A DNA stretch of 64,000 bases from Anaerolineaceae bacterium (GTDB lineage Bacteria; Chloroflexota; Anaerolineae; Aggregatilineales; Phototrophicaceae), in assembly GCA_016124855.1 (NCBI GenBank), contig WGMX01000020.1, forward strand, positions 1 to 64,000, in the 5' to 3' direction. The number at the start of each line of letters is the position of its first letter. Position 1 is the stretch's first letter. Below the pieces are notes generated by a model. The model was not told the DNA's origin and searched no databases. It was given only the letters and a program-made list of their open reading frames with translations. The translations under genes were made by a program, and so were the position numbers. Shown here one piece after another: positions 1-64,000 of the stretch.

Positions 1-55
1 ACTGACACCTTCCCATCCCTTGCTTGTTTTCCGCACCCACTGATATAGTTTCCGT

Positions 56-111
56 CGGTTCATTTGGTCTCTCTTTCTGGCTTGGTAACCGAAAGTTTGC
101 CAAATGAACCG
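56..111. repeat. 12-bp perfect inverted repeat
   Basis: The arms CGGTTCATTTGG (56-67) and CCAAATGAACCG (100-111) are exact reverse complements separated by 32 nt. They could be an operator pair, a long-loop hairpin or an end of a decayed element. No coding sequence or target-site duplication nearby separates these options. Confidence 0.6.
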
Positions 112-348
112 TCCTTTTGTCTACTGTCGCCCCCTCAGCCAAAACACAGGGAGGGGCTTTAAAGACAGAACTACCCTACGAAATGAGCATTGTTATCATA
201 GAACAAAAGGGCTAATTGAGTCAATTTGAATTTGGTTTGAAAGTGGGTGAGGTGGGGTAGGAAAAGGTTTTGGCAAAGGAGAGATGATACAGTATGCTTA
301 ATTTATAATGATACTCTAATTGTTAGTTGTGAAAACCTCCCACAGAAC

Positions 349-391
349 CTCACCCCCTAGCCCCCTCTCCGTGTACAGCGAGGGGGAACCA
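349..391. repeat. Dispersed C-rich palindromic repeat (CTCACCCCCTAGCC type)
   Basis: The C-rich run is followed by a G-rich complementary arm (CCCCCTC ... GAGGGGG). Related sequences occur at 35901-35943, about 54735-54780 and, in shortened form, inside the TIR gene at 1705-1725. The family is repetitive, non-coding and probably mobile in small steps. Confidence 0.55.
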
Positions 392-457
392 AGCGAGGAT
401 TTGAGATTGGGACTAACAAACTAGCAATCACTGTAGTTATATGGGAATGAGGCGAGT

Positions 458-2920
458 ATGCCAGCGTTGGTTTTCCTGAGCCACAGCAGCAAAGATGACG
501 AGACGGTGACGCGGATTCATGATGCGATTGAGGCGGCAACTCATGAGGATGTGTGGGTTGACCACCGTGATTTGGTGGCTGGTGACCGCTGGCAGCCGAA
601 GATTGATGAGGCACTGGCGAAGTGTACTCATATGCTGGTGATTCTCTCGAAAGAGGCGGTGAAAAGCGCGGAAGTCGAGGCCGAGTGGCGGGATGGGCTG
701 CTGCGGGGTAAGGCGCTGCTGCCGGTGGTAATTGATGAGCTTGAACTGACAGCGATTCCCTCACGGCTGCGAACCATTCAGTCGGTGAATCTGGCAAAGG
801 ATTGGGACGGCGGGATTAAACAGTTAAGCGATGTGATCGGGCGGGCGCACAAGGGGACGAGCGCGGCGGGGGATTTCTTGCGCTGGCCTGTGACGGGGAT
901 GATTGACCGGATGTTGACCAGCATCCCGATCAGCGGGCGGGAACAAGATATTGAGACGGTGCAGCGCTATCTGAAGCAAGCACCGACCAGCATCCTCGGT
1001 GTAGGTGGGTTGGGCAAGAGCCGGTTGGCGGCGGAGATTGTTGTCCGGCAAAGTGAAGCTGATGGGGCGGTGTGGCATGTGTGCGGGGAATACTCGACAG
1101 CGGAAGATGTGTACGACCTGCTGCGAGAACATCTGGGACTGGAAGCTACTACAGCGACAAAAGAGATTTTGAAACGGCTGCGGCAGGAACATGTGCTGGT
1201 GGTGCTGGATAATGCCGAGTCGATTGGCGAAAAGGAAGCACGGCGCAAAGATTACATCCAACTGGTGAATGATCTGCACGCAACACAAGGAGTCGACGTG
1301 CTGCTGACCAGCCGGACAGCATGGGAGGACATCAAGGCGAGTAAGCAGCATCAACTGACCGAACCGGAGGCGGTGACGGCGGAAAAGATCGTCAAGGATA
1401 TGGCGGCCTTCTTCGAGATTAAGGGATACAAAACCGAGGATTATGCGGCAGAACTGGCGAAAGCCGCGCGTTACCATCCGCGTTTGATCGAGTGGGCAGT
1501 AGGGAAATTAAGGAAGTTCGAACCAGTCAAGGTGATCGGTGAACTAGGTGAGTTGAAAGGCAAAGATATACAGGCAATGCTGGATGCAATGATCCGACAG
1601 ACGGTGATGCAGATGACGGCTGAGGAAGGCGACAAACCGGAAGCGGCGCTGCGGCAGTTGGTGGTGTGCCGGGGTGGGTTTACGTATGAGGCGGCGGGGG
1701 CGATCCTCACCCCTAGCGTCTCTCTGTCGGATGCGGATGAATCGGGCGGGATTAATCCCGCCCCTACAGATATTGAGGGGCAATCTTGGGATGAGGACAC
1801 GCTGGATGAGGTATTGGATGCGCTGATGGGCTGGCAGTTTGTGCGGCTGGTCGTGACCGAAAGGGGACAAACGCGTTACACGATTGAACCGCTGGTGACA
1901 GCGGCGGTAACAGCGGATGAAAGCGCTTATCAAACCCATTTTGAATATTACCAAGCGTTAGCATGGCTACATGATGAAAAGCAGGATTATTTAGGATTAG
2001 CAGCAGAGGCGGATAATCTGGAGATGGCGTTTGAATGGGCGATGCAGGCGGGAGAGTATGAAAAGGCGTATTGGTTCACTAATGCAACCAGTTTTTTTCT
2101 AGCTAACAGGGGACACTTTGAACAGCGCAAAAATTGGCTTGAGCGAGTGGCGGAAAAATTACGTGACAGCGAGAACGAATTGTTGCTTGGAGCGGTTCAA
2201 AACAGTCTTGGTGTCTTATATCAAGAGCATCCCTTAGGGGATAAGAGTGAGAATCTGAAGCGAGCGGTGCAAGCCTACGAGGCAGTCTTACAACACTATA
2301 CACCGGAGGCTGCACCGCTCGATTATGCCACGATCCAGAACAATCTAGGGACTGCTTACAGCGAACTAGCGGAAGTTAGTGAGCGCGAGGCCAACCTGAA
2401 ACGGGCGGTGCAAGCCTACGAGGCGGCCTTACAACACTACACGCCGGAGGCTGCACCGCTGGATTATGCCATGACGCAGAGCAATCTGGGCACTGCCTAC
2501 CGCGATTTGGCTCAACTGAGTGAGAGCGAGGCCAACCTGAAGCGGGCGCTGGCAGCCTATCAGGCGGCACTGGTCTACGGCACACCGGAAGCTGCACCAC
2601 TGGATTATGCCACTACACAGAACAATCTGGGAATTGCTTACCGCAACCTGTCAGAGTTTGAGGATCAAGAAGCCAACCTGAAGCGGGCGCTGGCAGCCTA
2701 TCAGGCGGCACTGGTCTACCGCACACCGGAGGCTGCACCGCTGGCTTATGCCATGACACGGCGGAATTTGGGTAATGCCTATGAAGATTTGGAGGATTTG
2801 AAACAGGCCATTGCTTGTTGGCGAGAAGCTGAAGTTTATTATCGGCAAATGGGCGTGATTGATAACGCGAATTTGATGTTGAAGTGGATAGAAGAGGCGG
2901 AAGGACGGGAGCACACGTAG
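458..2920 (+). CDS. TIR - NB-ARC-like ATPase - TPR protein
   Basis: Residues 1-110 are a TIR domain (FLSHSSKDD near the start, candidate catalytic Glu76 in AEVEAEW). Residues about 160-400 are a STAND/NB-ARC-like NTPase with Walker A GVGGLGKS (Lys187) and Walker B VLVVLDN (Asp251). The C-terminus is TPR-like, with four nearly identical 47-residue units from residue 599. TIR-STAND-TPR proteins are typically ligand-sensing switches, and many prokaryotic TIR domains cleave NAD, so a defence or signalling role is inferred. The start is preceded by GAGGCGAG. Residues about 416-437 are encoded by two palindromic repeats that appear inserted in frame. The last codons and the stop lie in a third palindrome, so the present C-terminus may be repeat-derived. 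Confidence 0.85.
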   Translation: MPALVFLSHSSKDDETVTRIHDAIEAATHEDVWVDHRDLVAGDRWQPKIDEALAKCTHMLVILSKEAVKSAEVEAEWRDGLLRGKALLPVVIDELELTAIPSRLRTIQSVNLAKDWDGGIKQLSDVIGRAHKGTSAAGDFLRWPVTGMIDRMLTSIPISGREQDIETVQRYLKQAPTSILGVGGLGKSRLAAEIVVRQSEADGAVWHVCGEYSTAEDVYDLLREHLGLEATTATKEILKRLRQEHVLVVLDNAESIGEKEARRKDYIQLVNDLHATQGVDVLLTSRTAWEDIKASKQHQLTEPEAVTAEKIVKDMAAFFEIKGYKTEDYAAELAKAARYHPRLIEWAVGKLRKFEPVKVIGELGELKGKDIQAMLDAMIRQTVMQMTAEEGDKPEAALRQLVVCRGGFTYEAAGAILTPSVSLSDADESGGINPAPTDIEGQSWDEDTLDEVLDALMGWQFVRLVVTERGQTRYTIEPLVTAAVTADESAYQTHFEYYQALAWLHDEKQDYLGLAAEADNLEMAFEWAMQAGEYEKAYWFTNATSFFLANRGHFEQRKNWLERVAEKLRDSENELLLGAVQNSLGVLYQEHPLGDKSENLKRAVQAYEAVLQHYTPEAAPLDYATIQNNLGTAYSELAEVSEREANLKRAVQAYEAALQHYTPEAAPLDYAMTQSNLGTAYRDLAQLSESEANLKRALAAYQAALVYGTPEAAPLDYATTQNNLGIAYRNLSEFEDQEANLKRALAAYQAALVYRTPEAAPLAYAMTRRNLGNAYEDLEDLKQAIACWREAEVYYRQMGVIDNANLMLKWIEEAEGREHT
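1705..1769 (+). repeat. Two palindromic repeats inside the TIR-NB-TPR reading frame
   Basis: Positions 1705-1725 resemble the C-rich dispersed repeat (CCTCACCCCTAGC). Positions 1744-1763 are a perfect 20-nt palindrome (GGGCGGGATT and its complement) followed by CCTACAG, the tail typical of the CCCTAC hairpins found between genes in this window. Both are read through in frame, giving a Ser/Asp/Pro-rich loop in the NTPase-TPR connecting region. Confidence 0.6.
2252..2815 (+). repeat. Four tandem 141-bp units encoding TPR-like repeats
   Basis: Units begin at 2252, 2393, 2534 and 2675, each encoding 47 residues starting NLKRA and containing TPEAAPL and NLG.AY. The spacing is exactly 141 nt. Units 1-2 and 3-4 are most alike, which suggests recent internal duplication and possible copy-number variation. 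Confidence 0.85.
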
Positions 2921-2932
2921 GTGCTCCCCTAC
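2907..2932. terminator. CCCTAC-tailed hairpin overlapping the TIR gene stop
   Basis: GGGAGCAC (2907-2914) pairs perfectly with GTGCTCCC (2921-2928), and the TAG stop (2918-2920) lies in the loop. The same hairpin with one loop change occurs at 35984-36010. There is no T-tract, so terminator function is uncertain, but its repeat identity is clear. Confidence 0.55.
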
Positions 2933-2960
2933 AAAATACATTCACACGGCTAACCCAGGT

Positions 2961-3137
2961 TTTGGTGGCGAGCATGACCTCGGTGGATTTGATGACGACG
3001 AGGATGGATTGACCGACTTGGAGGTTGAGGCGCTGGACGGATGAGGTGGTGATGACGGAGACGAGTTCCTGTCCATCACCGAGGGTGACGATAGATTTGA
3101 TCGTGACTTTGAGTTGGTTACGGGCGCTGAGTGTCGT
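2961..3137 (-). pseudogene. Mop/TOBE (molybdopterin/molybdate-binding) domain fragment
   Basis: The minus strand encodes LSARNQLKVTIKSI, then a central SVQRLNLQVGQ and VVIKSTEVMLATK, a full match by eye to the roughly 65-residue Mop/TOBE fold that binds molybdate. The expected ATG is ACG (3135-3137) with AAGGA upstream. The usual stop is missing: the frame runs on antisense into the TIR gene to about 2613. It looks like a gene that lost its start codon and natural end, although rare ACG initiation cannot be excluded. Confidence 0.55.
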
Positions 3138-3175
3138 TTGAGAGTTTCCTTCGTTAAATCCTACTTGAGTTTATT

Positions 3176-3583
3176 TTAGTCGTCGCGGAGTTTGGTAATG
3201 TAGGTATATATTTCATCAGCGACTTTATCAACATCCTCAAGAGCAACGACTTTTCCCTCTTTGATTGTAGGTACTTCGAGTATTTCACTGGTGTTCTTAG
3301 TAAGCACATTTATAACATATGCAGTCCCATTGTAATATAAATCAACTTCGCATTTCTCAACCGGAAACCATCTCAAACTCATTAATGACATCATCGGAAC
3401 CAGTTTTACAAGTTGAGGATGTTCACGTAGTTTCGAGACAACATCAACTAATGCTTGTGAAGCTAGGAGGTATTGATTTCGTCGTTCAGATGAAAGATTT
3501 ACATTCTCAATATTTGCCCAATTTCCAAGTCCTTCGCATCTTTTAACAATATATTCCCACGTGAAATCTGGAAAGATTTTCAT
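3176..3583 (-). CDS. Hypothetical protein, 135 aa, downstream of aminotransferase
   Basis: No family is recognised. The protein starts MKIFPDF and is soluble and charged. A central hydrophobic stretch (LVKLVPMMSLMSLRW) precedes a beta-rich part (EVDLYYNGTAYVINV) and a C-terminal helix ending in TYITKLRDD. The ATG at 3583 lies 4 nt after the aminotransferase stop on the same strand, so the two are probably co-transcribed and translationally coupled. An upstream in-frame extension exists but would run antisense-like through the aminotransferase, so it was discarded. The sequence is more AT-rich than its neighbour. Confidence 0.6.
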   Translation of the reverse strand: MKIFPDFTWEYIVKRCEGLGNWANIENVNLSSERRNQYLLASQALVDVVSKLREHPQLVKLVPMMSLMSLRWFPVEKCEVDLYYNGTAYVINVLTKNTSEILEVPTIKEGKVVALEDVDKVADEIYTYITKLRDD

Positions 3584-3587
3584 TTTG

Positions 3588-4697
3588 TTAGTCTTTGGCG
3601 GCGTTGAGGGCTTGGGTGATGTTGAGCAGGCCATGCGCCAGTTCCTCTTTGGGAGGCCAGCCGAAGCCAACCCGCATATGAGCGCGGTCGGATTCGAACC
3701 AGTGACCGGGGCCGGTGAAGGTTTTATAGACGGTGTTGAGCAGCTTATAGAACTTCTCGACATCCACGCCGGAATCCGGTTTGATGCGCGGGAAGCAGAC
3801 ACATCCACCTTGGGGTTCAACCCATTCAAAGTCGGTTTGTTCAGCCATCCACGTTTTGACGATGGCAAAGTTGGTGTTGATGTGACTGCGGATTCGGGTG
3901 AGATGTTCGGCTTTGCGAAGCAGAAATTGGTAGGCGATTTCTTCATCCACGACCGAGTTGGAGATGAAAATTTGCTCTTTGGCGGCGAGAAAAGTTTCCA
4001 TCAAGGATTTATCACGGCAGATGAGCCAACCCATGCGGATGCCGGGGAGTCCATAGGTTTTGGAGAGCGAGGACACGCTGATGACATTGGGTGAGAAGGC
4101 GGCGGCAGGCGGCAGGACTTTACCAAAGCTCATCTCACGATAGGTTTCATCAAAGAGCAGTTTACAGCCTTTGGCTTCAATGGCGGTGATGAGGCGGGTC
4201 AGATCGGCTTCGGTGATCATGCTGCCAGTGGGATTATGTGGGCAGGTCAGGCTGACGAGTTTGGTCTGAGGTGTGATGCGGCTGATGATGTCATCGACAT
4301 TGATGCGAAAGCCATCCTCAAACTTCATCTGGTAGAAATCCATTTCGCAGCCCATTTGGCGCGGCGTTTCGATGTTGGTGGCGTAATTGGGGAAGGCGAC
4401 GAGCAGACGATCACCGGATTGCAGCAGAGAGGTCGATACAATGAACAAGGCGGCTGCCGCGCCGACGGTGAGCAGGATGTCGTCAGGTTGCAGGTTGGGA
4501 TGCTCATCAGCGATGAGTTTACGCAGTTCGGGCTTGCCGTAGTGGTCGCCATACATGAGGACGAGGCCATCCAACTTGATGTCGAGGTCGGTGATGAGGC
4601 CATCGGTGACAGAACTTTCGGCAAGATTGCAGTCGATGTTGCCGTATCCAAACTGCTCAGGCGATTCAATTTCGATGGGCATCCGGCGGTAGCGCAT
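3588..4697 (-). CDS. PLP-dependent class I/II aminotransferase
   Basis: A fold-type I PLP enzyme of about 370 residues. Diagnostic sites are CPHNPTG (substrate/PLP Asn), LLFDETY (Asp pairing with the pyridine N), SSLSKTYG (Schiff-base Lys) and RVGFGW (carboxylate-binding Arg). It should transfer amino groups between an amino acid and a 2-oxo acid in the cytoplasm; the substrate cannot be named. The ATG at 4697 is chosen because AAAGGAAACCCTC precedes it; a 22-residue upstream extension lacks such a site. The 135-aa gene follows 4 nt downstream. It is divergent from the cellobiose phosphorylase gene, so the intervening 228 bp holds both promoters. Confidence 0.85.
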   Translation of the reverse strand: MRYRRMPIEIESPEQFGYGNIDCNLAESSVTDGLITDLDIKLDGLVLMYGDHYGKPELRKLIADEHPNLQPDDILLTVGAAAALFIVSTSLLQSGDRLLVAFPNYATNIETPRQMGCEMDFYQMKFEDGFRINVDDIISRITPQTKLVSLTCPHNPTGSMITEADLTRLITAIEAKGCKLLFDETYREMSFGKVLPPAAAFSPNVISVSSLSKTYGLPGIRMGWLICRDKSLMETFLAAKEQIFISNSVVDEEIAYQFLLRKAEHLTRIRSHINTNFAIVKTWMAEQTDFEWVEPQGGCVCFPRIKPDSGVDVEKFYKLLNTVYKTFTGPGHWFESDRAHMRVGFGWPPKEELAHGLLNITQALNAAKD

Positions 4698-4840
4698 GAG
4701 GGTTTCCTTTGGTGGATGACGATTATGGCGGTGATTGTACTGATTGAAGCGCCATGCTGCCAAGAATGCCGAGAGATAGGCATTGCGGTAGGGTTAGTTA
4801 CATTTGTGCATATTTTCTGATGTGCTTGCTCCTTACGTCA

Positions 4841-4896
4841 TTGACAGCATTATGAACAGGAGTCATCATTAATTTCTGGGAGCGTTCCCAGAAATT
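4841..4896 (+). promoter_or_regulatory. Promoter with LacI/CelR-type operator for cellobiose phosphorylase
   Basis: TTGACA (4841-4846) is a consensus -35; a -10 would fall near 4864-4872 but is poor. Immediately downstream is a perfect palindrome, AATTTCTGGGA (4871-4881) and TCCCAGAAATT (4886-4896), with core TGGGAGCGTTCCCA (4877-4890). The core differs by one base from TGGGAGCGCTCCCA, the operator known for CelR/CebR, LacI-family repressors induced by cellobiose in actinobacteria. Its position around the expected start site fits repression. Confidence 0.75.
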
Positions 4897-4925
4897 TTAT
4901 AAATCTCTAAAAGGACTTTACCAAA

Positions 4926-7361
4926 ATGAGTTTTGGATATTTTGATGATGCGCAGCGTGAATACGTTATCACGCAACCGGATACGCCACTGCCGTGGCTA
5001 AACTATCTCGGCAATGAAGCTTACTTCGGCATTATTTCGAATACTGCGGGTGGTTATTCCTTTTATCGGGATGCACGGCTGCGACGTTTGACGCGCTACC
5101 GTTATAACAACGCGCCGCGCGATATTGGCGGACGGTATTTGTATCTACGCGATAACGCCGACGGAGACTATTGGTCGCCAACGTGGCAGCCGACCCAAAC
5201 CGAATTGCAGGACTACAACTGCCGTCATGGGATGGGTTACACGACGATACAATCCACTTATAAGAATGTGACGGCACAGGTGCGCTACTTCGTGCCACAG
5301 GGTGCGAACCTCGAAGTGTGGCAGGTCAAGGTGACGAATAACCGCAGCGCGGCGGCTGATTTGTCGTTGTTTTCGTTTGTGGAGTTCTGCTTGTGGGACG
5401 CCAACGATGACATGACTAACTTCCAGCGGAACTTCAGCATCGGTGAAGTGGAAATTAAGGACGGTGTGATTTATCACAAGACAGAATACCGCGAACGGCG
5501 TGACCATTTCGCTTATTTCGCCTGCTCCGAACCGCTGGCGGGTTATGATACGTCGCGCGATGAATTTTTGGGGGCGTATCGCGGCTCAGACCGACCCAAA
5601 GTTGTGGAACAAGGTGAGTCGAACAATTCGGTGGCACATGGTTGGGCACCGATTGGATCGCATCATGTCAAGCTGGCGCTGGCGGCGGGCGAAACGCGCG
5701 AAATCAACTTCATTCTGGGCTATCAAGAAAACCCGCGTGATGACAAATGGGAGTCGCAGCATGTCATCAATAAGAAACGTGCCGAGCCAATCATCGCCCA
5801 TTATCTGCAAACAGCGAACATCAACAGCGCTTTTGATGCCCTACGAAATTATTGGGACGGGCTGCTGGGTATTTTGCAGGTGGATACGCCTGATATTCAC
5901 ACCAACCGGATGGTTAACATTTGGAATGCGTATCAATGTATGGTGACGTTCAATATGTCACGCTCGGCATCCGGCTTTGAATCGGGCATCGGGCGCGGCA
6001 TGGGTTTCCGCGATTCGACACAAGACCTGCTGGGATTCGTGCATATGATTCCGCAGCGGGCGCGCGAACGCATCATGGATATTGCGGCGACCCAGTTCGA
6101 AAATGGCGGCGCGTATCATCAATATCAACCGCTGACTAAACGCGGCAACAACGCGGTGGGCAGCAATTTTAACGATGATCCGCTGTGGCTGGTGCTGGGT
6201 GTATCGGCATACATCAAAGAGAGCGGTGATTGGGGCATTCTGGATGAACCCGCGCCGTTTGATAACCAAGCGGGTACGGAACAGCCGTTGTATGAACACA
6301 TGCGGCGGAGCATCCAATATACGCTGGATCGTCTCGGCTCACACGGGCTGCCTTTGATTGGACGCGCTGATTGGAACGACTGTTTAAATCTGAACACCTT
6401 TTCCGACGAACCGGGTGAATCCTTCCAGACGACGACCAATAAAGATGGCAAAATCGCTGAGTCAGTGTTTATCGCCGGCTTATTCGGGCTGGCGGCACTC
6501 GAAATGGCAGATGTAGCTGAAGCGCGTGGACTAGGAGAGGAAGCCCAACGCTACCGTGAGGAAGCCGCCAAGATGGATGACGTGGTAAAGGCCAACGGTT
6601 GGGACGGCGATTGGTTCCTGCGGGCTTACAACCACTTCGGTGAAAAAGTAGGATCGAAGGAATGTGAAGAAGGGAAAATCTTCATCGAGCCACAGGGCAT
6701 TTGCATCATGGCGGGAATGGGTGTCCACGACGGGCGGGCCAAGCAAGCACTGGCATCGGTCGAAAAATATCTGGCAACGCCGCACGGCATTATCCTTCAG
6801 CAGCCTGCCTATTCGAATTATCATCTGGAGTTAGGCGAAATCTCGTCGTATCCACCGGGATATAAAGAGAACGCTGGTATTTTCTGCCATACTAATCCAT
6901 GGATTATGATTGCTGAGGCGATTGTCGGCTCCGGCGATAAAGCGCACGACTATTACAGCCGCATCAACCCGTCGGCACGGGAAGGAATCAGCGACGTTCA
7001 CCGCTGTGAACCGTATGTCTATGCCCAGATGATCGCGGGGCGAGACGCGGCGACACATGGCGAAGCGAAGAACTCGTGGCTAACCGGTACGGCGGCGTGG
7101 AATTATGTGGCGATTACCCAGTGGATTCTGGGTATTCGTCCGATGCTGAACGGCTTAGAGATCGCGCCGGTTGTGCCAGCGAGTTGGACAGGATTCAGCG
7201 TTACACGGCAGTATCGTGGTGTGACGTACCATATTCATGTTAAGCGTGATGGTACAGGTAACAGCGTCAGTATAACGGTTGATGGCGCACCGGTCGCGGG
7301 CAGTGTCCTGCCGTTGGTTGAGGGCAAGGCATCATGTGATGTCGAGGTTGTGCTGCGGTAA
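4926..7361 (+). CDS. cbp: Cellobiose phosphorylase (GH94)
   Basis: This 811-residue protein has the length of characterised cellobiose phosphorylases. It starts MSFGYFDDAQREYVI, carries the N-terminal beta-sandwich (LPWLNYLGN, GGYSFYRDARLRR) and the (alpha/alpha)6 barrel. Its signatures include FRDSTQDLLG and the catalytic-acid motif ADWNDCLN with Asp485. The enzyme phosphorolyses cytoplasmic cellobiose to glucose 1-phosphate and glucose, saving ATP. A closely related GH94 specificity such as cellodextrin or laminaribiose cannot be excluded, but length and motifs favour cellobiose, as does the CelR-type operator upstream. AAAAGGA precedes the ATG. No transporter or LacI regulator is adjacent. 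Confidence 0.92.
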   Translation: MSFGYFDDAQREYVITQPDTPLPWLNYLGNEAYFGIISNTAGGYSFYRDARLRRLTRYRYNNAPRDIGGRYLYLRDNADGDYWSPTWQPTQTELQDYNCRHGMGYTTIQSTYKNVTAQVRYFVPQGANLEVWQVKVTNNRSAAADLSLFSFVEFCLWDANDDMTNFQRNFSIGEVEIKDGVIYHKTEYRERRDHFAYFACSEPLAGYDTSRDEFLGAYRGSDRPKVVEQGESNNSVAHGWAPIGSHHVKLALAAGETREINFILGYQENPRDDKWESQHVINKKRAEPIIAHYLQTANINSAFDALRNYWDGLLGILQVDTPDIHTNRMVNIWNAYQCMVTFNMSRSASGFESGIGRGMGFRDSTQDLLGFVHMIPQRARERIMDIAATQFENGGAYHQYQPLTKRGNNAVGSNFNDDPLWLVLGVSAYIKESGDWGILDEPAPFDNQAGTEQPLYEHMRRSIQYTLDRLGSHGLPLIGRADWNDCLNLNTFSDEPGESFQTTTNKDGKIAESVFIAGLFGLAALEMADVAEARGLGEEAQRYREEAAKMDDVVKANGWDGDWFLRAYNHFGEKVGSKECEEGKIFIEPQGICIMAGMGVHDGRAKQALASVEKYLATPHGIILQQPAYSNYHLELGEISSYPPGYKENAGIFCHTNPWIMIAEAIVGSGDKAHDYYSRINPSAREGISDVHRCEPYVYAQMIAGRDAATHGEAKNSWLTGTAAWNYVAITQWILGIRPMLNGLEIAPVVPASWTGFSVTRQYRGVTYHIHVKRDGTGNSVSITVDGAPVAGSVLPLVEGKASCDVEVVLR

Positions 7362-7380
7362 GTAACCCGTTTCAAAATGT

Positions 7381-7407
7381 GGAGGGAAAGGACAGCCCTT
7401 TCCCTCC
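7381..7407. terminator. 11-bp perfect hairpin after cellobiose phosphorylase
   Basis: GGAGGGAAAGG (7381-7391) pairs with CCTTTCCCTCC (7397-7407) across a 5-nt loop, 20 nt after the stop. It resembles the other GGA-rich dispersed hairpins of the window. A T-tract is absent, so it may act as a 3' stabiliser or weak terminator. Confidence 0.55.
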
Positions 7408-7516
7408 AGTTAAACCGCAGTGCGATAAATCCTCAGTTCAACATGATCGCCCAATTAGCGGGATGTAAAGTGAGCTCGGTTTCAATAATGGCGACCAATT
7501 CATCGCGGAGTCATGC

Positions 7517-8153
7517 ATGAACGAAGCCACTCAAACGCACCCATCGTATATCAAACGAATCATCAACATCGCAACGCTCATTTACCTGATTGTGATGGGG
7601 ATTTATCCGGTACTGCGATTGGTGGTTGGTGATGGGGGATGTGCGGCTGTCGCTGATTAACAACTTTGCTTTTTATCTGTTTATTCCACTGCCGGTGCTG
7701 CTGGCGGCAATGATTTGGATTGGCCCGCACTTCACTCCCAAGCCGATTGTATCGGCAAGTGATGAGAAAAGCATCCGTGTTTTGCAGCGAATACGTGGGC
7801 GCATAATGCTCAACCGGATTTATTGATCGCACAACTTCGTGAATCAGGCGCGGATATTTTGTGTTAGTAAGAAATAACGCCTGAACTCGCAGCCGAACAA
7901 CTGCCGCGTTTGAAAGATTTGTATCCATATGAGGCGTTTCAGAAAGATGCGAATCGCAAGGGTGATAATTTTACTTTGTCGCGGTATCCGATTGTGAGCA
8001 GCGAGTACATTGTCTGCCCCTGTGGATGCCCCGGTAATTCCAATTGATTACATCTGGCATAGCGATGGTCTGCGGACGATACGGGCGTGGCAAGGTGAGG
8101 AAACCGGCTCCGATCATTTGCCACTGTTGGCAGATTTGGCGCTTGAGGGATAA
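7517..8153 (+). pseudogene. Broken endonuclease/exonuclease/phosphatase family membrane protein
   Basis: The ATG at 7517 opens a frame with a transmembrane helix (IATLIYLIVMGIYPVL). After a frameshift near 7630 a second helix follows (FAFYLFIPLPVLLAAMIW), then, in other frames, LLIAQLRESGADIL, TPELAAEQLPRL, FTLSRYPIVSS and finally IDYIWHSDGL ... GSDHLPLLADL before TAA at 8151-8153. The SDH and DYIW motifs are those of the EEP superfamily, here with N-terminal membrane helices. At least three frame breaks, and loss of the middle (no intact N-x-H or GDFN motifs), mark it as dead. Confidence 0.65.
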
Positions 8154-8298
8154 TGAGAGGATCAAAATGCGGAGTTGAACGCCGCCTGATACAATATCCT
8201 CATCGACAATTACTCAAATTTAAAATATGCACAACTTCATTTCACATACCCAAACTGATACATCCGACCGTGCTAAAGGACAACCATTTAAAGGTCGA

Positions 8299-9147
8299 AT
8301 GCGTTGCGTGCAGCGTAAACGCCGAATCGCGATAATGATCACCGTGATGTTGTTCACATCAGCCGCTCTTCTATCGATATTTAATCCGCAAGAATCTGTA
8401 GTTGCGGCATCTGCTTCGGCAACTTCCACTCCTACAAAGGCCGCAACGGCTACTGTAACGAGTACTCATAGTATCCCACTCCCCACCAGCACACCAAGTG
8501 AACCTGATCTGCGTAATCCAAAATTTCTTAAAGACTCAAGTTTAATTATAAAAGACGAAAAATGTGACGCGCCTTGCTGGCGTGGGATTACTCCCGGCGA
8601 AACAAAATGGAATGATGCACTTAATATCCTTTTAGGTGAACCTGAACTTGGTGAGCCCCAAGTCGTATCGATTCCAGATTCCGGTCAGGCTGTTGGAGCA
8701 AGTTGGCAGCCTATCGGTGGAGAACCATGCTGCCAAATTATTTCCGAAGATGGCGAAACGGTTGCTTCAATCTTTCTTCAAATTGCCCCCGATATAACCG
8801 TAAAACAATTGATTGATGCGCGTGGTGAACCAGAATATGCACTTGGCACACCGGGTTCGGCTACACAGGCGATTATCAACATGTTTTACCCTGAACAGAG
8901 CATGATTGTGTTCGCTTTCGTGGCAGGTGCAGAGACAGGTCGAATAAGCGAAAACAGTGAAATCATCGGTGTATATTACACCACATCTGACCGCATGGAC
9001 TTAGGTATTAAGTTGAGCAGTTTGTATGGCTGGAAGGGTTACCAACCATTCTCGGCCTACGCGCCCGGCGCTCCCAAACCAGATTATAAAATCACACAAA
9101 GTGTCACTTTAACCCCGAGTCCATCAGTAACAATGCGCCCTAGTTAA
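8299..9147 (+). CDS. Secreted hypothetical protein with Thr/Pro linker
   Basis: A basic N-region (MRCVQRKRR) and hydrophobic core (IAIMITVMLFTSAALLSIF) form a signal peptide or anchor, followed by an Ala/Ser/Thr-rich linker to about residue 70. The mature part holds CDAPCWRGITPGE, a Cys-x3-Cys-Trp motif, then EPCCQI, suggesting disulfides in an extracytoplasmic domain of unknown function. The ATG at 8299 is preferred because AAAGG precedes it and it gives a compact signal; an in-frame ATG at 8227 would add 24 residues. A hairpin terminator follows. Confidence 0.65.
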   Translation: MRCVQRKRRIAIMITVMLFTSAALLSIFNPQESVVAASASATSTPTKAATATVTSTHSIPLPTSTPSEPDLRNPKFLKDSSLIIKDEKCDAPCWRGITPGETKWNDALNILLGEPELGEPQVVSIPDSGQAVGASWQPIGGEPCCQIISEDGETVASIFLQIAPDITVKQLIDARGEPEYALGTPGSATQAIINMFYPEQSMIVFAFVAGAETGRISENSEIIGVYYTTSDRMDLGIKLSSLYGWKGYQPFSAYAPGAPKPDYKITQSVTLTPSPSVTMRPS

Positions 9148-9193
9148 ACAACAAGCATTGGCGACAGAATCTACCAGTCAACTTAAAATAAAA

Positions 9194-9224
9194 GAGCGCA
9201 TCAAACGATGACGCTCCTTTTGTC
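9194..9224 (+). terminator. Rho-independent terminator
   Basis: GAGCGCATC pairs with GATG-A-CGCTC (one bulge), followed by CTTTTGTCTT, 46 nt after the stop of the secreted protein gene. Confidence 0.7.
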
Positions 9225-9250
9225 TTAAATGAAAAAATGATGAGAGCCAC

Positions 9251-9281
9251 TTGAGGTTCACGTTACGTGAACGTTTAGGAT
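9251..9281 (+). promoter_or_regulatory. MerR-type promoter with dyad in a 19-bp spacer
   Basis: TTGAGG (-35, 9251-9256) and TAGGAT (-10, 9276-9281) are separated by 19 bp, the overlong spacing typical of MerR-activated promoters. The spacer carries the perfect dyad GTTCACG-TTA-CGTGAAC (9256-9272). It lies 31 bp before the merR-like gene, implying autoregulation. Confidence 0.7.
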
Positions 9282-9311
9282 GGGGCTGTCGGTGAAAAGA
9301 GAGGCGAAATC

Positions 9312-10139
9312 ATGTTCACAGTGGGTGAATTTTCACAGGTGGCGCAAGTTTCCAAACGGCTGCTGCGTTACTACGATGAGATTGGTTTGCTCAAACCGGT
9401 GCATACCGATCAGTTTACGGGCTACCGTTATTACAGCGCCGAACAATTACCGCAACTGAACCGCATCATTGCGCTGAAAGATTTGGGTCTGTCACTAGAG
9501 CAAATCCAAAGCATTATGCACGACAACATTTCAAGCGATGAAATCCAAGGGATGCTGCTGCTCAAAAAGGCCGAAATCGAGCAGCAGTTGCAAGGCGATT
9601 TGCAGCGCATCCGCAATATCGAAACGCGGTTGAGGTCTATCCGCAACGCCGAAACGCACCACATGCCGGATGTCATCGTCAAACAAGTTCCGGCTCAACC
9701 TGTACTAAGTTTGCGAACCATGATCGAAACCTTCGACACAGGCATGATGATTTACGGGGCGATGATGAAAGCACTGCCCCAGAAAAGCGGCTACGGGCTG
9801 TTCGGTGTCATCTGGCACAGCGGCGGATTTTTCGAGCGTGACAGCGATGTGGAAATCTGCCGGATGATCGACGCGAAATCACACCCTGAAGTGGCGCTGA
9901 CCGATGACTTGATCATGTGCTATAAGGAACTGCCAGCCGTGCCAACAATGGCTACTTACGTCGTTAGGGGCGCAACTGAGCGTATGCACTATGGTTACGG
10001 TGCAATCGGCACATGGGCGGAAGTCAATCACTATCGGTTCAGTGATGCCCCGCGTGAAGTGTTTTTAGAAATGCCCCAAACCATAGATAGCCGTGATGGG
10101 GTTATCGAAATTCAGTTTCCGGTTGAGCCAATTCGCTAA
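9312..10139 (+). CDS. MerR family regulator with GyrI-like effector domain
   Basis: The N-terminus (MFTVGEFSQVAQVSKRLLRYYDEIGLL) is a MerR winged HTH. A long dimerisation helix follows to about residue 115. The remaining 160 residues resemble the GyrI/BmrR C-terminal ligand-binding fold (VPAQPVLSLRTMI ... ATYVVRGATERMHYGYG). Such regulators bind small hydrophobic or cationic ligands and twist overlong promoters. A matching promoter lies directly upstream. GAGAGGCGAAATC precedes the ATG. The next gene, a membrane protein 100 bp downstream on the same strand, could be a target. Confidence 0.85.
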   Translation: MFTVGEFSQVAQVSKRLLRYYDEIGLLKPVHTDQFTGYRYYSAEQLPQLNRIIALKDLGLSLEQIQSIMHDNISSDEIQGMLLLKKAEIEQQLQGDLQRIRNIETRLRSIRNAETHHMPDVIVKQVPAQPVLSLRTMIETFDTGMMIYGAMMKALPQKSGYGLFGVIWHSGGFFERDSDVEICRMIDAKSHPEVALTDDLIMCYKELPAVPTMATYVVRGATERMHYGYGAIGTWAEVNHYRFSDAPREVFLEMPQTIDSRDGVIEIQFPVEPIR

Positions 10140-10239
10140 TCTCAATTCCTGACGAAAATCCATCCATTTATCCCTAAGGAGATCAAGCTGTGTCCTACGA
10201 GCTTTCTATTTGTGCTGCCTATTGGCAAAGGAGTGAATC

Positions 10240-10812
10240 ATGAGTCTGTATTCGATTGCCTTGTTTTTACATATTGCCGGTGCGTTGGGATTTTTTGCGG
10301 CGTTGGGAGCAGAGTGGATTACCGGCATACTATTCCAGCGGGCGTCGACCGCCGAACAAGTCCGTGATTGGATAGCCGCTTCCGGCAATATGCGACGAGT
10401 CGGCATGATCGGTATGCTGACACTGTTGGCGGCTGGTGTGTATATGATGGTGACCGTTTGGCATGGTGTTGCTTGGCTCTGGTTGTCGTTCGCGGAAATC
10501 ATCATCTTGATGGTGATTATGGGACGAATCAGTGCGCCGCGCATGGCAGCTATCGGCAAAGCGGTAAAAGAGACGAATGGCGCATTATCACCTGAAACAC
10601 AAATCCTGCTGCACGATGCGATGTTACGCGTGGGTATTCAAACGCGAATCATTATGGCATTGGGCATTGTGTTTCTGATGACGGTCAAGCCTGATTTAGC
10701 GGTTTCGCTGCTGACGGTGGGTATCACGCTCATTCTCAGTTTGGTTTGGGGATTAATGATCGTCAATCGGGAGCGTAAGCCTGCCAAGCAGACATTGGGC
10801 GGTGCGGTATGA
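10240..10812 (+). CDS. Four-helix integral membrane protein (DUF2269/CopD-like)
   Basis: The protein has 190 residues with membrane segments at about 4-27, 55-75, 80-100 and 130-175. The N-terminal LFLHIAGALGFFAALGAEW has the His-in-helix pattern of DUF2269/CopD-like small membrane proteins. Function is unknown. AAAGGAGTGAATC is a strong ribosome binding site. Its stop overlaps the next start (ATGA at 10809), so it is translationally coupled to a membrane-anchored methyltransferase. Confidence 0.7.
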   Translation: MSLYSIALFLHIAGALGFFAALGAEWITGILFQRASTAEQVRDWIAASGNMRRVGMIGMLTLLAAGVYMMVTVWHGVAWLWLSFAEIIILMVIMGRISAPRMAAIGKAVKETNGALSPETQILLHDAMLRVGIQTRIIMALGIVFLMTVKPDLAVSLLTVGITLILSLVWGLMIVNRERKPAKQTLGGAV

Positions 10813-11531
10813 GCCAGCAAATGATGACCACTGAAGTTGCGCCAAACTATAAACTCGAAATTCCAGCACATCTTCAACATTTGCTGTTCGCAGGGTTGGT
10901 CATTGGGGGAATCGGCGTTGCGCTGCTGGTTGGATCAGAATTGATGCGGGTGTTGGGCATCACTTTGCTGGTCATCGGCGTGATTGCTATCGCGATTGAA
11001 GGGCTGCTGCTGCTGGTCATCAACAACAAAGCACGGCTAAACGCGCGGCGCCAAATGATGGAAGCCGTCTCGTGGCGCGGCGATGAGATGGTGCTAGATG
11101 TGGGATGTGGCAATGGCTTTTTAATGTTGGAAGCCGCGAAACATCTGACGACCGGAAAAGCGATTGGGATTGATGTGTGGGTCGAGAATTCGGGTGGGCA
11201 AAGCGGGCGCGAAGTGCAACGTAATGCCCAACTTGAAGGGGTTGCCGACAAGATTGACGTTCAAAATGTCGATGCGCGGTCGATGTCATTTGAGGCAGGA
11301 ACATTTGATGTCATTATGTCGAGTCTGGCGCTGCATCACATGGGAAGCAACGATGACCGTGAGCGGGCGTTCCGCGAGATTACGAGGGTTTTGAAACCCG
11401 GTGGGACAATTTTGCTCTATGATATGTTCCCGATGATTAATCAAGCTGAACGTGTGCTGAGTCGAAATGAGGCAATGAAAATTCGGCGCTTAGATGGTTT
11501 GGTGATGCGGGTTATCGCGGCAAAACGATGA
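10809..11531 (+). CDS. Membrane-anchored class I SAM-dependent methyltransferase
   Basis: Two hydrophobic helices (about residues 25-72) precede a Rossmann methyltransferase. Motif I is VLDVGCGNGF, the acidic loop is GIDVWVEN, motif IV is FDVIMSSLALHHM, and a post-motif is LKPGGTILLYDMF. The substrate is unknown. The membrane anchor and the 4-nt overlap with the upstream membrane protein suggest a lipid or membrane-proximal substrate (inference). Confidence 0.82.
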   Translation: MSQQMMTTEVAPNYKLEIPAHLQHLLFAGLVIGGIGVALLVGSELMRVLGITLLVIGVIAIAIEGLLLLVINNKARLNARRQMMEAVSWRGDEMVLDVGCGNGFLMLEAAKHLTTGKAIGIDVWVENSGGQSGREVQRNAQLEGVADKIDVQNVDARSMSFEAGTFDVIMSSLALHHMGSNDDRERAFREITRVLKPGGTILLYDMFPMINQAERVLSRNEAMKIRRLDGLVMRVIAAKR

Positions 11532-11561
11532 TCTATAGTATCAAAATGAGGAAAATGAAAA

Positions 11562-11587
11562 GGAGGGTCACAAACCCTCCCCTACGG
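11562..11587. repeat. CCCTACG-tailed hairpin between convergent genes
   Basis: GGAGGGT (11562-11568) pairs with ACCCTCC (11574-11580), followed by CCTACGG. It is a member of the dispersed hairpin family and separates convergent genes, so it may also help termination. Confidence 0.65.
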
Positions 11588-11604
11588 AAATTCCGATTTG
11601 AATG

Positions 11605-12372
11605 TTAGCTGCCGATGCTGTAGGTGATGTTAACGGTGACGGTGACGCTCAGTTGACCGGCATTAATTTGTGGAGCGGCTGAGGCGGACATCGCCACCAT
11701 ATCATTGGCACGGTTGAACATGGGTACTGGCACATTACCAATGGATTCACTGATGCTGATGGGTGTGCCAACGGTGACACCTGCGGCATCCGCCAACTGC
11801 TTGGCACGGTCGGCGGCATCGGCAACGGCGGCTTTACGGGCAGCGGCCTCTAATGACTTGACATCAGCAATGCCAAAGCTCAGATTATTGAGGGTATTGG
11901 CTCCCGCGCCAAGTCCGGCTTGAATGACTGCGCCGACTTTGGTGATGTCCCGAATGGTGACGGTCACGGCTAACTGGACGTGGTAAATCCGTTCGCCGGT
12001 GGGTTGTCCGGTTTGGGGATCACTCTTGTCTTCTGGATAAATGTTATAGCTGGTGGTTTGGATATCTTCGTCTTTGACGCCAGCATCGGACAGCGCCCGC
12101 ACAATGGCGGTTAAGGTGGTGTTGGCATTGTCGATGGCTTTGCCAGCATCCGCGTCGGCTTGATCGACACCCAACGTGATATAGGCGACATCCGGTTTGC
12201 CAAAAACCTCACCTGATCCGGTGACGCTGATGGTTTTGGTCGGTTCAGTGGTATCCTGTGCGCCTACAGGGCGCGCCGTAAAAGCCAGAACACCGATTAA
12301 CAGTGCAGCCACAAGTGTGACAAATGATAGACGAACGACATTATTCGGCTTGAGCGCAAATTGATTTTGCAT
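11605..12372 (-). CDS. Secreted SIMPL-domain (DUF541) protein
   Basis: A signal peptide ends at ARPVGAQ, and the mature protein begins with KTISVTGSGEVFGKPDVAYITLGV, the hallmark start of SIMPL/DUF541 proteins (Omp28/BP26-like). DAADRAKQLADAAGVTVG matches the conserved helix near the end. These form periplasmic or surface oligomeric beta-rich assemblies of poorly defined function. Length (255 aa) is normal. AGGAGG lies slightly far upstream of the ATG. The gene is monocistronic. Confidence 0.88.
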   Translation of the reverse strand: MQNQFALKPNNVVRLSFVTLVAALLIGVLAFTARPVGAQDTTEPTKTISVTGSGEVFGKPDVAYITLGVDQADADAGKAIDNANTTLTAIVRALSDAGVKDEDIQTTSYNIYPEDKSDPQTGQPTGERIYHVQLAVTVTIRDITKVGAVIQAGLGAGANTLNNLSFGIADVKSLEAAARKAAVADAADRAKQLADAAGVTVGTPISISESIGNVPVPMFNRANDMVAMSASAAPQINAGQLSVTVTVNITYSIGS

Positions 12373-12485
12373 GATGTTGTAGTCCTCCTGACTATATCCC
12401 TACTCCCAACGAGTAGTATTTTATCGCTCATCGATTAAGACGATATAAGAAGGGGAAAGGTTCCAGAACAGGGTTGACAAAGTTT

Positions 12486-13895
12486 TTACGCAAGCAGGGC
12501 TAAGATTTCAGATACCACTTCGGCAAGCGGGCGTGATTTCCCACGCTGGAGGGCTTGCTGATAGGCGGCTGCCCCGAGTGAACGTTCCACCTGTTGGCAG
12601 ACCGGTTTGAAAATGGGTTGATCGAGATTAGGCTCATCATGAATTGTGCCCGCCCAGACAGCGGCCTGTTCCGGCTGATTGAGAGCGGCAAAGTAACCAA
12701 TCACGACGGAAATGGTGCGAACCTGCTGCGGCTGCGAACCTAATTCCAAGCCAAGCGAAAGGGATTCGCGGAGCGCTTGCCTTGCGGCATCCACATTTTT
12801 TAGACCGAGATAGGTGTTGGCGAGATTGCGTTGAAGATTGCAGATATAACGCGGCATTCCGCCATCGCGCGCCATCTGCAAACCTGTCTGCAAGTGTGAT
12901 AGTGCTTGAGGGAGTTTGCCCAAGCGCATCAAAGTATAGCCTAGATTGGACAGACCATGAATGACGTTGCGTTCGGTGCCGATGGCTCGGGCAACCTGAA
13001 TGGCCTGTTCAAAAAAATCACAGGCGGCCTCGAGCTGATTTTGTTCGACCGACCACGAGGCTAAGCTGAGGAGTGCGGCTGCGTGAATACGTTTAAAGCC
13101 CAGCAATTTGCTGCGATCAACCGCCTGTTGAATAAACAATCTGGCCTCTTCGTATCGGCCAAGTTCCATCAGACTCTCGGAAATTGAGACGTAGGTGTTG
13201 CAAATTTCAGCTTGACTGCCGCTGGCTTCGACCGATTCTAGATTGTGGACAAAGCAGTGATAGGCGTTATTGTAATCTCCGGTATAGAGAGCGACCGCGC
13301 CCAGACCATGCCATGCCTGTGCTACATCCGCTTCTTGGCCTAAAGCGGTGAAGATGGCTAACGCATTTTGATAACAGGCTTGAGCTTCGGTATAGTGTCC
13401 ACGTTCTTCATGGATTTGTCCTAAGTCTGCAAGCGCTCGTCCTTGAGCGTGCTTGTCATGAGCCGCTTCCGCCAATGTCTGAAGTTTTTGGGCATAGGAT
13501 TCGGCTTGATCCAGCAAACCGAGCCGGTAATGAACATCGCTGAGGTGATGCAAAAGTGTGCTTTCCACCTGCACATCGGGTTGAGAGTCACACGCCTGCA
13601 AGGCACTTTGCAACCAGCGGGCATAATCGACCAAACTGGTGCGGTTGAATAACACCTCTAAACCTGCCAGCGAAAATTCAATACACAGGCGCGCGGATGG
13701 TTCATCGACGGTGAGACGGTCTGCCGCCCATGTCTGCCAATGACGTATTTGCTCCCATTCTTGATCGAATAGATTCAGACCGTAGGTCACACTGGCTTGA
13801 CCACGACGGAGGCTGGCATCGGCAGTGCGGAGTTTATCCAAGTAATGGTTTGCGAGGCGGTACTGCGTCTTAGCCAAAGATTGAGTGATGAGCAT
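12486..13895 (-). CDS. TPR-repeat protein, C-terminal half of a split BTAD/NB-ARC regulator
   Basis: The 469 residues form at least seven consecutive TPRs (for example QGRALADLGQIHEERGHYTEA, ADVAQAWHGLGAVALYTGDY). The first 60 residues (LAKTQYRLANHYLDKL ... FDQEWEQIRHWQTW) match the segment that follows the winged helix in single-chain BTAD-NB-ARC-TPR regulators. The start lies 2 nt after the stop of the BTAD-NB-ARC gene, in a shifted frame. The two are therefore either a translationally coupled heteromer or one gene broken by a frameshift. The TPRs probably bind a regulatory partner. Confidence 0.8.
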   Translation of the reverse strand: MLITQSLAKTQYRLANHYLDKLRTADASLRRGQASVTYGLNLFDQEWEQIRHWQTWAADRLTVDEPSARLCIEFSLAGLEVLFNRTSLVDYARWLQSALQACDSQPDVQVESTLLHHLSDVHYRLGLLDQAESYAQKLQTLAEAAHDKHAQGRALADLGQIHEERGHYTEAQACYQNALAIFTALGQEADVAQAWHGLGAVALYTGDYNNAYHCFVHNLESVEASGSQAEICNTYVSISESLMELGRYEEARLFIQQAVDRSKLLGFKRIHAAALLSLASWSVEQNQLEAACDFFEQAIQVARAIGTERNVIHGLSNLGYTLMRLGKLPQALSHLQTGLQMARDGGMPRYICNLQRNLANTYLGLKNVDAARQALRESLSLGLELGSQPQQVRTISVVIGYFAALNQPEQAAVWAGTIHDEPNLDQPIFKPVCQQVERSLGAAAYQQALQRGKSRPLAEVVSEILALLA

Positions 13896-13897
13896 GG

Positions 13898-15721
13898 TTA
13901 TAGACCCGCACCTTCCAAGAGGGAACGGGCGTGCAGCACCAACAGCGCGTGCATCTGGAAGCGTCCGCCGCTGACGGGTTCTAGCAGTCCCCGGTTGACG
14001 AGGGCGCGTGCCAGTGGTTTGGGATCAGCGACATCCCAAGCGACCGCCATTGCTTCTAAATCAAAGGTGGCTGGTTTGGGGACGAACAAACCTAAATAGG
14101 CGAAGCGAAGGCGTGTTTCGGCATCTAGCATATCGGTGCTGCGTTTGAGCAAAGCGGTGATGGTTGGTGACGAATCGCTGGTTTGACCGAGCATGTCGCT
14201 TGGGGCTTGTGCTTGCAGCAGCTTGGCTCCATCACGAAGTTCTAGCAGGAGTTCACGCACCCCCCAGCCTAAACGGGCTTCGGTATGCAGCAGGCGACCG
14301 GCTACATGTACAGCCAGTGGTAACCCTTCCAGATCGCGCACCAGCTCCCGGGATTCATGAGGATAATCGCGGGTAGTTTCGGGAGTCAATTTAGCCAGCA
14401 GTTCGAGCGCCGCGTCGTTCGTCAGTAAAGGCAAGCGGTATAAATCGAGAGCGGTTGGAGCCAGTGCTGTGGCGACATCATTGAGGCGGGTGGTGAGGAT
14501 AAGCGAACACATCTGCCCGCCGACACGAAATGGCATTACATGTTCGGGATGCCACACGTCGTCAACGATCAGCAAAACGCGCTTATCACGGAGCACAGCC
14601 GTCAATTGAGCGCTGATGTCTTCGATATTGCGGATACGTCCCGGTTCGCCCAAGCCAAAGGCATTCGCCCATGTTGAAAGCACGGTCAGCAAGGCGGGCG
14701 TTTCGCCCAATGATGCCCATAAGATGCCATCGGGAAACTGCTGAGCAACCTGCGGATCGTGGGCTAAAAGCGCGACCGTTGTGCTTTTGCCGACTCCCGG
14801 CCAACCTTGAATGACGGTGATGGTTCGAGTTTCGGTGGAATTGATACCCAAGCGCCCCTTAATTTCCATAAGGGCGGTGGCACGTCCCACAACCAATGAT
14901 GGAAGCGGGGGCATGACACTTGATGCTCGATTAGGGTTGGGTACTTCACCTTTTACTGAAGGCATTTGACCGCTGACGATGGCTTCATACAGTTGAGTTG
15001 TTTCGTCTTCAGGCGGCGTTGCCAGTTCAGCATCGAGCAGGTCTAGCGCTTGTTTGTATTGGCGGATGGCTTCGGAGCGCTGCCCACTGACGGCGTAAAG
15101 CTGCATCAACTGACGGTGAGCCGGTTCGTGCAGTGGGTCAATTGAAAGCCAGTGCTGCGCATAATGGATCGCCTGAGAAAAGTCCTGCATTTGGGCGAAA
15201 TACAGCGATAAGCGGCGGTGCAACTCAGCGAATTCGCGCCCCAACCATTCCCGTTGAATGAACTGCCAATCATCAAATCCGGCGCTATCTGACAAGCTGT
15301 AGCCATCCATAAAACCGGATTGATACAGGGTTATGGCCTGTTGATACTGCGTGACGCAAAGGTCACACAGGTCGTCGATGTTGTGTTGGTGCTCAAGATA
15401 GCCCTGAAGCAGGTTATTAAACGCGTGGACATCTATCCAAATGGCATCGCGTTTCAAGGCTAATGCGGTTCGGTCGGCTTCTATCCATTCGAAGGGGATG
15501 GGTGTCGTGAGGGCGCTGAGGGTGCTGCGTAAGGCGGCGCGCCCGTGTTCATGATCCAAATCCGGCCAGAGGAGGTCAACAATGCGGTCACGACTTTGGC
15601 GCTGATTGGATAGGGCAAGATAAGCGGCGAGCGCGAGCGTCTTACGGCGGTCAATTTTGAGCGGCGCGCCCTGAAGTTCAATTCGGGGCGAGCCAAACAG
15701 GTATAGGCGTAAATCCCCCAA
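13898..15721 (-). CDS. BTAD/NB-ARC (AfsR/SARP-like) transcriptional regulator
   Basis: Residues 1-90 are an OmpR-like winged HTH (LRLYLFGSPRIEL ... RDRIVDLLWPD). Residues about 95-250 are the BTAD helical domain. From about 270 comes an NB-ARC ATPase with Walker A GWPGVGKST (Lys312) and Walker B VLLIVDDVW (Asp387/388). The C-terminal winged helix ends in FQMHALLVLHARSLLEGAG. AfsR/SARP-like proteins activate gene clusters on a signal relayed through the NTPase and TPRs. The usual TPR tail is encoded by the next gene, 2 nt downstream. The target is unknown. Confidence 0.85.
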   Translation of the reverse strand: MGDLRLYLFGSPRIELQGAPLKIDRRKTLALAAYLALSNQRQSRDRIVDLLWPDLDHEHGRAALRSTLSALTTPIPFEWIEADRTALALKRDAIWIDVHAFNNLLQGYLEHQHNIDDLCDLCVTQYQQAITLYQSGFMDGYSLSDSAGFDDWQFIQREWLGREFAELHRRLSLYFAQMQDFSQAIHYAQHWLSIDPLHEPAHRQLMQLYAVSGQRSEAIRQYKQALDLLDAELATPPEDETTQLYEAIVSGQMPSVKGEVPNPNRASSVMPPLPSLVVGRATALMEIKGRLGINSTETRTITVIQGWPGVGKSTTVALLAHDPQVAQQFPDGILWASLGETPALLTVLSTWANAFGLGEPGRIRNIEDISAQLTAVLRDKRVLLIVDDVWHPEHVMPFRVGGQMCSLILTTRLNDVATALAPTALDLYRLPLLTNDAALELLAKLTPETTRDYPHESRELVRDLEGLPLAVHVAGRLLHTEARLGWGVRELLLELRDGAKLLQAQAPSDMLGQTSDSSPTITALLKRSTDMLDAETRLRFAYLGLFVPKPATFDLEAMAVAWDVADPKPLARALVNRGLLEPVSGGRFQMHALLVLHARSLLEGAGL

Positions 15722-15886
15722 TTACGAATCCTTTGTCATGCTACCGTGACGTTTTTGTTACGATGCTATTTTATACTACCATCACTCAGTTAGGCATAAC
15801 AAATAAGTCCTCTCGTCGAAATTCTGTGCGGCTGTGACATTAGTTCATGTGTGTCGTTCAAAAATCTGTTTCTGAAGGAGGCTATG

Positions 15887-16093
15887 ATGCAAGCGTTTCA
15901 ACCGTGGAAAGATATGGTCGGTGTTTTAAGTGGAAAGTGGGGGCAGCAAACCTCCAAAGATCGCGAACTCCTCGAAATGAATGAGCTTGGGCTAGATGAA
16001 CATCCGGCACATCCACCAGTTTATGCGCCCAAGACACGACGTTGGGGACGCATTCGCTTTAACGGACAGATGCAGCGCTCTAGACCACTCTAG
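15887..16093 (+). CDS. Small hypothetical protein, 68 aa
   Basis: The gene is supported mainly by the strong ribosome binding site GAAGGAGG, 5 nt before the second ATG (15887), and by its position: the TAG stop touches the region leading into the aminotransferase gene. The protein (MQAFQPWKDMVGVL ... TRRWGRIRFNGQ) is basic at its C-terminus, with no membrane helix and no recognised family. It could be a leader peptide or partner for the downstream class V aminotransferase. Confidence 0.55.
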   Translation: MQAFQPWKDMVGVLSGKWGQQTSKDRELLEMNELGLDEHPAHPPVYAPKTRRWGRIRFNGQMQRSRPL

Positions 16094-16140
16094 TGAAGTT
16101 ATCCGCCTTTGTCGTCGGGTTTATTGAAGAGACTAAACTT

Positions 16141-17592
16141 ATGAACACCACACCAGTTTATGACCCTCACCTGCATTTTACAGCGGAAAATATGGCAGCA
16201 GCTTCTGCCGAATTTCGACAATCAAACCCGGATTATGACACTACGCGCGTTCTTGATGATTTGAGGACGCGGGAATATGGGCGGCTCGACCGTGAAGGAC
16301 ATGTTTATCTGGATTATACCGGCGGCGGATTGTACGCTGAATCACAACTGCGGGAGCATATGGCGTTTCTCGGCGGGAATGTTTTTGGAAACCCGCACTC
16401 CAAAAACCTCACCTCCTTAGCGATGACCGAGCGAGTCGAACAGACACGAGAGTACGTGCTGCGCTATTTCAACGCTTCGCCGGATGAATACATGGTGATT
16501 TTTACGCCAAATGCGACCGGCGCACTCAGACTGATCGGGGAGTCCTATCCCTTTAAGGCGGGCGATCACTATTTATTGACCTTCGACAACCATAACTCGG
16601 TGAATGGTATCCGTGAGTTCGCCCGTTCAAAAGGAGCGACAATCACCTATATTCCAGTGCTGCCGCCGGAACTGCGAGTTGACGAAAGCGCGTTAGTGAA
16701 CGTGCTGGAGCAGGCTCAATCCGGCGCCAATAATCTGTTTGCTTATCCGGCGCAGTCCAATTTTACGGGTGTGCAGCATCCGCTGGCGTGGATTGCACAG
16801 GCACAGGCTAAAGGTTGGGATGTGCTGGTAGATGCTGCGTCGTTTGTGCCGAGCAATCGACTTGATTTGAGCCAGTGGCATCCCGATTTTGTCAGCATTT
16901 CGTTTTATAAAATTTTTGGCTATCCAACCGGTATGGGCTGTTTGATGGTGCGGAAAGCGGCGGCTGCCAAATTGCGCCGTCCATGGTATGCAGGCGGGAC
17001 GATTACTTTTTCGTCGGTGGTCGCGGACGGGCATTATCTAACACCCGGCGCGGCTGGATTTGAAGATGGCACGGTTAATTATCTGAGTATTCCGGCGGTC
17101 GAATTGGGTCTAAAACACATCGAGGCGATTGGGATTGATGTGATTCACAGGCGGGTGATGTGTTTAACGGGATGGCTGATTAAGGCATTATTGTCGCTGC
17201 GGCACAGCAATGGGCGACCTGTCATCCAGCTTTATGGGCCGCCGAACACCCATATGCGCGGGGGAACAGTTCAGGTCAATTTCTTCGACCGCGAGGGTTA
17301 CATGATTGATTGCAATCGGGTTGAAGCGATGGCAAACGACGTGCGAATTTCGTTACGTGCTGGCTGTCATTGTAATCCCGGTGCGCGTGAGATGGCGTTG
17401 GGCTTTAGCCGCGATGATTTGCTGCCGTGCTTTAGCGACAAGGATAAATTGAGCTTCGAGCAATTTCTGCATGTGATTGATGGTAAGACGACCGGCGCGC
17501 TACGGGCATCGGTTGGCCTAGTGACGACCTTCGCTGATGTTTACAAATATGTGCAGTTCGCAGAGACCTTTGCTGACCTAACCCTTACTTAA
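16141..17592 (+). CDS. Class V aminotransferase, MOCOS/cysteine-desulfurase-like
   Basis: A PLP fold-type I enzyme. YLDYTGGGLY, NPHSKNLT and FTPNATGALRLIGESYPF match the NifS-like domain of molybdenum cofactor sulfurases better than IscS/SufS. The Schiff-base Lys is in SFYKIFGYPTG, and an RAGCHCNPG segment supplies candidate active-site cysteines. It may take sulfur from cysteine, possibly for molybdenum cofactor or another acceptor (inference). The eukaryotic C-terminal MOSC domain is absent, but a separate MOSC protein is encoded at 37285-37854. The ATG at 16141 is chosen; a GTG at 16093 overlapping the previous stop is possible. Confidence 0.8.
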   Translation: MNTTPVYDPHLHFTAENMAAASAEFRQSNPDYDTTRVLDDLRTREYGRLDREGHVYLDYTGGGLYAESQLREHMAFLGGNVFGNPHSKNLTSLAMTERVEQTREYVLRYFNASPDEYMVIFTPNATGALRLIGESYPFKAGDHYLLTFDNHNSVNGIREFARSKGATITYIPVLPPELRVDESALVNVLEQAQSGANNLFAYPAQSNFTGVQHPLAWIAQAQAKGWDVLVDAASFVPSNRLDLSQWHPDFVSISFYKIFGYPTGMGCLMVRKAAAAKLRRPWYAGGTITFSSVVADGHYLTPGAAGFEDGTVNYLSIPAVELGLKHIEAIGIDVIHRRVMCLTGWLIKALLSLRHSNGRPVIQLYGPPNTHMRGGTVQVNFFDREGYMIDCNRVEAMANDVRISLRAGCHCNPGAREMALGFSRDDLLPCFSDKDKLSFEQFLHVIDGKTTGALRASVGLVTTFADVYKYVQFAETFADLTLT

Positions 17593-17629
17593 TTTTCTGC
17601 TCAGAAACAAAATATAGAAAATGCAAAAG

Positions 17630-17659
17630 TTGTACCTGCAAGCAATATTGCGCTAGTAT
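17630..17659 (+). promoter_or_regulatory. Candidate sigma-70-type promoter
   Basis: TTGTAC (17630-17635) and TAGTAT (17654-17659) with an 18-bp spacer lie upstream of the membrane protein gene at 17773, in a non-coding AT-rich stretch. Confidence 0.35.
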
Positions 17660-17772
17660 CAATGCAGCTTTGCTTATCTGACTTCACTCTAGCTATTTCA
17701 AAACCTCATGTCGGATCGACTCGATAGTGCAAAACGGGATGGTGTGAAATCGCGAGTCAGAAGGGTGTAAAG

Positions 17773-18357
17773 ATGGCGGACGAAAACACGCGGTCCATAT
17801 ATCAGCAACTGTGCGAGAGCTATCGCGCTATTGATTCATTTCGCACCGCGCTGTTAGGTTTCCTGCCCCTCGCATCAGGAACAGGTATATTGGTGTTGTA
17901 TAACGGTGGCAAAGCCATCGAGAATGATGCATTTCAGTTCTTACCCAGCATCGGTCTGTTTGGTTTTGTGGCGACACTAGGATTGTTCGTGTTTGAAATT
18001 TATGGCATTCGGAAGTGTAAGGAATTGATTGAAACCGGGAAGGTATTAGAAACACAGATGGGAGTTATCGGGCAATTCCTAACGCGCCCCGACGGTGTAT
18101 GGGATAAATTCGATGAACCCACTGCGGCAGCACTTATTTATCCGGCGGTGCTGGCGGCATGGTTGTTTGTATTCCTTTATGGCCTCGTCAAATCCTTTCC
18201 TCTGGCATCGGTGGCCGCTTTAGTATTGTTCGTGTTGGTATGTCGGAGAACCCTACACTACCGTTCGACTCTAAACAATCAGAACGGAATCGTGGTTGAG
18301 CGGTTAAAAGAGGCGCGTAAAGACACAAGCCCTATCGATTCGGAGGTCACCGATTAA
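17773..18357 (+). CDS. Membrane protein with four predicted helices, unknown function
   Basis: The 194 residues start with a charged helix (TRSIYQQLCESYRAIDSFRTALLGF). Membrane pairs follow at about 30-45 and 57-78, then a soluble loop, then 119-140 and 145-160, and a basic/acidic tail. The SYRAIDSFRTALLGFLPL segment resembles other small SLATT-like membrane proteins, but no family can be assigned safely. GGTGTAAAG precedes the ATG. The gene is convergent with the methyltransferase that ends at 18375. Confidence 0.65.
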   Translation: MADENTRSIYQQLCESYRAIDSFRTALLGFLPLASGTGILVLYNGGKAIENDAFQFLPSIGLFGFVATLGLFVFEIYGIRKCKELIETGKVLETQMGVIGQFLTRPDGVWDKFDEPTAAALIYPAVLAAWLFVFLYGLVKSFPLASVAALVLFVLVCRRTLHYRSTLNNQNGIVVERLKEARKDTSPIDSEVTD

Positions 18358-18374
18358 CTGTTTGTCGGCCTCCG

Positions 18375-19151
18375 CTATTTTATGCCTTTGGCTGCCCACG
18401 CGCGGGCGGTGAGATGAATTGAACCGTCGTTGTTTGTGGGTAGTTGTTTTTGGAGCTGTTGCCTCAAGGCATTCTTAGCTTGATCATCCAAAGATGTCAA
18501 ATACTTGGAAATCGAACCCTGAGCGGCTAAGAACGGCTGCCAATAATCATCAAAGTCTTTGAAGACGGTTTGGACATCAAAGGGCCTCACCTCGACGGCA
18601 CTAAGATTTAAGGCTTCGAAGGCGGCACGTAAATTATCGGGTTTGCAAATGTCGAACCGTTTGCCCGAGTCCATATCCGCTGCTGCTGGATCAAGCACTA
18701 TAGCGGCATCCCAGAAGTGGCGCATCATTTCCATTTTGCCGGCATAATCCCAAACATAAGCGGCAACCGTACCAGCCGGTTTAGCAAGCAGCTTCATTGT
18801 TTCGAGGGTTTCTTGCGGCGACGGCACAAAGTTAAGAACCAAGCCTGAAACAACGACATCGAACTGTGGCGAATCGGTCACGGCTGTGCTGGCATCAGCC
18901 ACTTTGAACTGCACCCGTTCATCCCGCACATTTTGATGGGCGCGTTCGATGTAACTTTCGGATAAATCCATGCCGAGGATGCTTTCCGGCACAGCCTGTT
19001 GAAGAATAACGCTGGTGAGCACGCCTGTTCCCGCACCGAGGTCAAACCATTTTCGACCGAAGGGGATATTCAGCCATGCAATGAATTGTTCGCCGACTAA
19101 ACGACTCCATCTGCCGACGTACCCGTCATAAGCTGCGGCATTGTTGAACAT
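18375..19151 (-). CDS. Class I SAM-dependent methyltransferase
   Basis: Motif I WFDLGAGTGVLTSV, the post-I acidic residue in ILGMDLSESYIERA, and FDVVVSGLVLNFVPSPQE define a UbiE/Methyltransf_11-type enzyme of 258 residues. The N-terminal FNNAAAYDGYVGRWSRLVGEQFI is typical of small-molecule methyltransferases of this group. The substrate is unknown. It lies 19 nt downstream of the glycosyltransferase on the same strand, so co-transcription is likely. Confidence 0.85.
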   Translation of the reverse strand: MFNNAAAYDGYVGRWSRLVGEQFIAWLNIPFGRKWFDLGAGTGVLTSVILQQAVPESILGMDLSESYIERAHQNVRDERVQFKVADASTAVTDSPQFDVVVSGLVLNFVPSPQETLETMKLLAKPAGTVAAYVWDYAGKMEMMRHFWDAAIVLDPAAADMDSGKRFDICKPDNLRAAFEALNLSAVEVRPFDVQTVFKDFDDYWQPFLAAQGSISKYLTSLDDQAKNALRQQLQKQLPTNNDGSIHLTARAWAAKGIK

Positions 19152-19170
19152 GTTTATTCCTCCGCTTCTA

Positions 19171-20340
19171 TTATGAGTCTATAAGCGAGTTATAAAGCAC
19201 TTCAAGCCGCGATGCAACCGAATCCCATGTGAAATGGTCGTTGACCAAGGCGCGGGCGGCCTGACTCATAGCTGCGCGGCGCGGCAGATCAGGAAGCAAG
19301 GTGCGTAGAGCGTCGGTCAATGGTTCGACCGCTGCTTCAAGCTCTAAGCCTGCGCCATATTGAGCGACTTCAGGCAGATTACATCCGGGTGAGACGATCA
19401 CCGGTAAGCCAGCAGCCATCGCTTCTAGAACGACCATCGGTAAACCTTCACCGACCGCAGGCAGCGCCAACAAATCAGCCGCAGCAAAAGCCGCTAGCCG
19501 ATCCATGCCGCCGAGATAACCGGTCAGGATGATACGTTCGTCAAGCAGCGGTTTGAGGATATCGCGCATACCTTCATCTGGGCCGATGATGACTAATCGG
19601 GCGTTCGGCACAGCCGCGGCTTTGAAGGCTTCGACCAGCAAACCAACACCCTTGCGCGGATGTAAGCGCCCCATGAACAAACATACCGGCGCATCACCGA
19701 GATTAAAGCGAGCGCGAAAATCGGCACGTCCAGAAAGGTTAGCAAAGTCGGACAGATCAACGCCATTTGGGATAACACTGAAGTCAGTTGGGATACGGCG
19801 GCGACCAAATGTCGGCCACAGCGCTTGGACATCCGCCAGTTCGGGTTGGGATAAAGCGACCACATGGCTAAAACGAAGGGCGACCGCCGAACTCAGTATT
19901 TGATCCCATAAGCGTTTGAGGCCACCGCGTCCAGTTGATTGGGATAACGTGCCGTGCGGCGAGAGGATGAGCGGCTTGCCGAGGCGGGCGGCGATGGGTG
20001 TGACGAGTAAATTTTCGACGGTGCGAAATTCATGGCAGTGAACAACATCGACCTGAGGCAGAACTTCAGCCGCGCGTTTTGACATCAGGTTTGGTGTAGA
20101 TAGATTGTAACGTCCACGCAGATTGGGCAGTAAGTTCGGCAGACGGATAACCTGTACGCCCTCCTGTACCGTTTCTAGATCACCCGTGTAACGGGATTGT
20201 TGGTCAAAGGCATCGGTCGTCAAGACAGTGACCGTATGTCCACGCCGTGCTAAGGCTCGTGCCATGCCTTCGACCGAGCGCACAACGCCGCCAAAAGCGT
20301 AAGCCGGAGCATAGTAAGGGGTCAGGTGCAAGATTCGCAT
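19171..20340 (-). CDS. GT4-family glycosyltransferase
   Basis: A GT-B fold enzyme of 389 residues. The N-terminal acceptor domain begins MRILHLTPYYAPAYAFGGVVRSV. The C-terminal GT4 domain has LFMGRLHPRKGVGLLVEAF, and the EX7E signature is EGLPMVVLE, followed by AMAAGLPVI. It transfers a sugar from a nucleotide donor, probably to an envelope polysaccharide or lipid. No other polysaccharide genes adjoin; only the methyltransferase follows. Confidence 0.88.
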   Translation of the reverse strand: MRILHLTPYYAPAYAFGGVVRSVEGMARALARRGHTVTVLTTDAFDQQSRYTGDLETVQEGVQVIRLPNLLPNLRGRYNLSTPNLMSKRAAEVLPQVDVVHCHEFRTVENLLVTPIAARLGKPLILSPHGTLSQSTGRGGLKRLWDQILSSAVALRFSHVVALSQPELADVQALWPTFGRRRIPTDFSVIPNGVDLSDFANLSGRADFRARFNLGDAPVCLFMGRLHPRKGVGLLVEAFKAAAVPNARLVIIGPDEGMRDILKPLLDERIILTGYLGGMDRLAAFAAADLLALPAVGEGLPMVVLEAMAAGLPVIVSPGCNLPEVAQYGAGLELEAAVEPLTDALRTLLPDLPRRAAMSQAARALVNDHFTWDSVASRLEVLYNSLIDS

Positions 20341-20497
20341 GTGACGATGATAACAGAAATGAGCGCTAAAGTGATCTTCATACCCTTAAAAAGATTAAAC
20401 ATTTGTTACAACCCCAATGCGGCGTGTAACTAAAGCATGTTAGAATCGTACATATAAGAAATGACCATTGTGATTTAAACAACAATTTCTGTTTACT

Positions 20498-20543
20498 CAA
20501 CACTTTATGACAGGTTTTAGGTTTACGCTTTAGGGTAGCGTAA
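20498..20543 (+). promoter_or_regulatory. Upstream element shared with the TMEM175-like gene, plus hairpin
   Basis: CACTTTATGACA and TTTAGGTTTACGCT lie here, and close copies (CACTTTATGACA, TTTAGGTCTACGCT) lie at about 62436-62468 before another gene. Here the second block starts a 7-bp hairpin, TTACGCT (20523-20529) with AGCGTAA (20537-20543). Its role is unknown; a promoter or regulator site is plausible. Confidence 0.4.
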
Positions 20544-20592
20544 GCCGAAAAATATTATCTTATTGCTGGCACGTAGTTTGTGTTAGGGAGAT

Positions 20593-21306
20593 ATGATGCC
20601 CGTTCTATTGTTGGCGCAGGGTGATCCTCAAGCAAAAGACCTGCTGCGGAAAGCGATCCAAGCTCGTTATGGATTGCGTCCGCCCGCGCTCGAAAGTTTA
20701 CACATCAATTTTAGAGGCCGCGCCCGCACGAAAATTGGGCCGGTCAATATGTGGGTTCCGGTGGAAGCCATTGGGCGTTTTTGCTTCCCGGATAAAATGC
20801 GCTGGGACTTCGCCGTGAAAGCGGTTGGTGTTCAAGTTAACAGCGGTACAGAAGCCTTTGATGGCGCGTCGTATCGCAATACCCGTCGTTCGAAAAACGC
20901 CGCCGTCAGCACCGACCAGCAGCAAATCGAATCGATGCAGCACCGTTTGTGGGCGATTGCCGCGGTGATGCTGACCCCGCTAGGTGAAATGTTCGTCAAG
21001 TTAAAGGCGAATACCGAAAACGAAATTGAAGCCTGCAACACCCGTTTTAACGGCGCGGTCAATTTGCATTTGCGTGCTGACCAAAAATTGGATTATGTGG
21101 TCACCGACTGCCAAAATCCAGATACGGGCAAGCGCGAAACCTTCCGACTTCAGCTTTCAGACGAGTTGATGTCATTCGGTGATTTGATTCTGCCGAGCAA
21201 GATCAACGCTTTCTGGAACGACGAGCCTTATTTTGAGATCGAGCCGATGGATGCAGCGGCGAATCCCAATATCGACAGTACGGTGTTTGAACTAACAACC
21301 GAATAA
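20593..21306 (+). CDS. Hypothetical protein, 237 aa, possibly LolA-like
   Basis: The gene opens with a short hydrophobic segment (MMPVLLLAQGDPQAKDLLRKA) after GGGAGATATG. The rest is beta-rich with alternating polar strands (ESLHINFRGRARTKI, KMRWDFAVKAVGVQVN, LDYVVTDCQNP). The layout of a helix followed by antiparallel strands describing 'mean' surfaces resembles LolA/LppX-like lipoprotein carriers, but this is weak. There is no lipobox. It ends 38 nt before a strong terminator. Confidence 0.6.
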   Translation: MMPVLLLAQGDPQAKDLLRKAIQARYGLRPPALESLHINFRGRARTKIGPVNMWVPVEAIGRFCFPDKMRWDFAVKAVGVQVNSGTEAFDGASYRNTRRSKNAAVSTDQQQIESMQHRLWAIAAVMLTPLGEMFVKLKANTENEIEACNTRFNGAVNLHLRADQKLDYVVTDCQNPDTGKRETFRLQLSDELMSFGDLILPSKINAFWNDEPYFEIEPMDAAANPNIDSTVFELTTE

Positions 21307-21343
21307 AGGCGGCGGTTAGTCGTCAGGTTAAGTGAATAGGGAC

Positions 21344-21373
21344 GGAGCATAATCAAGGTATGCTCCATTTTTG
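21344..21373. terminator. Rho-independent terminator
   Basis: GGAGCATA (21344-21351) pairs perfectly with TATGCTCC (21359-21366) over a 7-nt loop, followed by ATTTTTG. It separates convergent genes. Confidence 0.85.
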
Positions 21374-21375
21374 AT

Positions 21376-21936
21376 TTACTCCGCATAACGCTGAGGCATG
21401 GGTTCTTCTTCGGTCTTGTAGACGCGGAAGCCGCGCTTGATGTAGTTGTCGAGGGCGTAAGGGCCGTCAAGGTTACAAGTATGAACCCACAGGCGTTTCG
21501 CACCATCAACCCACGCTCGATGAATACCGTAGCTCAACAAATGCTTGCCCAAGCCTATGCCCATAAAGCCTTGTCGCAATCCAAAATAGGCGACTTCGGT
21601 AGAATCGCCCTGCCGATCTAACTCGACATAACCTGCCGGAACCCCTTGCACATAGGGAACATGGATGCTGACTTCCGGCTTACTGATCGTCTGTCGCAGC
21701 TCATCTTCGCTCATAATGAGGCGGTCGCGCCAATGCCAAATATACCCGACCTCACTGTAAAGGAAGCGATAGAAGGCTACATCAGGCCGCCCTAGTTCCA
21801 CAATCTCGATGTCAGGATGGTTACTATAATCCGAATTGAACTGCCCGACGCTGGTCATTTCGAGGTAAGTTGTAATCAATACATCCGGTACTGCCGCGTC
21901 AACCATTATGGTTTGCCCTCGCCTGATTAGAGCCAT
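21376..21936 (-). CDS. GNAT family N-acetyltransferase
   Basis: The acetyl-CoA pyrophosphate-binding loop is RQGFMGIGLGKHLLSYGI (motif A), followed by VHTCNLDGPYALDNYIKRGFRVY (motif B). The 186-residue protein has a long N-terminal part (YLEMTS ... YRFLYSEVGYIWHWRDRL) seen in some GNATs of unknown substrate. The start may instead be the ATG at 21906 (MVDAAVPDVL). It is divergent from the acyl-CoA dehydrogenase gene. Confidence 0.82.
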   Translation of the reverse strand: MALIRRGQTIMVDAAVPDVLITTYLEMTSVGQFNSDYSNHPDIEIVELGRPDVAFYRFLYSEVGYIWHWRDRLIMSEDELRQTISKPEVSIHVPYVQGVPAGYVELDRQGDSTEVAYFGLRQGFMGIGLGKHLLSYGIHRAWVDGAKRLWVHTCNLDGPYALDNYIKRGFRVYKTEEEPMPQRYAE

Positions 21937-22029
21937 CGTCAGAGTGGTATAATACCCGAAAATTGCATCTTTTTCAGGTTGTTTACAGATTAGTTTACGG
22001 ATCGTATCGAATACAAAAAGGGTTTCAAA

Positions 22030-23247
22030 ATGGATTTTTCGTTAAACGAAGAACAACAAGCAGCGCGGAAGATGGTGCGGGACTTCGCCGCCAAAGAAGT
22101 GATTCCGGTTATCGGTGAATGGGATCGCAAGCAGGAGATGAATCCGGCGTTTTTGCCGCGCATGGCGGAACTGGGCATCTTGGGCATCAATATTCCGGTG
22201 CGTTATGGCGGTCAAGGTTTTGATTATGTGACGCTGGGATTGGTGTGCGAGGAACTGGAACGTGCTGATACCACGCTGCGGGTCGTCATGTCGGTGCATA
22301 TGGGTTTAAACAGTATGGCGCTGCTGCAATGGGGAACTGAGGAACAAAAGCAAAAGTTCCTCACTCCGCAAGCTAAAGGCGAGAAGTATGCTGCCTTCTG
22401 TCTAACCGAACCGGGTGTCGGCAGTGATGTCCAGAATATGAACGCCACCGCTAAAAAAGTCGGGGATAAATATGTCCTCAACGGCGAGAAGATGTGGATC
22501 AGCCTCGCGACTAAAGCCCATCATTTTCTGTTCTTCGCCAAGACTGATCCAGCAAAAGGGGCGAAGGGCATCACCGCATTCATTGTCACCCGCGATATGG
22601 CTGGTGTGACGACCGGCGATATTCACGGTAAGTTGGGTGTCCGCGCAGGTTCAACCGGTTGGGTGAAGTGTGAGGATGTCGAACTAACCGCCGCCAACCG
22701 TTTGGGCGAAGAAGGCGAAGGCTTCAAGATCGCCATGTCCTGCCTCGATAATGGGCGTTATACTGTCGGTTCAGGCGCAACCGGACTGATCCGTGCCTGT
22801 TTGGAGGAGAGCATCAAATATGCCGAACAGCGGGTGACGTTTGGTGTGCCGATTTCACAGCACCAACTGGTGAAGCAGAAAATTGCTTTCATGCAGCAGT
22901 GGTACGATGCGGCTTTCCTACTCAACATGCGCGTTGGCTGGTTGAAAAATCAGGGCATCCGCAACACACGCGAAACCAGCGTCGCCAAATGGTACGCCAC
23001 CGATCACAGCGTTCAGGCCGCGCTTGAAGCAGTGCAGGTACATGGTGCATACGGTTTCAGTGACGAGTATCCGGTGGAGCGTTATCTACGAAACAGCAAA
23101 GGTGGCGTGATCTATGAAGGCACGAGCGAAATTCACCAGTTGATGCAGGCGGATTATGCCTTTGGCTTCCGTGAAGACAAGCCACTGCGCTGCGAACTGC
23201 CTGCTTATGACGCGGAATTCTGGCAGAACGAACCCGAAATGGCGTAG
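22030..23247 (+). CDS. Acyl-CoA dehydrogenase
   Basis: At 405 residues, this has the complete fold of the FAD-dependent family: N-terminal helices (LNEEQQAARKMVRDFAAKEV), middle beta-domain (FCLTEPGVGSDV, GEKMWISLATKA) and C-terminal helices with YEGTSEIHQL. Glu363 of that motif is the position used as catalytic base in short- and medium-chain enzymes. It catalyses alpha,beta-dehydrogenation of an acyl-CoA, passing electrons to ETF. Chain length or a glutaryl/branched substrate cannot be decided. No other beta-oxidation gene is adjacent. A terminator follows. Confidence 0.9.
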   Translation: MDFSLNEEQQAARKMVRDFAAKEVIPVIGEWDRKQEMNPAFLPRMAELGILGINIPVRYGGQGFDYVTLGLVCEELERADTTLRVVMSVHMGLNSMALLQWGTEEQKQKFLTPQAKGEKYAAFCLTEPGVGSDVQNMNATAKKVGDKYVLNGEKMWISLATKAHHFLFFAKTDPAKGAKGITAFIVTRDMAGVTTGDIHGKLGVRAGSTGWVKCEDVELTAANRLGEEGEGFKIAMSCLDNGRYTVGSGATGLIRACLEESIKYAEQRVTFGVPISQHQLVKQKIAFMQQWYDAAFLLNMRVGWLKNQGIRNTRETSVAKWYATDHSVQAALEAVQVHGAYGFSDEYPVERYLRNSKGGVIYEGTSEIHQLMQADYAFGFREDKPLRCELPAYDAEFWQNEPEMA

Positions 23248-23274
23248 ACGGCTAGCGGCATAAAAGGTATGTTG

Positions 23275-23303
23275 ACGGATGTGAGCAATCGCATCCGTTT
23301 TTG
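23275..23303 (+). terminator. Rho-independent terminator
   Basis: ACGGATGTG (23275-23283) pairs with CGCATCCGT (23290-23298, one G-U), followed by a T5 run, 28 nt after the acyl-CoA dehydrogenase stop. Confidence 0.85.
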
Positions 23304-23549
23304 ATTCGTTAATTTTTCATGATGCCAATGGGTTTGATCTGGTATTTGATGTTCGAAATCGCTACAATTTTATCTTGTTTTGATACCCAATCCACTGAAA
23401 GTTTATGAGCCTCTGGCTGCGTCAGGAGAATTCGGAAATGTCCGTGCGTCCGCATTGAGTTCTCGCTTCTAAATCCCCTTCGACCTTCGAAACTCATTTC
23501 CGTGCTTTAGCATTTTCCCGACCAAGTACAGACAGAGGCATTTCTTATT

Positions 23550-25175
23550 ATGCAAGCTCTCCCTACGACCAGTACCAAGCTCGATCAACAACTGGAATAT
23601 GAAGTCAGCCGCCGGCGCACATTTGCCATTATTTCACATCCTGACGCGGGTAAAACCACACTCACTGAAAAGCTGTTGTTATACGCAGGCGCAGTGAATC
23701 AGGCCGGTTCGGTTCGCGCAGGCAAAAACCAGCGCAGCGCCACATCCGATTGGATGGAAATGGAGCAGAAGCGCGGCATTTCCATCACATCGACGGTGAT
23801 TCAATTTGAGTACGAGGATCGCATTTTCAACTTACTCGACACACCCGGTCACCGTGATTTCAGCGAGGATACTTATCGCACCTTAATGGCGGCTGACAGC
23901 GCGATTATGGTGTTAGACAGCGCCAAAGGTATCGAAAGCCAGACACGAAAGTTGTTTGAGGTTTGCCGCCAGCGCAATATGCCGATTTTGACATTCATCA
24001 ATAAGCTCGACCATCCCGGACGCGATCCGTTGGAACTGCTGGATGAAATCGAACAAATGCTGTCGCTGCGGGTATCACCGATGAATTGGCCGATTGGCAG
24101 CGGAGGTGATTTTCAAGGTGTATACGATTTGCAGAATCACCAAGTACTGCTGTTTGAACGCACTGTTCGGGGTAAGTTCCGCGCTCCGGTACAAGTGACC
24201 GACCTTTATGATCCGGTACTGGAAGCAACGATTGGTTCGCGGGCTTATAATCAACTGGTTTCGGATGCGGAACTGCTGGCCGGCGCGGGCGCACCCTATG
24301 ACCGTGATGAATTTTTGAACGGCACGCTGACACCGGTATTTTTCGGCAGCGCGTTGAATAACTTCGGCATTGAACCGTTTCTGGATGCGCTGATTGGGCT
24401 TGCTCCGTCACCGCGTCCACATGAGAGCAGTGCTGGCGTGATTACGCCGACCAATGAAATTTTCAGCGGTATCGTCTTTAAAATTCAAGCCAATATGGAT
24501 CCGCAGCACCGCGACACAATGGCTTTTTTGCGCGTCTATTCAGGGCGGTTTGAGAAAGATATGATGGTGCATCATCCGCGTTTGGGACGTAAAGTCCGTA
24601 TGAGCCGCCCACATCGCCTTTTTGCACGTGACCGTGAAACAGTGGAGGAAGCTTATCCGGGTGATGTGATCGGTTTCAGCAATCCGGGTATCTTCAGGAT
24701 TGGCGATACCGTTTGCGCCGATGGGAATTTTCAATTTGCGCCGATTCCGCCGTTTCAACCGGAATGTTTTGCGACGCTGCGCAACACGACAATTGAGAAG
24801 TACAAGCAGTTCAACAAAGGGTTAGAGCAGCTTTCTGAAGAAGGTGTGGTTCAGACCCTTTATGTAAACGGGCAGCGCGAACCGATTCTCGGCGCGGTCG
24901 GTGATTTGCAGTTCGAAGTGGTCGTGTCGCGTTTGAAGGCTGAATATAATGTCGAAACGAGCATCGAACGGTCAAGCTATACCGAGGCGCGCTGGGTGAG
25001 TGGCGCTGAGACCGATATCGACACGATGTATATTTCTTTCCAAAGTTTGCGGACACACGACCAGTACAACCGGACGGTGATTTTGTTCCTCAGCAGTTGG
25101 GATATGAAATACTGCATCGAGAAGAATCCGAAGCTGACGTTTTCGACTATTAGCGAGGCGGGAGTCGCAAGCTAA
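23550..25175 (+). CDS. prfC: Peptide chain release factor 3 (RF3)
   Basis: A translational GTPase of 541 residues with G1 HPDAGKTT (30-37), G3 DTPGH (96-100) and G4 NKLD (150-153). RRRTFAIISHPDAGKTTLTEKLLLY and AGKNQRSATSDWMEMEQKRGISIT are characteristic of RF3 rather than EF-G. The C-terminal domain (EGVVQTLY, GAVGDLQFEVV) is also RF3-like. It recycles RF1/RF2 from the ribosome after peptide release. The length matches the family. A terminator lies 65 nt downstream. Confidence 0.95.
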   Translation: MQALPTTSTKLDQQLEYEVSRRRTFAIISHPDAGKTTLTEKLLLYAGAVNQAGSVRAGKNQRSATSDWMEMEQKRGISITSTVIQFEYEDRIFNLLDTPGHRDFSEDTYRTLMAADSAIMVLDSAKGIESQTRKLFEVCRQRNMPILTFINKLDHPGRDPLELLDEIEQMLSLRVSPMNWPIGSGGDFQGVYDLQNHQVLLFERTVRGKFRAPVQVTDLYDPVLEATIGSRAYNQLVSDAELLAGAGAPYDRDEFLNGTLTPVFFGSALNNFGIEPFLDALIGLAPSPRPHESSAGVITPTNEIFSGIVFKIQANMDPQHRDTMAFLRVYSGRFEKDMMVHHPRLGRKVRMSRPHRLFARDRETVEEAYPGDVIGFSNPGIFRIGDTVCADGNFQFAPIPPFQPECFATLRNTTIEKYKQFNKGLEQLSEEGVVQTLYVNGQREPILGAVGDLQFEVVVSRLKAEYNVETSIERSSYTEARWVSGAETDIDTMYISFQSLRTHDQYNRTVILFLSSWDMKYCIEKNPKLTFSTISEAGVAS

Positions 25176-25240
25176 TTTCCATATCGTAACTGATAGGATT
25201 GCTGAGCCGATTCCATAAATAACCCGTGTTGTATTGTAAG

Positions 25241-25264
25241 GGGCGAGGCGAACTCGCCCTTTTC
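25241..25264 (+). terminator. Rho-independent terminator after prfC
   Basis: GGGCGAG (25241-25247) pairs perfectly with CTCGCCC (25253-25259), loop GCGAA, then TTTT. Confidence 0.88.
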
Positions 25265-25286
25265 GTTCCTGTGAGCGAGGTGAAGT

Positions 25287-25865
25287 GTGAAAATACAAAA
25301 TCTCTTGATGGTTATCTTATTATTGGTGGCAGCGGGGTGCAATACAACGCCCAGCACACCGACGGAGACTGTTACTGTAACCGATAGTCCTTCAAGTCTT
25401 AATCAGGGGATGCTGACGCATGTGGATGCCCGTTCGGGCGTGGCTTTTGATTACCCAAGTGATTGGTATATCCTTGAGGCGCCGGTGGAAGACGCCGTCA
25501 TTTACAGTTATTCGGTTGCTTCCTACGATATGACGAACCGGGCCGGTATGGGGAGAGACAGTACCAGCGGCGTACCGGTCGGAGAGACAAAAATCGACAT
25601 CACTTTTTTTGGTGCGGAAGAAACGCCGGACAGCGCACGCCGCAGCATCCAAGCAGATGTAGACAGCGGATTTGCAATCGTTTCGAAAGAAGAAACGCGT
25701 AAGGCTGCCGATGGTTCCGACGCTTATTACTACGAGATTCGAGGCCGTTTAGGCGGGAACGCGCTGGTGTTATTCACCAGTATTGATGGACATACGGTGA
25801 GTGTGGTTGCCTACGGTGAAGGTGCAAATTTTGAGGCGATCATCAAGTCGCTGCGGAAGGCGTGA
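25287..25865 (+). CDS. Lipoprotein of unknown function, 192 aa
   Basis: A GTG start gives a signal peptide with lipobox LLVAAGC (Cys18), then a Thr/Ser/Pro linker. The rest (DARSGVAFDYPSDWYILEAP ... FEAIIKSLRKA) resembles the PsbP-like/DUF1795 fold, in which a 'FDYPSDW' strand opens an alpha-beta sandwich. It is probably attached to the outer face of the cytoplasmic membrane. GAGCGAG precedes the start. Confidence 0.75.
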   Translation: MKIQNLLMVILLLVAAGCNTTPSTPTETVTVTDSPSSLNQGMLTHVDARSGVAFDYPSDWYILEAPVEDAVIYSYSVASYDMTNRAGMGRDSTSGVPVGETKIDITFFGAEETPDSARRSIQADVDSGFAIVSKEETRKAADGSDAYYYEIRGRLGGNALVLFTSIDGHTVSVVAYGEGANFEAIIKSLRKA

Positions 25866-25938
25866 AGTTGGGCAAACAGCTTTCCGGTATAATCAACAAT
25901 GAAATCGTCCAGTGCGGAGCTGCGGAATATTAGGACGG

Positions 25939-26616
25939 ATGAATATGAGTATGTTAACCCCTGATATTGATGTCGTGGATATGCAGGCGAAAGTGCGTAT
26001 TTCAGGCAAGGTTATTGCCCGTAACATGAACTATGACACATTTATCGATACTGATTTTGGCGAGAAGCATGTTGAGTGGGTCAACGGGGTGGTGATTGAG
26101 ATGGCGGGCATTGATGAACGACATGATGCACTGGTCGGTTTTTTGCGTGTCTTTTTTTCATCATTTCTTGAATCAACCGGTGGCGGACGCTGTTTGGGCG
26201 ATCCCATGTTGATGAAGCTGATCGATGTGCCGTCGTCCCGCGCACCCGATATTCAGATCCTTTTGCCGGATCGACTGGATCAAATCGCCCAAAATCAGGT
26301 CATTGGGCCAGCTAATCTAGTGGTTGAGATTGTGTCTCCGAGCAACCCGCGTACCGATTTTGTTGAAAAGCGGCGTGAATATGAACTTGGCGGTGTTCCA
26401 GAATATTGGATTATTGACCACGAACACCAAAAAACACAGTTTCTCCAACTGAATGAGTTCGGCTTATATGATGAGGTGATGCCTGATGCTAAAGGGATTT
26501 ACTGCTCACGCTCATTAAATGAACTTTGCTTTTCAGTCGATGTGCTCTGGCGTGAACATTTGCCCGGTATTGCGGAAACGATGCAGTTGATTGCGGATAT
26601 GCTTAAAGGCAAATAA
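25939..26616 (+). CDS. Uma2 family (DUF820) putative restriction-like nuclease
   Basis: About 225 residues with the PD-(D/E)XK arrangement of Uma2 proteins: SRAPDIQILLPDRL (Asp), NLVVEIVSPSNPRTDFVEKRREYE (Glu and Lys), then GVPEYWIIDHEHQK. These are often multi-copy in Chloroflexota and cyanobacteria; their true substrates are unknown. The ATG at 25939 follows AGGACGG. No partner gene is seen, so it is not evidently part of a restriction system. Confidence 0.88.
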   Translation: MNMSMLTPDIDVVDMQAKVRISGKVIARNMNYDTFIDTDFGEKHVEWVNGVVIEMAGIDERHDALVGFLRVFFSSFLESTGGGRCLGDPMLMKLIDVPSSRAPDIQILLPDRLDQIAQNQVIGPANLVVEIVSPSNPRTDFVEKRREYELGGVPEYWIIDHEHQKTQFLQLNEFGLYDEVMPDAKGIYCSRSLNELCFSVDVLWREHLPGIAETMQLIADMLKGK

Positions 26617-26828
26617 TGTTGGACGCATTTGATGTCGATGAAACCATAAAGCAAAACACCCGAAGAACTGGTGATGGATCATTTACGACGTTTTTATAAG
26701 GATAAGAACGAATAGCGTGTCCTACAAGCCAAGCGTGTGGCGTGATGGGCACATTCGGCGGTATCCTTATAGAGTAACGAATAATGAGCAGCGGGCAGCA
26801 CACCGCCCCCGAGGGAAGGTCAAGCCGT

Positions 26829-27023
26829 ATGAATTTTGAAGAAGTTAATAACAAACAACTTATGGACCTTGAACGGCTGGGGAAAGAATTGCTCGAAGCG
26901 CTGCGGAAGGCAAAGTTGGGTGATGATCCGTTTTATAAAGAATTAGCGAAGATGATCGAAGAAACGGAAGTCACACGCCGCGCCCGCTTCGATGCTGCAG
27001 ATAACGGCTATAAGGGTTTCTAG
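26829..27023 (+). CDS. Small hypothetical helical protein, 64 aa
   Basis: The protein (MNFEEVNNKQLMDLERLGKE start) is charged and almost wholly helical, with LLEALRKAKLGDDPFYKELAKMI in the middle. GAAGG lies 9 nt before the ATG. It ends 9 nt before the SGNH hydrolase start, so the two are likely co-transcribed. No family is recognised. Confidence 0.55.
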   Translation: MNFEEVNNKQLMDLERLGKELLEALRKAKLGDDPFYKELAKMIEETEVTRRARFDAADNGYKGF

Positions 27024-27032
27024 AACGAACCT

Positions 27033-27704
27033 GTGAAAATCGCATTCCTTGGCAACAGTTTGGTTGAAGGCAGCTACGGCGGCAACTTTGTAAAAGAGGT
27101 TGCCGCACGGCTTCCCCAACACAGCATTATCAACGCCGGACAAAACGGCAACACCATCCTCAATTTGCTAGCACGGTTGGATGACCTGCTGGAACAAGAG
27201 CCGGACATCATATTTGTGTTTTGTGGTGGAAATGATGCCATTAGTTACAGCCAACCGGACACACGGCGTTACTATGAACGGGTGATGAAAATCCCCGGCG
27301 GTGTGGTGACGCCTGACCAATTTCGCACTTATTTCCGTGATTTGCTCATACGCATCCAAGCGGCGCAGGTGGTCGCTTATGTCGGTTTAAGTCCGATGGA
27401 GCAAAATCCTAAAGTGGCGGAGGCGATGCGAGAATATAACCAGATTGCGGCAGAGGTATGCCGCGCATTGAATGTGCCAACGCTGGATTTGATGAAAGCT
27501 CTTAACCCGGCGACTATTCCTGAACGTCCGGCGCTTTCGCAAAAGACGATCAACCTGATCGGGCAGCGAGTCGCCAGCGGTTGGAAAGATTACGAAAGCG
27601 AACGGCAGCAAGGCGGCTACACGTATTCGTTTGATGGGCTGCATCTAACCCCTGAAAGTGCCGTAAAGGTCGCTGAGATGGTGGTAGGGTTGCTCGACCT
27701 GTGA
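27033..27704 (+). CDS. SGNH/GDSL-type hydrolase
   Basis: Block I is LGNSLVEG (nucleophile Ser9), block II is INAGQNGNT, block III is CGGNDAIS, and block V is DGLHLTPE with the catalytic Asp/His pair. The 223-residue protein lacks a signal peptide, so it probably acts in the cytoplasm as an esterase, lipase or acyl-thioesterase. GTG is used as start. The small helical gene precedes it by 9 nt. Confidence 0.88.
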   Translation: MKIAFLGNSLVEGSYGGNFVKEVAARLPQHSIINAGQNGNTILNLLARLDDLLEQEPDIIFVFCGGNDAISYSQPDTRRYYERVMKIPGGVVTPDQFRTYFRDLLIRIQAAQVVAYVGLSPMEQNPKVAEAMREYNQIAAEVCRALNVPTLDLMKALNPATIPERPALSQKTINLIGQRVASGWKDYESERQQGGYTYSFDGLHLTPESAVKVAEMVVGLLDL

Positions 27705-27818
27705 TTCGCAGTTATCTGACGATTACTATACGATGAAGTTCTACACTTGAATCGCCGCGATAATCACGGTAGGCTCATACTGCCCTGCTGAAAGGGTCGT
27801 CGAAAAGGAGATTTTTGA

Positions 27819-28397
27819 ATGAACAACACCCGAAAATTAATGATGATGCTGACCGTCATGATAGCGCTGGTACTGACGATGGCGATGTTAGCAATGCCAG
27901 TTTTCGCCCAAAACCAACCGCCGCATACACCGATCCCAACCTTCACCAGCGTCCCCAATCAACAACCGCATACGCCTGTGCCAACCACAACCGCGACGGT
28001 TGCCCCAACGGCAGTACCGCTGATTATCACGATGACGCAGGATGAGATCACGACGGCTTTCACACCAATTTACAGTACCCAACTCATCAATGTGGTGGTG
28101 ACATTGGGTGAAGGGCAAGTTTTCGTTGATTTCGAAGGAACTGGCCCGGATGGCAAGCGAAAGCAGTTTAACGCGGTTGCTGTGCCGCAGTATGTTGAGA
28201 TTGTGGGTAAGGTAACGTGGATCGTGACCGCCATGACCATGGACGGTAACGAGATGTCATCCAATTTATTTACTCTGTGGGGGCGACGTGTCCACAACAT
28301 GCTGGACGCGCGGATGCCCAAGCGTTATAAGGGTTATGTGGTGACAAATGTCGAGATTACGCCCGATCTGCTGACGTATACGCAGGTTCTGCGGTAG
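27819..28397 (+). CDS. Secreted hypothetical protein with Pro/Thr linker
   Basis: A signal peptide ends AMPVFA-Q. Next come two imperfect PPHTPIPT / QPHTPVPT repeats and a roughly 125-residue domain (LIITMTQDEITTAFTPIYSTQL ... NVEITPDLLTYTQVL) of unknown family. The domain alternates strands and short helices and looks like an extracytoplasmic binding domain. AAAGGAGATTTTTGA precedes the ATG. A dispersed hairpin and a strong terminator follow. Confidence 0.7.
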   Translation: MNNTRKLMMMLTVMIALVLTMAMLAMPVFAQNQPPHTPIPTFTSVPNQQPHTPVPTTTATVAPTAVPLIITMTQDEITTAFTPIYSTQLINVVVTLGEGQVFVDFEGTGPDGKRKQFNAVAVPQYVEIVGKVTWIVTAMTMDGNEMSSNLFTLWGRRVHNMLDARMPKRYKGYVVTNVEITPDLLTYTQVLR

Positions 28398-28409
28398 GCG
28401 AACTAAATC

Positions 28410-28433
28410 GGAAAAGGCGTGCCTTTTCCCTAG
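28410..28433. repeat. GGAAAAGG hairpin with CCCTAG tail
   Basis: GGAAAAGG (28410-28417) pairs perfectly with CCTTTTCC (28422-28429). A close relative with the CCCTAC tail lies at 32922-32945. Confidence 0.65.
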
Positions 28434-28461
28434 ACAGTTAATCAAGACAGATATTTACAGG

Positions 28462-28491
28462 CAGCGTTCCAGCATTTGGAGCGCTGTTTTT
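28462..28491 (+). terminator. Rho-independent terminator
   Basis: CAGCGTTCCA (28462-28471) pairs with TGGAGCGCTG (28477-28486, one G-U) over a 5-nt loop, then a T5 run. It ends the transcript of the secreted protein gene. Confidence 0.85.
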
Positions 28492-28592
28492 ATTCTCATC
28501 AAGATAGGAATTGGCTTAAATGTTGATGTGAAAAACGCGGTTATCGGCGCTGCTGCCTTTATACTGTGGCAAAAGTAGCCGGAGGATAATCT

Positions 28593-30278
28593 ATGCGCTT
28601 CAAGGGACTGTTCGCCAGCCTTGCAACCTGCCTCGTCTTATCGCTCAACATGGGTTTGACTGCCGCCCAAGACAAACCCAACCCGAAACCGTTCATTATG
28701 CCGATTGCTCAACCTGCAAGCGCATCCACATGGTTGTTTGGAGGCCCGTATGGCAACACGACCGGCGCGTTTAATTTTGGGACGGCATGGTACGGCGCGG
28801 GGCAAGGTTTACACTTTGGCATCGACATCAGTATGCCGTGCCGGACACCATTAATCGCGGTGGGGGATGCCGAAGTAATTTATGTCGATAATCTCACATT
28901 CGGTGCAGGGCCGCATAACCTGATTTTGCGGCACAAGGACGCGGGAGTGACGACACTCTACGGGCATCTGTTCGAACGGCCTGCGGTGCGGCAGTATCAA
29001 ACGGTCAAGCAAGGGGATGTGATCGCTTTATCAGGCGATCCTGATGTGACGTGTGATTCACGCCCACATTTACATCTGGAAGTACGGTCGTTGGATTATC
29101 AGGTCGCTTATAATCCGGTTGATTATATTAACGCCCCGTGGGATGCGCTGGCAGGAATCGGGTCATACAGCCGCAGTCTATTCGAGATGGATTTTAATAA
29201 TGCGCGGCAGTGGATGAGTTTATATGACCAACCGCCGGTGCGATTTGGTGGTGCGCGGTTGAATGCCTACGCCGAAAGTTGGCCGCCTAAGAATGAGGAT
29301 ACTGCGCCACAGAACACCGCTCCGATGCGCCCTTACTCACCGTTGACGAGCAGTTCATGGGCAATCCAACCGCTGACAATCGATGGATGCTGCGCGGTTC
29401 ACTGGTGGAATCCGACCAACTCGAATTTGCTGTATGTGATTGATGGTTCGCCGGGGCAGTTAGCAGGCATCTTCGAGTGGGATGTGACGGCTAAAAATAT
29501 GACGGGTGTGATTGAAAATGTTCCGCCGATGAGTCTTTCGCCGGACGGAAGCTACCGCGTTATCCGGGGCAGCGGACAGGTGACGGTACGTGATCTTGAG
29601 ACAGGTACGGATTATCCGGTGCAAACCAGCGGCTTTCCACCGAGCATAAGCCCTGATAACAGCCACCTGCTGTGGGAAGTGCAGTATGGCCAATCCGTTC
29701 CGGGGGCAACCCCACCACAGGTCGAAATTTGGACGAGCAATATTGATGGTTCGGATGCCAAACAGATATTAGCCAAACCGGATATTTCGGCGAGGTGGTT
29801 GGATGGCTCACGCTTATTGGTTTCGACCCGTGATCGGACGCTGACCACTTTAGATGTGGTGAATGTGACCGATGGGACGAGCTTCCAACTAGGGACGTGG
29901 GATAAGATGCGTGGGTTGAGCATTGCACCGGGAGGTGAACGGATATTGTTTTACCAAGCCTTTTTGCCGGATGCGGCTATGAACGGTATCTCAGTGTTGG
30001 AGACGCAAGCGGGCGCGCAGCCAAAGAAGCTGGATTGGTTTGGCGGCTGGCGCTGGCGTGACGCCGGGAGCTTGTATTACATTCCATTTGATCCGGTAAA
30101 CGGGGTGCAGGTGATGCACTATTTTGACCTGCAAACAGGTGAAGATCGTGCGTTGACTGATGCGGCAACCGCGCCGTTTACGGTTGCGAACGGTGATTGG
30201 TCGGTATCACCAGATGGGCAGCGGATTGCTTTCCAGAATGCGGCAGATCGACGGATATGGATTATGCAGGGGCAGTAG
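28593..30278 (+). CDS. Secreted M23 (LytM) metallopeptidase with C-terminal beta-propeller
   Basis: A signal peptide (to TAAQ) is followed by an M23 domain with HFGID (His74, Asp78), LYGHL (His125) and HLHLEVR (His159, His161): the complete zinc and catalytic set of lysostaphin-type endopeptidases. Residues about 250-561 contain TolB/WD40-like blades (SLSPDGSYRVI, SISPDNSHLLWEV, SVSPDGQRIAF). The peptidase should cut peptidoglycan cross-bridges or peptides outside the membrane, and the propeller may target it. The fusion is unusual by my knowledge of the family. Confidence 0.85.
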   Translation: MRFKGLFASLATCLVLSLNMGLTAAQDKPNPKPFIMPIAQPASASTWLFGGPYGNTTGAFNFGTAWYGAGQGLHFGIDISMPCRTPLIAVGDAEVIYVDNLTFGAGPHNLILRHKDAGVTTLYGHLFERPAVRQYQTVKQGDVIALSGDPDVTCDSRPHLHLEVRSLDYQVAYNPVDYINAPWDALAGIGSYSRSLFEMDFNNARQWMSLYDQPPVRFGGARLNAYAESWPPKNEDTAPQNTAPMRPYSPLTSSSWAIQPLTIDGCCAVHWWNPTNSNLLYVIDGSPGQLAGIFEWDVTAKNMTGVIENVPPMSLSPDGSYRVIRGSGQVTVRDLETGTDYPVQTSGFPPSISPDNSHLLWEVQYGQSVPGATPPQVEIWTSNIDGSDAKQILAKPDISARWLDGSRLLVSTRDRTLTTLDVVNVTDGTSFQLGTWDKMRGLSIAPGGERILFYQAFLPDAAMNGISVLETQAGAQPKKLDWFGGWRWRDAGSLYYIPFDPVNGVQVMHYFDLQTGEDRALTDAATAPFTVANGDWSVSPDGQRIAFQNAADRRIWIMQGQ

Positions 30279-30786
30279 TTGCAAGAGACAAGTTACAAGC
30301 TACAAGATTAAATCGCCATCCCACAGGGAGGCTTCGCACAGAGCGCCAAGAGAAGAAGAGAGCGCCAAGTTCAATGCAGAAATTGCAATACATCCGCTGA
30401 AATGACTGGCGGGAGGCAGGTGAGAAGCCGCTGAATTGACATTTTATGCCGGCGGCTTATTCGGCTGTATTCGCTGAAATGGCGCCGATTCAGCGGGATG
30501 CTCGGCTGATGCCACCGCGTGCAGATTCTGCATTTGCACTGGCGGCTGTGAGGGAGAAATCCACTGAAAATGCAAAGGCGAATACATTTTTAACACAGAG
30601 GCGCAAAGTCTCAAAGACACAGAGTGATAAGAGAAATACCAACCCCCACCCTGACCCTCCCCCGCAAGCGATGGAGGGAAAAACGGAACACTTTGAAGTG
30701 CAGCAAATAAATTCAACGTAGACACTGATTCTAGCACAAAAATTCGATTGTGGCGGTTCGAGTTTACAAACTTTTGGCGGGTAAGT
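30279..30786. other. Intergenic region rich in dispersed repeats
   Basis: No credible gene is present. It contains a CAAGTTACAAG direct-repeat-like stretch (30290-30310), GCGCCAAG repeats (30335-30375), ACACAGAGGCGCAAAG repeats (30590-30625) and the 40-bp AACCCCCACCC repeat (30641-30680). Similar blocks recur near 39730, 46080 and 54360-54600. Confidence 0.6.
30641..30680. repeat. 40-bp dispersed repeat (GCAAGCGATGGAGGGA type), copy 1
   Basis: It begins AACCCCCACCCTGACC and ends CGCAAGCGATGGAGGGA; CCCTCC pairs with GGAGGG. Near-identical copies lie at 46070-46107 and 54374-54412. Confidence 0.8.
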
Positions 30787-30798
30787 TTATCCGCCAAA
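30773..30798 (-). terminator. Hairpin overlapping the tetR stop
   Basis: TTTGGCGG (30773-30780) pairs with CCGCCAAA (30791-30798). Read on the minus strand it spans the end of the TetR gene and is followed by AGTTTG, so it is a weak intrinsic terminator. Confidence 0.45.
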
Positions 30799-31464
30799 GA
30801 CCTGCTCAACGATACCGGCGAGGCGCATCATGCCTTTGGCAACCGGCGGCAAGACCAACGCACCACGAATGAGCGTAAGGGTGTCGCGGCTGAAGTCGAG
30901 TAGTTGGTAAGTAGTTTTGTAGTCCGGCGAGCGGTCGCTGATCCAGAACAAGAGGGTCATGAGGTAGGCAACATAAAGTAACATGCCCATCGCGGCGATT
31001 TGATCGGGCTTTTTGGGCGCGTCGCTGGCTTCGGAGGCGAGTCGTTCAAAGACCTCTTTCATCTCGGCGCGGATGTCAGCGGTGGTTTCGCCCAATACAC
31101 CATAACGCGAATTGGGATTGAGCGCACCGCCAAAAATGCCCTGCCACACCGGACGGAAGGGTGTCACGGCTTGAATAACTTCGGTCATGATTTGATAGAA
31201 GCGCTCGGCAATTGGTAGGCTGGGAAGAGCATCAATGCGGGCTTTGGTGTTGGCGGCGAGATGACGATATAACTCGATGACGACCACTTCCTTGGACTCA
31301 AAATAGCGATAAGCCAACCCTAACGAGCATTCGGCCTCCGCCGCGATGTCGCGCATGGTGGTTTCTTCGTAACCCTTCTCCATAAAGAGTTTGACGGCGG
31401 TATCGAAGATGCGCTGGCGCGTTTCTTGGGCTTTGGGCGTTAGGGTCGGCTGCTCGCTAGTCAT
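30787..31464 (-). CDS. TetR family regulator of the glycine-zipper membrane array
   Basis: The N-terminal HTH is typical (RQRIFDTAVKLFMEKGYEETT, AAEAECSLGLAYRYFESKE). The remaining 170 residues are the helical ligand-binding/dimerisation domain, with a hydrophobic segment MGMLLYVAYLMTLLFWI. The palindrome TGAACGTGTTCA sits 12 bp upstream of its start and recurs before each unit of the adjacent five-gene array. It is therefore very likely the shared operator, with autoregulation. The ligand is unknown; a lipophilic or membrane-active compound would fit the targets. Confidence 0.88.
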   Translation of the reverse strand: MTSEQPTLTPKAQETRQRIFDTAVKLFMEKGYEETTMRDIAAEAECSLGLAYRYFESKEVVVIELYRHLAANTKARIDALPSLPIAERFYQIMTEVIQAVTPFRPVWQGIFGGALNPNSRYGVLGETTADIRAEMKEVFERLASEASDAPKKPDQIAAMGMLLYVAYLMTLLFWISDRSPDYKTTYQLLDFSRDTLTLIRGALVLPPVAKGMMRLAGIVEQVFGG

Positions 31465-31476
31465 TGGTTCCTCTGG

Positions 31477-31488
31477 TGAACGTGTTCA
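31477..31488. promoter_or_regulatory. Palindromic operator upstream of tetR
   Basis: TGAACGTGTTCA, a perfect 12-bp palindrome. The flanking sequence (CAGTTTTTAG, then TACGATAA) is shared with the copy at 31951, so promoter elements as well as operator are probably conserved. Confidence 0.75.
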
Positions 31489-31497
31489 GTTTTTAGA

Positions 31498-31929
31498 CTA
31501 CGATAACACGTTCGCTGGCACGTTGCGAGAGGGTATCTGTTTCCTAAGTGAATCGGCGTATTCGGCAAAGCCGGGACTAAGGTTATAGATCGTGTAGGCC
31601 GCGACAAACGGTGGGATGAGTCCAAAGAGACTCGCAAATCCCATACTAAACACCAATACGACGATCATATCAAAAGGGATGGTTAGAATGCGGATGTCTC
31701 TCAAAAAATCATTCGGATTATCCGGTTGATTCAGAGCATACCAACGCGCTAATGCTGCAAGTAGTAGTCCGTTGATCAATCCTAAGACAGCGCCTAATCC
31801 CGCCCCAATTAATACACCGTATATCAATCCATAAACTAGAGCGATTAGGGTTCCAAACAACGCGCCTTCTACTGCGCCGAAGATCAATCCACGCCAGAAA
31901 ACGTACCAAACGAGGCGTAACCAGACCAT
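31498..31929 (-). CDS. Glycine-zipper membrane protein, paralogue 5
   Basis: The protein begins MVWLRLVWYVFWRGLIFG and continues with a long Gly-x3-Gly helix pair (GALFGTLIALVYGLIYGVLI, GAGLGAVLGLINGLLLAAL), a short polar loop (NQPDNPNDF) and two further helices. The same design is seen in the four genes beyond it. Glycine zippers pack helices tightly and occur in channel- or pore-forming and envelope-stress proteins; the function here is unknown. It has its own operator at 31951-31962. Confidence 0.8.
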   Translation of the reverse strand: MVWLRLVWYVFWRGLIFGAVEGALFGTLIALVYGLIYGVLIGAGLGAVLGLINGLLLAALARWYALNQPDNPNDFLRDIRILTIPFDMIVVLVFSMGFASLFGLIPPFVAAYTIYNLSPGFAEYADSLRKQIPSRNVPANVLS

Positions 31930-31950
31930 AATATTATCCTTACTTCAATG

Positions 31951-31962
31951 TGAACGTGTTCA
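31951..31962. promoter_or_regulatory. Palindromic operator upstream of paralogue 5
   Basis: TGAACGTGTTCA, identical to the tetR operator, 21 bp before the start of paralogue 5 and downstream of paralogue 4's stop. Confidence 0.75.
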
Positions 31963-31988
31963 GTTTTCAGTGTACGATAAATTGGTTG

Positions 31989-32456
31989 TTAGCGTTTTGC
32001 GAGACCATATACCGGATATCCTTTGAGCGTGTCCACATACTCAAGGAAAAATCCCACAGCATAAGCGGTAATGATCCCCATTATGACAGCAGGTGTCCCT
32101 CCTAAGAGAAATAATCTGATGAGTGTATCAACTACTGAGAGGTGCATAACTGCCCAACTAAAATCGATACCGCCGCATACAAGGAAAATCAGCAATGAAT
32201 TGGTGAGAATGGCGACGCTATAGATCAATTTGGGATAACGGCTCGGTGTATTGGGCGGTGTATAGGCGAAATGCGTGATTATCGTCAGTAGAATGCCATC
32301 GACAAGTCCCATGAATGTGCCGATGATTCCGCCGAGAAATAAACCGAACAATGCGCCGTAAATCAAGCCAACAAACGCGCCTAACAATGCACCTACCACA
32401 GCCCCACTGATGAGGCCAGCTTTTACGCCCCATAAAACAAGCCGTTCCCAAAGCAT
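31989..32456 (-). CDS. Glycine-zipper membrane protein, paralogue 4
   Basis: The ATG at 32456 follows AAAGGAACAACATC, giving MLWERLVLWGVKAGLISG at the same register as its paralogues. The zipper is GALLGAFVGLIYGALFGLFL and GGIIGTFMGLVDGILL, then a polar loop (TPPNTPSRYPK) and two more hydrophobic segments (SLLIFLVCGGIDF, FFLEYV end). It lies 16 nt downstream of paralogue 3 and is likely co-transcribed with it. Confidence 0.8.
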   Translation of the reverse strand: MLWERLVLWGVKAGLISGAVVGALLGAFVGLIYGALFGLFLGGIIGTFMGLVDGILLTIITHFAYTPPNTPSRYPKLIYSVAILTNSLLIFLVCGGIDFSWAVMHLSVVDTLIRLFLLGGTPAVIMGIITAYAVGFFLEYVDTLKGYPVYGLAKR

Positions 32457-32472
32457 GATGTTGTTCCTTTCT

Positions 32473-32898
32473 TTACCACACAACGCCGGTTAGCGGGATA
32501 TGAACAGGTTCTTGGATGTGGACTGCAAATTTTACGAAACGGGGAACGAGTACGAAGGCAGCAATTGCGGCGAGTAAAGGCGGAACAACTGTGATTAGAT
32601 TAGTGTTGAAGAACAGGTAGCTATAGATACCTACGCCGATCAGATTGAGGGTGATGCCGATGAGGCGAAGCCATGGCACGATGCGTTCAGGGTGGTTCAT
32701 GTCCATGAAGAAGTGAGCGACCGCACCGAGCGCGAAAGCATCTACCGCGCCCATGATGAGTCCGATGAGTGCGCCGTAAAACAGACCATAGAGCGTTCCA
32801 GCGATGGGCACAATTACTGTACCGAAGGCCGCGCCGAGCAGCGCACCACAAACGACTCCGCGCCAGAAAATCCACCAGACGATACGTACACAGACCAT
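32473..32898 (-). CDS. Glycine-zipper membrane protein, paralogue 3
   Basis: It starts MVCVRIVWWIFWRGVVCG and contains GALLGAAFGTVIVPIAGTLY and GLFYGALIGLIMGAVDAFAL, a loop with DMNHPERIVPW, then two hydrophobic segments. The WWxxWRG signature near residue 8-14 is shared with paralogues 1, 2 and 5. The operator at 32956 and a hairpin repeat at 32922 precede it. It probably heads a two-gene transcript with paralogue 4. Confidence 0.8.
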   Translation of the reverse strand: MVCVRIVWWIFWRGVVCGALLGAAFGTVIVPIAGTLYGLFYGALIGLIMGAVDAFALGAVAHFFMDMNHPERIVPWLRLIGITLNLIGVGIYSYLFFNTNLITVVPPLLAAIAAFVLVPRFVKFAVHIQEPVHIPLTGVVW

Positions 32899-32921
32899 GA
32901 GATTACCTTTCTTTTGAATAC

Positions 32922-32945
32922 GGAAAAGGTGTATCTTTTCCCTAC
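32922..32945. repeat. CCCTAC-tailed hairpin in the array
   Basis: GGAAAAG (32922-32928) pairs with CTTTTCC (32935-32941), followed by CTAC. It lies in the leader of paralogue 3, so it could affect its transcript. Confidence 0.6.
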
Positions 32946-32955
32946 AATTACCAAA

Positions 32956-32967
32956 TGAACATGTTCA
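32956..32967. promoter_or_regulatory. Palindromic operator upstream of paralogue 3
   Basis: TGAACATGTTCA (perfect palindrome) overlaps the stop codon of paralogue 2 (32965-32967) and precedes paralogue 3 by 57 bp. Confidence 0.72.
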
Positions 32968-33444
32968 TTTTTCGACGTAAAACAAAACGGCGTTTGCAAG
33001 CGGACGATGTACCGAACCGTAAGCAGTCGAGTCTGCGTCGGGCAAACGCCACGAGAAATAGCCTGCAACGATAGCTGCCAAAATGGTGACTGGCACTAAG
33101 ACGAACGGCAGATCACCAAAAAGTAGATTCACAGCGATTACCGTGCTGACCGCCGTGGTGATAAGGCTGACGAGTAAGGTGCTCCAACGATAGCGGCGTT
33201 TAACATTGAGCGGATGTGGAAAGAAACGAGTTAGGATGACCAATGCTATTCCATTCATTGTACTGACGATGCCACCTAATAAACCACCCAACAGCGCTCC
33301 TGCAAAGAAACCAATAAAACAAATACCTATTGCGCCGGTAAGGGTGTAGATGCTGGTGATGGTCATGCCGAACAACGCGCCCAAGACCACACCGCTAAAA
33401 ATCCCACGCCACAAAATCCAGCGAAACAAACGCCAACCGTTCAT
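32965..33444 (-). CDS. Glycine-zipper membrane protein, paralogue 2
   Basis: The ATG at 33444, 4 nt after paralogue 1's stop and preceded by AGGTG, gives MNGWRLFRWILWRGIFSG in register with the paralogues. The zipper part is longer (GVVLGALFGMTITSIYTL, then IGICFIGFFAGALLGGLLGG). A loop with FPHPLNVKRRYR and two more hydrophobic segments follow. It is coupled to paralogue 1. Confidence 0.78.
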   Translation of the reverse strand: MNGWRLFRWILWRGIFSGVVLGALFGMTITSIYTLTGAIGICFIGFFAGALLGGLLGGIVSTMNGIALVILTRFFPHPLNVKRRYRWSTLLVSLITTAVSTVIAVNLLFGDLPFVLVPVTILAAIVAGYFSWRLPDADSTAYGSVHRPLANAVLFYVEK

Positions 33445-33448
33445 GATT

Positions 33449-33898
33449 TCACCTATAGAATTGATCGTCACGCCGAACGGGAACTGCTGCAAGTTCTTTG
33501 TCGACAAATACCTCGACCGCAAAAGCTGGAAAGCGGCGGGCGATGCTGCCGTAAACAACTGCGGCGATGATGAGCGGAGGCACAACGAAGGCAAATGTTC
33601 CGGCAGTAATTTGATTCATCAGTGGGAGGCCAATGATGAAGGTACACAGGGCAACGAGTACGGAAGCGCTGCGTCGAAATTGAGGTGTGTTATGCGGCGG
33701 ATTGAAACGAAAACGCGTCAGCAGCATAAGCGCAATACCATTGATGATGCCTGTTACCAAGCCGAGAATTCCACCGAAAACCGCGCCAAAGACTGCGCCG
33801 ATGACCAACGCCAGAATTGTTCCATAGAGCGCACCTAAGCCAATACCGCTGACAACGCCCCGCCAAGTCATCCACCAAAAGAGTTTCCACCAGATCAT
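33449..33898 (-). CDS. Glycine-zipper membrane protein, paralogue 1
   Basis: First gene of the array as transcribed. It starts MIWWKLFWWMTWRGVVSGIG, with zipper GALYGTILALVIGAVFGAVF and GGILGLVTGIINGIALML, the loop NPPHNTPQFRR, and hydrophobic segments around VALCTFIIGLPLM and FAFVVPPLIIAAVVYG. The C-terminus is charged. Two operators precede it (33970 and 34014), so it is probably the most tightly controlled member. Confidence 0.8.
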   Translation of the reverse strand: MIWWKLFWWMTWRGVVSGIGLGALYGTILALVIGAVFGAVFGGILGLVTGIINGIALMLLTRFRFNPPHNTPQFRRSASVLVALCTFIIGLPLMNQITAGTFAFVVPPLIIAAVVYGSIARRFPAFAVEVFVDKELAAVPVRRDDQFYR

Positions 33899-33969
33899 TG
33901 CTGCGCTTCTCTTTATGCCATATCCAAAACAGATTGATTGAAGTATATCGTATCGTGCTGTTTGTTAGA

Positions 33970-34025
33970 TGAACATGTTCATTTTTGCGTCGATAAAAAT
34001 TAGTGAACGTGTTCACTTGTGATAA
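33970..34025. promoter_or_regulatory. Two palindromic operators upstream of the array
   Basis: TGAACATGTTCA (33970-33981) and TGAACGTGTTCA (34014-34025, extended to GTGAACGTGTTCAC). The centres are 44 bp apart, about four helical turns, so bound dimers would face the same side of the DNA. Confidence 0.75.
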
Positions 34026-34201
34026 CTGTAACATGAATCAGGTGGAAGAGTCAAGCATTTGGCAGGATTGCTGATAGGGGTACGAAAGTTAGATAGGGGT
34101 AAGATAACCTTCAATGGCATTCTGAGTTACAATAGCATTGTCAATAAGATGTAAAGATCGGCCCGATGTAAAATAGCAGATCGCTAGTCAGGGATAATCT
34201 C

Positions 34202-35371
34202 ATGGTCAATCACGTCTTTATCTCGTACAAACACGAGGAACAAGATTTCGTCGAGATGCTCATTCGCCAATTGCAAGCGGCGGGCTTTCCGGTTTGGATT
34301 GATACCGAACAACTGCGGGCGGGCGAAAATTGGCGTGAGAGTATCAACTATGCCATTAAAGAGTCATTCGCTTTGATATTGGTGATTTCACCGGAAGCGA
34401 AAGCCTCGCAGTATGTGACCTATGAATGGGCCTATGCACAGGGCGCGGGCGTAAAGGTTATTCCGGTTCTGCTCAAACACACTGAAAAGCTGCATCCTCA
34501 GCTTGAGCAACTGCAATATCTGGACTTCACAGATCGGGCGCGCCCATCTTGGGATAAGCTGCTGCGGCGTTTGTGGGAACTGCAAGGCGAACATCAGCCG
34601 CACAGTGTGACGGTATCCCGCGATGCACCACCTGCCGTGCAGTCGGCTGTGGCGGGATTGGACAGCCCGAATGCGGAAGAAAGGCGTTCAGCACTCAAGA
34701 GTCTGGCGCAGATGAATCACCCGACGGCTTATGCTTCGCTGGTGAGCGCGGTACAACATCCGGTGCGAGATGTGCGGGTGGACGCGGCTTTCTTGCTGGC
34801 TAAGCAAACCAATTATAAAGATGCTGCACCTGTTCCGGGTTTGCTGGATGCGCTGAATGATGAGGATGTCCGGCTGCGCGGCGCGGCCTGTAAAGCGCTG
34901 GGTGACATCGGTGACGGTTCGGCGGTGAGTGAACTGCTGCGGGTTATGGTCAAAGACCCTGACAGTAACATCCGCTGGCAGGCGACCGGTGCACTCGGTA
35001 AGATCGGACAAGCGGCTGTGCCGGGATTATGTGCTGCACTGCGCGATGAAGATTGGAAGGTTCGGCGGAGCGCTGCCGAAGCGTTGTGGAGTATGCATGA
35101 GCCAGAGGCTATCCCCGGTTTAGCGGAAGCGCTGGTCGATAAGAATGATGTGGTGCGGCAGGCGGCTGCCGGTGCGCTGGAAGGTATGGGCGCGGGAGCT
35201 GTCGGCGGATTGATCGAGGTGATGAAAAATACGAAAGACGTGCTGATTGGTCGCGCGGTGGCGGATATGCTGCAAAAGATCGGTTCGCAAGCGGGGATTG
35301 ATGCTGCCAAACAGTGGTTGAACAGCCGACAAACGACCCCATCACGGACAGGGACGACCAAGATCTTTTAG
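34202..35371 (+). CDS. TIR - HEAT-repeat protein
   Basis: Residues 1-130 are a TIR domain (HVFISYKHEEQDFVEMLIRQL, VWIDTEQLRAGENW, candidate catalytic Glu75 in YVTYEWAYA). Residues about 145-370 are HEAT/PBS-lyase-type repeats (for example NEERRSALKSL, DEDVRLRGAACKALGDIGD, IRWQATGALGKIGQAAVPGL). Such proteins pair an effector or adaptor TIR with a protein-binding solenoid. It is divergent from the glycine-zipper array, with about 300 bp between starts. A defence or stress-signalling role is inferred only. Confidence 0.85.
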   Translation: MVNHVFISYKHEEQDFVEMLIRQLQAAGFPVWIDTEQLRAGENWRESINYAIKESFALILVISPEAKASQYVTYEWAYAQGAGVKVIPVLLKHTEKLHPQLEQLQYLDFTDRARPSWDKLLRRLWELQGEHQPHSVTVSRDAPPAVQSAVAGLDSPNAEERRSALKSLAQMNHPTAYASLVSAVQHPVRDVRVDAAFLLAKQTNYKDAAPVPGLLDALNDEDVRLRGAACKALGDIGDGSAVSELLRVMVKDPDSNIRWQATGALGKIGQAAVPGLCAALRDEDWKVRRSAAEALWSMHEPEAIPGLAEALVDKNDVVRQAAAGALEGMGAGAVGGLIEVMKNTKDVLIGRAVADMLQKIGSQAGIDAAKQWLNSRQTTPSRTGTTKIF

Positions 35372-35396
35372 AACGACCAGCAAAGTTGGACGATTT

Positions 35397-35876
35397 ATGA
35401 CGGATATGTTGGTGAAGCTCTATAATTTGCCGCCGTTGGAACCGGAGCTTGAAGCGCAGCGGAGGCATGGCATCAGCATCCGGCGGGGGATTCCACCGGA
35501 GAAACACCACGTCATCAAGTGGGTGCGGGAACACTTTACCGAGGATTGGGTGAGTGAAACGGAGGTGGCTTTTGGTCACGTGCCGGTAAGCTGCTGGCTG
35601 GCGGTTCAGGACAACCAGTTAGTTGGATTCACCTGTTACGACACCAGTGCAAAAGGCTTCTTTGGCCCGATTGGTGTGAGCGAGGCGGCGCGTGGTCGTG
35701 ATACGGGGCGGGCTTTGTTGATCGCTTGTTTACACGCCATGCGTTTCGAAGGTTATGGTTACGCCATCATCGGTGGTGTAGGACCAATTGAATTTTATCA
35801 AAAGACAGTGGGCGCAACCCTGATCGAAGATTCCACGCCCGGTGTTTACGGTGGGATGCTGCAAGAGTTATCGTAG
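35397..35876 (+). CDS. GNAT family N-acetyltransferase
   Basis: The 159 residues hold a GNAT core: SCWLAVQDNQLVGFTCYD (strands 2-4), IGVSEAARGRDTGRALLIACL (motif A, with the R/Q-x-x-G-x-G/A-like loop altered to RGRDTG) and YAIIGGVGPIEFYQKTVGATL (motif B). The substrate is unknown. It lies 25 bp downstream of the TIR-HEAT gene on the same strand and may be co-transcribed. The ATG at 35397 is used; the N-terminal 30 residues are family-atypical. Confidence 0.78.
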   Translation: MTDMLVKLYNLPPLEPELEAQRRHGISIRRGIPPEKHHVIKWVREHFTEDWVSETEVAFGHVPVSCWLAVQDNQLVGFTCYDTSAKGFFGPIGVSEAARGRDTGRALLIACLHAMRFEGYGYAIIGGVGPIEFYQKTVGATLIEDSTPGVYGGMLQELS

Positions 35877-35900
35877 TAACGCCCTTATCCGAACTCAAAT

Positions 35901-36010
35901 CCTCACCCCCAACCTCTCTCCATTTCATGGCCTGAGGAGAGGACATGTTGGAAAATGGGAGAGTAACCACGAAAATCCAATTCGGGAGCACACATAGGTG
36001 CTCCCCTACG
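35901..36010. repeat. Two dispersed palindromic repeats
   Basis: A C-rich repeat (CCTCACCCCCAACC, 35901-35943) is followed by a hairpin GGGAGCAC/GTGCTCCC with the CCTACG tail (35984-36010). The second copies the hairpin at the end of the TIR-NB-TPR gene. Together they fill the gap between the GNAT and the convergent peptidase gene. Confidence 0.7.
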
Positions 36011-36104
36011 AGAAGGCTTGTTATCTAACAGTAACATTCCCCCAAAAGGTGTCATGTCGTCAAGCATGAATAAAATAGCTTATCTCAAGTCGGGTTGGGG
36101 CAGC

Positions 36105-37280
36105 CTAATCGGTTTCCAGTTTGAGGCCGGATGGGCGAGGCCGCTGACCGCTGTGATAGAAGGCGCGGTTTTGTTCGATGTAAAACGGGAAATCCGACGC
36201 CCAATAGTGGCGCGGGTCTTGGCGGAACAGTTGGGCAAAGCCGTCAAAGAGATCAGGGTTTTGGGCGGCGAAGTAATGCGGATTGCGAAAGAACATTTCC
36301 AGATAACCTGCGATAAACTCCGAGTTGCTCTGGAATACATAGGGATGTCCAATGGGCAGCGGATCAGTGCCATCGGGGTTTTCGACCTGCCGATCATAAC
36401 ATTGCATTTCTAGGCGCTTGCCTGCGATGAAAGTTTTCCTTGCTTCGGGTGAGTAAATTTCTCCATCACTCGGACGCATCCCCGGCAGCCAACCGGAACT
36501 GGTCAATTCGTGTTTAGCTGTTCCTGCGTCGAAAAAATCCAGCATGTGACCGAACTCGTGCAGAAATGGAAACACACCGGGAGTCGGCTGGTTGAAGCCT
36601 TCAAATAAGCGGCTGACAACCAATTGAACACACCCGCGCTCCGGGTTATAGCATCCTCCTGCTACACCACCGTCAGCTTTAAAAGAGTCTTGATCTGTAT
36701 AGAGCAAGATGTGAATTTTGCTTTGTAGCAGTCGATCTAGAAAATCCTGCCGGAAGAAAAACAGCTCAACGATATGTCCGGCAACGAGATAAGCAATCGC
36801 TGGATTCACCCTTATGCAGTCAACAAATATATTGTCGTTAGGGTAATTGAGGATCGATTTGAGAGTTGATGTACTGCTACTCCAAGTCCCTTGTGTAGAA
36901 ACACGAGCAAGCTTCAACAATTGAAGCTCGAAACCGAGATGCAGCAATACTTTAGTGATCGTCTCATGAAAATGATGCCGAGAATCTTTATCCAAACTCT
37001 TGACCAGTGGAAAGTAGGTTTCGAGATAACTTGGGCGATGTGTAGCAGAGAATACATGATAAGCCAATTGCGGCTGACATGAGTCAGAAGAAATTTGTCT
37101 TAACCAAAACGCAGACTTCATTAACGCATCTATTGAGACTTCATCGTTTCGGTCTTCAAAATTAACCGGCTTGTCGAAGTCGATTTTTATATCGCCAACT
37201 GATAGCCCATCTGCGGTTCCTGAATAAGCGTATAAGTTTAACGGCTTATAATACACTTCTGACCATTTGAGCGTTGTCAT
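36105..37280 (-). CDS. MtfA/M90-like zinc metallopeptidase
   Basis: The zinc motif FLHEFGHMLDFFDAG places His241, Glu242 and His245. About 80 residues later, SNSEFIAGYLEMFFRNPHYF and FAQLFRQDP match the C-terminal signature of the MtfA (M90) family, whose Glu is the third ligand. At 391 residues it is longer than MtfA (about 265), with an extra N-terminal domain of unknown kind. MtfA cleaves C-terminal residues and interacts with a glucose-PTS repressor in enterobacteria; no such role can be claimed here. It follows the MOSC gene 4 nt downstream, so they are coupled. Confidence 0.75.
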   Translation of the reverse strand: MTTLKWSEVYYKPLNLYAYSGTADGLSVGDIKIDFDKPVNFEDRNDEVSIDALMKSAFWLRQISSDSCQPQLAYHVFSATHRPSYLETYFPLVKSLDKDSRHHFHETITKVLLHLGFELQLLKLARVSTQGTWSSSTSTLKSILNYPNDNIFVDCIRVNPAIAYLVAGHIVELFFFRQDFLDRLLQSKIHILLYTDQDSFKADGGVAGGCYNPERGCVQLVVSRLFEGFNQPTPGVFPFLHEFGHMLDFFDAGTAKHELTSSGWLPGMRPSDGEIYSPEARKTFIAGKRLEMQCYDRQVENPDGTDPLPIGHPYVFQSNSEFIAGYLEMFFRNPHYFAAQNPDLFDGFAQLFRQDPRHYWASDFPFYIEQNRAFYHSGQRPRPSGLKLETD

Positions 37281-37284
37281 AAAA

Positions 37285-37854
37285 CTACCCTGCCACTACT
37301 GGATAACTTTCAGCCTCATAGATTTGCACTGTGACCGGATCACCGACGTGGACAATGCCCGCTCGTTCGATGACACCGACCAAGCCACGTTTGTGGATTG
37401 CTGCTCTGGGGAAACGGTTGGGCGACAAGTTCAAATCGGGATATTTTGAAGCAATCACACGCCCCGGCCCAACGCAGGGTGCATTTTCCGCTTCGACTAC
37501 CAACACTGCGCCGGATGGAAAGACAAACTTTGTGCCTTTGGGCAACCGGGTGAAGTTCGGAATGCCTGTGAATGAGAGATTCGCGCCAACCCAAGAAGGA
37601 TCAATGAATTCAACGCCCATTAATCGGGCGGCTTCGGCCAGTTCGTCGGGAGTGACGGCTGACCACTGACGGTCATTCCGCATCATCGTGCCGCGTTTGT
37701 ATTCGGGGTTGCGGGCATCGGCTTTTTTGACGAAGCCAGCATGTTTATCACCCACAATGCCTTCAAGTGTGAATGCTAAGGAGGCACAGGGCGTTTTTTC
37801 GAGCGTTTTGGCATCACCGAGATAAAGCGAAGCGACGTGTCCCTGTAAATTCAT
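37285..37854 (-). CDS. MOSC domain protein
   Basis: The protein has the MOSC beta-barrel pattern: GIVGDKHAGF, the conserved Cys in VVEAENAPCVGPGRVIA, and RGLVGVIERAGIVHVGDPV at the end. MOSC proteins deliver sulfur to, or bind, molybdenum cofactor and act in detoxification of N-hydroxylated compounds. The ATG at 37854 follows AGGTGA. It is upstream of the MtfA-like gene, 4 nt away. A bidirectional hairpin terminator separates it from the HhH membrane protein gene upstream. Confidence 0.85.
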   Translation of the reverse strand: MNLQGHVASLYLGDAKTLEKTPCASLAFTLEGIVGDKHAGFVKKADARNPEYKRGTMMRNDRQWSAVTPDELAEAARLMGVEFIDPSWVGANLSFTGIPNFTRLPKGTKFVFPSGAVLVVEAENAPCVGPGRVIASKYPDLNLSPNRFPRAAIHKRGLVGVIERAGIVHVGDPVTVQIYEAESYPVVAG

Positions 37855-37870
37855 CGTCAATCACCTGAAA

Positions 37871-37899
37871 TAAAAAAGGCGATGTATAACCATCGCCTT
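37871..37899 (-). terminator. Rho-independent terminator of the HhH membrane protein gene
   Basis: On the minus strand, AAGGCGATG and CATCGCCTT form a 9-bp perfect stem with a 6-nt loop followed by a T run (TTTTTTATT). Confidence 0.88.
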
Positions 37900-37921
37900 G
37901 GGATGGATGAGGTTATGACTA

Positions 37922-38797
37922 TTAGGATTTGCGTCCTGCGACTAAGGTTTTCTGGAAGGCTTCCAGCCCGACGAAATCACCATTGGCGGCGAATGATGCT
38001 TGTTCGGCCCATGTGGGAACGCTGGGGGCAAAACGCATACCAGCGGCGGTGATGGCTTCCCGAATTTGGGTTTCGCTCGCGCCGGATAAGATGGCGAAAG
38101 TGGTGATGCCTGCGGCTTTTAGGGCTTTTTCCATCTTTGGCCCGATACCTTCAATGATTTTGAGGTCGTCGGCTTTATTCGATTTGGCGGCTTTAGAGGG
38201 CTTAGCATCCGGCGCGGCAGCTTTTACGGCGCTGGCAGCAGCTGGTTTCTGGCTAGGCGGAGCTTCGGGCACTACCTCTTTAACTTCGGTGGGCAGTCCA
38301 GAGGCGGTTTCCAGAACTGAGGTCGGCATGGGCGCTCTGGCTTCGTCCTCTTTCATGGGTGAAGCTGGCAAATCAGCCGCAGTTGGTGGGTGTCCGGTTG
38401 ACACTGGTTGAGGCACTTCGGGATGCGCAGGCGGAACTGACGACTTTTGCTCGTGGGATGTTGGCGCTGGCGCAGGTGGCGCTTCAGCAGGAACAACGAC
38501 TGCATGGGGCGCAGTATGAATGACTGTGCCCGGATTTGGCGACACCAGCAGAACGGAGTCCTGTTCGCCTTTTTGATCATAAACAACCGGCTCAATGAGG
38601 GTGTCGGTCGGTTCTTCCTCTTCGGCGCCGCGCCTGCTAACACGATCATAGAACCAAATCGCAAGCGCCAGCAGCAAAAACAGCAGTACCAATCCCCAAT
38701 CTGCGAGGGCGGCACGCGTGGCGATATGGTTTAACGCCAGAAAAATAGCGAGTACCAATAAGGTAATCATTGATAAATTGCGAGTAGAGCGATCCAT
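37922..38797 (-). CDS. Membrane protein with helix-hairpin-helix C-terminal domain
   Basis: Two membrane helices (residues about 9-26 and 33-50) are followed by a 140-residue Pro/Ala/Glu-rich linker. The C-terminal HhH domain reads DDLKIIEGIGPKMEKALKAAGITTF, with SVPTWAEQASFAANGD downstream. The 'EGIGP' HhH is of the L21-associated/DUF4332 sort that binds DNA or other partners. Tethering such a domain to the membrane by a flexible linker is seen in Chloroflexota and other phyla, with unknown role. A terminator ends the gene. Confidence 0.78.
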   Translation of the reverse strand: MDRSTRNLSMITLLVLAIFLALNHIATRAALADWGLVLLFLLLALAIWFYDRVSRRGAEEEEPTDTLIEPVVYDQKGEQDSVLLVSPNPGTVIHTAPHAVVVPAEAPPAPAPTSHEQKSSVPPAHPEVPQPVSTGHPPTAADLPASPMKEDEARAPMPTSVLETASGLPTEVKEVVPEAPPSQKPAAASAVKAAAPDAKPSKAAKSNKADDLKIIEGIGPKMEKALKAAGITTFAILSGASETQIREAITAAGMRFAPSVPTWAEQASFAANGDFVGLEAFQKTLVAGRKS

Positions 38798-38958
38798 TGG
38801 TTCATCCTATTTGGGAGTTTGACCGATTGAAAAGCACTTTTATTGTAACGCAAAAAGAGAAATTATGGTGCAAAGCCATTTTACAATACGATTAACGGCA
38901 AAGGCGTCAAGCGAAAAGTATGTGCATGGTTACCTATTTTTCGGGGAGTGGTAGGCGA

Positions 38959-39687
38959 TCAGGTTAGATTGCCCAAGATCAAGCGGACACCGATGACGAC
39001 CAGCAAAAATAAGACCATTTTGCGGAAGGATTCGGGGTTCACCCGTTTATCCAAGCTCCAGCCGACGAGCAAGCCGATCAGCATAGCGGGAAGCCCGATA
39101 ATCGCATTTTCGAGTACGGGGCGGGTGTAATGTCCCGCTAGAAAGTGTGAGGTGATGACAACCAAACTGTTGAGCATAAACATGCCGGGGAGGTTGCTTT
39201 TAAATTCATTGCGATCCCATCTGGCGAGGTTGCCGTAGATGACGAGAGGTGGGCCGCCGCTGTTGTATGCACCGGTTAGCAGACCGCTGGTGAAACCAAA
39301 TAAAAATCCCCACGTGCGGTTCACTAACTGCGGAAGATGCGGCATAAAGAGACTGTATGTGCCGTATCCGGCGACGACAATGCCCAAAATAATCAGCACC
39401 AGATGCTCGTTCAATTTAGGGACAACCAAGATGCCGATGGGGATGGCAATCAGCGAACCGATGACCAAACGCCACACCGATTGCAGCTGAATATGCTCGC
39501 GGTAGCGGATAAACATCAGACATTCGGCGCTAATAGACACGAGGGCGAACATGGGCGCGGCTGTGCCGACACCGAGAACCGGTGTAAGCAGTGCCATGGC
39601 AATTAAGCCGCTGCCAAATCCGGTTAGGCCAAAGGTGAGGAAGGCAAAAAAGAGACTGGCAATGATGGTGTAGGTGGTTGCATTCAT
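38959..39687 (-). CDS. TauE/SafE family anion exporter
   Basis: Eight hydrophobic helices in two related halves. FLTFGLTGFGSGLIAMALLTP and TSGLLTGAYNSGGPPLVIY carry the Gly-rich motifs of TauE/SafE (DUF81) permeases. The family exports sulfite, sulfoacetate or other organic anions across the cytoplasmic membrane; substrate is not predictable. The 242-residue length is normal. No sulfur genes are adjacent. Confidence 0.88.
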   Translation of the reverse strand: MNATTYTIIASLFFAFLTFGLTGFGSGLIAMALLTPVLGVGTAAPMFALVSISAECLMFIRYREHIQLQSVWRLVIGSLIAIPIGILVVPKLNEHLVLIILGIVVAGYGTYSLFMPHLPQLVNRTWGFLFGFTSGLLTGAYNSGGPPLVIYGNLARWDRNEFKSNLPGMFMLNSLVVITSHFLAGHYTRPVLENAIIGLPAMLIGLLVGWSLDKRVNPESFRKMVLFLLVVIGVRLILGNLT

Positions 39688-40007
39688 GCTGGAATTGCCC
39701 TATGAAGTAGACCCATACTCCAAGCAATTGAACCGCCAAGACGCAAAGAACGCCAAGATCAATCCAGAGTGTTTTAAGATGGAGTGTTGAGCTTAAAAGG
39801 GTAACTGGGATTTGTGGTTTTGGGAAGGGGAGGAGAAATACTGAGTTCTGAGTGCCGAGTACTGAGGAAAATGCAAAAGATAGCGTTCTGAAATCAGTGG
39901 ATAGAAAAAGTTGAATAGTTTAGAAGCCGACCAGCTTGCGAAAGCAAAAAGGTTGAAAATTAAACTGCTGCAAGTTTATTAAAGTATGTGATGAATGGAG
40001 AACTTGA
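39688..40007. other. Intergenic region with AACCGCCAAGACGC repeat
   Basis: No gene is seen. Positions 39729-39758 carry AACCGCCAAGACGCAAAG and AACGCCAAG, a type of short direct repeat also near 30335-30375 and 30590. The remainder is AT-rich leader for the gene at 40008. Confidence 0.5.
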
Positions 40008-40568
40008 TTGAAACTCCGTGACTTCTGGATTCTTCTGTTTCTTTCCCCGATTCTATGTATTGTGGTTGGAATTATTTTCTTTGCAATAGTGTTCGATGGA
40101 AACCATACTTGTTTTGGGACATTCATTCCTACTCAAGCCGATGTCGCTCAAAATGGTTGGGTGACTTTCCCTCAGAGCGCTACAAATATTTCTTGGGATA
40201 CCGTTGGTTTCCAATGTATTGCTCAAATTAAATTCGACATGAAGCCAGAAGATTTGAGATCATTTTTAGCAGCAATGAATTTTTATCAGATTATTTTCAC
40301 TGATCGTGAAGATGGTAGAGCTGAACGAGAAAGCCTCGTTATCTATGAAGGTAGTCCATTAATTATCGACAGTATTTCTACTCGCTTTGTTAGCGCGCTC
40401 CGGGGCAACGGACGCTTTAACCAAAATGTAAGGATTGATCGTACCAATCCAACAATTTATCATGTTTCGGTTGTCTCGAATCAATGGCCTTACAGTACAA
40501 CACGACGCTATGATGCAACCCCCGGCTGGTTTAGCAATTCCATTACCCCCGAATCAACGCATCAATGA
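40008..40568 (+). CDS. Membrane-anchored hypothetical protein, 186 aa
   Basis: A TTG start after GGAGAACTTGA gives a signal anchor (FWILLFLSPILCIVVGIIFFAIVF) and an extracytoplasmic domain with two cysteines (HTCFGTF, GFQCIAQ), probably a disulfide. AT content is higher than in the neighbours. No family is recognised. It is convergent with the DUF4230 gene, with only 6 nt between stops. Confidence 0.6.
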   Translation: MKLRDFWILLFLSPILCIVVGIIFFAIVFDGNHTCFGTFIPTQADVAQNGWVTFPQSATNISWDTVGFQCIAQIKFDMKPEDLRSFLAAMNFYQIIFTDREDGRAERESLVIYEGSPLIIDSISTRFVSALRGNGRFNQNVRIDRTNPTIYHVSVVSNQWPYSTTRRYDATPGWFSNSITPESTHQ

Positions 40569-40574
40569 GATTTA

Positions 40575-41210
40575 TTACGAACAGCTTGAGGGCAGCGGCG
40601 CGTTGGGATCGGCAGGTAAGAATGTGATTTGGACGTTTGGCACACCGATGAGTTCCACAAAGTTGGTGATGGCGGTTTGTGCCTGTGTTTGGGCTTCCGT
40701 CAGAATTTCGCCATTGATGGCCGCCTGCCGCAGCTGCTGGACGGCGAACTGGCGTGACTGCTGGTCTATAGTGGGATTGGGTGAAGCAAACACGCCTTTC
40801 TCAAGCGCGGCGACGTAGGTTTTACCTTCATCCAGTATGCAGTCTTGAAGTGTGGGCGCGGGAAGGGTCAATGCGATGGATTCGCCATTGGGTGCTTCGG
40901 TGGCTTTGGCCTGAGTCATGTTGATTCCGGCAGTAATATAACCGACAGCGACCAGAACCTGTTTTTGCCCGTAGAGGGTTTTGAGCCAATCCGGCATATC
41001 GGTTTCGGTGGTGATGATGGTGGAATAAGAATAGCGAGTGGTGGTGAGTGAGGACAGTGCCTGAATTTTGCTCAAGACGGTGGTGGCATTAAAGGACGGT
41101 TTGCTGGTACATACGCCGGGGATTACACACTGGCTGGCTAAATAGAGAGTCGCCAATACAACCGCCAAGATCACGATGATGGTTAATATCAGGCTGAGAA
41201 TGCGTTTCAT
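40575..41210 (-). CDS. DUF4230-like membrane-anchored protein
   Basis: An N-terminal membrane anchor (LSLILTIIVILAVVLATLYLA) is followed by VLSKIQALSSLTTTRYSYSTII, QKQVLVAVGYITAGINM and a C-terminal long helix (FAVQQLRQAAINGEILTEAQTQ ending in FLPADPN), the order seen in DUF4230 proteins. The function of the family is unknown. AAGGATAGTCAC precedes the ATG at 41210; an upstream in-frame start is less likely. Confidence 0.75.
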   Translation of the reverse strand: MKRILSLILTIIVILAVVLATLYLASQCVIPGVCTSKPSFNATTVLSKIQALSSLTTTRYSYSTIITTETDMPDWLKTLYGQKQVLVAVGYITAGINMTQAKATEAPNGESIALTLPAPTLQDCILDEGKTYVAALEKGVFASPNPTIDQQSRQFAVQQLRQAAINGEILTEAQTQAQTAITNFVELIGVPNVQITFLPADPNAPLPSSCS

Positions 41211-41294
41211 GTGACTATCCTTCTGCGCGTGGGTGTACAGGCTTAATACAACCATTATACGCGCAGAGATGAGCGAATGTTGCAGTCCGAGTGG

Positions 41295-42056
41295 CTATAA
41301 AAGGGGTAGGAATAATAAGATGAGATTGGCGACAATCTGGCAAAGCCAAGCAGCGGCTAAGCCGTTCCGCTGGCGTACATAACCGTACATGAGGTTCATC
41401 AGCAGGAGCGCTGTGCCGATGATGAGGGCTACCGCAGGATAACGTCCGGCATCAATCATCGGGAAAAAGAGCAAAATTGACCAGATTGTGCCGAGGACAC
41501 TGACGATCAAAAAGCGACGTGTTTCTTGAAGGACACCACGAAAAAATAAAGTTTCGGCGGTGGGCATGACAAAGATCAAGAAGGCTAAAATTTCACCGGG
41601 TTTCATGCCTGTGAAAATGCGCTGCGCCGTTTGCTGAAGGGTACTGCCACCGAAGATCACAAACGGCACGCTGAGAATGAGGCCAAATATTACGCCCCAG
41701 CCCAGATTTTCGGGCGTTTCCATCCAGATGCGACCACTGCTGCCGAGCAGCCAAGCCAGCACACCGAAGCCTGCCATCACTGACCAAATCAAGGTATAAC
41801 GGAGTGCGGGATCAGTCGGAATGAGCGGCATGAGGCCGATACTCAGGGCAATGGCGATGAGGTAGCCAAAGACCGGATCACTAGCTGCACCGCGATAGGT
41901 CACGGGCGAACTTTCAGCGGCCTTGCTGGCAAAGGGCGATTCCCAATCCTCTTCTTCGGGGTAAGCCGGATCAACAATCGGTGGCGGGACTGACGGCTTT
42001 GGATTGCGCCAGTCGTCATTGGGTGTTGGAGGAGGATCGGGATAGAAAGTTGGCAT
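41295..42056 (-). CDS. CPBP-like intramembrane protein with altered motif
   Basis: A 60-residue Pro/Glu-rich cytoplasmic tail precedes about seven membrane helices. FVMPTAETLFFRGVLQETRR is in the place of the EExxxR motif of CPBP (Rce1/Abi) proteases, but the Glu pair is Glu-Thr. The catalytic arrangement may be reduced or lost. It begins 5 nt after the threonine aldolase stop, so the two are co-transcribed. Confidence 0.65.
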   Translation of the reverse strand: MPTFYPDPPPTPNDDWRNPKPSVPPPIVDPAYPEEEDWESPFASKAAESSPVTYRGAASDPVFGYLIAIALSIGLMPLIPTDPALRYTLIWSVMAGFGVLAWLLGSSGRIWMETPENLGWGVIFGLILSVPFVIFGGSTLQQTAQRIFTGMKPGEILAFLIFVMPTAETLFFRGVLQETRRFLIVSVLGTIWSILLFFPMIDAGRYPAVALIIGTALLLMNLMYGYVRQRNGLAAAWLCQIVANLILLFLPLL

Positions 42057-42061
42057 GATGC

Positions 42062-43111
42062 TTATGACGCTAAGATATTCCGCAAGCCTGTCAAAGCGGT
42101 TTCGACTTTTTCAGGCGTAATCCAATAATGGGTAACAAGGCGAATCCGGTTAGGCATTCCGGCGTAACCGCCCATCAATACTTTGTATTCGTCTTTCAAT
42201 CGGGCGCGAAGTTCGGTGATGGTCAACGGCGCATCTTCGGCTAAATCGAAGAAGAACATGTTGGTACGGACGCGGCTGACATCAACCTTGACATGTGGGA
42301 TTTGAGCGATTCCTTCGGCCAAACGGCAGGCGTTGTCATGATCTTCTTGAAGGCGAGTCGTCATTTTATGGAGGGCAATGAGGCCAGCCGCCGCCAAGAT
42401 TCCCGCCTGACGCATTCCGCCACCGAGCATTTTGCGGGTACGATGCGCCCGATGAATAAATTCTTTAGAACCAACCAAGATCGATCCAACCGGCGCACAC
42501 AGCCCTTTCGATAGGCAGAAGGACACACTGTCGGCAGGCGCAACCAAGTCTTTGACGGGTAGATTAAGGGCGGTAGCGGCGTTGAAGATACGCGCACCGT
42601 CGATGTGTAGTTTGAGGTTATTGGCACGGGCGAGTGCGCCAACCTGCGCGGTATATTCGGCTGTAACCGGGATGCCGCCGATTGTTCCCTGTGTATTTTC
42701 AAGGCAGATCAATTTGGTACGTGGGAAGTGTTGGTCATCGCTGCGAATGGCGCGTTGGATGGCATCTAGTTTCAATGTGCCGTCGGGCTGAACATCAAGG
42801 ACATTTGGTTGAATGCCGCCAAGTCCAGCAGATGCGCCCTGCTCATAACGAAACATGTGGGCTTCGCGGGCGAGAATCATTTCATCACCCCGTCCGCAGT
42901 GGGTTAAAGCCGAGACGATATTACCCTGCGTGCCGCTGGTTACGAACAATCCGGCTTCTTTGCCGAGCATATCGGCTGCATCCTGCTGCAACTGGTTGAT
43001 CGTTGGATCTTCGTCGTAGACATCGTCACCGACAGGCGCGTTCGCCATCGCTTCGCGCATTTCGGGAGTAGGCCAACTGACAGTATCGCTGCGGAGATCA
43101 ATGGTGTCCAT
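42062..43111 (-). CDS. Low-specificity L-threonine aldolase
   Basis: The protein begins MDTIDLRSDTVSWPTPEMREAM, the family signature, and has GDDVYDEDPTINQLQ, HIDGARIFNAA and the PLP Lys in SFCLSKGLCAPVGS. About 349 residues is the normal length. It cleaves L-threonine/allo-threonine to glycine and acetaldehyde. The ATG at 43111 follows AAGGAACCCCCACGC. A sigma-70 promoter lies at 43146-43174. Downstream genes (CPBP-like, perhaps DUF4230) are on the same strand. Confidence 0.93.
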   Translation of the reverse strand: MDTIDLRSDTVSWPTPEMREAMANAPVGDDVYDEDPTINQLQQDAADMLGKEAGLFVTSGTQGNIVSALTHCGRGDEMILAREAHMFRYEQGASAGLGGIQPNVLDVQPDGTLKLDAIQRAIRSDDQHFPRTKLICLENTQGTIGGIPVTAEYTAQVGALARANNLKLHIDGARIFNAATALNLPVKDLVAPADSVSFCLSKGLCAPVGSILVGSKEFIHRAHRTRKMLGGGMRQAGILAAAGLIALHKMTTRLQEDHDNACRLAEGIAQIPHVKVDVSRVRTNMFFFDLAEDAPLTITELRARLKDEYKVLMGGYAGMPNRIRLVTHYWITPEKVETALTGLRNILAS

Positions 43112-43145
43112 GCGTGGGGGTTCCTTGATTGCTGTATATAGTGTG

Positions 43146-43174
43146 ATGTTAGTCGGGTTAGAGCCTGTTCGCAA
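43146..43174 (-). promoter_or_regulatory. Promoter of the threonine aldolase gene
   Basis: On the minus strand TTGCGA (43174-43169), 17-bp spacer, TAACAT (43151-43146). The spacer is largely identical to that of the acyltransferase promoter at 44496-44524. Confidence 0.65.
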
Positions 43175-43204
43175 GTGAAAGTTGATCTATGCAAAAAGTC
43201 TAAA

Positions 43205-43231
43205 GGAAGGAACTGAGTCCCTTCCCTACGG
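43205..43231. repeat. CCCTACG-tailed hairpin
   Basis: GGAAGGAAC pairs with GTCCCTTCC (one G-U), followed by CTACGG, in the 82-bp interval between threonine aldolase promoter and acyltransferase end. Confidence 0.55.
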
Positions 43232-43256
43232 TACGCAAATGGATGTGACCAGAGCG

Positions 43257-44465
43257 CTAGCTCACGGATTGAATGACAGGTGCAGCTTCCAGCGCGTTTT
43301 CGGGGAGGCCGCTTTTGACGACCGAGAAACGGCTTTTAAGACGCAGGAAGGGTGCTTCGAACCAGCGGTGCGAAACCTGTGCGGCGGCAATGGTCAGGCC
43401 AATAATGAGGGCATAGATTACTACGTTAAAGATGATGTTGTTCCATTGGCGGACGTCAATGTAGTTAAAGGCCAAGAGCACTAGATAAGCGACGAGCAGA
43501 TGATACATATAGATGCCGTATGAGAGCGTACCAAGCCAATTCCAGAAGCGGTTTTCGAGTTTGACCATCGAATTGGGATTACTGGACACATTCAAAATGA
43601 ACAGGATATAGGGAATACAGTACAGCAAATTGTCGCTGGGATAATCGCCGCCGTTCAAAAACAGGATGTTGTAAATCATGAAAGCCAACGTCAATTTTTC
43701 AACGATGGGATGAAAAATAATTTTCAGCAGCCAGTGTTTATAGAACAGAACGTAGGCGCCGAGCGCACCGACCGCCATGTTTTCAAAGCGCAGATTGTTC
43801 AAAAAGGCAATGACATTGCGATAGGTCTGTGAATAGTTGCTATCCACCACAATCGAAAGCTGATATTGGTTGAGCAGGATTTTGAAAACGATAACGCCGA
43901 TTATGACCAGTAATATGCGTTTGGCAAACAGTTTGGAGAGCGCCGGCCAGAGCAAGTAAAACTGTTCCTCAATGCCAATTGTCCATAGTTGTTGAAAGGC
44001 AGGTGAGGCGGCACTGAAGAACGTAACTGCATTGGGCAGCAGAACCATGTATAAGAGGATTGAAATGGGCGGGGTTGGCTGCGGAACAAAATCCCCTTCA
44101 AAGTGTGAGGCTTGGATAATCAACGGGAAGATGGTCAGGCCGAGAAAGATAAGCAGATAGTAAACGGGCCAAATGCGTAAAATGCGGCGGGCATAAAATT
44201 TGCGAACGCTGACCGTGCCTGTTTTATGAATTTCACTCAATAGGAGATAGGTGATGAGAAAGCCGCTCAAGACAAAAAATATAAGCACGGCATTGATGCC
44301 ATTGAGCAGCACTTTGGGAAACATAGGCTGAATTTCGAGGTTTAAGCGCCATTTGAATTCATCAATGTGCGTCAGTAAAACCGAGATTGCTGCCAGCGCG
44401 CGAATGCCGTTTAGGCCGGGGAAATAGATTCGGTTTTCACCTGCGGTTGATTTTGAAGTGATCAT
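43257..44465 (-). CDS. Acyltransferase 3 (OafA/YrhL-like) membrane protein
   Basis: About ten membrane helices, with FPGLNGIRALAAISVLLTHID (conserved catalytic His), FFVLSGFLITYLLL, FYARRILRIWPVYYLLI and IEEQFYLLWP: the full signature set of the acyltransferase_3 family. It probably O-acetylates an envelope polysaccharide. Length is 402 residues. Its promoter is a near-copy of the threonine aldolase promoter. Confidence 0.92.
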   Translation of the reverse strand: MITSKSTAGENRIYFPGLNGIRALAAISVLLTHIDEFKWRLNLEIQPMFPKVLLNGINAVLIFFVLSGFLITYLLLSEIHKTGTVSVRKFYARRILRIWPVYYLLIFLGLTIFPLIIQASHFEGDFVPQPTPPISILLYMVLLPNAVTFFSAASPAFQQLWTIGIEEQFYLLWPALSKLFAKRILLVIIGVIVFKILLNQYQLSIVVDSNYSQTYRNVIAFLNNLRFENMAVGALGAYVLFYKHWLLKIIFHPIVEKLTLAFMIYNILFLNGGDYPSDNLLYCIPYILFILNVSSNPNSMVKLENRFWNWLGTLSYGIYMYHLLVAYLVLLAFNYIDVRQWNNIIFNVVIYALIIGLTIAAAQVSHRWFEAPFLRLKSRFSVVKSGLPENALEAAPVIQSVS

Positions 44466-44495
44466 TCGACCCTAACACGTTTTATGATGAACGTG

Positions 44496-44524
44496 ATGTT
44501 AGTCGGATTAGAATAGGTTCGCAA
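44496..44524 (-). promoter_or_regulatory. Promoter of the acyltransferase gene
   Basis: On the minus strand TTGCGA (44524-44519), 17-bp spacer, TAACAT (44501-44496), 31 bp upstream of the start codon. Confidence 0.65.
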
Positions 44525-44576
44525 GAGAAATATACAAGCGGCAAGCTTCAAGATGAACTGACAAAACGTGAGGTTT

Positions 44577-44924
44577 TTAGCTTATATTGGACAACTTCTC
44601 GCCCTTATACGCTAGTAGAATATGTTCGCGAGGGATGCCACCGTTAACCATAAGTGCCTGATAGAGCGGTTTATCCAATGTGCCATCTTCATCAATGATG
44701 ACATAATCCCCTACTACCCGCGCCATCACAGCAACGTAGGCAGGACGTTCGGCTTGAGATTCGGGAACAATGACAACACTGTAGTGCTGTTGTTTATCAT
44801 CTAAAAATGAGTACATAGCAGCGCCTTGCGTCCGCCCGACATATTTTTCAACTTCGCGACGCGTAATACCGGCCAATGATAGATTTTCGTTTACCAATTG
44901 TTCAACCCTGTTTTTCGTAAGCAT
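44577..44924 (-). CDS. Hypothetical protein, weakly XisI-like
   Basis: The roughly 115-residue protein (MLTKNRVEQLVNENLSLAGI start) has a middle YSVVIVPES, then VVGDYVIIDEDGTLDKPLYQALMVNGGIPREHILLAY. That last pattern resembles the C-terminal half of XisI-like proteins (a strand, an acidic turn, 'LxxxGIPxExIxLAY'). The match is weak and no XisH partner is nearby. The ATG at 44924 overlaps the tsaD stop by 23 nt, so it is coupled to tsaD. Confidence 0.5.
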   Translation of the reverse strand: MLTKNRVEQLVNENLSLAGITRREVEKYVGRTQGAAMYSFLDDKQQHYSVVIVPESQAERPAYVAVMARVVGDYVIIDEDGTLDKPLYQALMVNGGIPREHILLAYKGEKLSNIS

Positions 44925-45966
44925 CGCTGGTGAGCGGCCACATGGGCTGCACGTCCATATCAAGGTCACTGCGTAGGCCGGCTTCAAAGCGGAAGTGTCC
45001 GGCGGCGGCGATCATCGCGCCATTGTCGGTACAGAGATTCAACGGCGGATAGCGCACGGGCAAGGCACTTTCGGCACGGAGGCGCTGACGGAGCGCACTG
45101 TTGGCGCTGACACCCCCTGCCAGCAAAATTTCGGTGACGTTATTCTCTTTGGCGGCGCGTACCGTTTTTTCCACGAGCGCTCCGACCAACGCGTCCTGAA
45201 AACTGGCCGCGACATCATTGACGGAGACATCCGAACGCACTTTAGGATTCTTTTCCGGCCCGCGTTTTTTGCCATCTGTGCCTTGTGGGATGGTGACTTC
45301 ACGCATGACGGCGGTTTTGAGGCCGGAGAAGCTGAAGTCGTAGCTTTCGTCGCGTTTGGACCGTGGGAATTTGTAGGCGGTGGCATTGCCCATCTGGGCG
45401 GCTCGTTCGATGTTTGGCCCGCCGGGGAAAGGCAGCCCTAACATGCGTCCGACTTTGTCAAAGGCTTCGCCAGCGGCATCATCCAATGTGCCGCCAAGCC
45501 GTTGATATTCACCGTGATTGGTCATCAGCAGCAGTTCGGTGTGTCCACCGGACACGATCAACACCAAAACAGGAAACTGAATTTCGCGGCGTGGTTCACT
45601 GAGCCACAGGGAATAGACATGGCCTTCGAGATGGTTGATGCCCAATAAAGGTTTGCCGGTTGCTAAGGCGAGACCTTTGGCATAGTTTACGCCGACCAAC
45701 AGCGAACCAACTAAACCCGGCCCGCGTGTGACCGCGATAGCATCCATTTTGGCGTAGGGAATGCCGGAATCAGCAACGGCTTGATCGACCACGGCGCTGA
45801 TGGCTTCGACATGGGCACGGGAAGCAAGTTCGGGAAATACGCCGCCATAACGGGCGTGAAGGTCGATTTGAGTGGCGATGACGTTGGAAAGAATGGTTCG
45901 TCCATCCACGACGACAGCCGCCGCCGTTTCATCGCATGAGCTTTCAATACCGAGAATTGTGGTCAT
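44902..45966 (-). CDS. tsaD: tRNA N6-adenosine threonylcarbamoyltransferase TsaD
   Basis: MTTILGIESSCDETAAAVV opens the ASKHA fold, and NHLEGHVYSL gives metal-binding His112 and His116. TRGPGLVGSLLVG, VLIVSGGHTELL and GGVSANSALRQRL are the remaining family signatures. It forms t6A37 on ANN-decoding tRNAs with TsaB/TsaE, which are not in the window. Length (354 aa) is slightly above usual because of a basic insertion around 240-255 (TDGKKRGPEKNPKV). Confidence 0.95.
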   Translation of the reverse strand: MTTILGIESSCDETAAAVVVDGRTILSNVIATQIDLHARYGGVFPELASRAHVEAISAVVDQAVADSGIPYAKMDAIAVTRGPGLVGSLLVGVNYAKGLALATGKPLLGINHLEGHVYSLWLSEPRREIQFPVLVLIVSGGHTELLLMTNHGEYQRLGGTLDDAAGEAFDKVGRMLGLPFPGGPNIERAAQMGNATAYKFPRSKRDESYDFSFSGLKTAVMREVTIPQGTDGKKRGPEKNPKVRSDVSVNDVAASFQDALVGALVEKTVRAAKENNVTEILLAGGVSANSALRQRLRAESALPVRYPPLNLCTDNGAMIAAAGHFRFEAGLRSDLDMDVQPMWPLTSDAYEKQG

Positions 45967-46069
45967 AGTTAGTTATTAGTCCGTAGTCGCTAGTCATTCG
46001 AAATGCGGTTTAAGCGCAAAGCCCCTATGAAATAACATCGCACCCGAAAACGAAAATAACCCATTCAGA

Positions 46070-46107
46070 AACCCCCACCCCACCCTCCCCCGCAAGCGAT
46101 GGAGGGA
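46070..46107. repeat. 40-bp dispersed repeat, copy 2
   Basis: Copy of the AACCCCCACCC ... GCAAGCGATGGAGGGA repeat, between tsaD and the glycosyltransferase. Confidence 0.8.
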
Positions 46108-46173
46108 GTAAAGAGGGAACGTGGCAGATTATTTTCAGTGCAAGGCAAAGCATATTCAAAGAGAAAGTCTATT

Positions 46174-47592
46174 TTAGCTCACCTTTTCAACGAGGGGTGA
46201 GGGTTGAGTCGTGCGACGGGGAATGCGGCGGGACAAAGCCGCTAAGCTAATGCCTCCGAATACCCACCACAGCATATCCAGCGAGAAGAGGTAGCGCGGG
46301 ATGACATACAGGATAAAGTGTGTCAGCAGGAAATAAGCGATGAGTCCGACGAGCGGTAGTGCTAAACGCCAGTTACGGCGTGACAACCAAATGCCGATGA
46401 CACCTGCCAACATGCCGAGGTCATGGAACAGGTAAATCGCCAGTTTAGGCCAGAAGTTATCACCTTGAGTCAGGCGTAAGAATCCGCTAAGGCTGCGGTC
46501 AGTACTGAGCCAACGGCTGGTCATGTCTTTGAGGCTTTCACCGGCGAAAAAGACTGTTCCATGTGGCTGCAAAATCGCATTTGAAAGTTGATCGACGCGG
46601 CTCCTCAGCCAACCGGGAATATCATTGAGAATGCTGTTGGTGGCACTTTCGGTATAAACCTGCTGCTGCTGAGCGGGATCGGTGGGTACGGGGGCAGCAG
46701 TCGATTGTTGCAGTGCGTTGTCCGTTTGCTGCGGCCCCTGCCAACCGGAGTCAGTCGCACCGATGAACAGCATAGCGCCGAATCCCTGCGCGGCGACGAC
46801 GGTTTGCCCCCATTTGACACGGTTGTAAATCGTCCACGGGGAGAGTGTGATGGCAAAGACTATAAGCAGCGTCAGGCCAAGTTGAAAGCCCCTACGCCAG
46901 CCGTAAACCATCAATAAATGGATAACTAAGCCTAGCGGAAAGGCTAAGAGTACAGCGCGGGTGAGCGTGGCAATACCAAAGATCAAGCCAACGAAGGCAA
47001 TTAAGCCATACAGACGGGGGTTGATCGGTGTTTGTGACGGATGGTGTTCAATGGTGGCGACATACAGAAATAATCCACCCGACAGCAAAAAAATGAAAAG
47101 GGTTTCGGTGAGGATTTGACCACTTTCGATGATGAAAGCTGGTGAGATGGCTAAGACGGTTGCGGCGATCAATCCCGCGCGAACATCATGGCTGATGGCT
47201 GATGCAAGGCGATAGACGAAGTAACAGGTGGCGGTACTCATCACTGCTTGCAGAAGGCGTGTCAACAAGACGGCTGTGGCTGGAGGGAAAATAAGCTGCG
47301 GAATACCGACAAAGAGCAAATAGATGGGGCCAGAAGCCAGCACAGCAGGGTCTTGCCCGCGCACCAAATCGAAACCGTATTTTAAATACCACCAGCTATC
47401 CCCGCCTTTATCGGCGTAAATTTGAGCGTGATCTAAAGGGAGGACGTGGGCAAGCCTTAATGCGAGCGCCGTAACAAGAATTGCCAGCAGCAGATAACGG
47501 TTCGTGACAGTGATTTTCAGGTTTCGATCTCCGGCGGTTTTGAATTCATCGCGCCATTGTAACCAATTTCGGCGGTGGGTGCGTAGTGACAA
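46174..47592 (-). CDS. GT39/ArnT-type (GT-C) membrane glycosyltransferase
   Basis: The 472-residue protein has about 11 membrane helices. ALRLAHVLPLDHAQIYADKGGDSWWYL is the first extracytoplasmic loop with the acidic pair typical of PMT/ArnT-like GT-C enzymes, and ARAGLIAATVLAISPAFIIESGQIL is the next conserved region. It should transfer a sugar from a polyprenyl-phosphate donor outside the membrane. There is a positively charged N-terminus. Confidence 0.85.
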   Translation of the reverse strand: MSLRTHRRNWLQWRDEFKTAGDRNLKITVTNRYLLLAILVTALALRLAHVLPLDHAQIYADKGGDSWWYLKYGFDLVRGQDPAVLASGPIYLLFVGIPQLIFPPATAVLLTRLLQAVMSTATCYFVYRLASAISHDVRAGLIAATVLAISPAFIIESGQILTETLFIFLLSGGLFLYVATIEHHPSQTPINPRLYGLIAFVGLIFGIATLTRAVLLAFPLGLVIHLLMVYGWRRGFQLGLTLLIVFAITLSPWTIYNRVKWGQTVVAAQGFGAMLFIGATDSGWQGPQQTDNALQQSTAAPVPTDPAQQQQVYTESATNSILNDIPGWLRSRVDQLSNAILQPHGTVFFAGESLKDMTSRWLSTDRSLSGFLRLTQGDNFWPKLAIYLFHDLGMLAGVIGIWLSRRNWRLALPLVGLIAYFLLTHFILYVIPRYLFSLDMLWWVFGGISLAALSRRIPRRTTQPSPLVEKVS

Positions 47593-47702
47593 ATGCCTAT
47601 TGCCCGCACAAACGGCGTGCTTTAGGGTGAGTATTTGCTAAATACACCCATCCAAAAATGATTAAGACAACGTTTTCAAGAGTAGAATGTTTTCATGAGA
47701 AT

Positions 47703-47733
47703 TTGAACACTTTATAACTAAAAACGGTATACT
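47703..47733 (+). promoter_or_regulatory. Candidate promoter of the lipoprotein/FtsH-like locus
   Basis: TTGAAC (47703-47708), 19-bp spacer, TATACT (47728-47733), 41 bp before the lipoprotein start. The AACACTTTATAAC stretch resembles the CACTTTATGACA elements at 20500 and 62436. Confidence 0.45.
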
Positions 47734-47773
47734 ACTTTAATCCGAGTGTGCTGAAAGTGTGTGGTAACAGTCT

Positions 47774-48445
47774 ATGAAATGGAATATTCGGTTTGCGGCG
47801 TTTTTGTTGATGGCAGTGCTGGCCGGTACAGGATGCAGCGTACTACCGGGTTTGAAAGTTCTCTCGGGGCAAGACACGGGTGAAGCCGCCGAAAACCGTC
47901 TGGTCGAATCAAGCGAATTGGTGATGGCAAACAAGTCTGGTACGACTGACCCGGCATTAAACGGTGTGGCTGACCGCATCGAAACCGCGGCTGGTGGCAG
48001 TATCGACATTATTGAAATCCGCAACGACTTAAATATCCATCAATTCCAAGTTTATGCTTTGATTATCCCTGATCCGAGTTTGGATCAACTCGGTCAGCTT
48101 AACCAGTTCCGCCGCGCGATTGAACTGACATGGCGCGGGATTATGCAGCAAAGCATCGGTGATGAAACCTTGAAAGTGGCGCTGGTATTCCCCGGACGGG
48201 TACAGACCTTGGATAGAGGGCCGGGCTTTTTGGGTGTCATCGGCGCAACTGCGACCATTGACCGTGCAGATGCGCTGGTTTATCTGGATAGTGGTTCGCC
48301 CAGTCTACAAAACTTTGCCGGTTTGATTACGGATGGTAAATTGGCCTATGATGTACCCCCAGATCAAGAATTGTATCGGGGCACACCGAATCACCCCGTT
48401 TTCATGCTCTCTAATTTAGGGTCTTCTGCTTCAAGCGGAGGCTGA
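47774..48445 (+). CDS. Lipoprotein of unknown function with metalloprotease-side context
   Basis: A lipobox LAGTGC (Cys21) follows a basic N-region. The mature protein (ENRLVESSELVMANKSGT ... GVADRIETAAGG, then IDIIEIRNDLNIHQFQVYALIIPDP and VALVFPGRVQTLDRGPGF) has no recognised family. It lies 58 nt upstream of the FtsH-like gene on the same strand with no terminator between, so it probably belongs to the same transcript and could be an extracytoplasmic partner. Confidence 0.7.
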   Translation: MKWNIRFAAFLLMAVLAGTGCSVLPGLKVLSGQDTGEAAENRLVESSELVMANKSGTTDPALNGVADRIETAAGGSIDIIEIRNDLNIHQFQVYALIIPDPSLDQLGQLNQFRRAIELTWRGIMQQSIGDETLKVALVFPGRVQTLDRGPGFLGVIGATATIDRADALVYLDSGSPSLQNFAGLITDGKLAYDVPPDQELYRGTPNHPVFMLSNLGSSASSGG

Positions 48446-48502
48446 AGTATTTGTGGAAAACATGCTTATCGTAAGTTGTTCAGAGTTGAGGATAATTGAC
48501 CT

Positions 48503-50380
48503 ATGAGCATCGTTAAGCCGGATGCAAAAAATAAGCTCGCTCCCCCGCGTAAAGTTTACGCATGGGAGAACGAGAAGACCCGCGTTGAGGAGCGGCAAAA
48601 GTTACGCTACCGTTTGCAACGCACCTTTACCCTTCCTCGTCTGATTATCATCATCTTAGTAGCCGCTATGCTACTGGATGCTTCCGTAATGCGCGGCATT
48701 ATCGGTTTCATTAACCAGATTGCTACCGCGATTGTCCAAAACTTCTCGGTGGATTTTACCAATCTGACGCGGACTCTCTTACAACTCTTGATTGGTATCA
48801 CGATAGCGGTCGGACAGTTCGCGCTGATTTTCTGGTTCTTGGGCAATGCCCGAACGTACACCATTTGGCCGGGGGCTGCTAGCGAAGGCATCAGCTTTGA
48901 TGATTATCGCGGTCAGCCGGAACTGCTAGAACAAGCACGTCAGATTGTGAAGCTGCTGCGCGGCGTTCGCATCTTTGAAGAGTCAGGCGGTGAACCCCTG
49001 AATGGCTTGCTGCTCGAAGGCCCTCCCGGTACGGGTAAAACGTGGTTGGCAAAGGCTATCAGCACTGAGGCCAATGTTCCTTTCTTCTACATTGATGCCT
49101 CGTCGCTAAATTCGATGTTTATGGGTATTGCGCCTATGAAGGTTTCGAACCTGTATCGCAAAGCACGTAATGCGGCGAAGGATTACGGCGCGGCTATTAT
49201 TTTCATCGACGAAATTGATGCGATCGGTTCACGCTCAGGTGTGGCGACTAACCCTCGCGAAGGCGATACTGATACACGCCTGCCCATGCTTTTCGGTATG
49301 GGCAGCAACAGCGGTATGGTCAGTACGCTGCTGGTGGAAATGGACGGTTTTAACGCTGAACATGGTGGATGGGCGAAGCGTAAAGCATGGTTCTACAAAA
49401 ACATCTTGGGGAGCAAGCTGCCCAAGCCTCGCCGTCGTGTTCTGACAATTGGCGCGACCAACCGTATGTTGGCGCTCGATCCGGCGTTACTCCGAGCAGG
49501 ACGTTTTGACAAAAAGATTCGTGTGGACGCGCCTGATTTGGAAGGTCGCCGCGACATCTTTGATTATTATCTGGAACACTTCAAGCATGATGAAACGGTG
49601 AATTCGTTGATTTTGGCATCCGAAACGCCGTATTACACGCCAGCCGACATTAAACACTTGATTAACGAAGCGCTGCGGTACGCCATGTTTGACGGGCGCG
49701 ATACCGTCACCATTAACGATGTTCGTCAAGCACAGCCTGAACATGAATTCGGCCTGCGGAGTCCGATCAAAAATATGACGGCTGAGGATCGCTATCGGCT
49801 GGCGGCGCATGAAGTTGGACATGCTCTTTCAGTTCGTTTGTTTATGCCTTCGCATCGTATCGCCCGGATCACGATTATTCGTCAAGGCGGCGCACACGGC
49901 TATGTGCTGCATTATCCGGCGATTGAGGACAACGACATTATCAATACCTACGATAGCCTAATGGGAAGGCTGCGGGTTTCGATTGGTGGACGTGCTGGCG
50001 AATTGGAATTTGTCGGTGAACATTCCCAAACGTTAGGCGTTGGTACAGGCTTCGGCGATGGTAGTGATTTTGGGAACATCCGCTATATCTTGACTATGAT
50101 GGCGGAAGTTGGCATGTTTGGGCCGTTAGGCGCACATTACAGCGGCGAACTGACGGAAGAAATGGAAAATACCTTCCGCAATGTTTTGGAAGAAGTACGT
50201 CTTTCTTTCCGCCTTCACAAAGAGATGGGGGAAGCGCTTATCAAATTGGTCTTAGAGAAGGACGAGATATTTGCGGATGAGATCGAAGCCTTCTTCGATA
50301 AATATGGATTGTATACACCCAAAGTTGATCTTGACCCCTATAAGAAGATCGAAACCGTGACAGGGGGTAAAAGCGCATGA
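48503..50380 (+). CDS. FtsH-like AAA+ membrane protease with intact M41 zinc site
   Basis: Two membrane helices (about 45-65 and 95-118) with only a short external loop are followed by an AAA+ domain: Walker A EGPPGTGKT (Lys179), Walker B IIFIDEID (Asp236/Glu237) and SRH GATNRMLALDPALLRAGRFD. The M41-like domain holds HEVGH (436-440) and a candidate third ligand Asp522 (DGSDFGNIR). Relative to FtsH it has a roughly 24-residue basic insertion after MDGFNAEH. It would degrade membrane or cytoplasmic proteins. It is 58 nt after the lipoprotein gene and overlaps the next start by 4 nt. Confidence 0.85.
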   Translation: MSIVKPDAKNKLAPPRKVYAWENEKTRVEERQKLRYRLQRTFTLPRLIIIILVAAMLLDASVMRGIIGFINQIATAIVQNFSVDFTNLTRTLLQLLIGITIAVGQFALIFWFLGNARTYTIWPGAASEGISFDDYRGQPELLEQARQIVKLLRGVRIFEESGGEPLNGLLLEGPPGTGKTWLAKAISTEANVPFFYIDASSLNSMFMGIAPMKVSNLYRKARNAAKDYGAAIIFIDEIDAIGSRSGVATNPREGDTDTRLPMLFGMGSNSGMVSTLLVEMDGFNAEHGGWAKRKAWFYKNILGSKLPKPRRRVLTIGATNRMLALDPALLRAGRFDKKIRVDAPDLEGRRDIFDYYLEHFKHDETVNSLILASETPYYTPADIKHLINEALRYAMFDGRDTVTINDVRQAQPEHEFGLRSPIKNMTAEDRYRLAAHEVGHALSVRLFMPSHRIARITIIRQGGAHGYVLHYPAIEDNDIINTYDSLMGRLRVSIGGRAGELEFVGEHSQTLGVGTGFGDGSDFGNIRYILTMMAEVGMFGPLGAHYSGELTEEMENTFRNVLEEVRLSFRLHKEMGEALIKLVLEKDEIFADEIEAFFDKYGLYTPKVDLDPYKKIETVTGGKSA

Positions 50381-50622
50381 CGAATATCAAGAACGCACCC
50401 AATCAAAGTTATGAATCTGATTCTAAGAACACCATCAAGTGGTTTTCCGTTTGGAACTTGTTGGCTGTAATTGCAATCATTGTGTTCTTTTGTCTAGCGA
50501 TCAAAGGTTTTTTGTGGCCACCTTTGGATCCCAGAGAAATCTCTTTGCAGGCTATCTGCTCAGGGTATATCTTCTCAGTTAATTATGTCCGTACATGGCT
50601 TAAAAACGGTGGCAACCGTTAG
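50377..50622 (+). CDS. Small membrane protein; N-terminal remnant of an FtsH-like copy
   Basis: The 81-residue product starts MTNIKNAPNQSYES, nearly the same first 13 residues as the second FtsH-like protein (MKNIKNAPNQPYIN). It has one membrane helix (LLAVIAIIVFFCLAIKGF) and then diverges. ATGA overlaps the previous stop, and AGGGGGT upstream is a strong binding site shared by both starts. It may still be made, but looks like the residue of a third tandem copy. Confidence 0.6.
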   Translation: MTNIKNAPNQSYESDSKNTIKWFSVWNLLAVIAIIVFFCLAIKGFLWPPLDPREISLQAICSGYIFSVNYVRTWLKNGGNR

Positions 50623-50656
50623 ATTCATCTAACCATACATGCATTGCTTGGTGATT

Positions 50657-50694
50657 TGCTACCCTAACTTTAAATCTAATAAGATAGGGTAGCA
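50657..50694. repeat. 10-bp inverted repeat after the small membrane protein
   Basis: TGCTACCCTA (50657-50666) and TAGGGTAGCA (50685-50694) are exact complements with an 18-nt loop. There is no T-tract. It could be a processing or stability element. Confidence 0.5.
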
Positions 50695-50778
50695 GTCATC
50701 AAAACCATGCAAATCGACGATAACCAATGTGTGATCGTCAAATTATCTATTTGGCATTTACACACAGATTATGATGGG

Positions 50779-50960
50779 ATGTGCGGCTTTCCTTACAGTT
50801 GCACAAAGAGATGGATGAGATACTCATCAAGCTAGTATTTGAGAAAACTATTTTTCTCGGGCGAAATAGAAGATTTTTTTCGAAAAACATGGCGTTTTAC
50901 ACGCCGAAGATTGATTTCAACCCTATAAGAAATCGAAACCGTGACAGGGGGTAAAAGCTC
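50779..50960 (+). pseudogene. 3'-end remnant of a third FtsH-like gene
   Basis: From about 50779 the DNA parallels 50190-50380 of the first FtsH-like gene (GCACAAAGAGATG, ATCAA, GAGAA, ACACGCCGAAGATTGAT, AACCGTGACAGGGGGTAAAA). The homology continues across the next start codon. Frameshifts and stops break the reading frame (it would read LHKEMDEILIKLV, then shifts). It shows that the locus arose by tandem duplication with deletion of most of the middle copy. Confidence 0.8.
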
Positions 50961-52820
50961 ATGAAGAATATCAAGAACGCACCCAATCAGCCTTACATCA
51001 ACACGAAAGGCCAATGGAATTGGGAAGACGAAGATACGCTGGTAGACCGTCATAATACACTGAGCAATCGCGTCGGCCGTTTCTTGCGCAGCGGGTGGAT
51101 TTGGAAGACGGTACTAACGGTTTTTATCATTGGATTGCTTATTCCGAGTGTGATGCGACTGCTGCTGACCATTCTCGGTGTAACCATATCGGTTGGCGTG
51201 TTCATGATGACCATTGTCGTGCAATTCGTCGCTATTTTCTGGTTCCTGAGTAAATCGCGTACATACGAGATTATGCCGGGGACTGAAGGTGTAAGCTTCG
51301 ATGACTATAAAGGTCAACCTGAACTGCTGGAACAAGCCCGCCAGATTGTGACTTTGCTGCGCGGCGTTGGAACATTTGAGAAAGCAGGCGGTGAACCGCT
51401 TACGGGTGTACTGCTCGAAGGGCCACCCGGCACAGGTAAAACGTGGCTGGCGAAAGCCATTAGCACTGAAGCTGGTGTGCCGTTCTACTATGTGGACACC
51501 TCATCCCTTCAAGGCATGTTCATGGGAACAAGCTCGTTGAAGGTCATTAATATGTTTGGGAAGGCGCGTAAAGCTGCCAAAATGTATGGCGCGGCGGTGA
51601 TCTTCCTTGACGAAATTGATACGGTTGGTTCACGTGGAGGTGTCAGCAGCACGCAGGGACAAAGCACGGGCGGAAATCCTCTAGCTGGTATGGGCGGCGA
51701 AATGGGTTTGCTCAGTACCTTGCTGGTGCAGATGGATGGTTTTAACGCCGAGCATGGTTGGCGTGCGACATGGAAGGCGCGGTTTTACAAGTGGTTCTTG
51801 CGACGCAAGGTGCCGAAGCCAGAACGTCGTGTATTGGTCATTGGCGCGACTAACCGTGTGGCCTCACTCGATCCGGCGCTGCTCCGTCCGGGACGTTTTG
51901 ATAAGAAACTGCGTGTCGATCCACCGGATATGCAAGGGCGCATTGAAATCTTCAAATACTACTTGACGAAGATGGCGCATGACGACAGCATGATTCCGGC
52001 AGTTCTAGCGACTGAGACACCCGGTTATACACCCGCTGACATCAAATATCTGTTGAATGAGTCCTTGCGTTACGCGCTATTTGCAGGACGTTCTTATATT
52101 ACATATGATGATTTCCGCATCGCTCAACCGGAACATCATATGGGGATGCGTGCGCCGATCAAACACATGTCACCGGAGGCCAAGCGCAGATTAGCTTATT
52201 ATCAAGCTGGTTATGCCACAGCTATTCGGCTCTTCATGCCACATCACCGTATCGCGCGAGTTACGATTATCCGTCAAGGACAGTTATACGGTCACGTATC
52301 CCATTATCCGGCGCAGGATACTTATCAGGGCATGTGGTCGAAAGTGCAGATGGAAAGTAACTTGAAAGTTTTGGTCGCGGGTAAAGCTGCCGAAATTGAA
52401 TTTTTGGGCGCACCCAACCAAACTGTGATGGTTGATCGTCACTTATCGGCTGTGAAAAATATCCTTAACGCAATGGCGATGGCGGGTATTCTTGGCCCAC
52501 TCGGTGGAACGGTGGGTCGGATACAAGAAACTATTCTCGGTCCGCAGCTTTCGTTAGGTGCGTCGAAGGAAATGCAAGAAGCGATGGAGGCTGAATTCCA
52601 GAAGCAGTTGAAAGAATGCCGTGAGGCACTGCGGGCGAATGCCAACATCGTGAACTCCTTGGCTGACAGATTGTTGGAAAAAGGCGAGATTAACGCCAAT
52701 GAGGTACGCGCGTTCTTCGATGAGTATGACTTGCACACACCTGATCCTATCGTGCTGCAAGATGATAACGAAGTGCAATTGCTGGAAGCCGCTACTGCAC
52801 CGGCTCCTTCAGGTGATTAA
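50961..52820 (+). CDS. FtsH-like AAA+ pseudoprotease (zinc site lost)
   Basis: Same architecture as the upstream protein: two membrane helices, Walker A EGPPGTGKT (Lys160), Walker B VIFLDEID (Asp217/Glu218), SRH GATNRVASLDPALLRPGRFD, and the basic insertion after MDGFNAEH. At the protease site, however, HEVGH is replaced by YQAGY (414-418), and the third ligand position (DGSDF) by VDRHL, so zinc cannot be bound conventionally. The ATPase appears functional. It probably acts as an unfoldase or as a regulatory subunit of a mixed ring with the active paralogue, like plant FtsHi proteins. Confidence 0.85.
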   Translation: MKNIKNAPNQPYINTKGQWNWEDEDTLVDRHNTLSNRVGRFLRSGWIWKTVLTVFIIGLLIPSVMRLLLTILGVTISVGVFMMTIVVQFVAIFWFLSKSRTYEIMPGTEGVSFDDYKGQPELLEQARQIVTLLRGVGTFEKAGGEPLTGVLLEGPPGTGKTWLAKAISTEAGVPFYYVDTSSLQGMFMGTSSLKVINMFGKARKAAKMYGAAVIFLDEIDTVGSRGGVSSTQGQSTGGNPLAGMGGEMGLLSTLLVQMDGFNAEHGWRATWKARFYKWFLRRKVPKPERRVLVIGATNRVASLDPALLRPGRFDKKLRVDPPDMQGRIEIFKYYLTKMAHDDSMIPAVLATETPGYTPADIKYLLNESLRYALFAGRSYITYDDFRIAQPEHHMGMRAPIKHMSPEAKRRLAYYQAGYATAIRLFMPHHRIARVTIIRQGQLYGHVSHYPAQDTYQGMWSKVQMESNLKVLVAGKAAEIEFLGAPNQTVMVDRHLSAVKNILNAMAMAGILGPLGGTVGRIQETILGPQLSLGASKEMQEAMEAEFQKQLKECREALRANANIVNSLADRLLEKGEINANEVRAFFDEYDLHTPDPIVLQDDNEVQLLEAATAPAPSGD

Positions 52821-52831
52821 ACCAATCAATT

Positions 52832-52865
52832 GTCTTTGGGGTGATGTGTTCCTCATCCCAAAGAC
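52832..52865 (+). terminator. 13-bp hairpin between pseudoprotease and VWA genes
   Basis: GTCTTTGGGGTGA (52832-52844) pairs with TCATCCCAAAGAC (52853-52865, one G-U) over an 8-nt loop, 12 nt after the stop. It lacks a T-tract, but its stability suggests termination or attenuation, so the VWA gene may be only partly co-transcribed. Confidence 0.6.
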
Positions 52866-52967
52866 TACCCCTATAGCCAGTTTTCGCTTTGCCCTCAGGT
52901 GAGTTAAGATCATATCAACAGCCATCAGAAACCTTCGTCCGATTTGGTTTGATGAGGTATCCCCAAT

Positions 52968-54350
52968 ATGGACAATCGTATGGTGCAATTTATCCGGGCG
53001 ATGCGCGCGGCGGGGGTGCGTATTTCGCTGGCGGAAAGTCAGGACGCGATGTACGGCGTGGATGCGGTCGGCGCGGGCAACCGTGATGCGTTCCGTTCGA
53101 CACTACGGGCAACACTGGTCAAGGAAGCCCGTGATCAAGGCACGTTTGAATATTTCTTCCCGCTGTTCTTTGGTAATAATCAACCACCGCTGAACAACAT
53201 CCCTGACAATCTCTCGCCTGAAGATCAGCAAAAGTTGCAAGACGCGCTCAAATCGCTCATGGGCAATATGGACGCGCTCAAAGATTTGCTGCGGCAGATG
53301 CTGGAAGGCCGTCCCTTCAGCCAAGATCAGCTTGACCAGATGGGCGAACAGGCAGGGATGAACCAAGGCAGCGAGATGTATCAGCGCCAGTGGTTCGAAC
53401 GGCGCATGAACCGTCAATCCGGAATGCAGCAGCTTCAAGACATGATTGAACAGCTTCTGCAAGAACTGGAAGCGATGGGCATGAGCGACGAGGCGTTGGA
53501 AGATTTGCGCCAACAGCTTCAAGAGAATGCCAAGGGACTGGCTGAACAAATCTCGCAGTATGTGGGTTCGAATTTAGCGGAACGGCTGGCGGAACAAGAA
53601 CCCGACCCTAAGCCTGATTTGTTGGACGTGCCTTTCTCGGAGTTAAGCCAGAACGAAGTGGATGCCATCCGTGACGAAATCCGGCGATTGGCTGCACGAC
53701 TGCGCAGCCGCGCTTCTTTGCGGCAACGACGCGCAAACGCGGGCGAGATGGACCCGCGCAAGATGATGCGCCGGAATATGCGTTACGGTGGCGTGCCGAT
53801 TGAGATGAAGTTCCACACACACCACGTCAAGCCGCGTTTGGTGCTGATTTGTGACATCAGTACGTCGATGCGTTACTGTGCCGAATTCTTGCTGACGCTG
53901 GTCTATGAACTGCAAGATGTGGTTGCTAAGACCGACAGCTTCATTTTTATCAGCGATATGGTAGATATCAGCATGATTTTTGAGGAAAAGCAGCCCCAAG
54001 AAGCAGTTATGCAAGTGCTTTATGAAAATCCACCGGGTTATTACAGCACGGATTTGGGCAACGGCCTGAAAACTTTCCAGCGTGACCATATGAGCAAAGT
54101 CGGCAGCAAGACGACGGTGATTATGCTCGGCGATGGGCGGAATAATTACAATAATCCTCAGATTGGGATTGCTCAAGACATGCAGCGTCATGCGCGGCGG
54201 GTGCTGTGGTTCTGCCCTGAACCGCGCAGCCAATGGGGTACAGGTGACAGTGATATGCACCAGTATGCCCAAGTTTCGGATGGTGTGTATAAAGTCAGCA
54301 ACTTGCGCGAACTGGCGAACGCAGTTGATGCCATTTTGACGGACGGGTAG
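52968..54350 (+). CDS. CoxE-like VWA domain protein
   Basis: The N-terminal half is helical and Gln-rich (LQDMIEQLLQELEAMGMSDEAL). The C-terminal half is a VWA_CoxE domain with MIDAS DISTS (Asp296, Ser298, Ser300), the second-loop Thr in YYSTDLGNGL and Asp in LGDGRNNYNN. CoxE proteins usually partner a MoxR-type AAA+ ATPase to insert cofactors or remodel complexes. No MoxR gene is present; the nearest AAA proteins are the FtsH-like pair. A start after TGAGG is used. Confidence 0.85.
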   Translation: MDNRMVQFIRAMRAAGVRISLAESQDAMYGVDAVGAGNRDAFRSTLRATLVKEARDQGTFEYFFPLFFGNNQPPLNNIPDNLSPEDQQKLQDALKSLMGNMDALKDLLRQMLEGRPFSQDQLDQMGEQAGMNQGSEMYQRQWFERRMNRQSGMQQLQDMIEQLLQELEAMGMSDEALEDLRQQLQENAKGLAEQISQYVGSNLAERLAEQEPDPKPDLLDVPFSELSQNEVDAIRDEIRRLAARLRSRASLRQRRANAGEMDPRKMMRRNMRYGGVPIEMKFHTHHVKPRLVLICDISTSMRYCAEFLLTLVYELQDVVAKTDSFIFISDMVDISMIFEEKQPQEAVMQVLYENPPGYYSTDLGNGLKTFQRDHMSKVGSKTTVIMLGDGRNNYNNPQIGIAQDMQRHARRVLWFCPEPRSQWGTGDSDMHQYAQVSDGVYKVSNLRELANAVDAILTDG

Positions 54351-54890
54351 AGCGTTGTTACAAGTTTGAAGTCAACCCCCACCCTAGCCCTCCCCCGCAA
54401 GCGATGGAGGGAATCAATACAGATTGGCAGTGGGTTTTCTATAAAGCGGTGGATGGTGGTTCACCGCTTTTTGATTCGGAAAATGCAATTTGCGAATCAG
54501 GGGCGGGCGGTTTGTCGGGTTAACCGAAAATAAACTTAAGCAGTAATAAGTTGCAAGAGGCAAGTTACAAGTTAAGAAAAGATAATTGAGACGCAGAGAT
54601 ACAGAGAGCAAGGCGGAGGGGTGGAAGTTATACAGTCGGACAAGTCCTTAAATGATTGCTCCATAGAACCGATAATTGTATGATGACTTCTAATAAGTGA
54701 CAGGTAGTGCTGCATTAAGTGGTGGATTCGGTAATTCCCCTCCCTAAATCCCTCCCCGCTTCGCAGAGAGGGACTTTAAAACTTCTTGTGAACTCTTGTG
54801 ATGTCTTCAAAAGATGTCTTTGTCGCTATAATGGACTCTCGGACGTTTACTGTGGTGTTAGCAACTGACAAAACTGATTAGAGGTTAATT
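54351..54890. other. Repeat-rich intergenic region
   Basis: No gene is supported. It contains the 40-bp AACCCCCACCC repeat (54374-54412), a CAAGAGGCAAGTTACAAG stretch with GAGACGCAGAGATACAGAG (54550-54605), and a C-rich/G-rich repeat ending GACTTTAAAAC (about 54735-54780). These are the same three families found at 30.3-30.7 kb. Confidence 0.65.
54374..54412. repeat. 40-bp dispersed repeat, copy 3
   Basis: AACCCCCACCCTAGCCCTCC then CGCAAGCGATGGAGGGA; the third copy of the family, 24 nt after the VWA gene stop, possibly acting as its 3' hairpin. Confidence 0.8.
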
Positions 54891-55286
54891 ATGCTATCTC
54901 CAATTTTGGCGTGTTCGAGTGTACCGAAGGCAATTGAATATTACACGCAAAAGTTGGGCTTTGAGTTGGCGTGGTCGATGCCGCCCAATGTTCAAGGCGA
55001 AACGGAGTTCGCGTGTGTCAAACTGGCAGATTGTGAAATTTTGTTGGGTGTGACAGCCGGTTTCGTCGAGGATGCCGATCTGGACAAGCGCGGTACAGGT
55101 ATTCAGATTTATATCAATCTGCCGCTGTCGGTGAGCATTGTGTCATTGTATGAGGTTGCAAAAGCGCGAGGCGCGACCATCACAAAAGAGTTGGAAACGC
55201 GGGAATGGGGTGAACGGGCGTTTACGGTGGATGATGCGGATGGTTATGATTTGATGTTCGCGCAGCCGCCGCCACCGGTTAAATAA
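54891..55286 (+). CDS. VOC/glyoxalase-superfamily protein
   Basis: The 131-residue protein has the paired beta-alpha-beta-beta-beta modules: SSVPKAIEYYTQKLGFELAWS and, in the second half, LYEVAKARGATITKELETREWGERAFTVDDADGYDLMFAQ. The metal ligand position (Glu in REWGERAF or the final FA region) is partly recognisable. It may be a dioxygenase-like, resistance or binding protein; substrate unknown. GAGGTTAATT precedes the ATG. It shares a perfect hairpin terminator with the convergent ftsK. Confidence 0.82.
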   Translation: MLSPILACSSVPKAIEYYTQKLGFELAWSMPPNVQGETEFACVKLADCEILLGVTAGFVEDADLDKRGTGIQIYINLPLSVSIVSLYEVAKARGATITKELETREWGERAFTVDDADGYDLMFAQPPPPVK

Positions 55287-55311
55287 GGGTTTATGTAATA
55301 CCGAATCAAAA

Positions 55312-55336
55312 AGGGGTTTGCCAGCGGCAAACCCCT
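55312..55336. terminator. Bidirectional hairpin terminator
   Basis: AGGGGTTTGCC (55312-55322) pairs perfectly with GGCAAACCCCT (55326-55336) over a 3-nt loop between the convergent VOC and ftsK genes. Confidence 0.85.
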
Positions 55337-55355
55337 AGGAGAGCAACAAGGCACG

Positions 55356-58300
55356 TTATTTCATGGGGAGAACTTCACGGGGTTTCGCGCCTTCGACGGC
55401 TGGCCCGATGATGCCCTCTTCTTCCATACGGTCGATAAGGCGGGCAGAACGGGTGTAGCCGATGCGTAAGCGGCGCTGCAACAGGGACACCGAGGCTTTA
55501 CCCAAACGGCGCACCATATCAACAGCCTCTTCGTACAGTACGTCCTCTTGATCGTCGGAGGCATCATCGTCTCCGCCACGCCCGCTGCCATTTCCAGCAC
55601 TGGTGTTGGACTTCATGTCAGTATCCCAGAAAGCCTGCTGGGCTTGAACGCGTTCGCTGCCGGCAACGACCGAGCGTGACGGTTCAACAACGGTGTTATC
55701 GACTACCAGAGCGCTGATCGGTCGCGCGGCCACATCATCAGCGGAAATTTGCGACTTCCAGTAACGGGTGATGTTCTGGATTTCTTGATCCGACACATAC
55801 ACACCCTGCAAACGGAGGGCTGCCGGAGCGTCACCGCTCATGTAGAGCATATCACCCTTACCAAGCAGCCGTTCAGCGCCGGGTTGGTCGAGAATAACGC
55901 GGCTGTCAACACCGCCCGCCACCGCGAAAGCGATACGTGCCGGGAAGTTGGCTTTGATCAAACCGGTGACGACATCGACCGATGGACGCTGCGTGGCGAT
56001 CACCAGATGGATACCGGTGGCGCGTGCCAGCGCTGCGATACGGGTGATGACCCGTTCCGTTTCGTCCGGCGCGAGCATCATCAAGTCGGCTAATTCGTCG
56101 ATAATGACGACGATATACGGCATTTGTTCGGCATCGGGTTGCAGATGCTTATTGTAGTCCTCAATGTTACGTGCGCCTGCCAGACTGAACTTCTTATAGC
56201 GCTCGTCCATTTCGCGCGTGACCCATTTGAGTACGCCGACGATGCGTTCGAGTTCAACCACGACCGGCGCGACCAAATGCGGAATGCCGTTATAACCGGT
56301 CAATTCAACGCGCTTGGGGTCAACCATGATGAACTTGACTTTGTCAGGCGGGTTCATGGCGACCAAACTGGTAATAATGGCATTCACGCAGACTGATTTA
56401 CCGGAACCGGTTGTACCTGCAATCAGTAAGTGGGGCATCGAACCCAAGTCGGCTGAAATCGGCGTACCATCAACACTTTGTCCCAACGCGATGGCTAAGG
56501 GCGATTTGTTGAAGATTTTCTTGAACTGATCAGATTCCATGACGTCGCGCAAGCTGACCAACGAGGCTTGATCGTTCGGCACTTCGATACCGACATAGCC
56601 TTTGCCGGGAACAGGCGCTTCAATACGGATGGATTTGGCGCCCATCGCCAACTGTAAGTCTTTATCAAGTTGGGCAATCGCACCGACCTTGACACGGTTT
56701 TTCTTGCCGCTGCGAGTGACCAGATAATCCGGCTCGACACCGAACTGGGTAATCACAGGGCCGGTATTGACTTCAACCACTTTACCGGGCGCACCGAAGC
56801 TCTGTAACGTTTCCTCGATAATCTTGGCGCGGCGTAATAATTCGCCACGATCAAAGTCATTTTCCGAACCGGGCATCAGCACCTGCGATATGCTGGGCAT
56901 GCGCCATTCTTTGCGCTTACGCGGCACGTTGGTGGGTGCGGTTGTGCCTACGCCGGGTTGACGCAGCGGAATTTCCGGTGAGCGACCGATGGGTGTGGCA
57001 TCCGGTACGGCGGCAGCGGCGGTATGGGCTGGCGGCGGTGGCGGCGTTGTGAGGGCTGCGCTTGCCATGCCATCGCGTCCACCGGGGTTGATGGTCACAC
57101 CAGCCGGGTCAGGCGGCTTGCCGTAAGATGGCGCGGCAGGTTCGGCCTTAGGACGCGGCGCTTCGGATTTTTCCGGCTCATAGGCTTTAGCTGGTGCTGC
57201 TGCCGAGGCTGACGGTTTACTATCATTCCAGAAAGCGGCAGCAGGCTGCGGCGCTTTGTTATCCGACGCTGGCACAGCCGGTTTATCCACTGTGGGTGAG
57301 GTGGGCGGCGAGGTTGGTTTGCCAAAAGCGCTGCTCGGCGATGGAGGTGGCGCGGCTGGTCTACCAAAGGCGCTGCTCGATGTGGCTGCGGCTGGCGGTG
57401 CAGCCGGCTTACCAAAGGGACTATTCGCAGGCTGTGTACTTGTGCCGTTTCCATTCCCATTCGCGGGCGCAGCCGAGGCCGCCGCCGGTTGGTTTATAGG
57501 GCTGGCTGGTTTATCAGCTTGTGCATCGGGTTTAGCCGACGCTGGCGACGGTACAGGCGCGCCGCCCTGCCGGATTTCATTCAAGCGCCCCATACGATCT
57601 GCGCTGGCTGGTTGGGCATCCGCAGGCCGGTTTGAACCAAAGGTGGTCGCACCAAAACGGCTGGTCTGCTGGCGTGGCATGGGTTCGCCCAAACCCTTGG
57701 GCGTGGCGGGCGGCAGCTTGGACAATTCTTCGCTGTCGTCCATTTCGTCCATATCATCAATTTCGTCGTCCAAGTCATCGAGATCATCTTCAGGCTTGGC
57801 GGCAAAAGGTGATTTATACGGTGTTGACGCCGGTACAGGTGGCTTCGGTGCTGTCGCTGGTGCGCTTGAAATTGTCGCACTGGATGTGCCGAACGGTTTA
57901 GGCGCATCACTGCCGAAGGTACGGGCAGGCGGTGAAGCTGGGCTGGATGCTGGCGAACTGCCTCCAAAGGCCGGACGTGACGGTGGCTGCGATGGGGACG
58001 ATGGACTAAAGGATGAACTCCCTGATGGTGTAGCTGTCGCCGGTTTCATCAATTCACCCAAACGAGCGGGCGGCGGTTCTTGTTTAGCCGGTGCGCTGGA
58101 TGGTGGTGGCATCGGGGAGCGCACTGGCGCGGCAGTTGGAGCCGCCGAGGCTGATGCGTTGATGGTCGCGGCTGCGGATTGGGATGACGGAGTTGCAGAC
58201 GGCGAAGTGGTTGCAGGTGCAGCCGGTTTATCCGCTGGTTTGGCGCTGTCATCTTTGCCGGCACGATTAAATAAGCGACCAAACCCACCGGCAACGGCTC

Positions 58301-60578
58301 CGGCTGTCGCAGCGGCGGCAGTTGTCGCAATCGAAGGTTTGGCGCTGGTATCGGGCGCGGCCTCAGCTCTGGCAGGTGCAGCCGATGCCGGTTCTGCTGA
58401 TTTCCGTCCGGGGATCATGCTGCCAAAACGTCCGGCGATGCCTGAGGCCGGCGAGGGTGTAGGCGCTTTTGTGGCAGATGCAGCCGTTTGGCGCTCGACC
58501 GGAACCAATTCCTGTGTATTAAGGCCGCCGATTTCTTTCTTACCACCGATGTTGATGGCAATCGGACGTTCAGCACGGACAGGCTCGCCAGCCGGTAAAG
58601 CGGCTGCTTCGCTGGCTGCTGGTAAGGCCGCTGCGGCGGGCGCGGCGGGCAAGGCTTGCGCGGTCTCTTTGGTGACACTCAAGGTCGGTGGTGAGGCGGC
58701 TTGTGCCGTCAACTGCTCAAGGGATGCCGCTGCGGCTGCCTGCCGCTGTTGAGCGCGGCGCTGACGTGTATCTTGGAAGCTGCGAACGTTGCTGATGACA
58801 ATCATCGCCAGTTCTGCCGCGCCAATATCGAGCGTGAACATGATGCCGATAATAAACATCAACAAGATCATGAAGAATGCACCGGCTTCGGTGACATTGG
58901 CCACGAGGAAGTAGTAAATCTCCCAACCGATTTCACCGCCACCTGTTTTATAGGCTTTGAGCGATAAATCCATCTGGACGGCGAGTTCTTGGAAGTTGTG
59001 AACGGCGCGGCTGCCGACAAAGTTAAAGGTGTCGATATAACTCATGAACGTCAACAGGGCGATGTAGGTTATGACGATGCCGATAATCCGTTTACGCGGA
59101 ATGACGGGCGCATTTTCGCCAAAGTGACGTGCGATCAACCAAACGCCGACAATCAGCATGGCGACCGGAATAGCGATTGAACCCCATCCCGCGAGGCCGA
59201 TCAGAAAATCGTTGATGGCCTGTGTTAGCTTGCCTTCTGTTGTTGAGAGACGGCTGAAAATCAATGCTAAAGAACTCAACAACAGGGCTACGCCGAGGAT
59301 GTCGAGTTTGGTATCCAGCGAGATGCCAGCCCCATCATCGAGAGTCGGTGCTTTGCTGGTGCGGGCTTTCGGCGCGGGCTTGGCTGATCCGTCTCCGCCA
59401 CTCAAGAAAGAGGGTAAGAAGCGTCCTAAACCGGACTTTGCGCCGGTGCTTGATTTAGTTGTGGCTGGTTTGCTGCCGGGGGCGGAATTACCACCCAATC
59501 GGCCAAAGGGTGACGAACCACCGGTGCTCGGTGTGGCAGGTTTAGAACCACCTACAGTTGGATTGGTGCCGGTTGAGCGTGTACCACCAAAAGCGGATGA
59601 ACTGCTGCTGCTAGAAGCTGCCGGTTTTTTGGGATCTGATTTAGCGCCACCGCCGAAACGTCCAGTAATGCCACCGAGCAAACCACCGGATTTTTGACCG
59701 CTGGTTCCTTTGGGCGTGGCGGGTTTATCGGCTGATTTAGCGCCACCGCCGAAACGTCCTGTGAGGCCGCTTAAACCGCCGCTGATGCCACCGAGTGGGC
59801 TGCCTTTCGGCGCGCTGGTTCCTTTGGGCGTAGCGGGTTTATCGCCCGATTTATCTCCGCCACCGCCAAAACGTCCGGCTAGTCCACCGAAGACACCGGG
59901 TTTTTTATCACTCGAACTGCTTGAGCTGGAAGGGGAAGAACTACTTCCGGCGGGACGGCTGCCAGAACCGAAGGAGCTGCCAGAGCTGCTCGAACCGCTG
60001 CTGCTCGATCCACTGCCAAACGATGAACTTCCGCTTGGTGAGGCGGGACGGTTCGCGCTGGATGAACTGCCAAAACTTCCCGAACTGCTTGAGCCGGAAG
60101 GGGAAGAACTGCTGCTCGGCGGACGGCTTCCACCAAATGGAGATGATCCGCTCGGACTGCTCGAACTGCCGCTGCCGGAACTGCCAAAACTCGACCCGCT
60201 GGTCGGTGGACGGTTACCGCTGCCGAAGCTGCTTGACCCGGAAGGGGACGGACTGCTGCTCGGCGGACGGCTTCCACCAAACGGGGATGTACCTCCGGTG
60301 GATGTGGTTGGACTGCTGGGAGACGTGGGACGGCTTCCACTTGACGAACCTAATGGAGGCCGCGCCGCTGATGAAGCTGAACTGCTCGATACAGGGCTGG
60401 TACGTCCACCAGCTCCCGGTAGATTTGAAGTTGGGCGACTGCTGGAACCACCGAATGGATTCACGCGTGATGACGATGATGAACTACTTTCGTCGTCATC
60501 ATTCTGATCTTCATCATCTTCGATTTCGTCTTCGTCATCGTCGTCAAATTGGTCGTAATCGCCGCCTACATAACGCAT
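55356..60578 (-). CDS. ftsK: FtsK/SpoIIIE-type DNA translocase with very long low-complexity linkers
   Basis: The 1740 residues start with an acidic tract (DYDQFDDDDEDEIEDDEDQ). A Ser/Gly/Pro repeat region (about 35-420) follows, with repeated FGGGAKS.. and SGSSSFGS-like units. Four membrane helices (from about 425 to 605) come next, then a second 650-residue Ala/Pro/Ser linker. The motor domain (from about 1255) has Walker A GTTGSGKS (Lys1394) and Walker B VVIIDELADL. The winged-helix gamma domain is at the C-terminus (KASVSLLQRRLRIGYTRSARLIDRM). It pumps chromosomal DNA through the division septum. The linkers make it roughly twice the usual length. AGGTGAGCCACT precedes the ATG. Confidence 0.93.
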   Translation of the reverse strand: MRYVGGDYDQFDDDDEDEIEDDEDQNDDDESSSSSSSRVNPFGGSSSRPTSNLPGAGGRTSPVSSSSASSAARPPLGSSSGSRPTSPSSPTTSTGGTSPFGGSRPPSSSPSPSGSSSFGSGNRPPTSGSSFGSSGSGSSSSPSGSSPFGGSRPPSSSSSPSGSSSSGSFGSSSSANRPASPSGSSSFGSGSSSSGSSSSGSSFGSGSRPAGSSSSPSSSSSSSDKKPGVFGGLAGRFGGGGDKSGDKPATPKGTSAPKGSPLGGISGGLSGLTGRFGGGAKSADKPATPKGTSGQKSGGLLGGITGRFGGGAKSDPKKPAASSSSSSSAFGGTRSTGTNPTVGGSKPATPSTGGSSPFGRLGGNSAPGSKPATTKSSTGAKSGLGRFLPSFLSGGDGSAKPAPKARTSKAPTLDDGAGISLDTKLDILGVALLLSSLALIFSRLSTTEGKLTQAINDFLIGLAGWGSIAIPVAMLIVGVWLIARHFGENAPVIPRKRIIGIVITYIALLTFMSYIDTFNFVGSRAVHNFQELAVQMDLSLKAYKTGGGEIGWEIYYFLVANVTEAGAFFMILLMFIIGIMFTLDIGAAELAMIVISNVRSFQDTRQRRAQQRQAAAAASLEQLTAQAASPPTLSVTKETAQALPAAPAAAALPAASEAAALPAGEPVRAERPIAINIGGKKEIGGLNTQELVPVERQTAASATKAPTPSPASGIAGRFGSMIPGRKSAEPASAAPARAEAAPDTSAKPSIATTAAAATAGAVAGGFGRLFNRAGKDDSAKPADKPAAPATTSPSATPSSQSAAATINASASAAPTAAPVRSPMPPPSSAPAKQEPPPARLGELMKPATATPSGSSSFSPSSPSQPPSRPAFGGSSPASSPASPPARTFGSDAPKPFGTSSATISSAPATAPKPPVPASTPYKSPFAAKPEDDLDDLDDEIDDMDEMDDSEELSKLPPATPKGLGEPMPRQQTSRFGATTFGSNRPADAQPASADRMGRLNEIRQGGAPVPSPASAKPDAQADKPASPINQPAAASAAPANGNGNGTSTQPANSPFGKPAAPPAAATSSSAFGRPAAPPPSPSSAFGKPTSPPTSPTVDKPAVPASDNKAPQPAAAFWNDSKPSASAAAPAKAYEPEKSEAPRPKAEPAAPSYGKPPDPAGVTINPGGRDGMASAALTTPPPPPAHTAAAAVPDATPIGRSPEIPLRQPGVGTTAPTNVPRKRKEWRMPSISQVLMPGSENDFDRGELLRRAKIIEETLQSFGAPGKVVEVNTGPVITQFGVEPDYLVTRSGKKNRVKVGAIAQLDKDLQLAMGAKSIRIEAPVPGKGYVGIEVPNDQASLVSLRDVMESDQFKKIFNKSPLAIALGQSVDGTPISADLGSMPHLLIAGTTGSGKSVCVNAIITSLVAMNPPDKVKFIMVDPKRVELTGYNGIPHLVAPVVVELERIVGVLKWVTREMDERYKKFSLAGARNIEDYNKHLQPDAEQMPYIVVIIDELADLMMLAPDETERVITRIAALARATGIHLVIATQRPSVDVVTGLIKANFPARIAFAVAGGVDSRVILDQPGAERLLGKGDMLYMSGDAPAALRLQGVYVSDQEIQNITRYWKSQISADDVAARPISALVVDNTVVEPSRSVVAGSERVQAQQAFWDTDMKSNTSAGNGSGRGGDDDASDDQEDVLYEEAVDMVRRLGKASVSLLQRRLRIGYTRSARLIDRMEEEGIIGPAVEGAKPREVLPMK
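59640..60480 (-). repeat. Repetitive DNA encoding the FtsK N-terminal linker
   Basis: Short repeats encode Ser/Gly/Pro units. A roughly 45-bp block containing TTTAGCGCCACCGCCGAAACG and its variants recurs near 59640, 59735 and 59850, and GGCGGACGGCTTCCACCAAA-type units recur at 60118 and 60265. Slippage or recombination is likely to change its length between strains. Confidence 0.7.
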
Positions 60579-60889
60579 AGTGGCTCACCTGTTCAAAACT
60601 TAGTCAACATTCTGGGAACAAACTATTGGGATACGTATCCCTTACCTGCACATGATCGTGAGGGCTGAACAGCTATTACCGACATTTTCAATAATGAAAT
60701 CATACCACAAATGTCGATTCGTGATGTAATTATAGAACATTTGTGTGTAAAACTCAAGCCAAAGGGGCCGCGTCCGGGGGTAATATGCTGTAAACAGAGT
60801 TAATTTCCATCACTGAATAGACGCTGTTAGACCGGTTTTTATTACGTTTGTTGGGGGGTGAGCTTGATGACTCACCCTTTATATTTTGC
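60579..60889. other. Leader of ftsK and 3' hairpin of the FHA gene
   Basis: No gene. GGGTGAG (60856-60862) and CTCACCC (60871-60877) form a hairpin 12 nt after the FHA gene stop, with no T-tract on that strand. The rest is AT-rich and should hold the ftsK promoter; no confident -35/-10 pair was picked. Confidence 0.5.
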
Positions 60890-61906
60890 TTATTGTGTCT
60901 GACGGAGAATCATCCACGTTTCACCGATGACAAGGGGTTTGCCCACATCCCAATAAACCGATTCATTGGGTTTTAAGGGAACTCCATCAAGTGACGTGCC
61001 ATTGGAACTATTGAGATCAGTAACCTTGATGTCAATGGGAGTCGTGCCGGTAATCAGCAGATGAACGCGTGAAACCAGCGGATCAGTGAGTTCAATATCA
61101 GCTGCTTGGCTGCGTCCAATAATCAAACTCTGTTTCTTGGTGTCGAGGGTTTGGGCAAAGGCCGCCTTACCCTTTTCCACAATTTCCAATTTTAGGAATG
61201 CGTAATCAGCCGGTGGCTTTACCAGTTTGGTGCGCTTACTATCTATGCGCGGCGCTTTGTTTTTGTCATCCTGATTTTCGCTGACAACAGCCGGTTGTTC
61301 ACTGGTGGCATGGATTCCCAACCATCTATTATTTATGGCCTGAACGGTAGGGACATCTGCTTCATCCTGTGTTTGACTGCTTAAATCGGTTGCTGACTCG
61401 TGTCTCCGTGTTATTCCAAGGACTTCGTCGCGGATAATGGCTATTTTGTTGGCTGCGTCGTCGCAATGAAATTCCGTCAGCAGTTCGTATGCATATAAGG
61501 CAACATTACGTGCATCGCGAACGGAAACGATTTGTATGTCGTTGGCATATTCGCTGTAAACAGCTTGAAGGATTTGTATACCGCTGCGCCCTGTATTTTT
61601 GAGGATTGGTTCGAACAAACCCCAGCGTCCAAGGATTAGGCTGAGCCACGCGTTTAAGTCTAACTGCTCGATTAAGGCACTTTCATCCAAGGCATCTTTT
61701 GGAAGTTCGGGATCAACAGCTTCGATAATCCCCCGAAGTGCTTTTAGATCAAGCGTGGCATTCAGCTTTTCTTTGTAGGTCTGGATGACGGGCGCGCTGA
61801 TGTTTTCCTGAAGTATGTGGAGAATACGCCCGACACGAGCATGTATCTCGTTTTCGTTTAATTCTTGTTTTTCCTCTACCATTTCCATCATGCTTGTTGC
61901 CTCCAT
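60890..61906 (-). CDS. FHA domain protein
   Basis: The C-terminal 90 residues form an FHA domain: SLIIGRSQAADIELTDPLVSRVHLLI, with the phosphothreonine-binding Arg and Ser/His residues, and VTDLNSSNGTSLDG. The N-terminal 220 residues are helical (ARVGRILHILQENISAPVIQ, LDLNAWLSLILGRWGLFEPIL) and unassigned. Such proteins read Ser/Thr-kinase phosphorylation. No kinase is in the window. The gene is upstream of ftsK on the same strand, separated by 311 bp. Confidence 0.85.
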   Translation of the reverse strand: MEATSMMEMVEEKQELNENEIHARVGRILHILQENISAPVIQTYKEKLNATLDLKALRGIIEAVDPELPKDALDESALIEQLDLNAWLSLILGRWGLFEPILKNTGRSGIQILQAVYSEYANDIQIVSVRDARNVALYAYELLTEFHCDDAANKIAIIRDEVLGITRRHESATDLSSQTQDEADVPTVQAINNRWLGIHATSEQPAVVSENQDDKNKAPRIDSKRTKLVKPPADYAFLKLEIVEKGKAAFAQTLDTKKQSLIIGRSQAADIELTDPLVSRVHLLITGTTPIDIKVTDLNSSNGTSLDGVPLKPNESVYWDVGKPLVIGETWMILRQTQ

Positions 61907-62514
61907 GATGACCGCCTAATCTTCTTTGGCCTATTTATATGTGGAACATGCTTACATAAAACTCACAAAATGGACACCGTACTATGGTCGTTCTTTCGCT
62001 TGTCAACAGGCCACGAAGAGAGGCGCAAGCGTTTTGCTAGGGCACACAATCAATTATTTTCATATTCCAAATTTATGATGTTAATATTCTTTGGATTTCT
62101 GGCTTAGAGACGTTTCTCGCCCTTTGACACAATAATATAAATGACTTTTCCTTGAACCGATTAGGTCACTTAGCCTATCTATCTAAGATAATGGTCTAAA
62201 TTTACAAGAAATTTACATTTTTCATATTCGGGTAATTTTGCTTGCAATCATTTCAAATCTGAAACACTGCTTGACGTGATCTATGAATCTAGAACGATCA
62301 CAAAAGCGGGTTTAGATTTATGGGGACTAATTGGAAAACTTGATGTCGATTTGGGACGACGGCTAGCAAATTGACCTATGCTCAATTAATAAACGCTGCT
62401 CAAACCCATATTCACCTCACAGATATGACATCCGACACTTTATGACAAAATCTGTTTAGGTCTACGCTAATTGTTGGAACAATATTGATCTAAGCTGTTT
62501 TGGAATGACGTACT
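61907..62514. other. AT-rich intergenic region, 608 bp
   Basis: No supported gene. It holds promoters for the divergent FHA and TMEM175-like genes. At 62436-62468 are CACTTTATGACA and TTTAGGTCTACGCT, copies of blocks at 20500-20529. A small open frame at 61970-62107 has no family match or ribosome binding site. Confidence 0.5.
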
Positions 62515-63189
62515 ATGGCATCCGACTCACATCAAAAACGTGAGGAAGTAACTCACCTTATGCCTACCCACAAAAGCAATAAACTAACCCTTTCGGATAC
62601 GGATCAAGATCACGTCGGTTTGGAACGTATAATCTTTTTCAGCGATGCCATCTTTTCGATTGCAGTTACGTTACTCGTGTTGGAAATTCGGCTGCCGACA
62701 AATACACATGAATTGACTAACGAGGAACTGCTGCATGATCTATTGGCTCTCTGGCCGAAGTATTTGGGCTATGTTCTGAGCTTTTTGATCATTGGTTCAT
62801 TCTGGTTAGGGCATCATCGCCGTTTCCATTTCATTCAGCGTTATGATGCAAAACTGATCTTCCTAAACTTGGTCTTGCTCATGTTTATCGCATTCATCCC
62901 ATTTCCTACGGTGATTATTAGTGAACATGGCAATCAAGTTGGCACGATTTTTTACGCGTTAATGATCAGTGCTACCGGTGTGCTATCGACAAGTATTTGG
63001 GTTTACGCTTCACGTCATCATCGGTTAATTGATCCTGCAATGCCAGTTTCCGTCATAAGGCGGGATACATTGCGTCAGTTAGCTGTACCAGCGGTATTCT
63101 TAGTTTCGGTTGCGGTAGCTTTTTTCAATTATGAGCTTGCTAAATTTTGCTGGATGTTAATCGGTCCCGTAGTGATTCTTATTCATTAA
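62515..63189 (+). CDS. TMEM175-family (DUF1211) potassium-channel-like protein
   Basis: Six membrane helices in 224 residues. ERIIFFSDAIFSIAVTLLVLEIRLP contains the FSD motif (42-44) at the N-terminus of helix 1 that defines bacterial TMEM175 channels, where helix 1 lines the pore. KYLGYVLSFLIIGSFWLGHHRRFHFIQ matches the conserved central part. It likely forms a tetrameric cation channel of weak potassium selectivity. A downstream start (62560, MPTHKSN) is possible. Confidence 0.88.
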   Translation: MASDSHQKREEVTHLMPTHKSNKLTLSDTDQDHVGLERIIFFSDAIFSIAVTLLVLEIRLPTNTHELTNEELLHDLLALWPKYLGYVLSFLIIGSFWLGHHRRFHFIQRYDAKLIFLNLVLLMFIAFIPFPTVIISEHGNQVGTIFYALMISATGVLSTSIWVYASRHHRLIDPAMPVSVIRRDTLRQLAVPAVFLVSVAVAFFNYELAKFCWMLIGPVVILIH

Positions 63190-63631
63190 ATCGCATTTAT
63201 CCAAGCATCAGAAAACCCTCTGAGGTGGGTTCTAGCCCACTAGACAGCCGACGAAAGGCATGTTATAGTGGTTTTGTTGTACGCTGATTGGCGTAACAGA
63301 GTATAGGTGTTTTATGTCTACCCGTGTGATAGACAGTTGGTTGATAACCAACTACGACTTCGTTGGTATCCCCGTTATTTTCGGTGATCAGTTCACGCAA
63401 GGTGAATTGGCTCCGACCTGACTGTGCGTCCGCAATTTCGGACTTTGTATCTGCGAATCGCATAAAACTGATGCCTCGCTTGCCCGCGTGACGGATGATT
63501 TGCTTTGCCATGTGCCAACCACAGGGCAAGATGAATCAGTCGACATGATTCGATTTTGGATGGCGACGCAAACCTGCCCCTCTGATCTCAATGGCGTACA
63601 ACTCTCGTAAAGATAATAGAAAGAGGACAAT
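63190..63631. other. Intergenic region without a confident gene
   Basis: Contains a hairpin AGTTGGTT-GAT-AACCAACT (63335-63353) and short frames on both strands (for example a 35-codon frame at 63314 preceded by AGGTG, and a minus-strand frame 63263-63460). None has family support. It could be debris of a transferred segment. Confidence 0.4.
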
Positions 63632-64000
63632 ATGAACGCCAACTTGCAAGGCACATACCATAAGCGGCCTAGACAGAACCGGGACACACAAATCGCTGTC
63701 GTCCCGAGTTCGGAGAAATATCTAGGGCAGATGGAAATGTGCCACCAACAGGCTTACGGCTATACACTGGACTCAAATGCGTCCGATGTGGATGGCGAAG
63801 CCCTGACGGCGGATAAGTTCCGCCAGCACCTCGCGATTTTCCCCCAAGGACAGTTCATGGCGCTGGACAAGGCGACCAACCGCGTGGTTGGGTTGACCGT
63901 CAGCATGCGCGTGAACTTGAACGCACATGACGCAGCCAAGTCATGGGCGGAATTGACCAACGACGGCTGACTGACGACCCATAACCCAAACGGCGAATGG
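63632..64000 (+). pseudogene. GNAT N-acetyltransferase N-terminal part interrupted by TGA; runs off the window
   Basis: GAAAGAGGACAAT precedes the ATG. The frame encodes EKYLGQMEMCHQQAYGYTLDS, FRQHLAIFPQGQFMALD and NRVVGLTVSMRVNL, the start of a GNAT of the kind often fused to a carbon-nitrogen hydrolase domain. At 63968-63970 a TGA interrupts, yet the same frame continues LTTHNPNGEW to the window edge, matching the family segment that follows an aromatic residue. The likely event is TGG to TGA. The gene may be dead, mis-sequenced, or read through. The remainder is outside the window. Confidence 0.65.

Follow-up and report, generated by a model that had tools for sequence, protein, structure and literature searches.

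An FtsH-like protease and its recurrently zinc-dead paralogue in a conserved operon of uncultured Chloroflexota

Described FtsH assemblies and the locus compared with them

FtsH-type rings are capable of unfolding, extracting and cutting membrane proteins. Yeast Yta10/Yta12, human AFG3L2/paraplegin and the FtsH pairs of cyanobacteria and thylakoids are described as mixed rings with two types of subunit (PMC9020784, PMC12994072, PMC5438985). The chloroplast FtsH12/FtsHi1,2,4,5 (Ycf2-FtsHi) complex is described as combining an FtsH that carries HExxH with subunits that are devoid of this motif and keep their ATPase (PMC9020784, PMC11266112, PMC8197885). Among bacteria, presumed inactive FtsH are reported for one gene of Prochlorococcus marinus SS120 and for FtsH/FtsHi paralogues in Firmicutes (PMC8197885). 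Additionally, the MoxR-vWA-FtsH ternary conflict systems are characterized by an FtsH that has an inactive ATPase domain ahead of a second one, and by a MoxR gene in the cluster (PMC7159879).

The locus described here occupies four consecutive genes, named A to D (Table 1), of a 64-kb stretch of Chloroflexota DNA, the whole of which is referred to as the window. It encodes a lipoprotein (A), two FtsH-like proteins (B and C) and a VWA protein (D). Like the chloroplast FtsH12/FtsHi complex, it pairs an active subunit with a zinc-dead, ATPase-competent one, and the model of C matches chain 8xku_E of the Ycf2-FtsHi complex (Z 23.7), a likeness at the level of fold. Unlike chloroplast FtsHi, the set is bacterial and consists of one operon of two paralogues and a lipoprotein; within C the zinc site was lost repeatedly, in the window apparently not long ago, and no sign of a role in protein import was seen. 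With the heteromeric FtsH proteases it shares the presence of two FtsH paralogues, whereas a zinc-dead state is not a recurrent feature of those proteases; the basic insert also sets B and C apart, as does their lack of the usual external domain. The ternary conflict systems, as described, resemble it in that genes for an FtsH-type ATPase and a vWA protein lie near one another, but B and C each contain one intact AAA domain and no MoxR gene is adjacent. Zinc-dead bacterial FtsH were thus already known, in the cited account as single cases; as far as that account goes, what is new here is that the operon is conserved and that the zinc site was lost repeatedly next to an active partner that stays constant. 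No earlier report of such an arrangement was found in open-access papers.

Table 1. Coordinates of the A to D genes and their parts in the 64-kb window
Feature	Position	Strand	Remarks
Gene A, lipoprotein	47774..48445	+	223 aa; no Pfam/NCBIfam match
Gene B, FtsH-like AAA+/M41 membrane protease	48503..50380	+	625 aa; intact zinc site
Basic insert of B	49352..49438	+	aa 284-312; net +8; Walker B-SRH interval
HEVGH zinc-binding motif of B	49808..49822	+	aa 436-440
Third-ligand Asp region of B	50060..50074	+	GSDFG, aa 520-524
B-C junction	50377..50960	+	putative duplication remnants
Gene C, FtsH-like AAA+ subunit	50961..52820	+	619 aa; zinc site dead
Basic insert of C	51744..51830	+	aa 262-290; net +8
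YQAGY at HExxH position of C	52200..52214	+	aa 414-418
VDRHL at third-ligand Asp position of C	52431..52445	+	aa 491-495; Asp column = His
Gene D, CoxE-type VWA protein	52968..54350	+	460 aa; MIDAS residues intact

Motifs, fold and origin of the two paralogues

Both B and C show an AAA domain followed by Peptidase_M41, each above the Pfam curated cut-off, and both score well below the 600-bit cut-off of the NCBIfam FtsH equivalog (264 and 278 bits, respectively). The ATPase motifs predicted originally for both proteins were located in each. In B, Walker A lies at aa 173-180, followed by DEID (236-239), GATNR (317-321) and RAGRFD (331-336); the corresponding positions in C are GPPGTGKT (154-161), DEID (217-220), GATNR (295-299) and RPGRFD (309-314). 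The alignments of both proteins show little or no variation at the residues of Walker A, Walker B, sensor/SRH and the pore loop. The original reading of the zinc sites was likewise correct in motifs and coordinates, as B has HExxH with the Asp third ligand typical of FtsH (M41) and the window C has neither. The model of C matches 3kds with a Z of 26.5 over aa 109-590, and on this prediction the FtsH fold is kept through the protease domain.

The membrane part is short in both proteins. Hydrophobic stretches of B at about aa 40-70 and 91-115 are separated by some 20 residues, and those of C form a near-continuous segment (aa 46-99), for which the model predicts helices at 34-60 and 62-96. The external domain that usually lies between the two membrane helices of FtsH is therefore practically missing, as had been proposed. 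The basic insert, 29 residues long in B and C alike, is absent from both canonical FtsH of the same genome. This much of the original prediction stands; however, the insert is not private to the pair, since a version of 25-38 residues occupies the same place in all 20 loci of single-copy kin fetched across the phylum. An amphipathic, membrane-binding helix was considered for this insert and is not supported: its moment exceeded that of shuffled sequences (P < 0.1) in only 2/30 rows of B, 1/32 of C and 7/20 of the single-copy kin.

These kin, taken as 20 loci from 19 genomes and chosen by hand from search lists, are short-headed FtsH of Chloroflexota that resemble B and C in the short N-terminal membrane part and the basic insert. 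They differ in being lone genes that keep HExxH in 20/20 loci. The closest to B and C is that of G330 (798 bits), the others reaching 404-516 bits, with at most three candidates scored per genome. An unrelated membrane protein precedes the single-copy gene in 9/20 loci; kinship of A with this protein was rejected at an hhalign probability of 0.5%. At the level of trees and sequence searches, B and C are shown to have arisen by duplication of a short-headed, insert-bearing FtsH widespread in Chloroflexota. The B-C junction of the window holds an 81-aa ORF resembling the 5' part of C (MTNIKNAPNQ...) and, at 50778-50955, a degenerate repeat of the final 180 bp of B (72% identical to 50192-50371); it looks like what a tandem duplication and a later deletion left behind. 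No structured RNA or tRNA was found in the window.

A conserved A-B-C set and a more widespread VWA gene

A sample of 101 genomes was searched for the four genes. B and C occur together in 31 of them, all belonging to the window's family (f1; uncultured Chloroflexota), and among these neither gene is present without the other. Gene A was detected in the same 31 genomes and in G013, where only 26 bp separate it from the end of a contig; it was not found in the remaining 69. The two FtsH-like genes are on the same strand in all 27 fetched loci that hold both on one contig, so their pairing exceeds chance; in 19 of these loci they overlap or are at most 10 bp apart. Moreover, their evolutionary distances correlate at 0.78 after removal of D (23 genomes; a value given without a permutation test), although C distances also correlate with those of D given B (0.50), which counts against a tie peculiar to B and C. 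The co-occurrence on which the original prediction depended is hence borne out for A, B and C. In A, Cys21 is invariant in 25/25 aligned rows, and the window copy has an imperfect lipobox with Gly at the -3 position. Its model reaches a pLDDT of 80.5; no solved fold matches it at E <= 0.001, the best PDB match having an E of 0.031.

The four-gene order fared less well, as D is close to C in only 21 of the 30 B/C genomes whose linkage could be judged from coordinates (G047 left out; G039 with a gap of 3.9 kb). The nine exceptions are G002, G007, G011, G020, G031, G038, G040, G055 and G057; in three of these (G011, G020, G031) little of the contig remains beyond C, and another contig carries D, preceded by at least 15 kb. 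The CoxE type proposed for D is confirmed by a VWA_CoxE match of 118 bits. Against the MadC family NF047783, it scores 149 bits, far below the curated cut-off of 600, and the matches found in a search of the MadC literature were unrelated. It had been suggested that the adjacent lipoprotein and VWA protein point to a larger membrane machine; D would then work with A, B and C in the way that VWA proteins work with MoxR ATPases. The linkage in 21 genomes, MIDAS residues invariant in 18 aligned rows and a correlation of D with C distances of 0.50 given B are consistent with this suggestion. However, D is matched in 90/101 genomes, including all 30 members of the family without detected B/C (a weak, paralogue-level match in G036 and a partial one in G013), and it lies within 1.2 kb of a same-strand MoxR ATPase gene in 13/24 genomes from other families of the order. 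In the window's genome, MoxR is on a different contig (G000:C36) and none is adjacent to D. A specific tie of D to the A-B-C set is thereby weakened, a four-gene machine is rather improbable, and D probably works with a MoxR ATPase encoded elsewhere in the genome.

Recurrent zinc-site loss and its possible consequences

HExxH is kept in 30/31 readable copies of B and in 18/32 of C. Before these counts, L113-L117 (single-copy kin) and L118_B (OLB15, in which B is split into two ORFs) were dropped, and L047_B, L049_B, L050_B and L038_C have no readable protease part. The 14 zinc-dead C copies, that of the window and 13 others, are of the FtsHi type, with the zinc motif lost and Walker A, Walker B and SRH retained. 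An ATPase-competent, zinc-dead FtsH beside an active one is therefore found in a conserved locus, as predicted, although the loss is not fixed in C. On a tree of the non-protease (ATPase) part, built from the 32 readable C rows and L070, the dead copies represent seven losses (5-8 in 1000 bootstrap trees), a count that is partly contingent on L112 and on branches with weak support; the starred branches alone force at least four changes. A whole-length tree, from which the living rows L108 and L112 are absent and rows shorter than 400 aa were left out, gives five dead groups as read by eye. In this tree B is a single clade (100/100), and C may be either a single clade or a group within which B nests, with two changes between these readings and a distant outgroup.

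Gene C might have become redundant after the duplication and be drifting, its zinc loss being a first step towards gene loss. The duplication scar in the window would fit such a decay, and so would the window C itself, which shares just 59% identity with its living sister L019 in the protease part, compared with 89% in the ATPase part. This loss looks recent and the protease domain fast-diverged, so constraint may be relaxed in this copy. However, pairs within dead C clades have protease-domain dN/dS values of 0.025, 0.059, 0.070, 0.131, 0.147 and 0.157, with a less constrained seventh pair (L046-L020) at 0.272, and six B pairs from the same genomes give 0 to 0.148. The protease domain within dead C clades is under purifying selection, mostly like that of living B, and C is thus not simply decaying. 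Furthermore, ORFs are intact in multi-species dead clades, every dead copy retains its ATPase motifs, and none of the 31 genomes has B without C. Decay of the second gene, which would have undone the original prediction, is accordingly very unlikely.

We lean towards a reading in which a dedicated AAA+ machine of the membrane is built from A, B and C, with the duplicate B and C most likely in a mixed ring and with recurrent zinc loss in C. From the gene set, we infer the mixed ring, the halved proteolysis and the role of A as follows. B and C would assemble into one ring in which all subunits hydrolyse ATP and thread substrate through the pore; B would do the cutting, and the window C would supply motor and ring structure without cutting. 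The lipoprotein A probably serves the outer face, in the position of the external domain of ordinary FtsH. Zinc loss in several lineages of C would halve the proteolytic sites and leave the motor complete; with B still able to cut, such losses may have been tolerated or favoured. The zinc site of C is intact in 18/32 copies, so that such halving is not general. One B copy, that of L018 (G002), reads HQVGH; it may be an error, since the contig coverage is only 3.6, but if real it would mean that B is not always the cutter.

Alternatively, B and C could build separate homohexameric rings. That of B would be a protease, and that of dead C would use ATP to translocate or extract membrane proteins without cutting them, in the manner of Msp1 or an FtsHi motor. 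Every ATPase and pore motif is kept in C, and FtsH-type ring proteins are described as able to dislocate substrates without proteolysis, and Msp1 as devoid of proteolysis (PMC5438985). Nevertheless, C is always accompanied by B in the 31 genomes, and dead and living C share the same operon and partners, which makes a C working inside a ring with B easier to accept; separate rings are unlikely. A bolder version of the mixed ring is tentative, and we give it somewhat less than even credence: the half-armed ring would be mainly a translocase or extractor of membrane proteins, of several independent origins, with the pseudoprotease kept by selection and the lipoprotein as a substrate receptor replacing the external domain.

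The clade offers a natural experiment on how many cutting sites FtsH rings need and on the point at which a protease turns into nothing but a motor. Matched sets are available in which the same operon has C alive or dead, among them the close pair of the window (dead) and L019 (alive). It also provides a bacterial parallel to plant FtsH12/FtsHi, with losses caught at different ages.

Zinc sites of the two FtsH-like proteins

The FtsH-like proteins B and C share about half of their residues, and against the FtsH equivalog model they reach 264 and 278 bits, respectively, far under its cut-off of 600 bits. The genome carries two canonical FtsH genes besides them. The zinc site of B consists of HEVGH and an Asp ligand, and that of C reads YQAGY with His at the Asp column. 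Walker A, Walker B, the SRH and the pore-loop Phe are retained in both proteins, and the external domain is almost missing from both. Motif reading thus bears out the original prediction of an FtsH-like protein with an intact zinc site beside a zinc-dead paralogue, with the ATPase motifs kept in each.

Features of the window considered here
Feature	Coordinates	Length	Strand	Domains or remarks
A, lipoprotein	47774-48445	223 aa	common to A-D	
B, FtsH-like	48503-50380	625 aa	common to A-D	AAA + Peptidase_M41
B-C junction	50377-50960			
C, FtsH-like	50961-52820	619 aa	common to A-D	AAA + Peptidase_M41
D, CoxE-type VWA protein	52968-54350	460 aa	common to A-D	
FtsK/SpoIIIE-like protein	55356-60578	1740 aa		named by eye from sequence; very long Ser/Pro/Ala-rich part

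Zinc sites were counted in the readable copies from the 31 genomes encoding both proteins and two named extra genomes. HExxH is present in 30 of 31 copies of B. The sole exception, HQVGH in G002 (locus L018), whose C is intact, is possibly a sequencing error, as the contig coverage is low (3.6). C retains HEAGH in 18 of 32 copies and is dead in 14, with the motifs YQAGY (one, the window), REAAK (three, near-identical), REAGK (one), YQAGR (one), YQAGK (three), YQAGV (two), and YQAGM, YYASK and YFAGQ (one each). The Asp ligand survives in 13 of the 14 dead copies, the window being the only loss. Among genomes with both genes readable, none has B and C both dead.

Distribution and membership of the gene set

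The survey covered 101 genomes (the window's own and 100 relatives), 61 from its family and 40 from other families of the order. B and C are both encoded in 31 of them, all within the family, and the pair was found in none of the 40. Lipoprotein A occurs in the same 31 genomes and in G013, where it sits at a contig end, so that B and C may have been lost there in an assembly gap. Co-occurrence of the pair in other genomes, whose absence would have refuted the original prediction, is thus confirmed. Moreover, B and C lie on the same strand in all 27 fetched loci having both on one contig, and they overlap or are at most 10 bp apart in 19 of these (one of them, L033, only through a start of C that the ORF caller sets too far upstream). 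The three genes A, B and C form a co-occurring set. Two loci show peculiarities: the assembly shows B as two ORFs in L118 (OLB15), and in L034 (7961-9883) B and C are separated by a gene of 640 aa in the same orientation, its end resembling a nucleotide cyclase domain when read by eye.

Outside the family, no pair was seen in samples of 396 class genomes and 400 phylum genomes. One outside genome, G330, encodes a lone close homologue scoring 798 bits, preceded by an A-like lipoprotein at 56 bits; more distant single copies, one per genome, occur in many others (404-516 bits). HExxH and the basic insert between Walker B and SRH, 29 residues long in B and C and 25-38 residues in the single copies, are both present in 20/20 fetched single-copy loci. 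B and C would therefore represent a duplication, within a single family, of a short-headed type of FtsH with a long history in the phylum. The titles of named records with the pair read Anaerolineae, Chloroflexi or Aggregatilineales, save for two odd labels on a Chloroflexota set, Bacteroidetes (L096) and Pleurocapsa minor (L099), which are probably mislabelled genomes. In nine of the 20 single-copy loci (L071-L089), FtsH is preceded by a gene for a membrane protein roughly 170-300 aa long; the one tested has no Pfam match, and by hhalign these proteins are unrelated to A.

CoxE-type VWA proteins usually partner a MoxR ATPase. D has a match in 90 of the 101 genomes, including all 30 family genomes without detected B/C (G036 weakly, G013 partly), and the proposal that it forms part of one four-gene machine is accordingly not sustained. 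D lies close to C in 21 of 30 B/C genomes open to judgement. In other families of the order, it lies within 1.2 kb of a same-strand MoxR ATPase in 13 of 24 genomes; such proximity was found in 0/37 family genomes searched, and in the window's genome MoxR is on another contig than D. Given its wide occurrence and the adjacency in other families, D is most likely a partner of MoxR ATPase and here a frequent neighbour of the set. Partial correlations of pairwise distances over 23 genomes, point values carrying no significance figure, agree in part with an A-B-C set apart from D: B-C 0.78, A-B 0.46 and A-C 0.45 given D, and B-D -0.10 given C, with C-D still 0.50 given B. Six loci (L033:10755-11339, L017, L026, L037, L040 and L044) have a Polyketide_cyc2 (SRPBCC-type) gene between C and D.

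Recurrent zinc loss and selection on C

A tree from which the protease domain was left out requires 7 changes to account for the dead copies of C, or 7 losses if regain is disallowed. Over 1000 bootstrap trees the changes numbered 5 (6 trees), 6 (368), 7 (574) or 8 (52), and well-supported branches by themselves require at least 4. The window's own loss is young, judging from its nearest relative, L019, where HEAGH is retained at 89% identity of the ATPase part. The window's B-C gap is 580 bp, whereas most relatives show an overlap or a few bp. This junction starts with a copy of C's beginning (MTNIKNAPNQ) and then an unrelated tail, overlapping the end of B, and it ends with a decayed copy of B's last 180 bp (72% identity); a two-part ORF of 81 aa, P0005, remains there. 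The junction looks like the scar left after the B-C unit had been duplicated in tandem and a deletion had followed, and the present C may thus be the second copy.

The alternative that the second gene is simply decaying disagrees with dN/dS of the C protease domain inside dead clades, which is 0.025, 0.059, 0.070, 0.131, 0.147 and 0.157 in six pairs and 0.272 in a seventh (L046-L020). The corresponding values for B, from six pairs in these genomes, are 0 to 0.148. Dead C is therefore held by purifying selection, as strong as on living B in most pairs. The window is different: in the protease part its C shares 59% identity with L019 and 63% with L030, against 79% between those two, and the ATPase parts of the three are 84-89% identical. 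As synonymous sites are saturated in this comparison, the fast change reflects either relaxed constraint or re-shaping, inseparably. In the predicted structure of C the FtsH fold is maintained across the protease domain (match to apo-FtsH 3kds with Z 26.5, 419 residues aligned, 3.8 A); confidence is low at aa 481-490, the former third-ligand loop, where it averages 63, and in the stretch aa 511-530 (65 and 45).

A putative mixed ring

Zinc-dead FtsH subunits (FtsHi) accompany active FtsH12 in chloroplasts, much as C stands next to B, and PMC8197885 mentions FtsH/FtsHi paralogues in Firmicutes as well as a presumed inactive FtsH in Prochlorococcus. Zinc-dead FtsH, bacterial ones included, has thus been noted before. 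Searches of open-access papers turned up neither a conserved bacterial operon that joins active and zinc-dead FtsH nor repeated zinc loss within such an operon.

Since B and C both possess every part for ATP hydrolysis and substrate grip, a mixed ring would be the simplest reading, and such rings are described for other paired FtsH proteins in PMC9020784 and PMC12994072. A is a candidate outer-face receptor, as B and C have almost no external domain. In a mixed ring of the window's B and C, all subunits would pull and B alone would cut, and the lost cutting of C would be tolerated because B still offers its sites. Extraction and translocation would then be preserved with cutting lowered, which may suit substrates meant for moving or trimming, not destruction.
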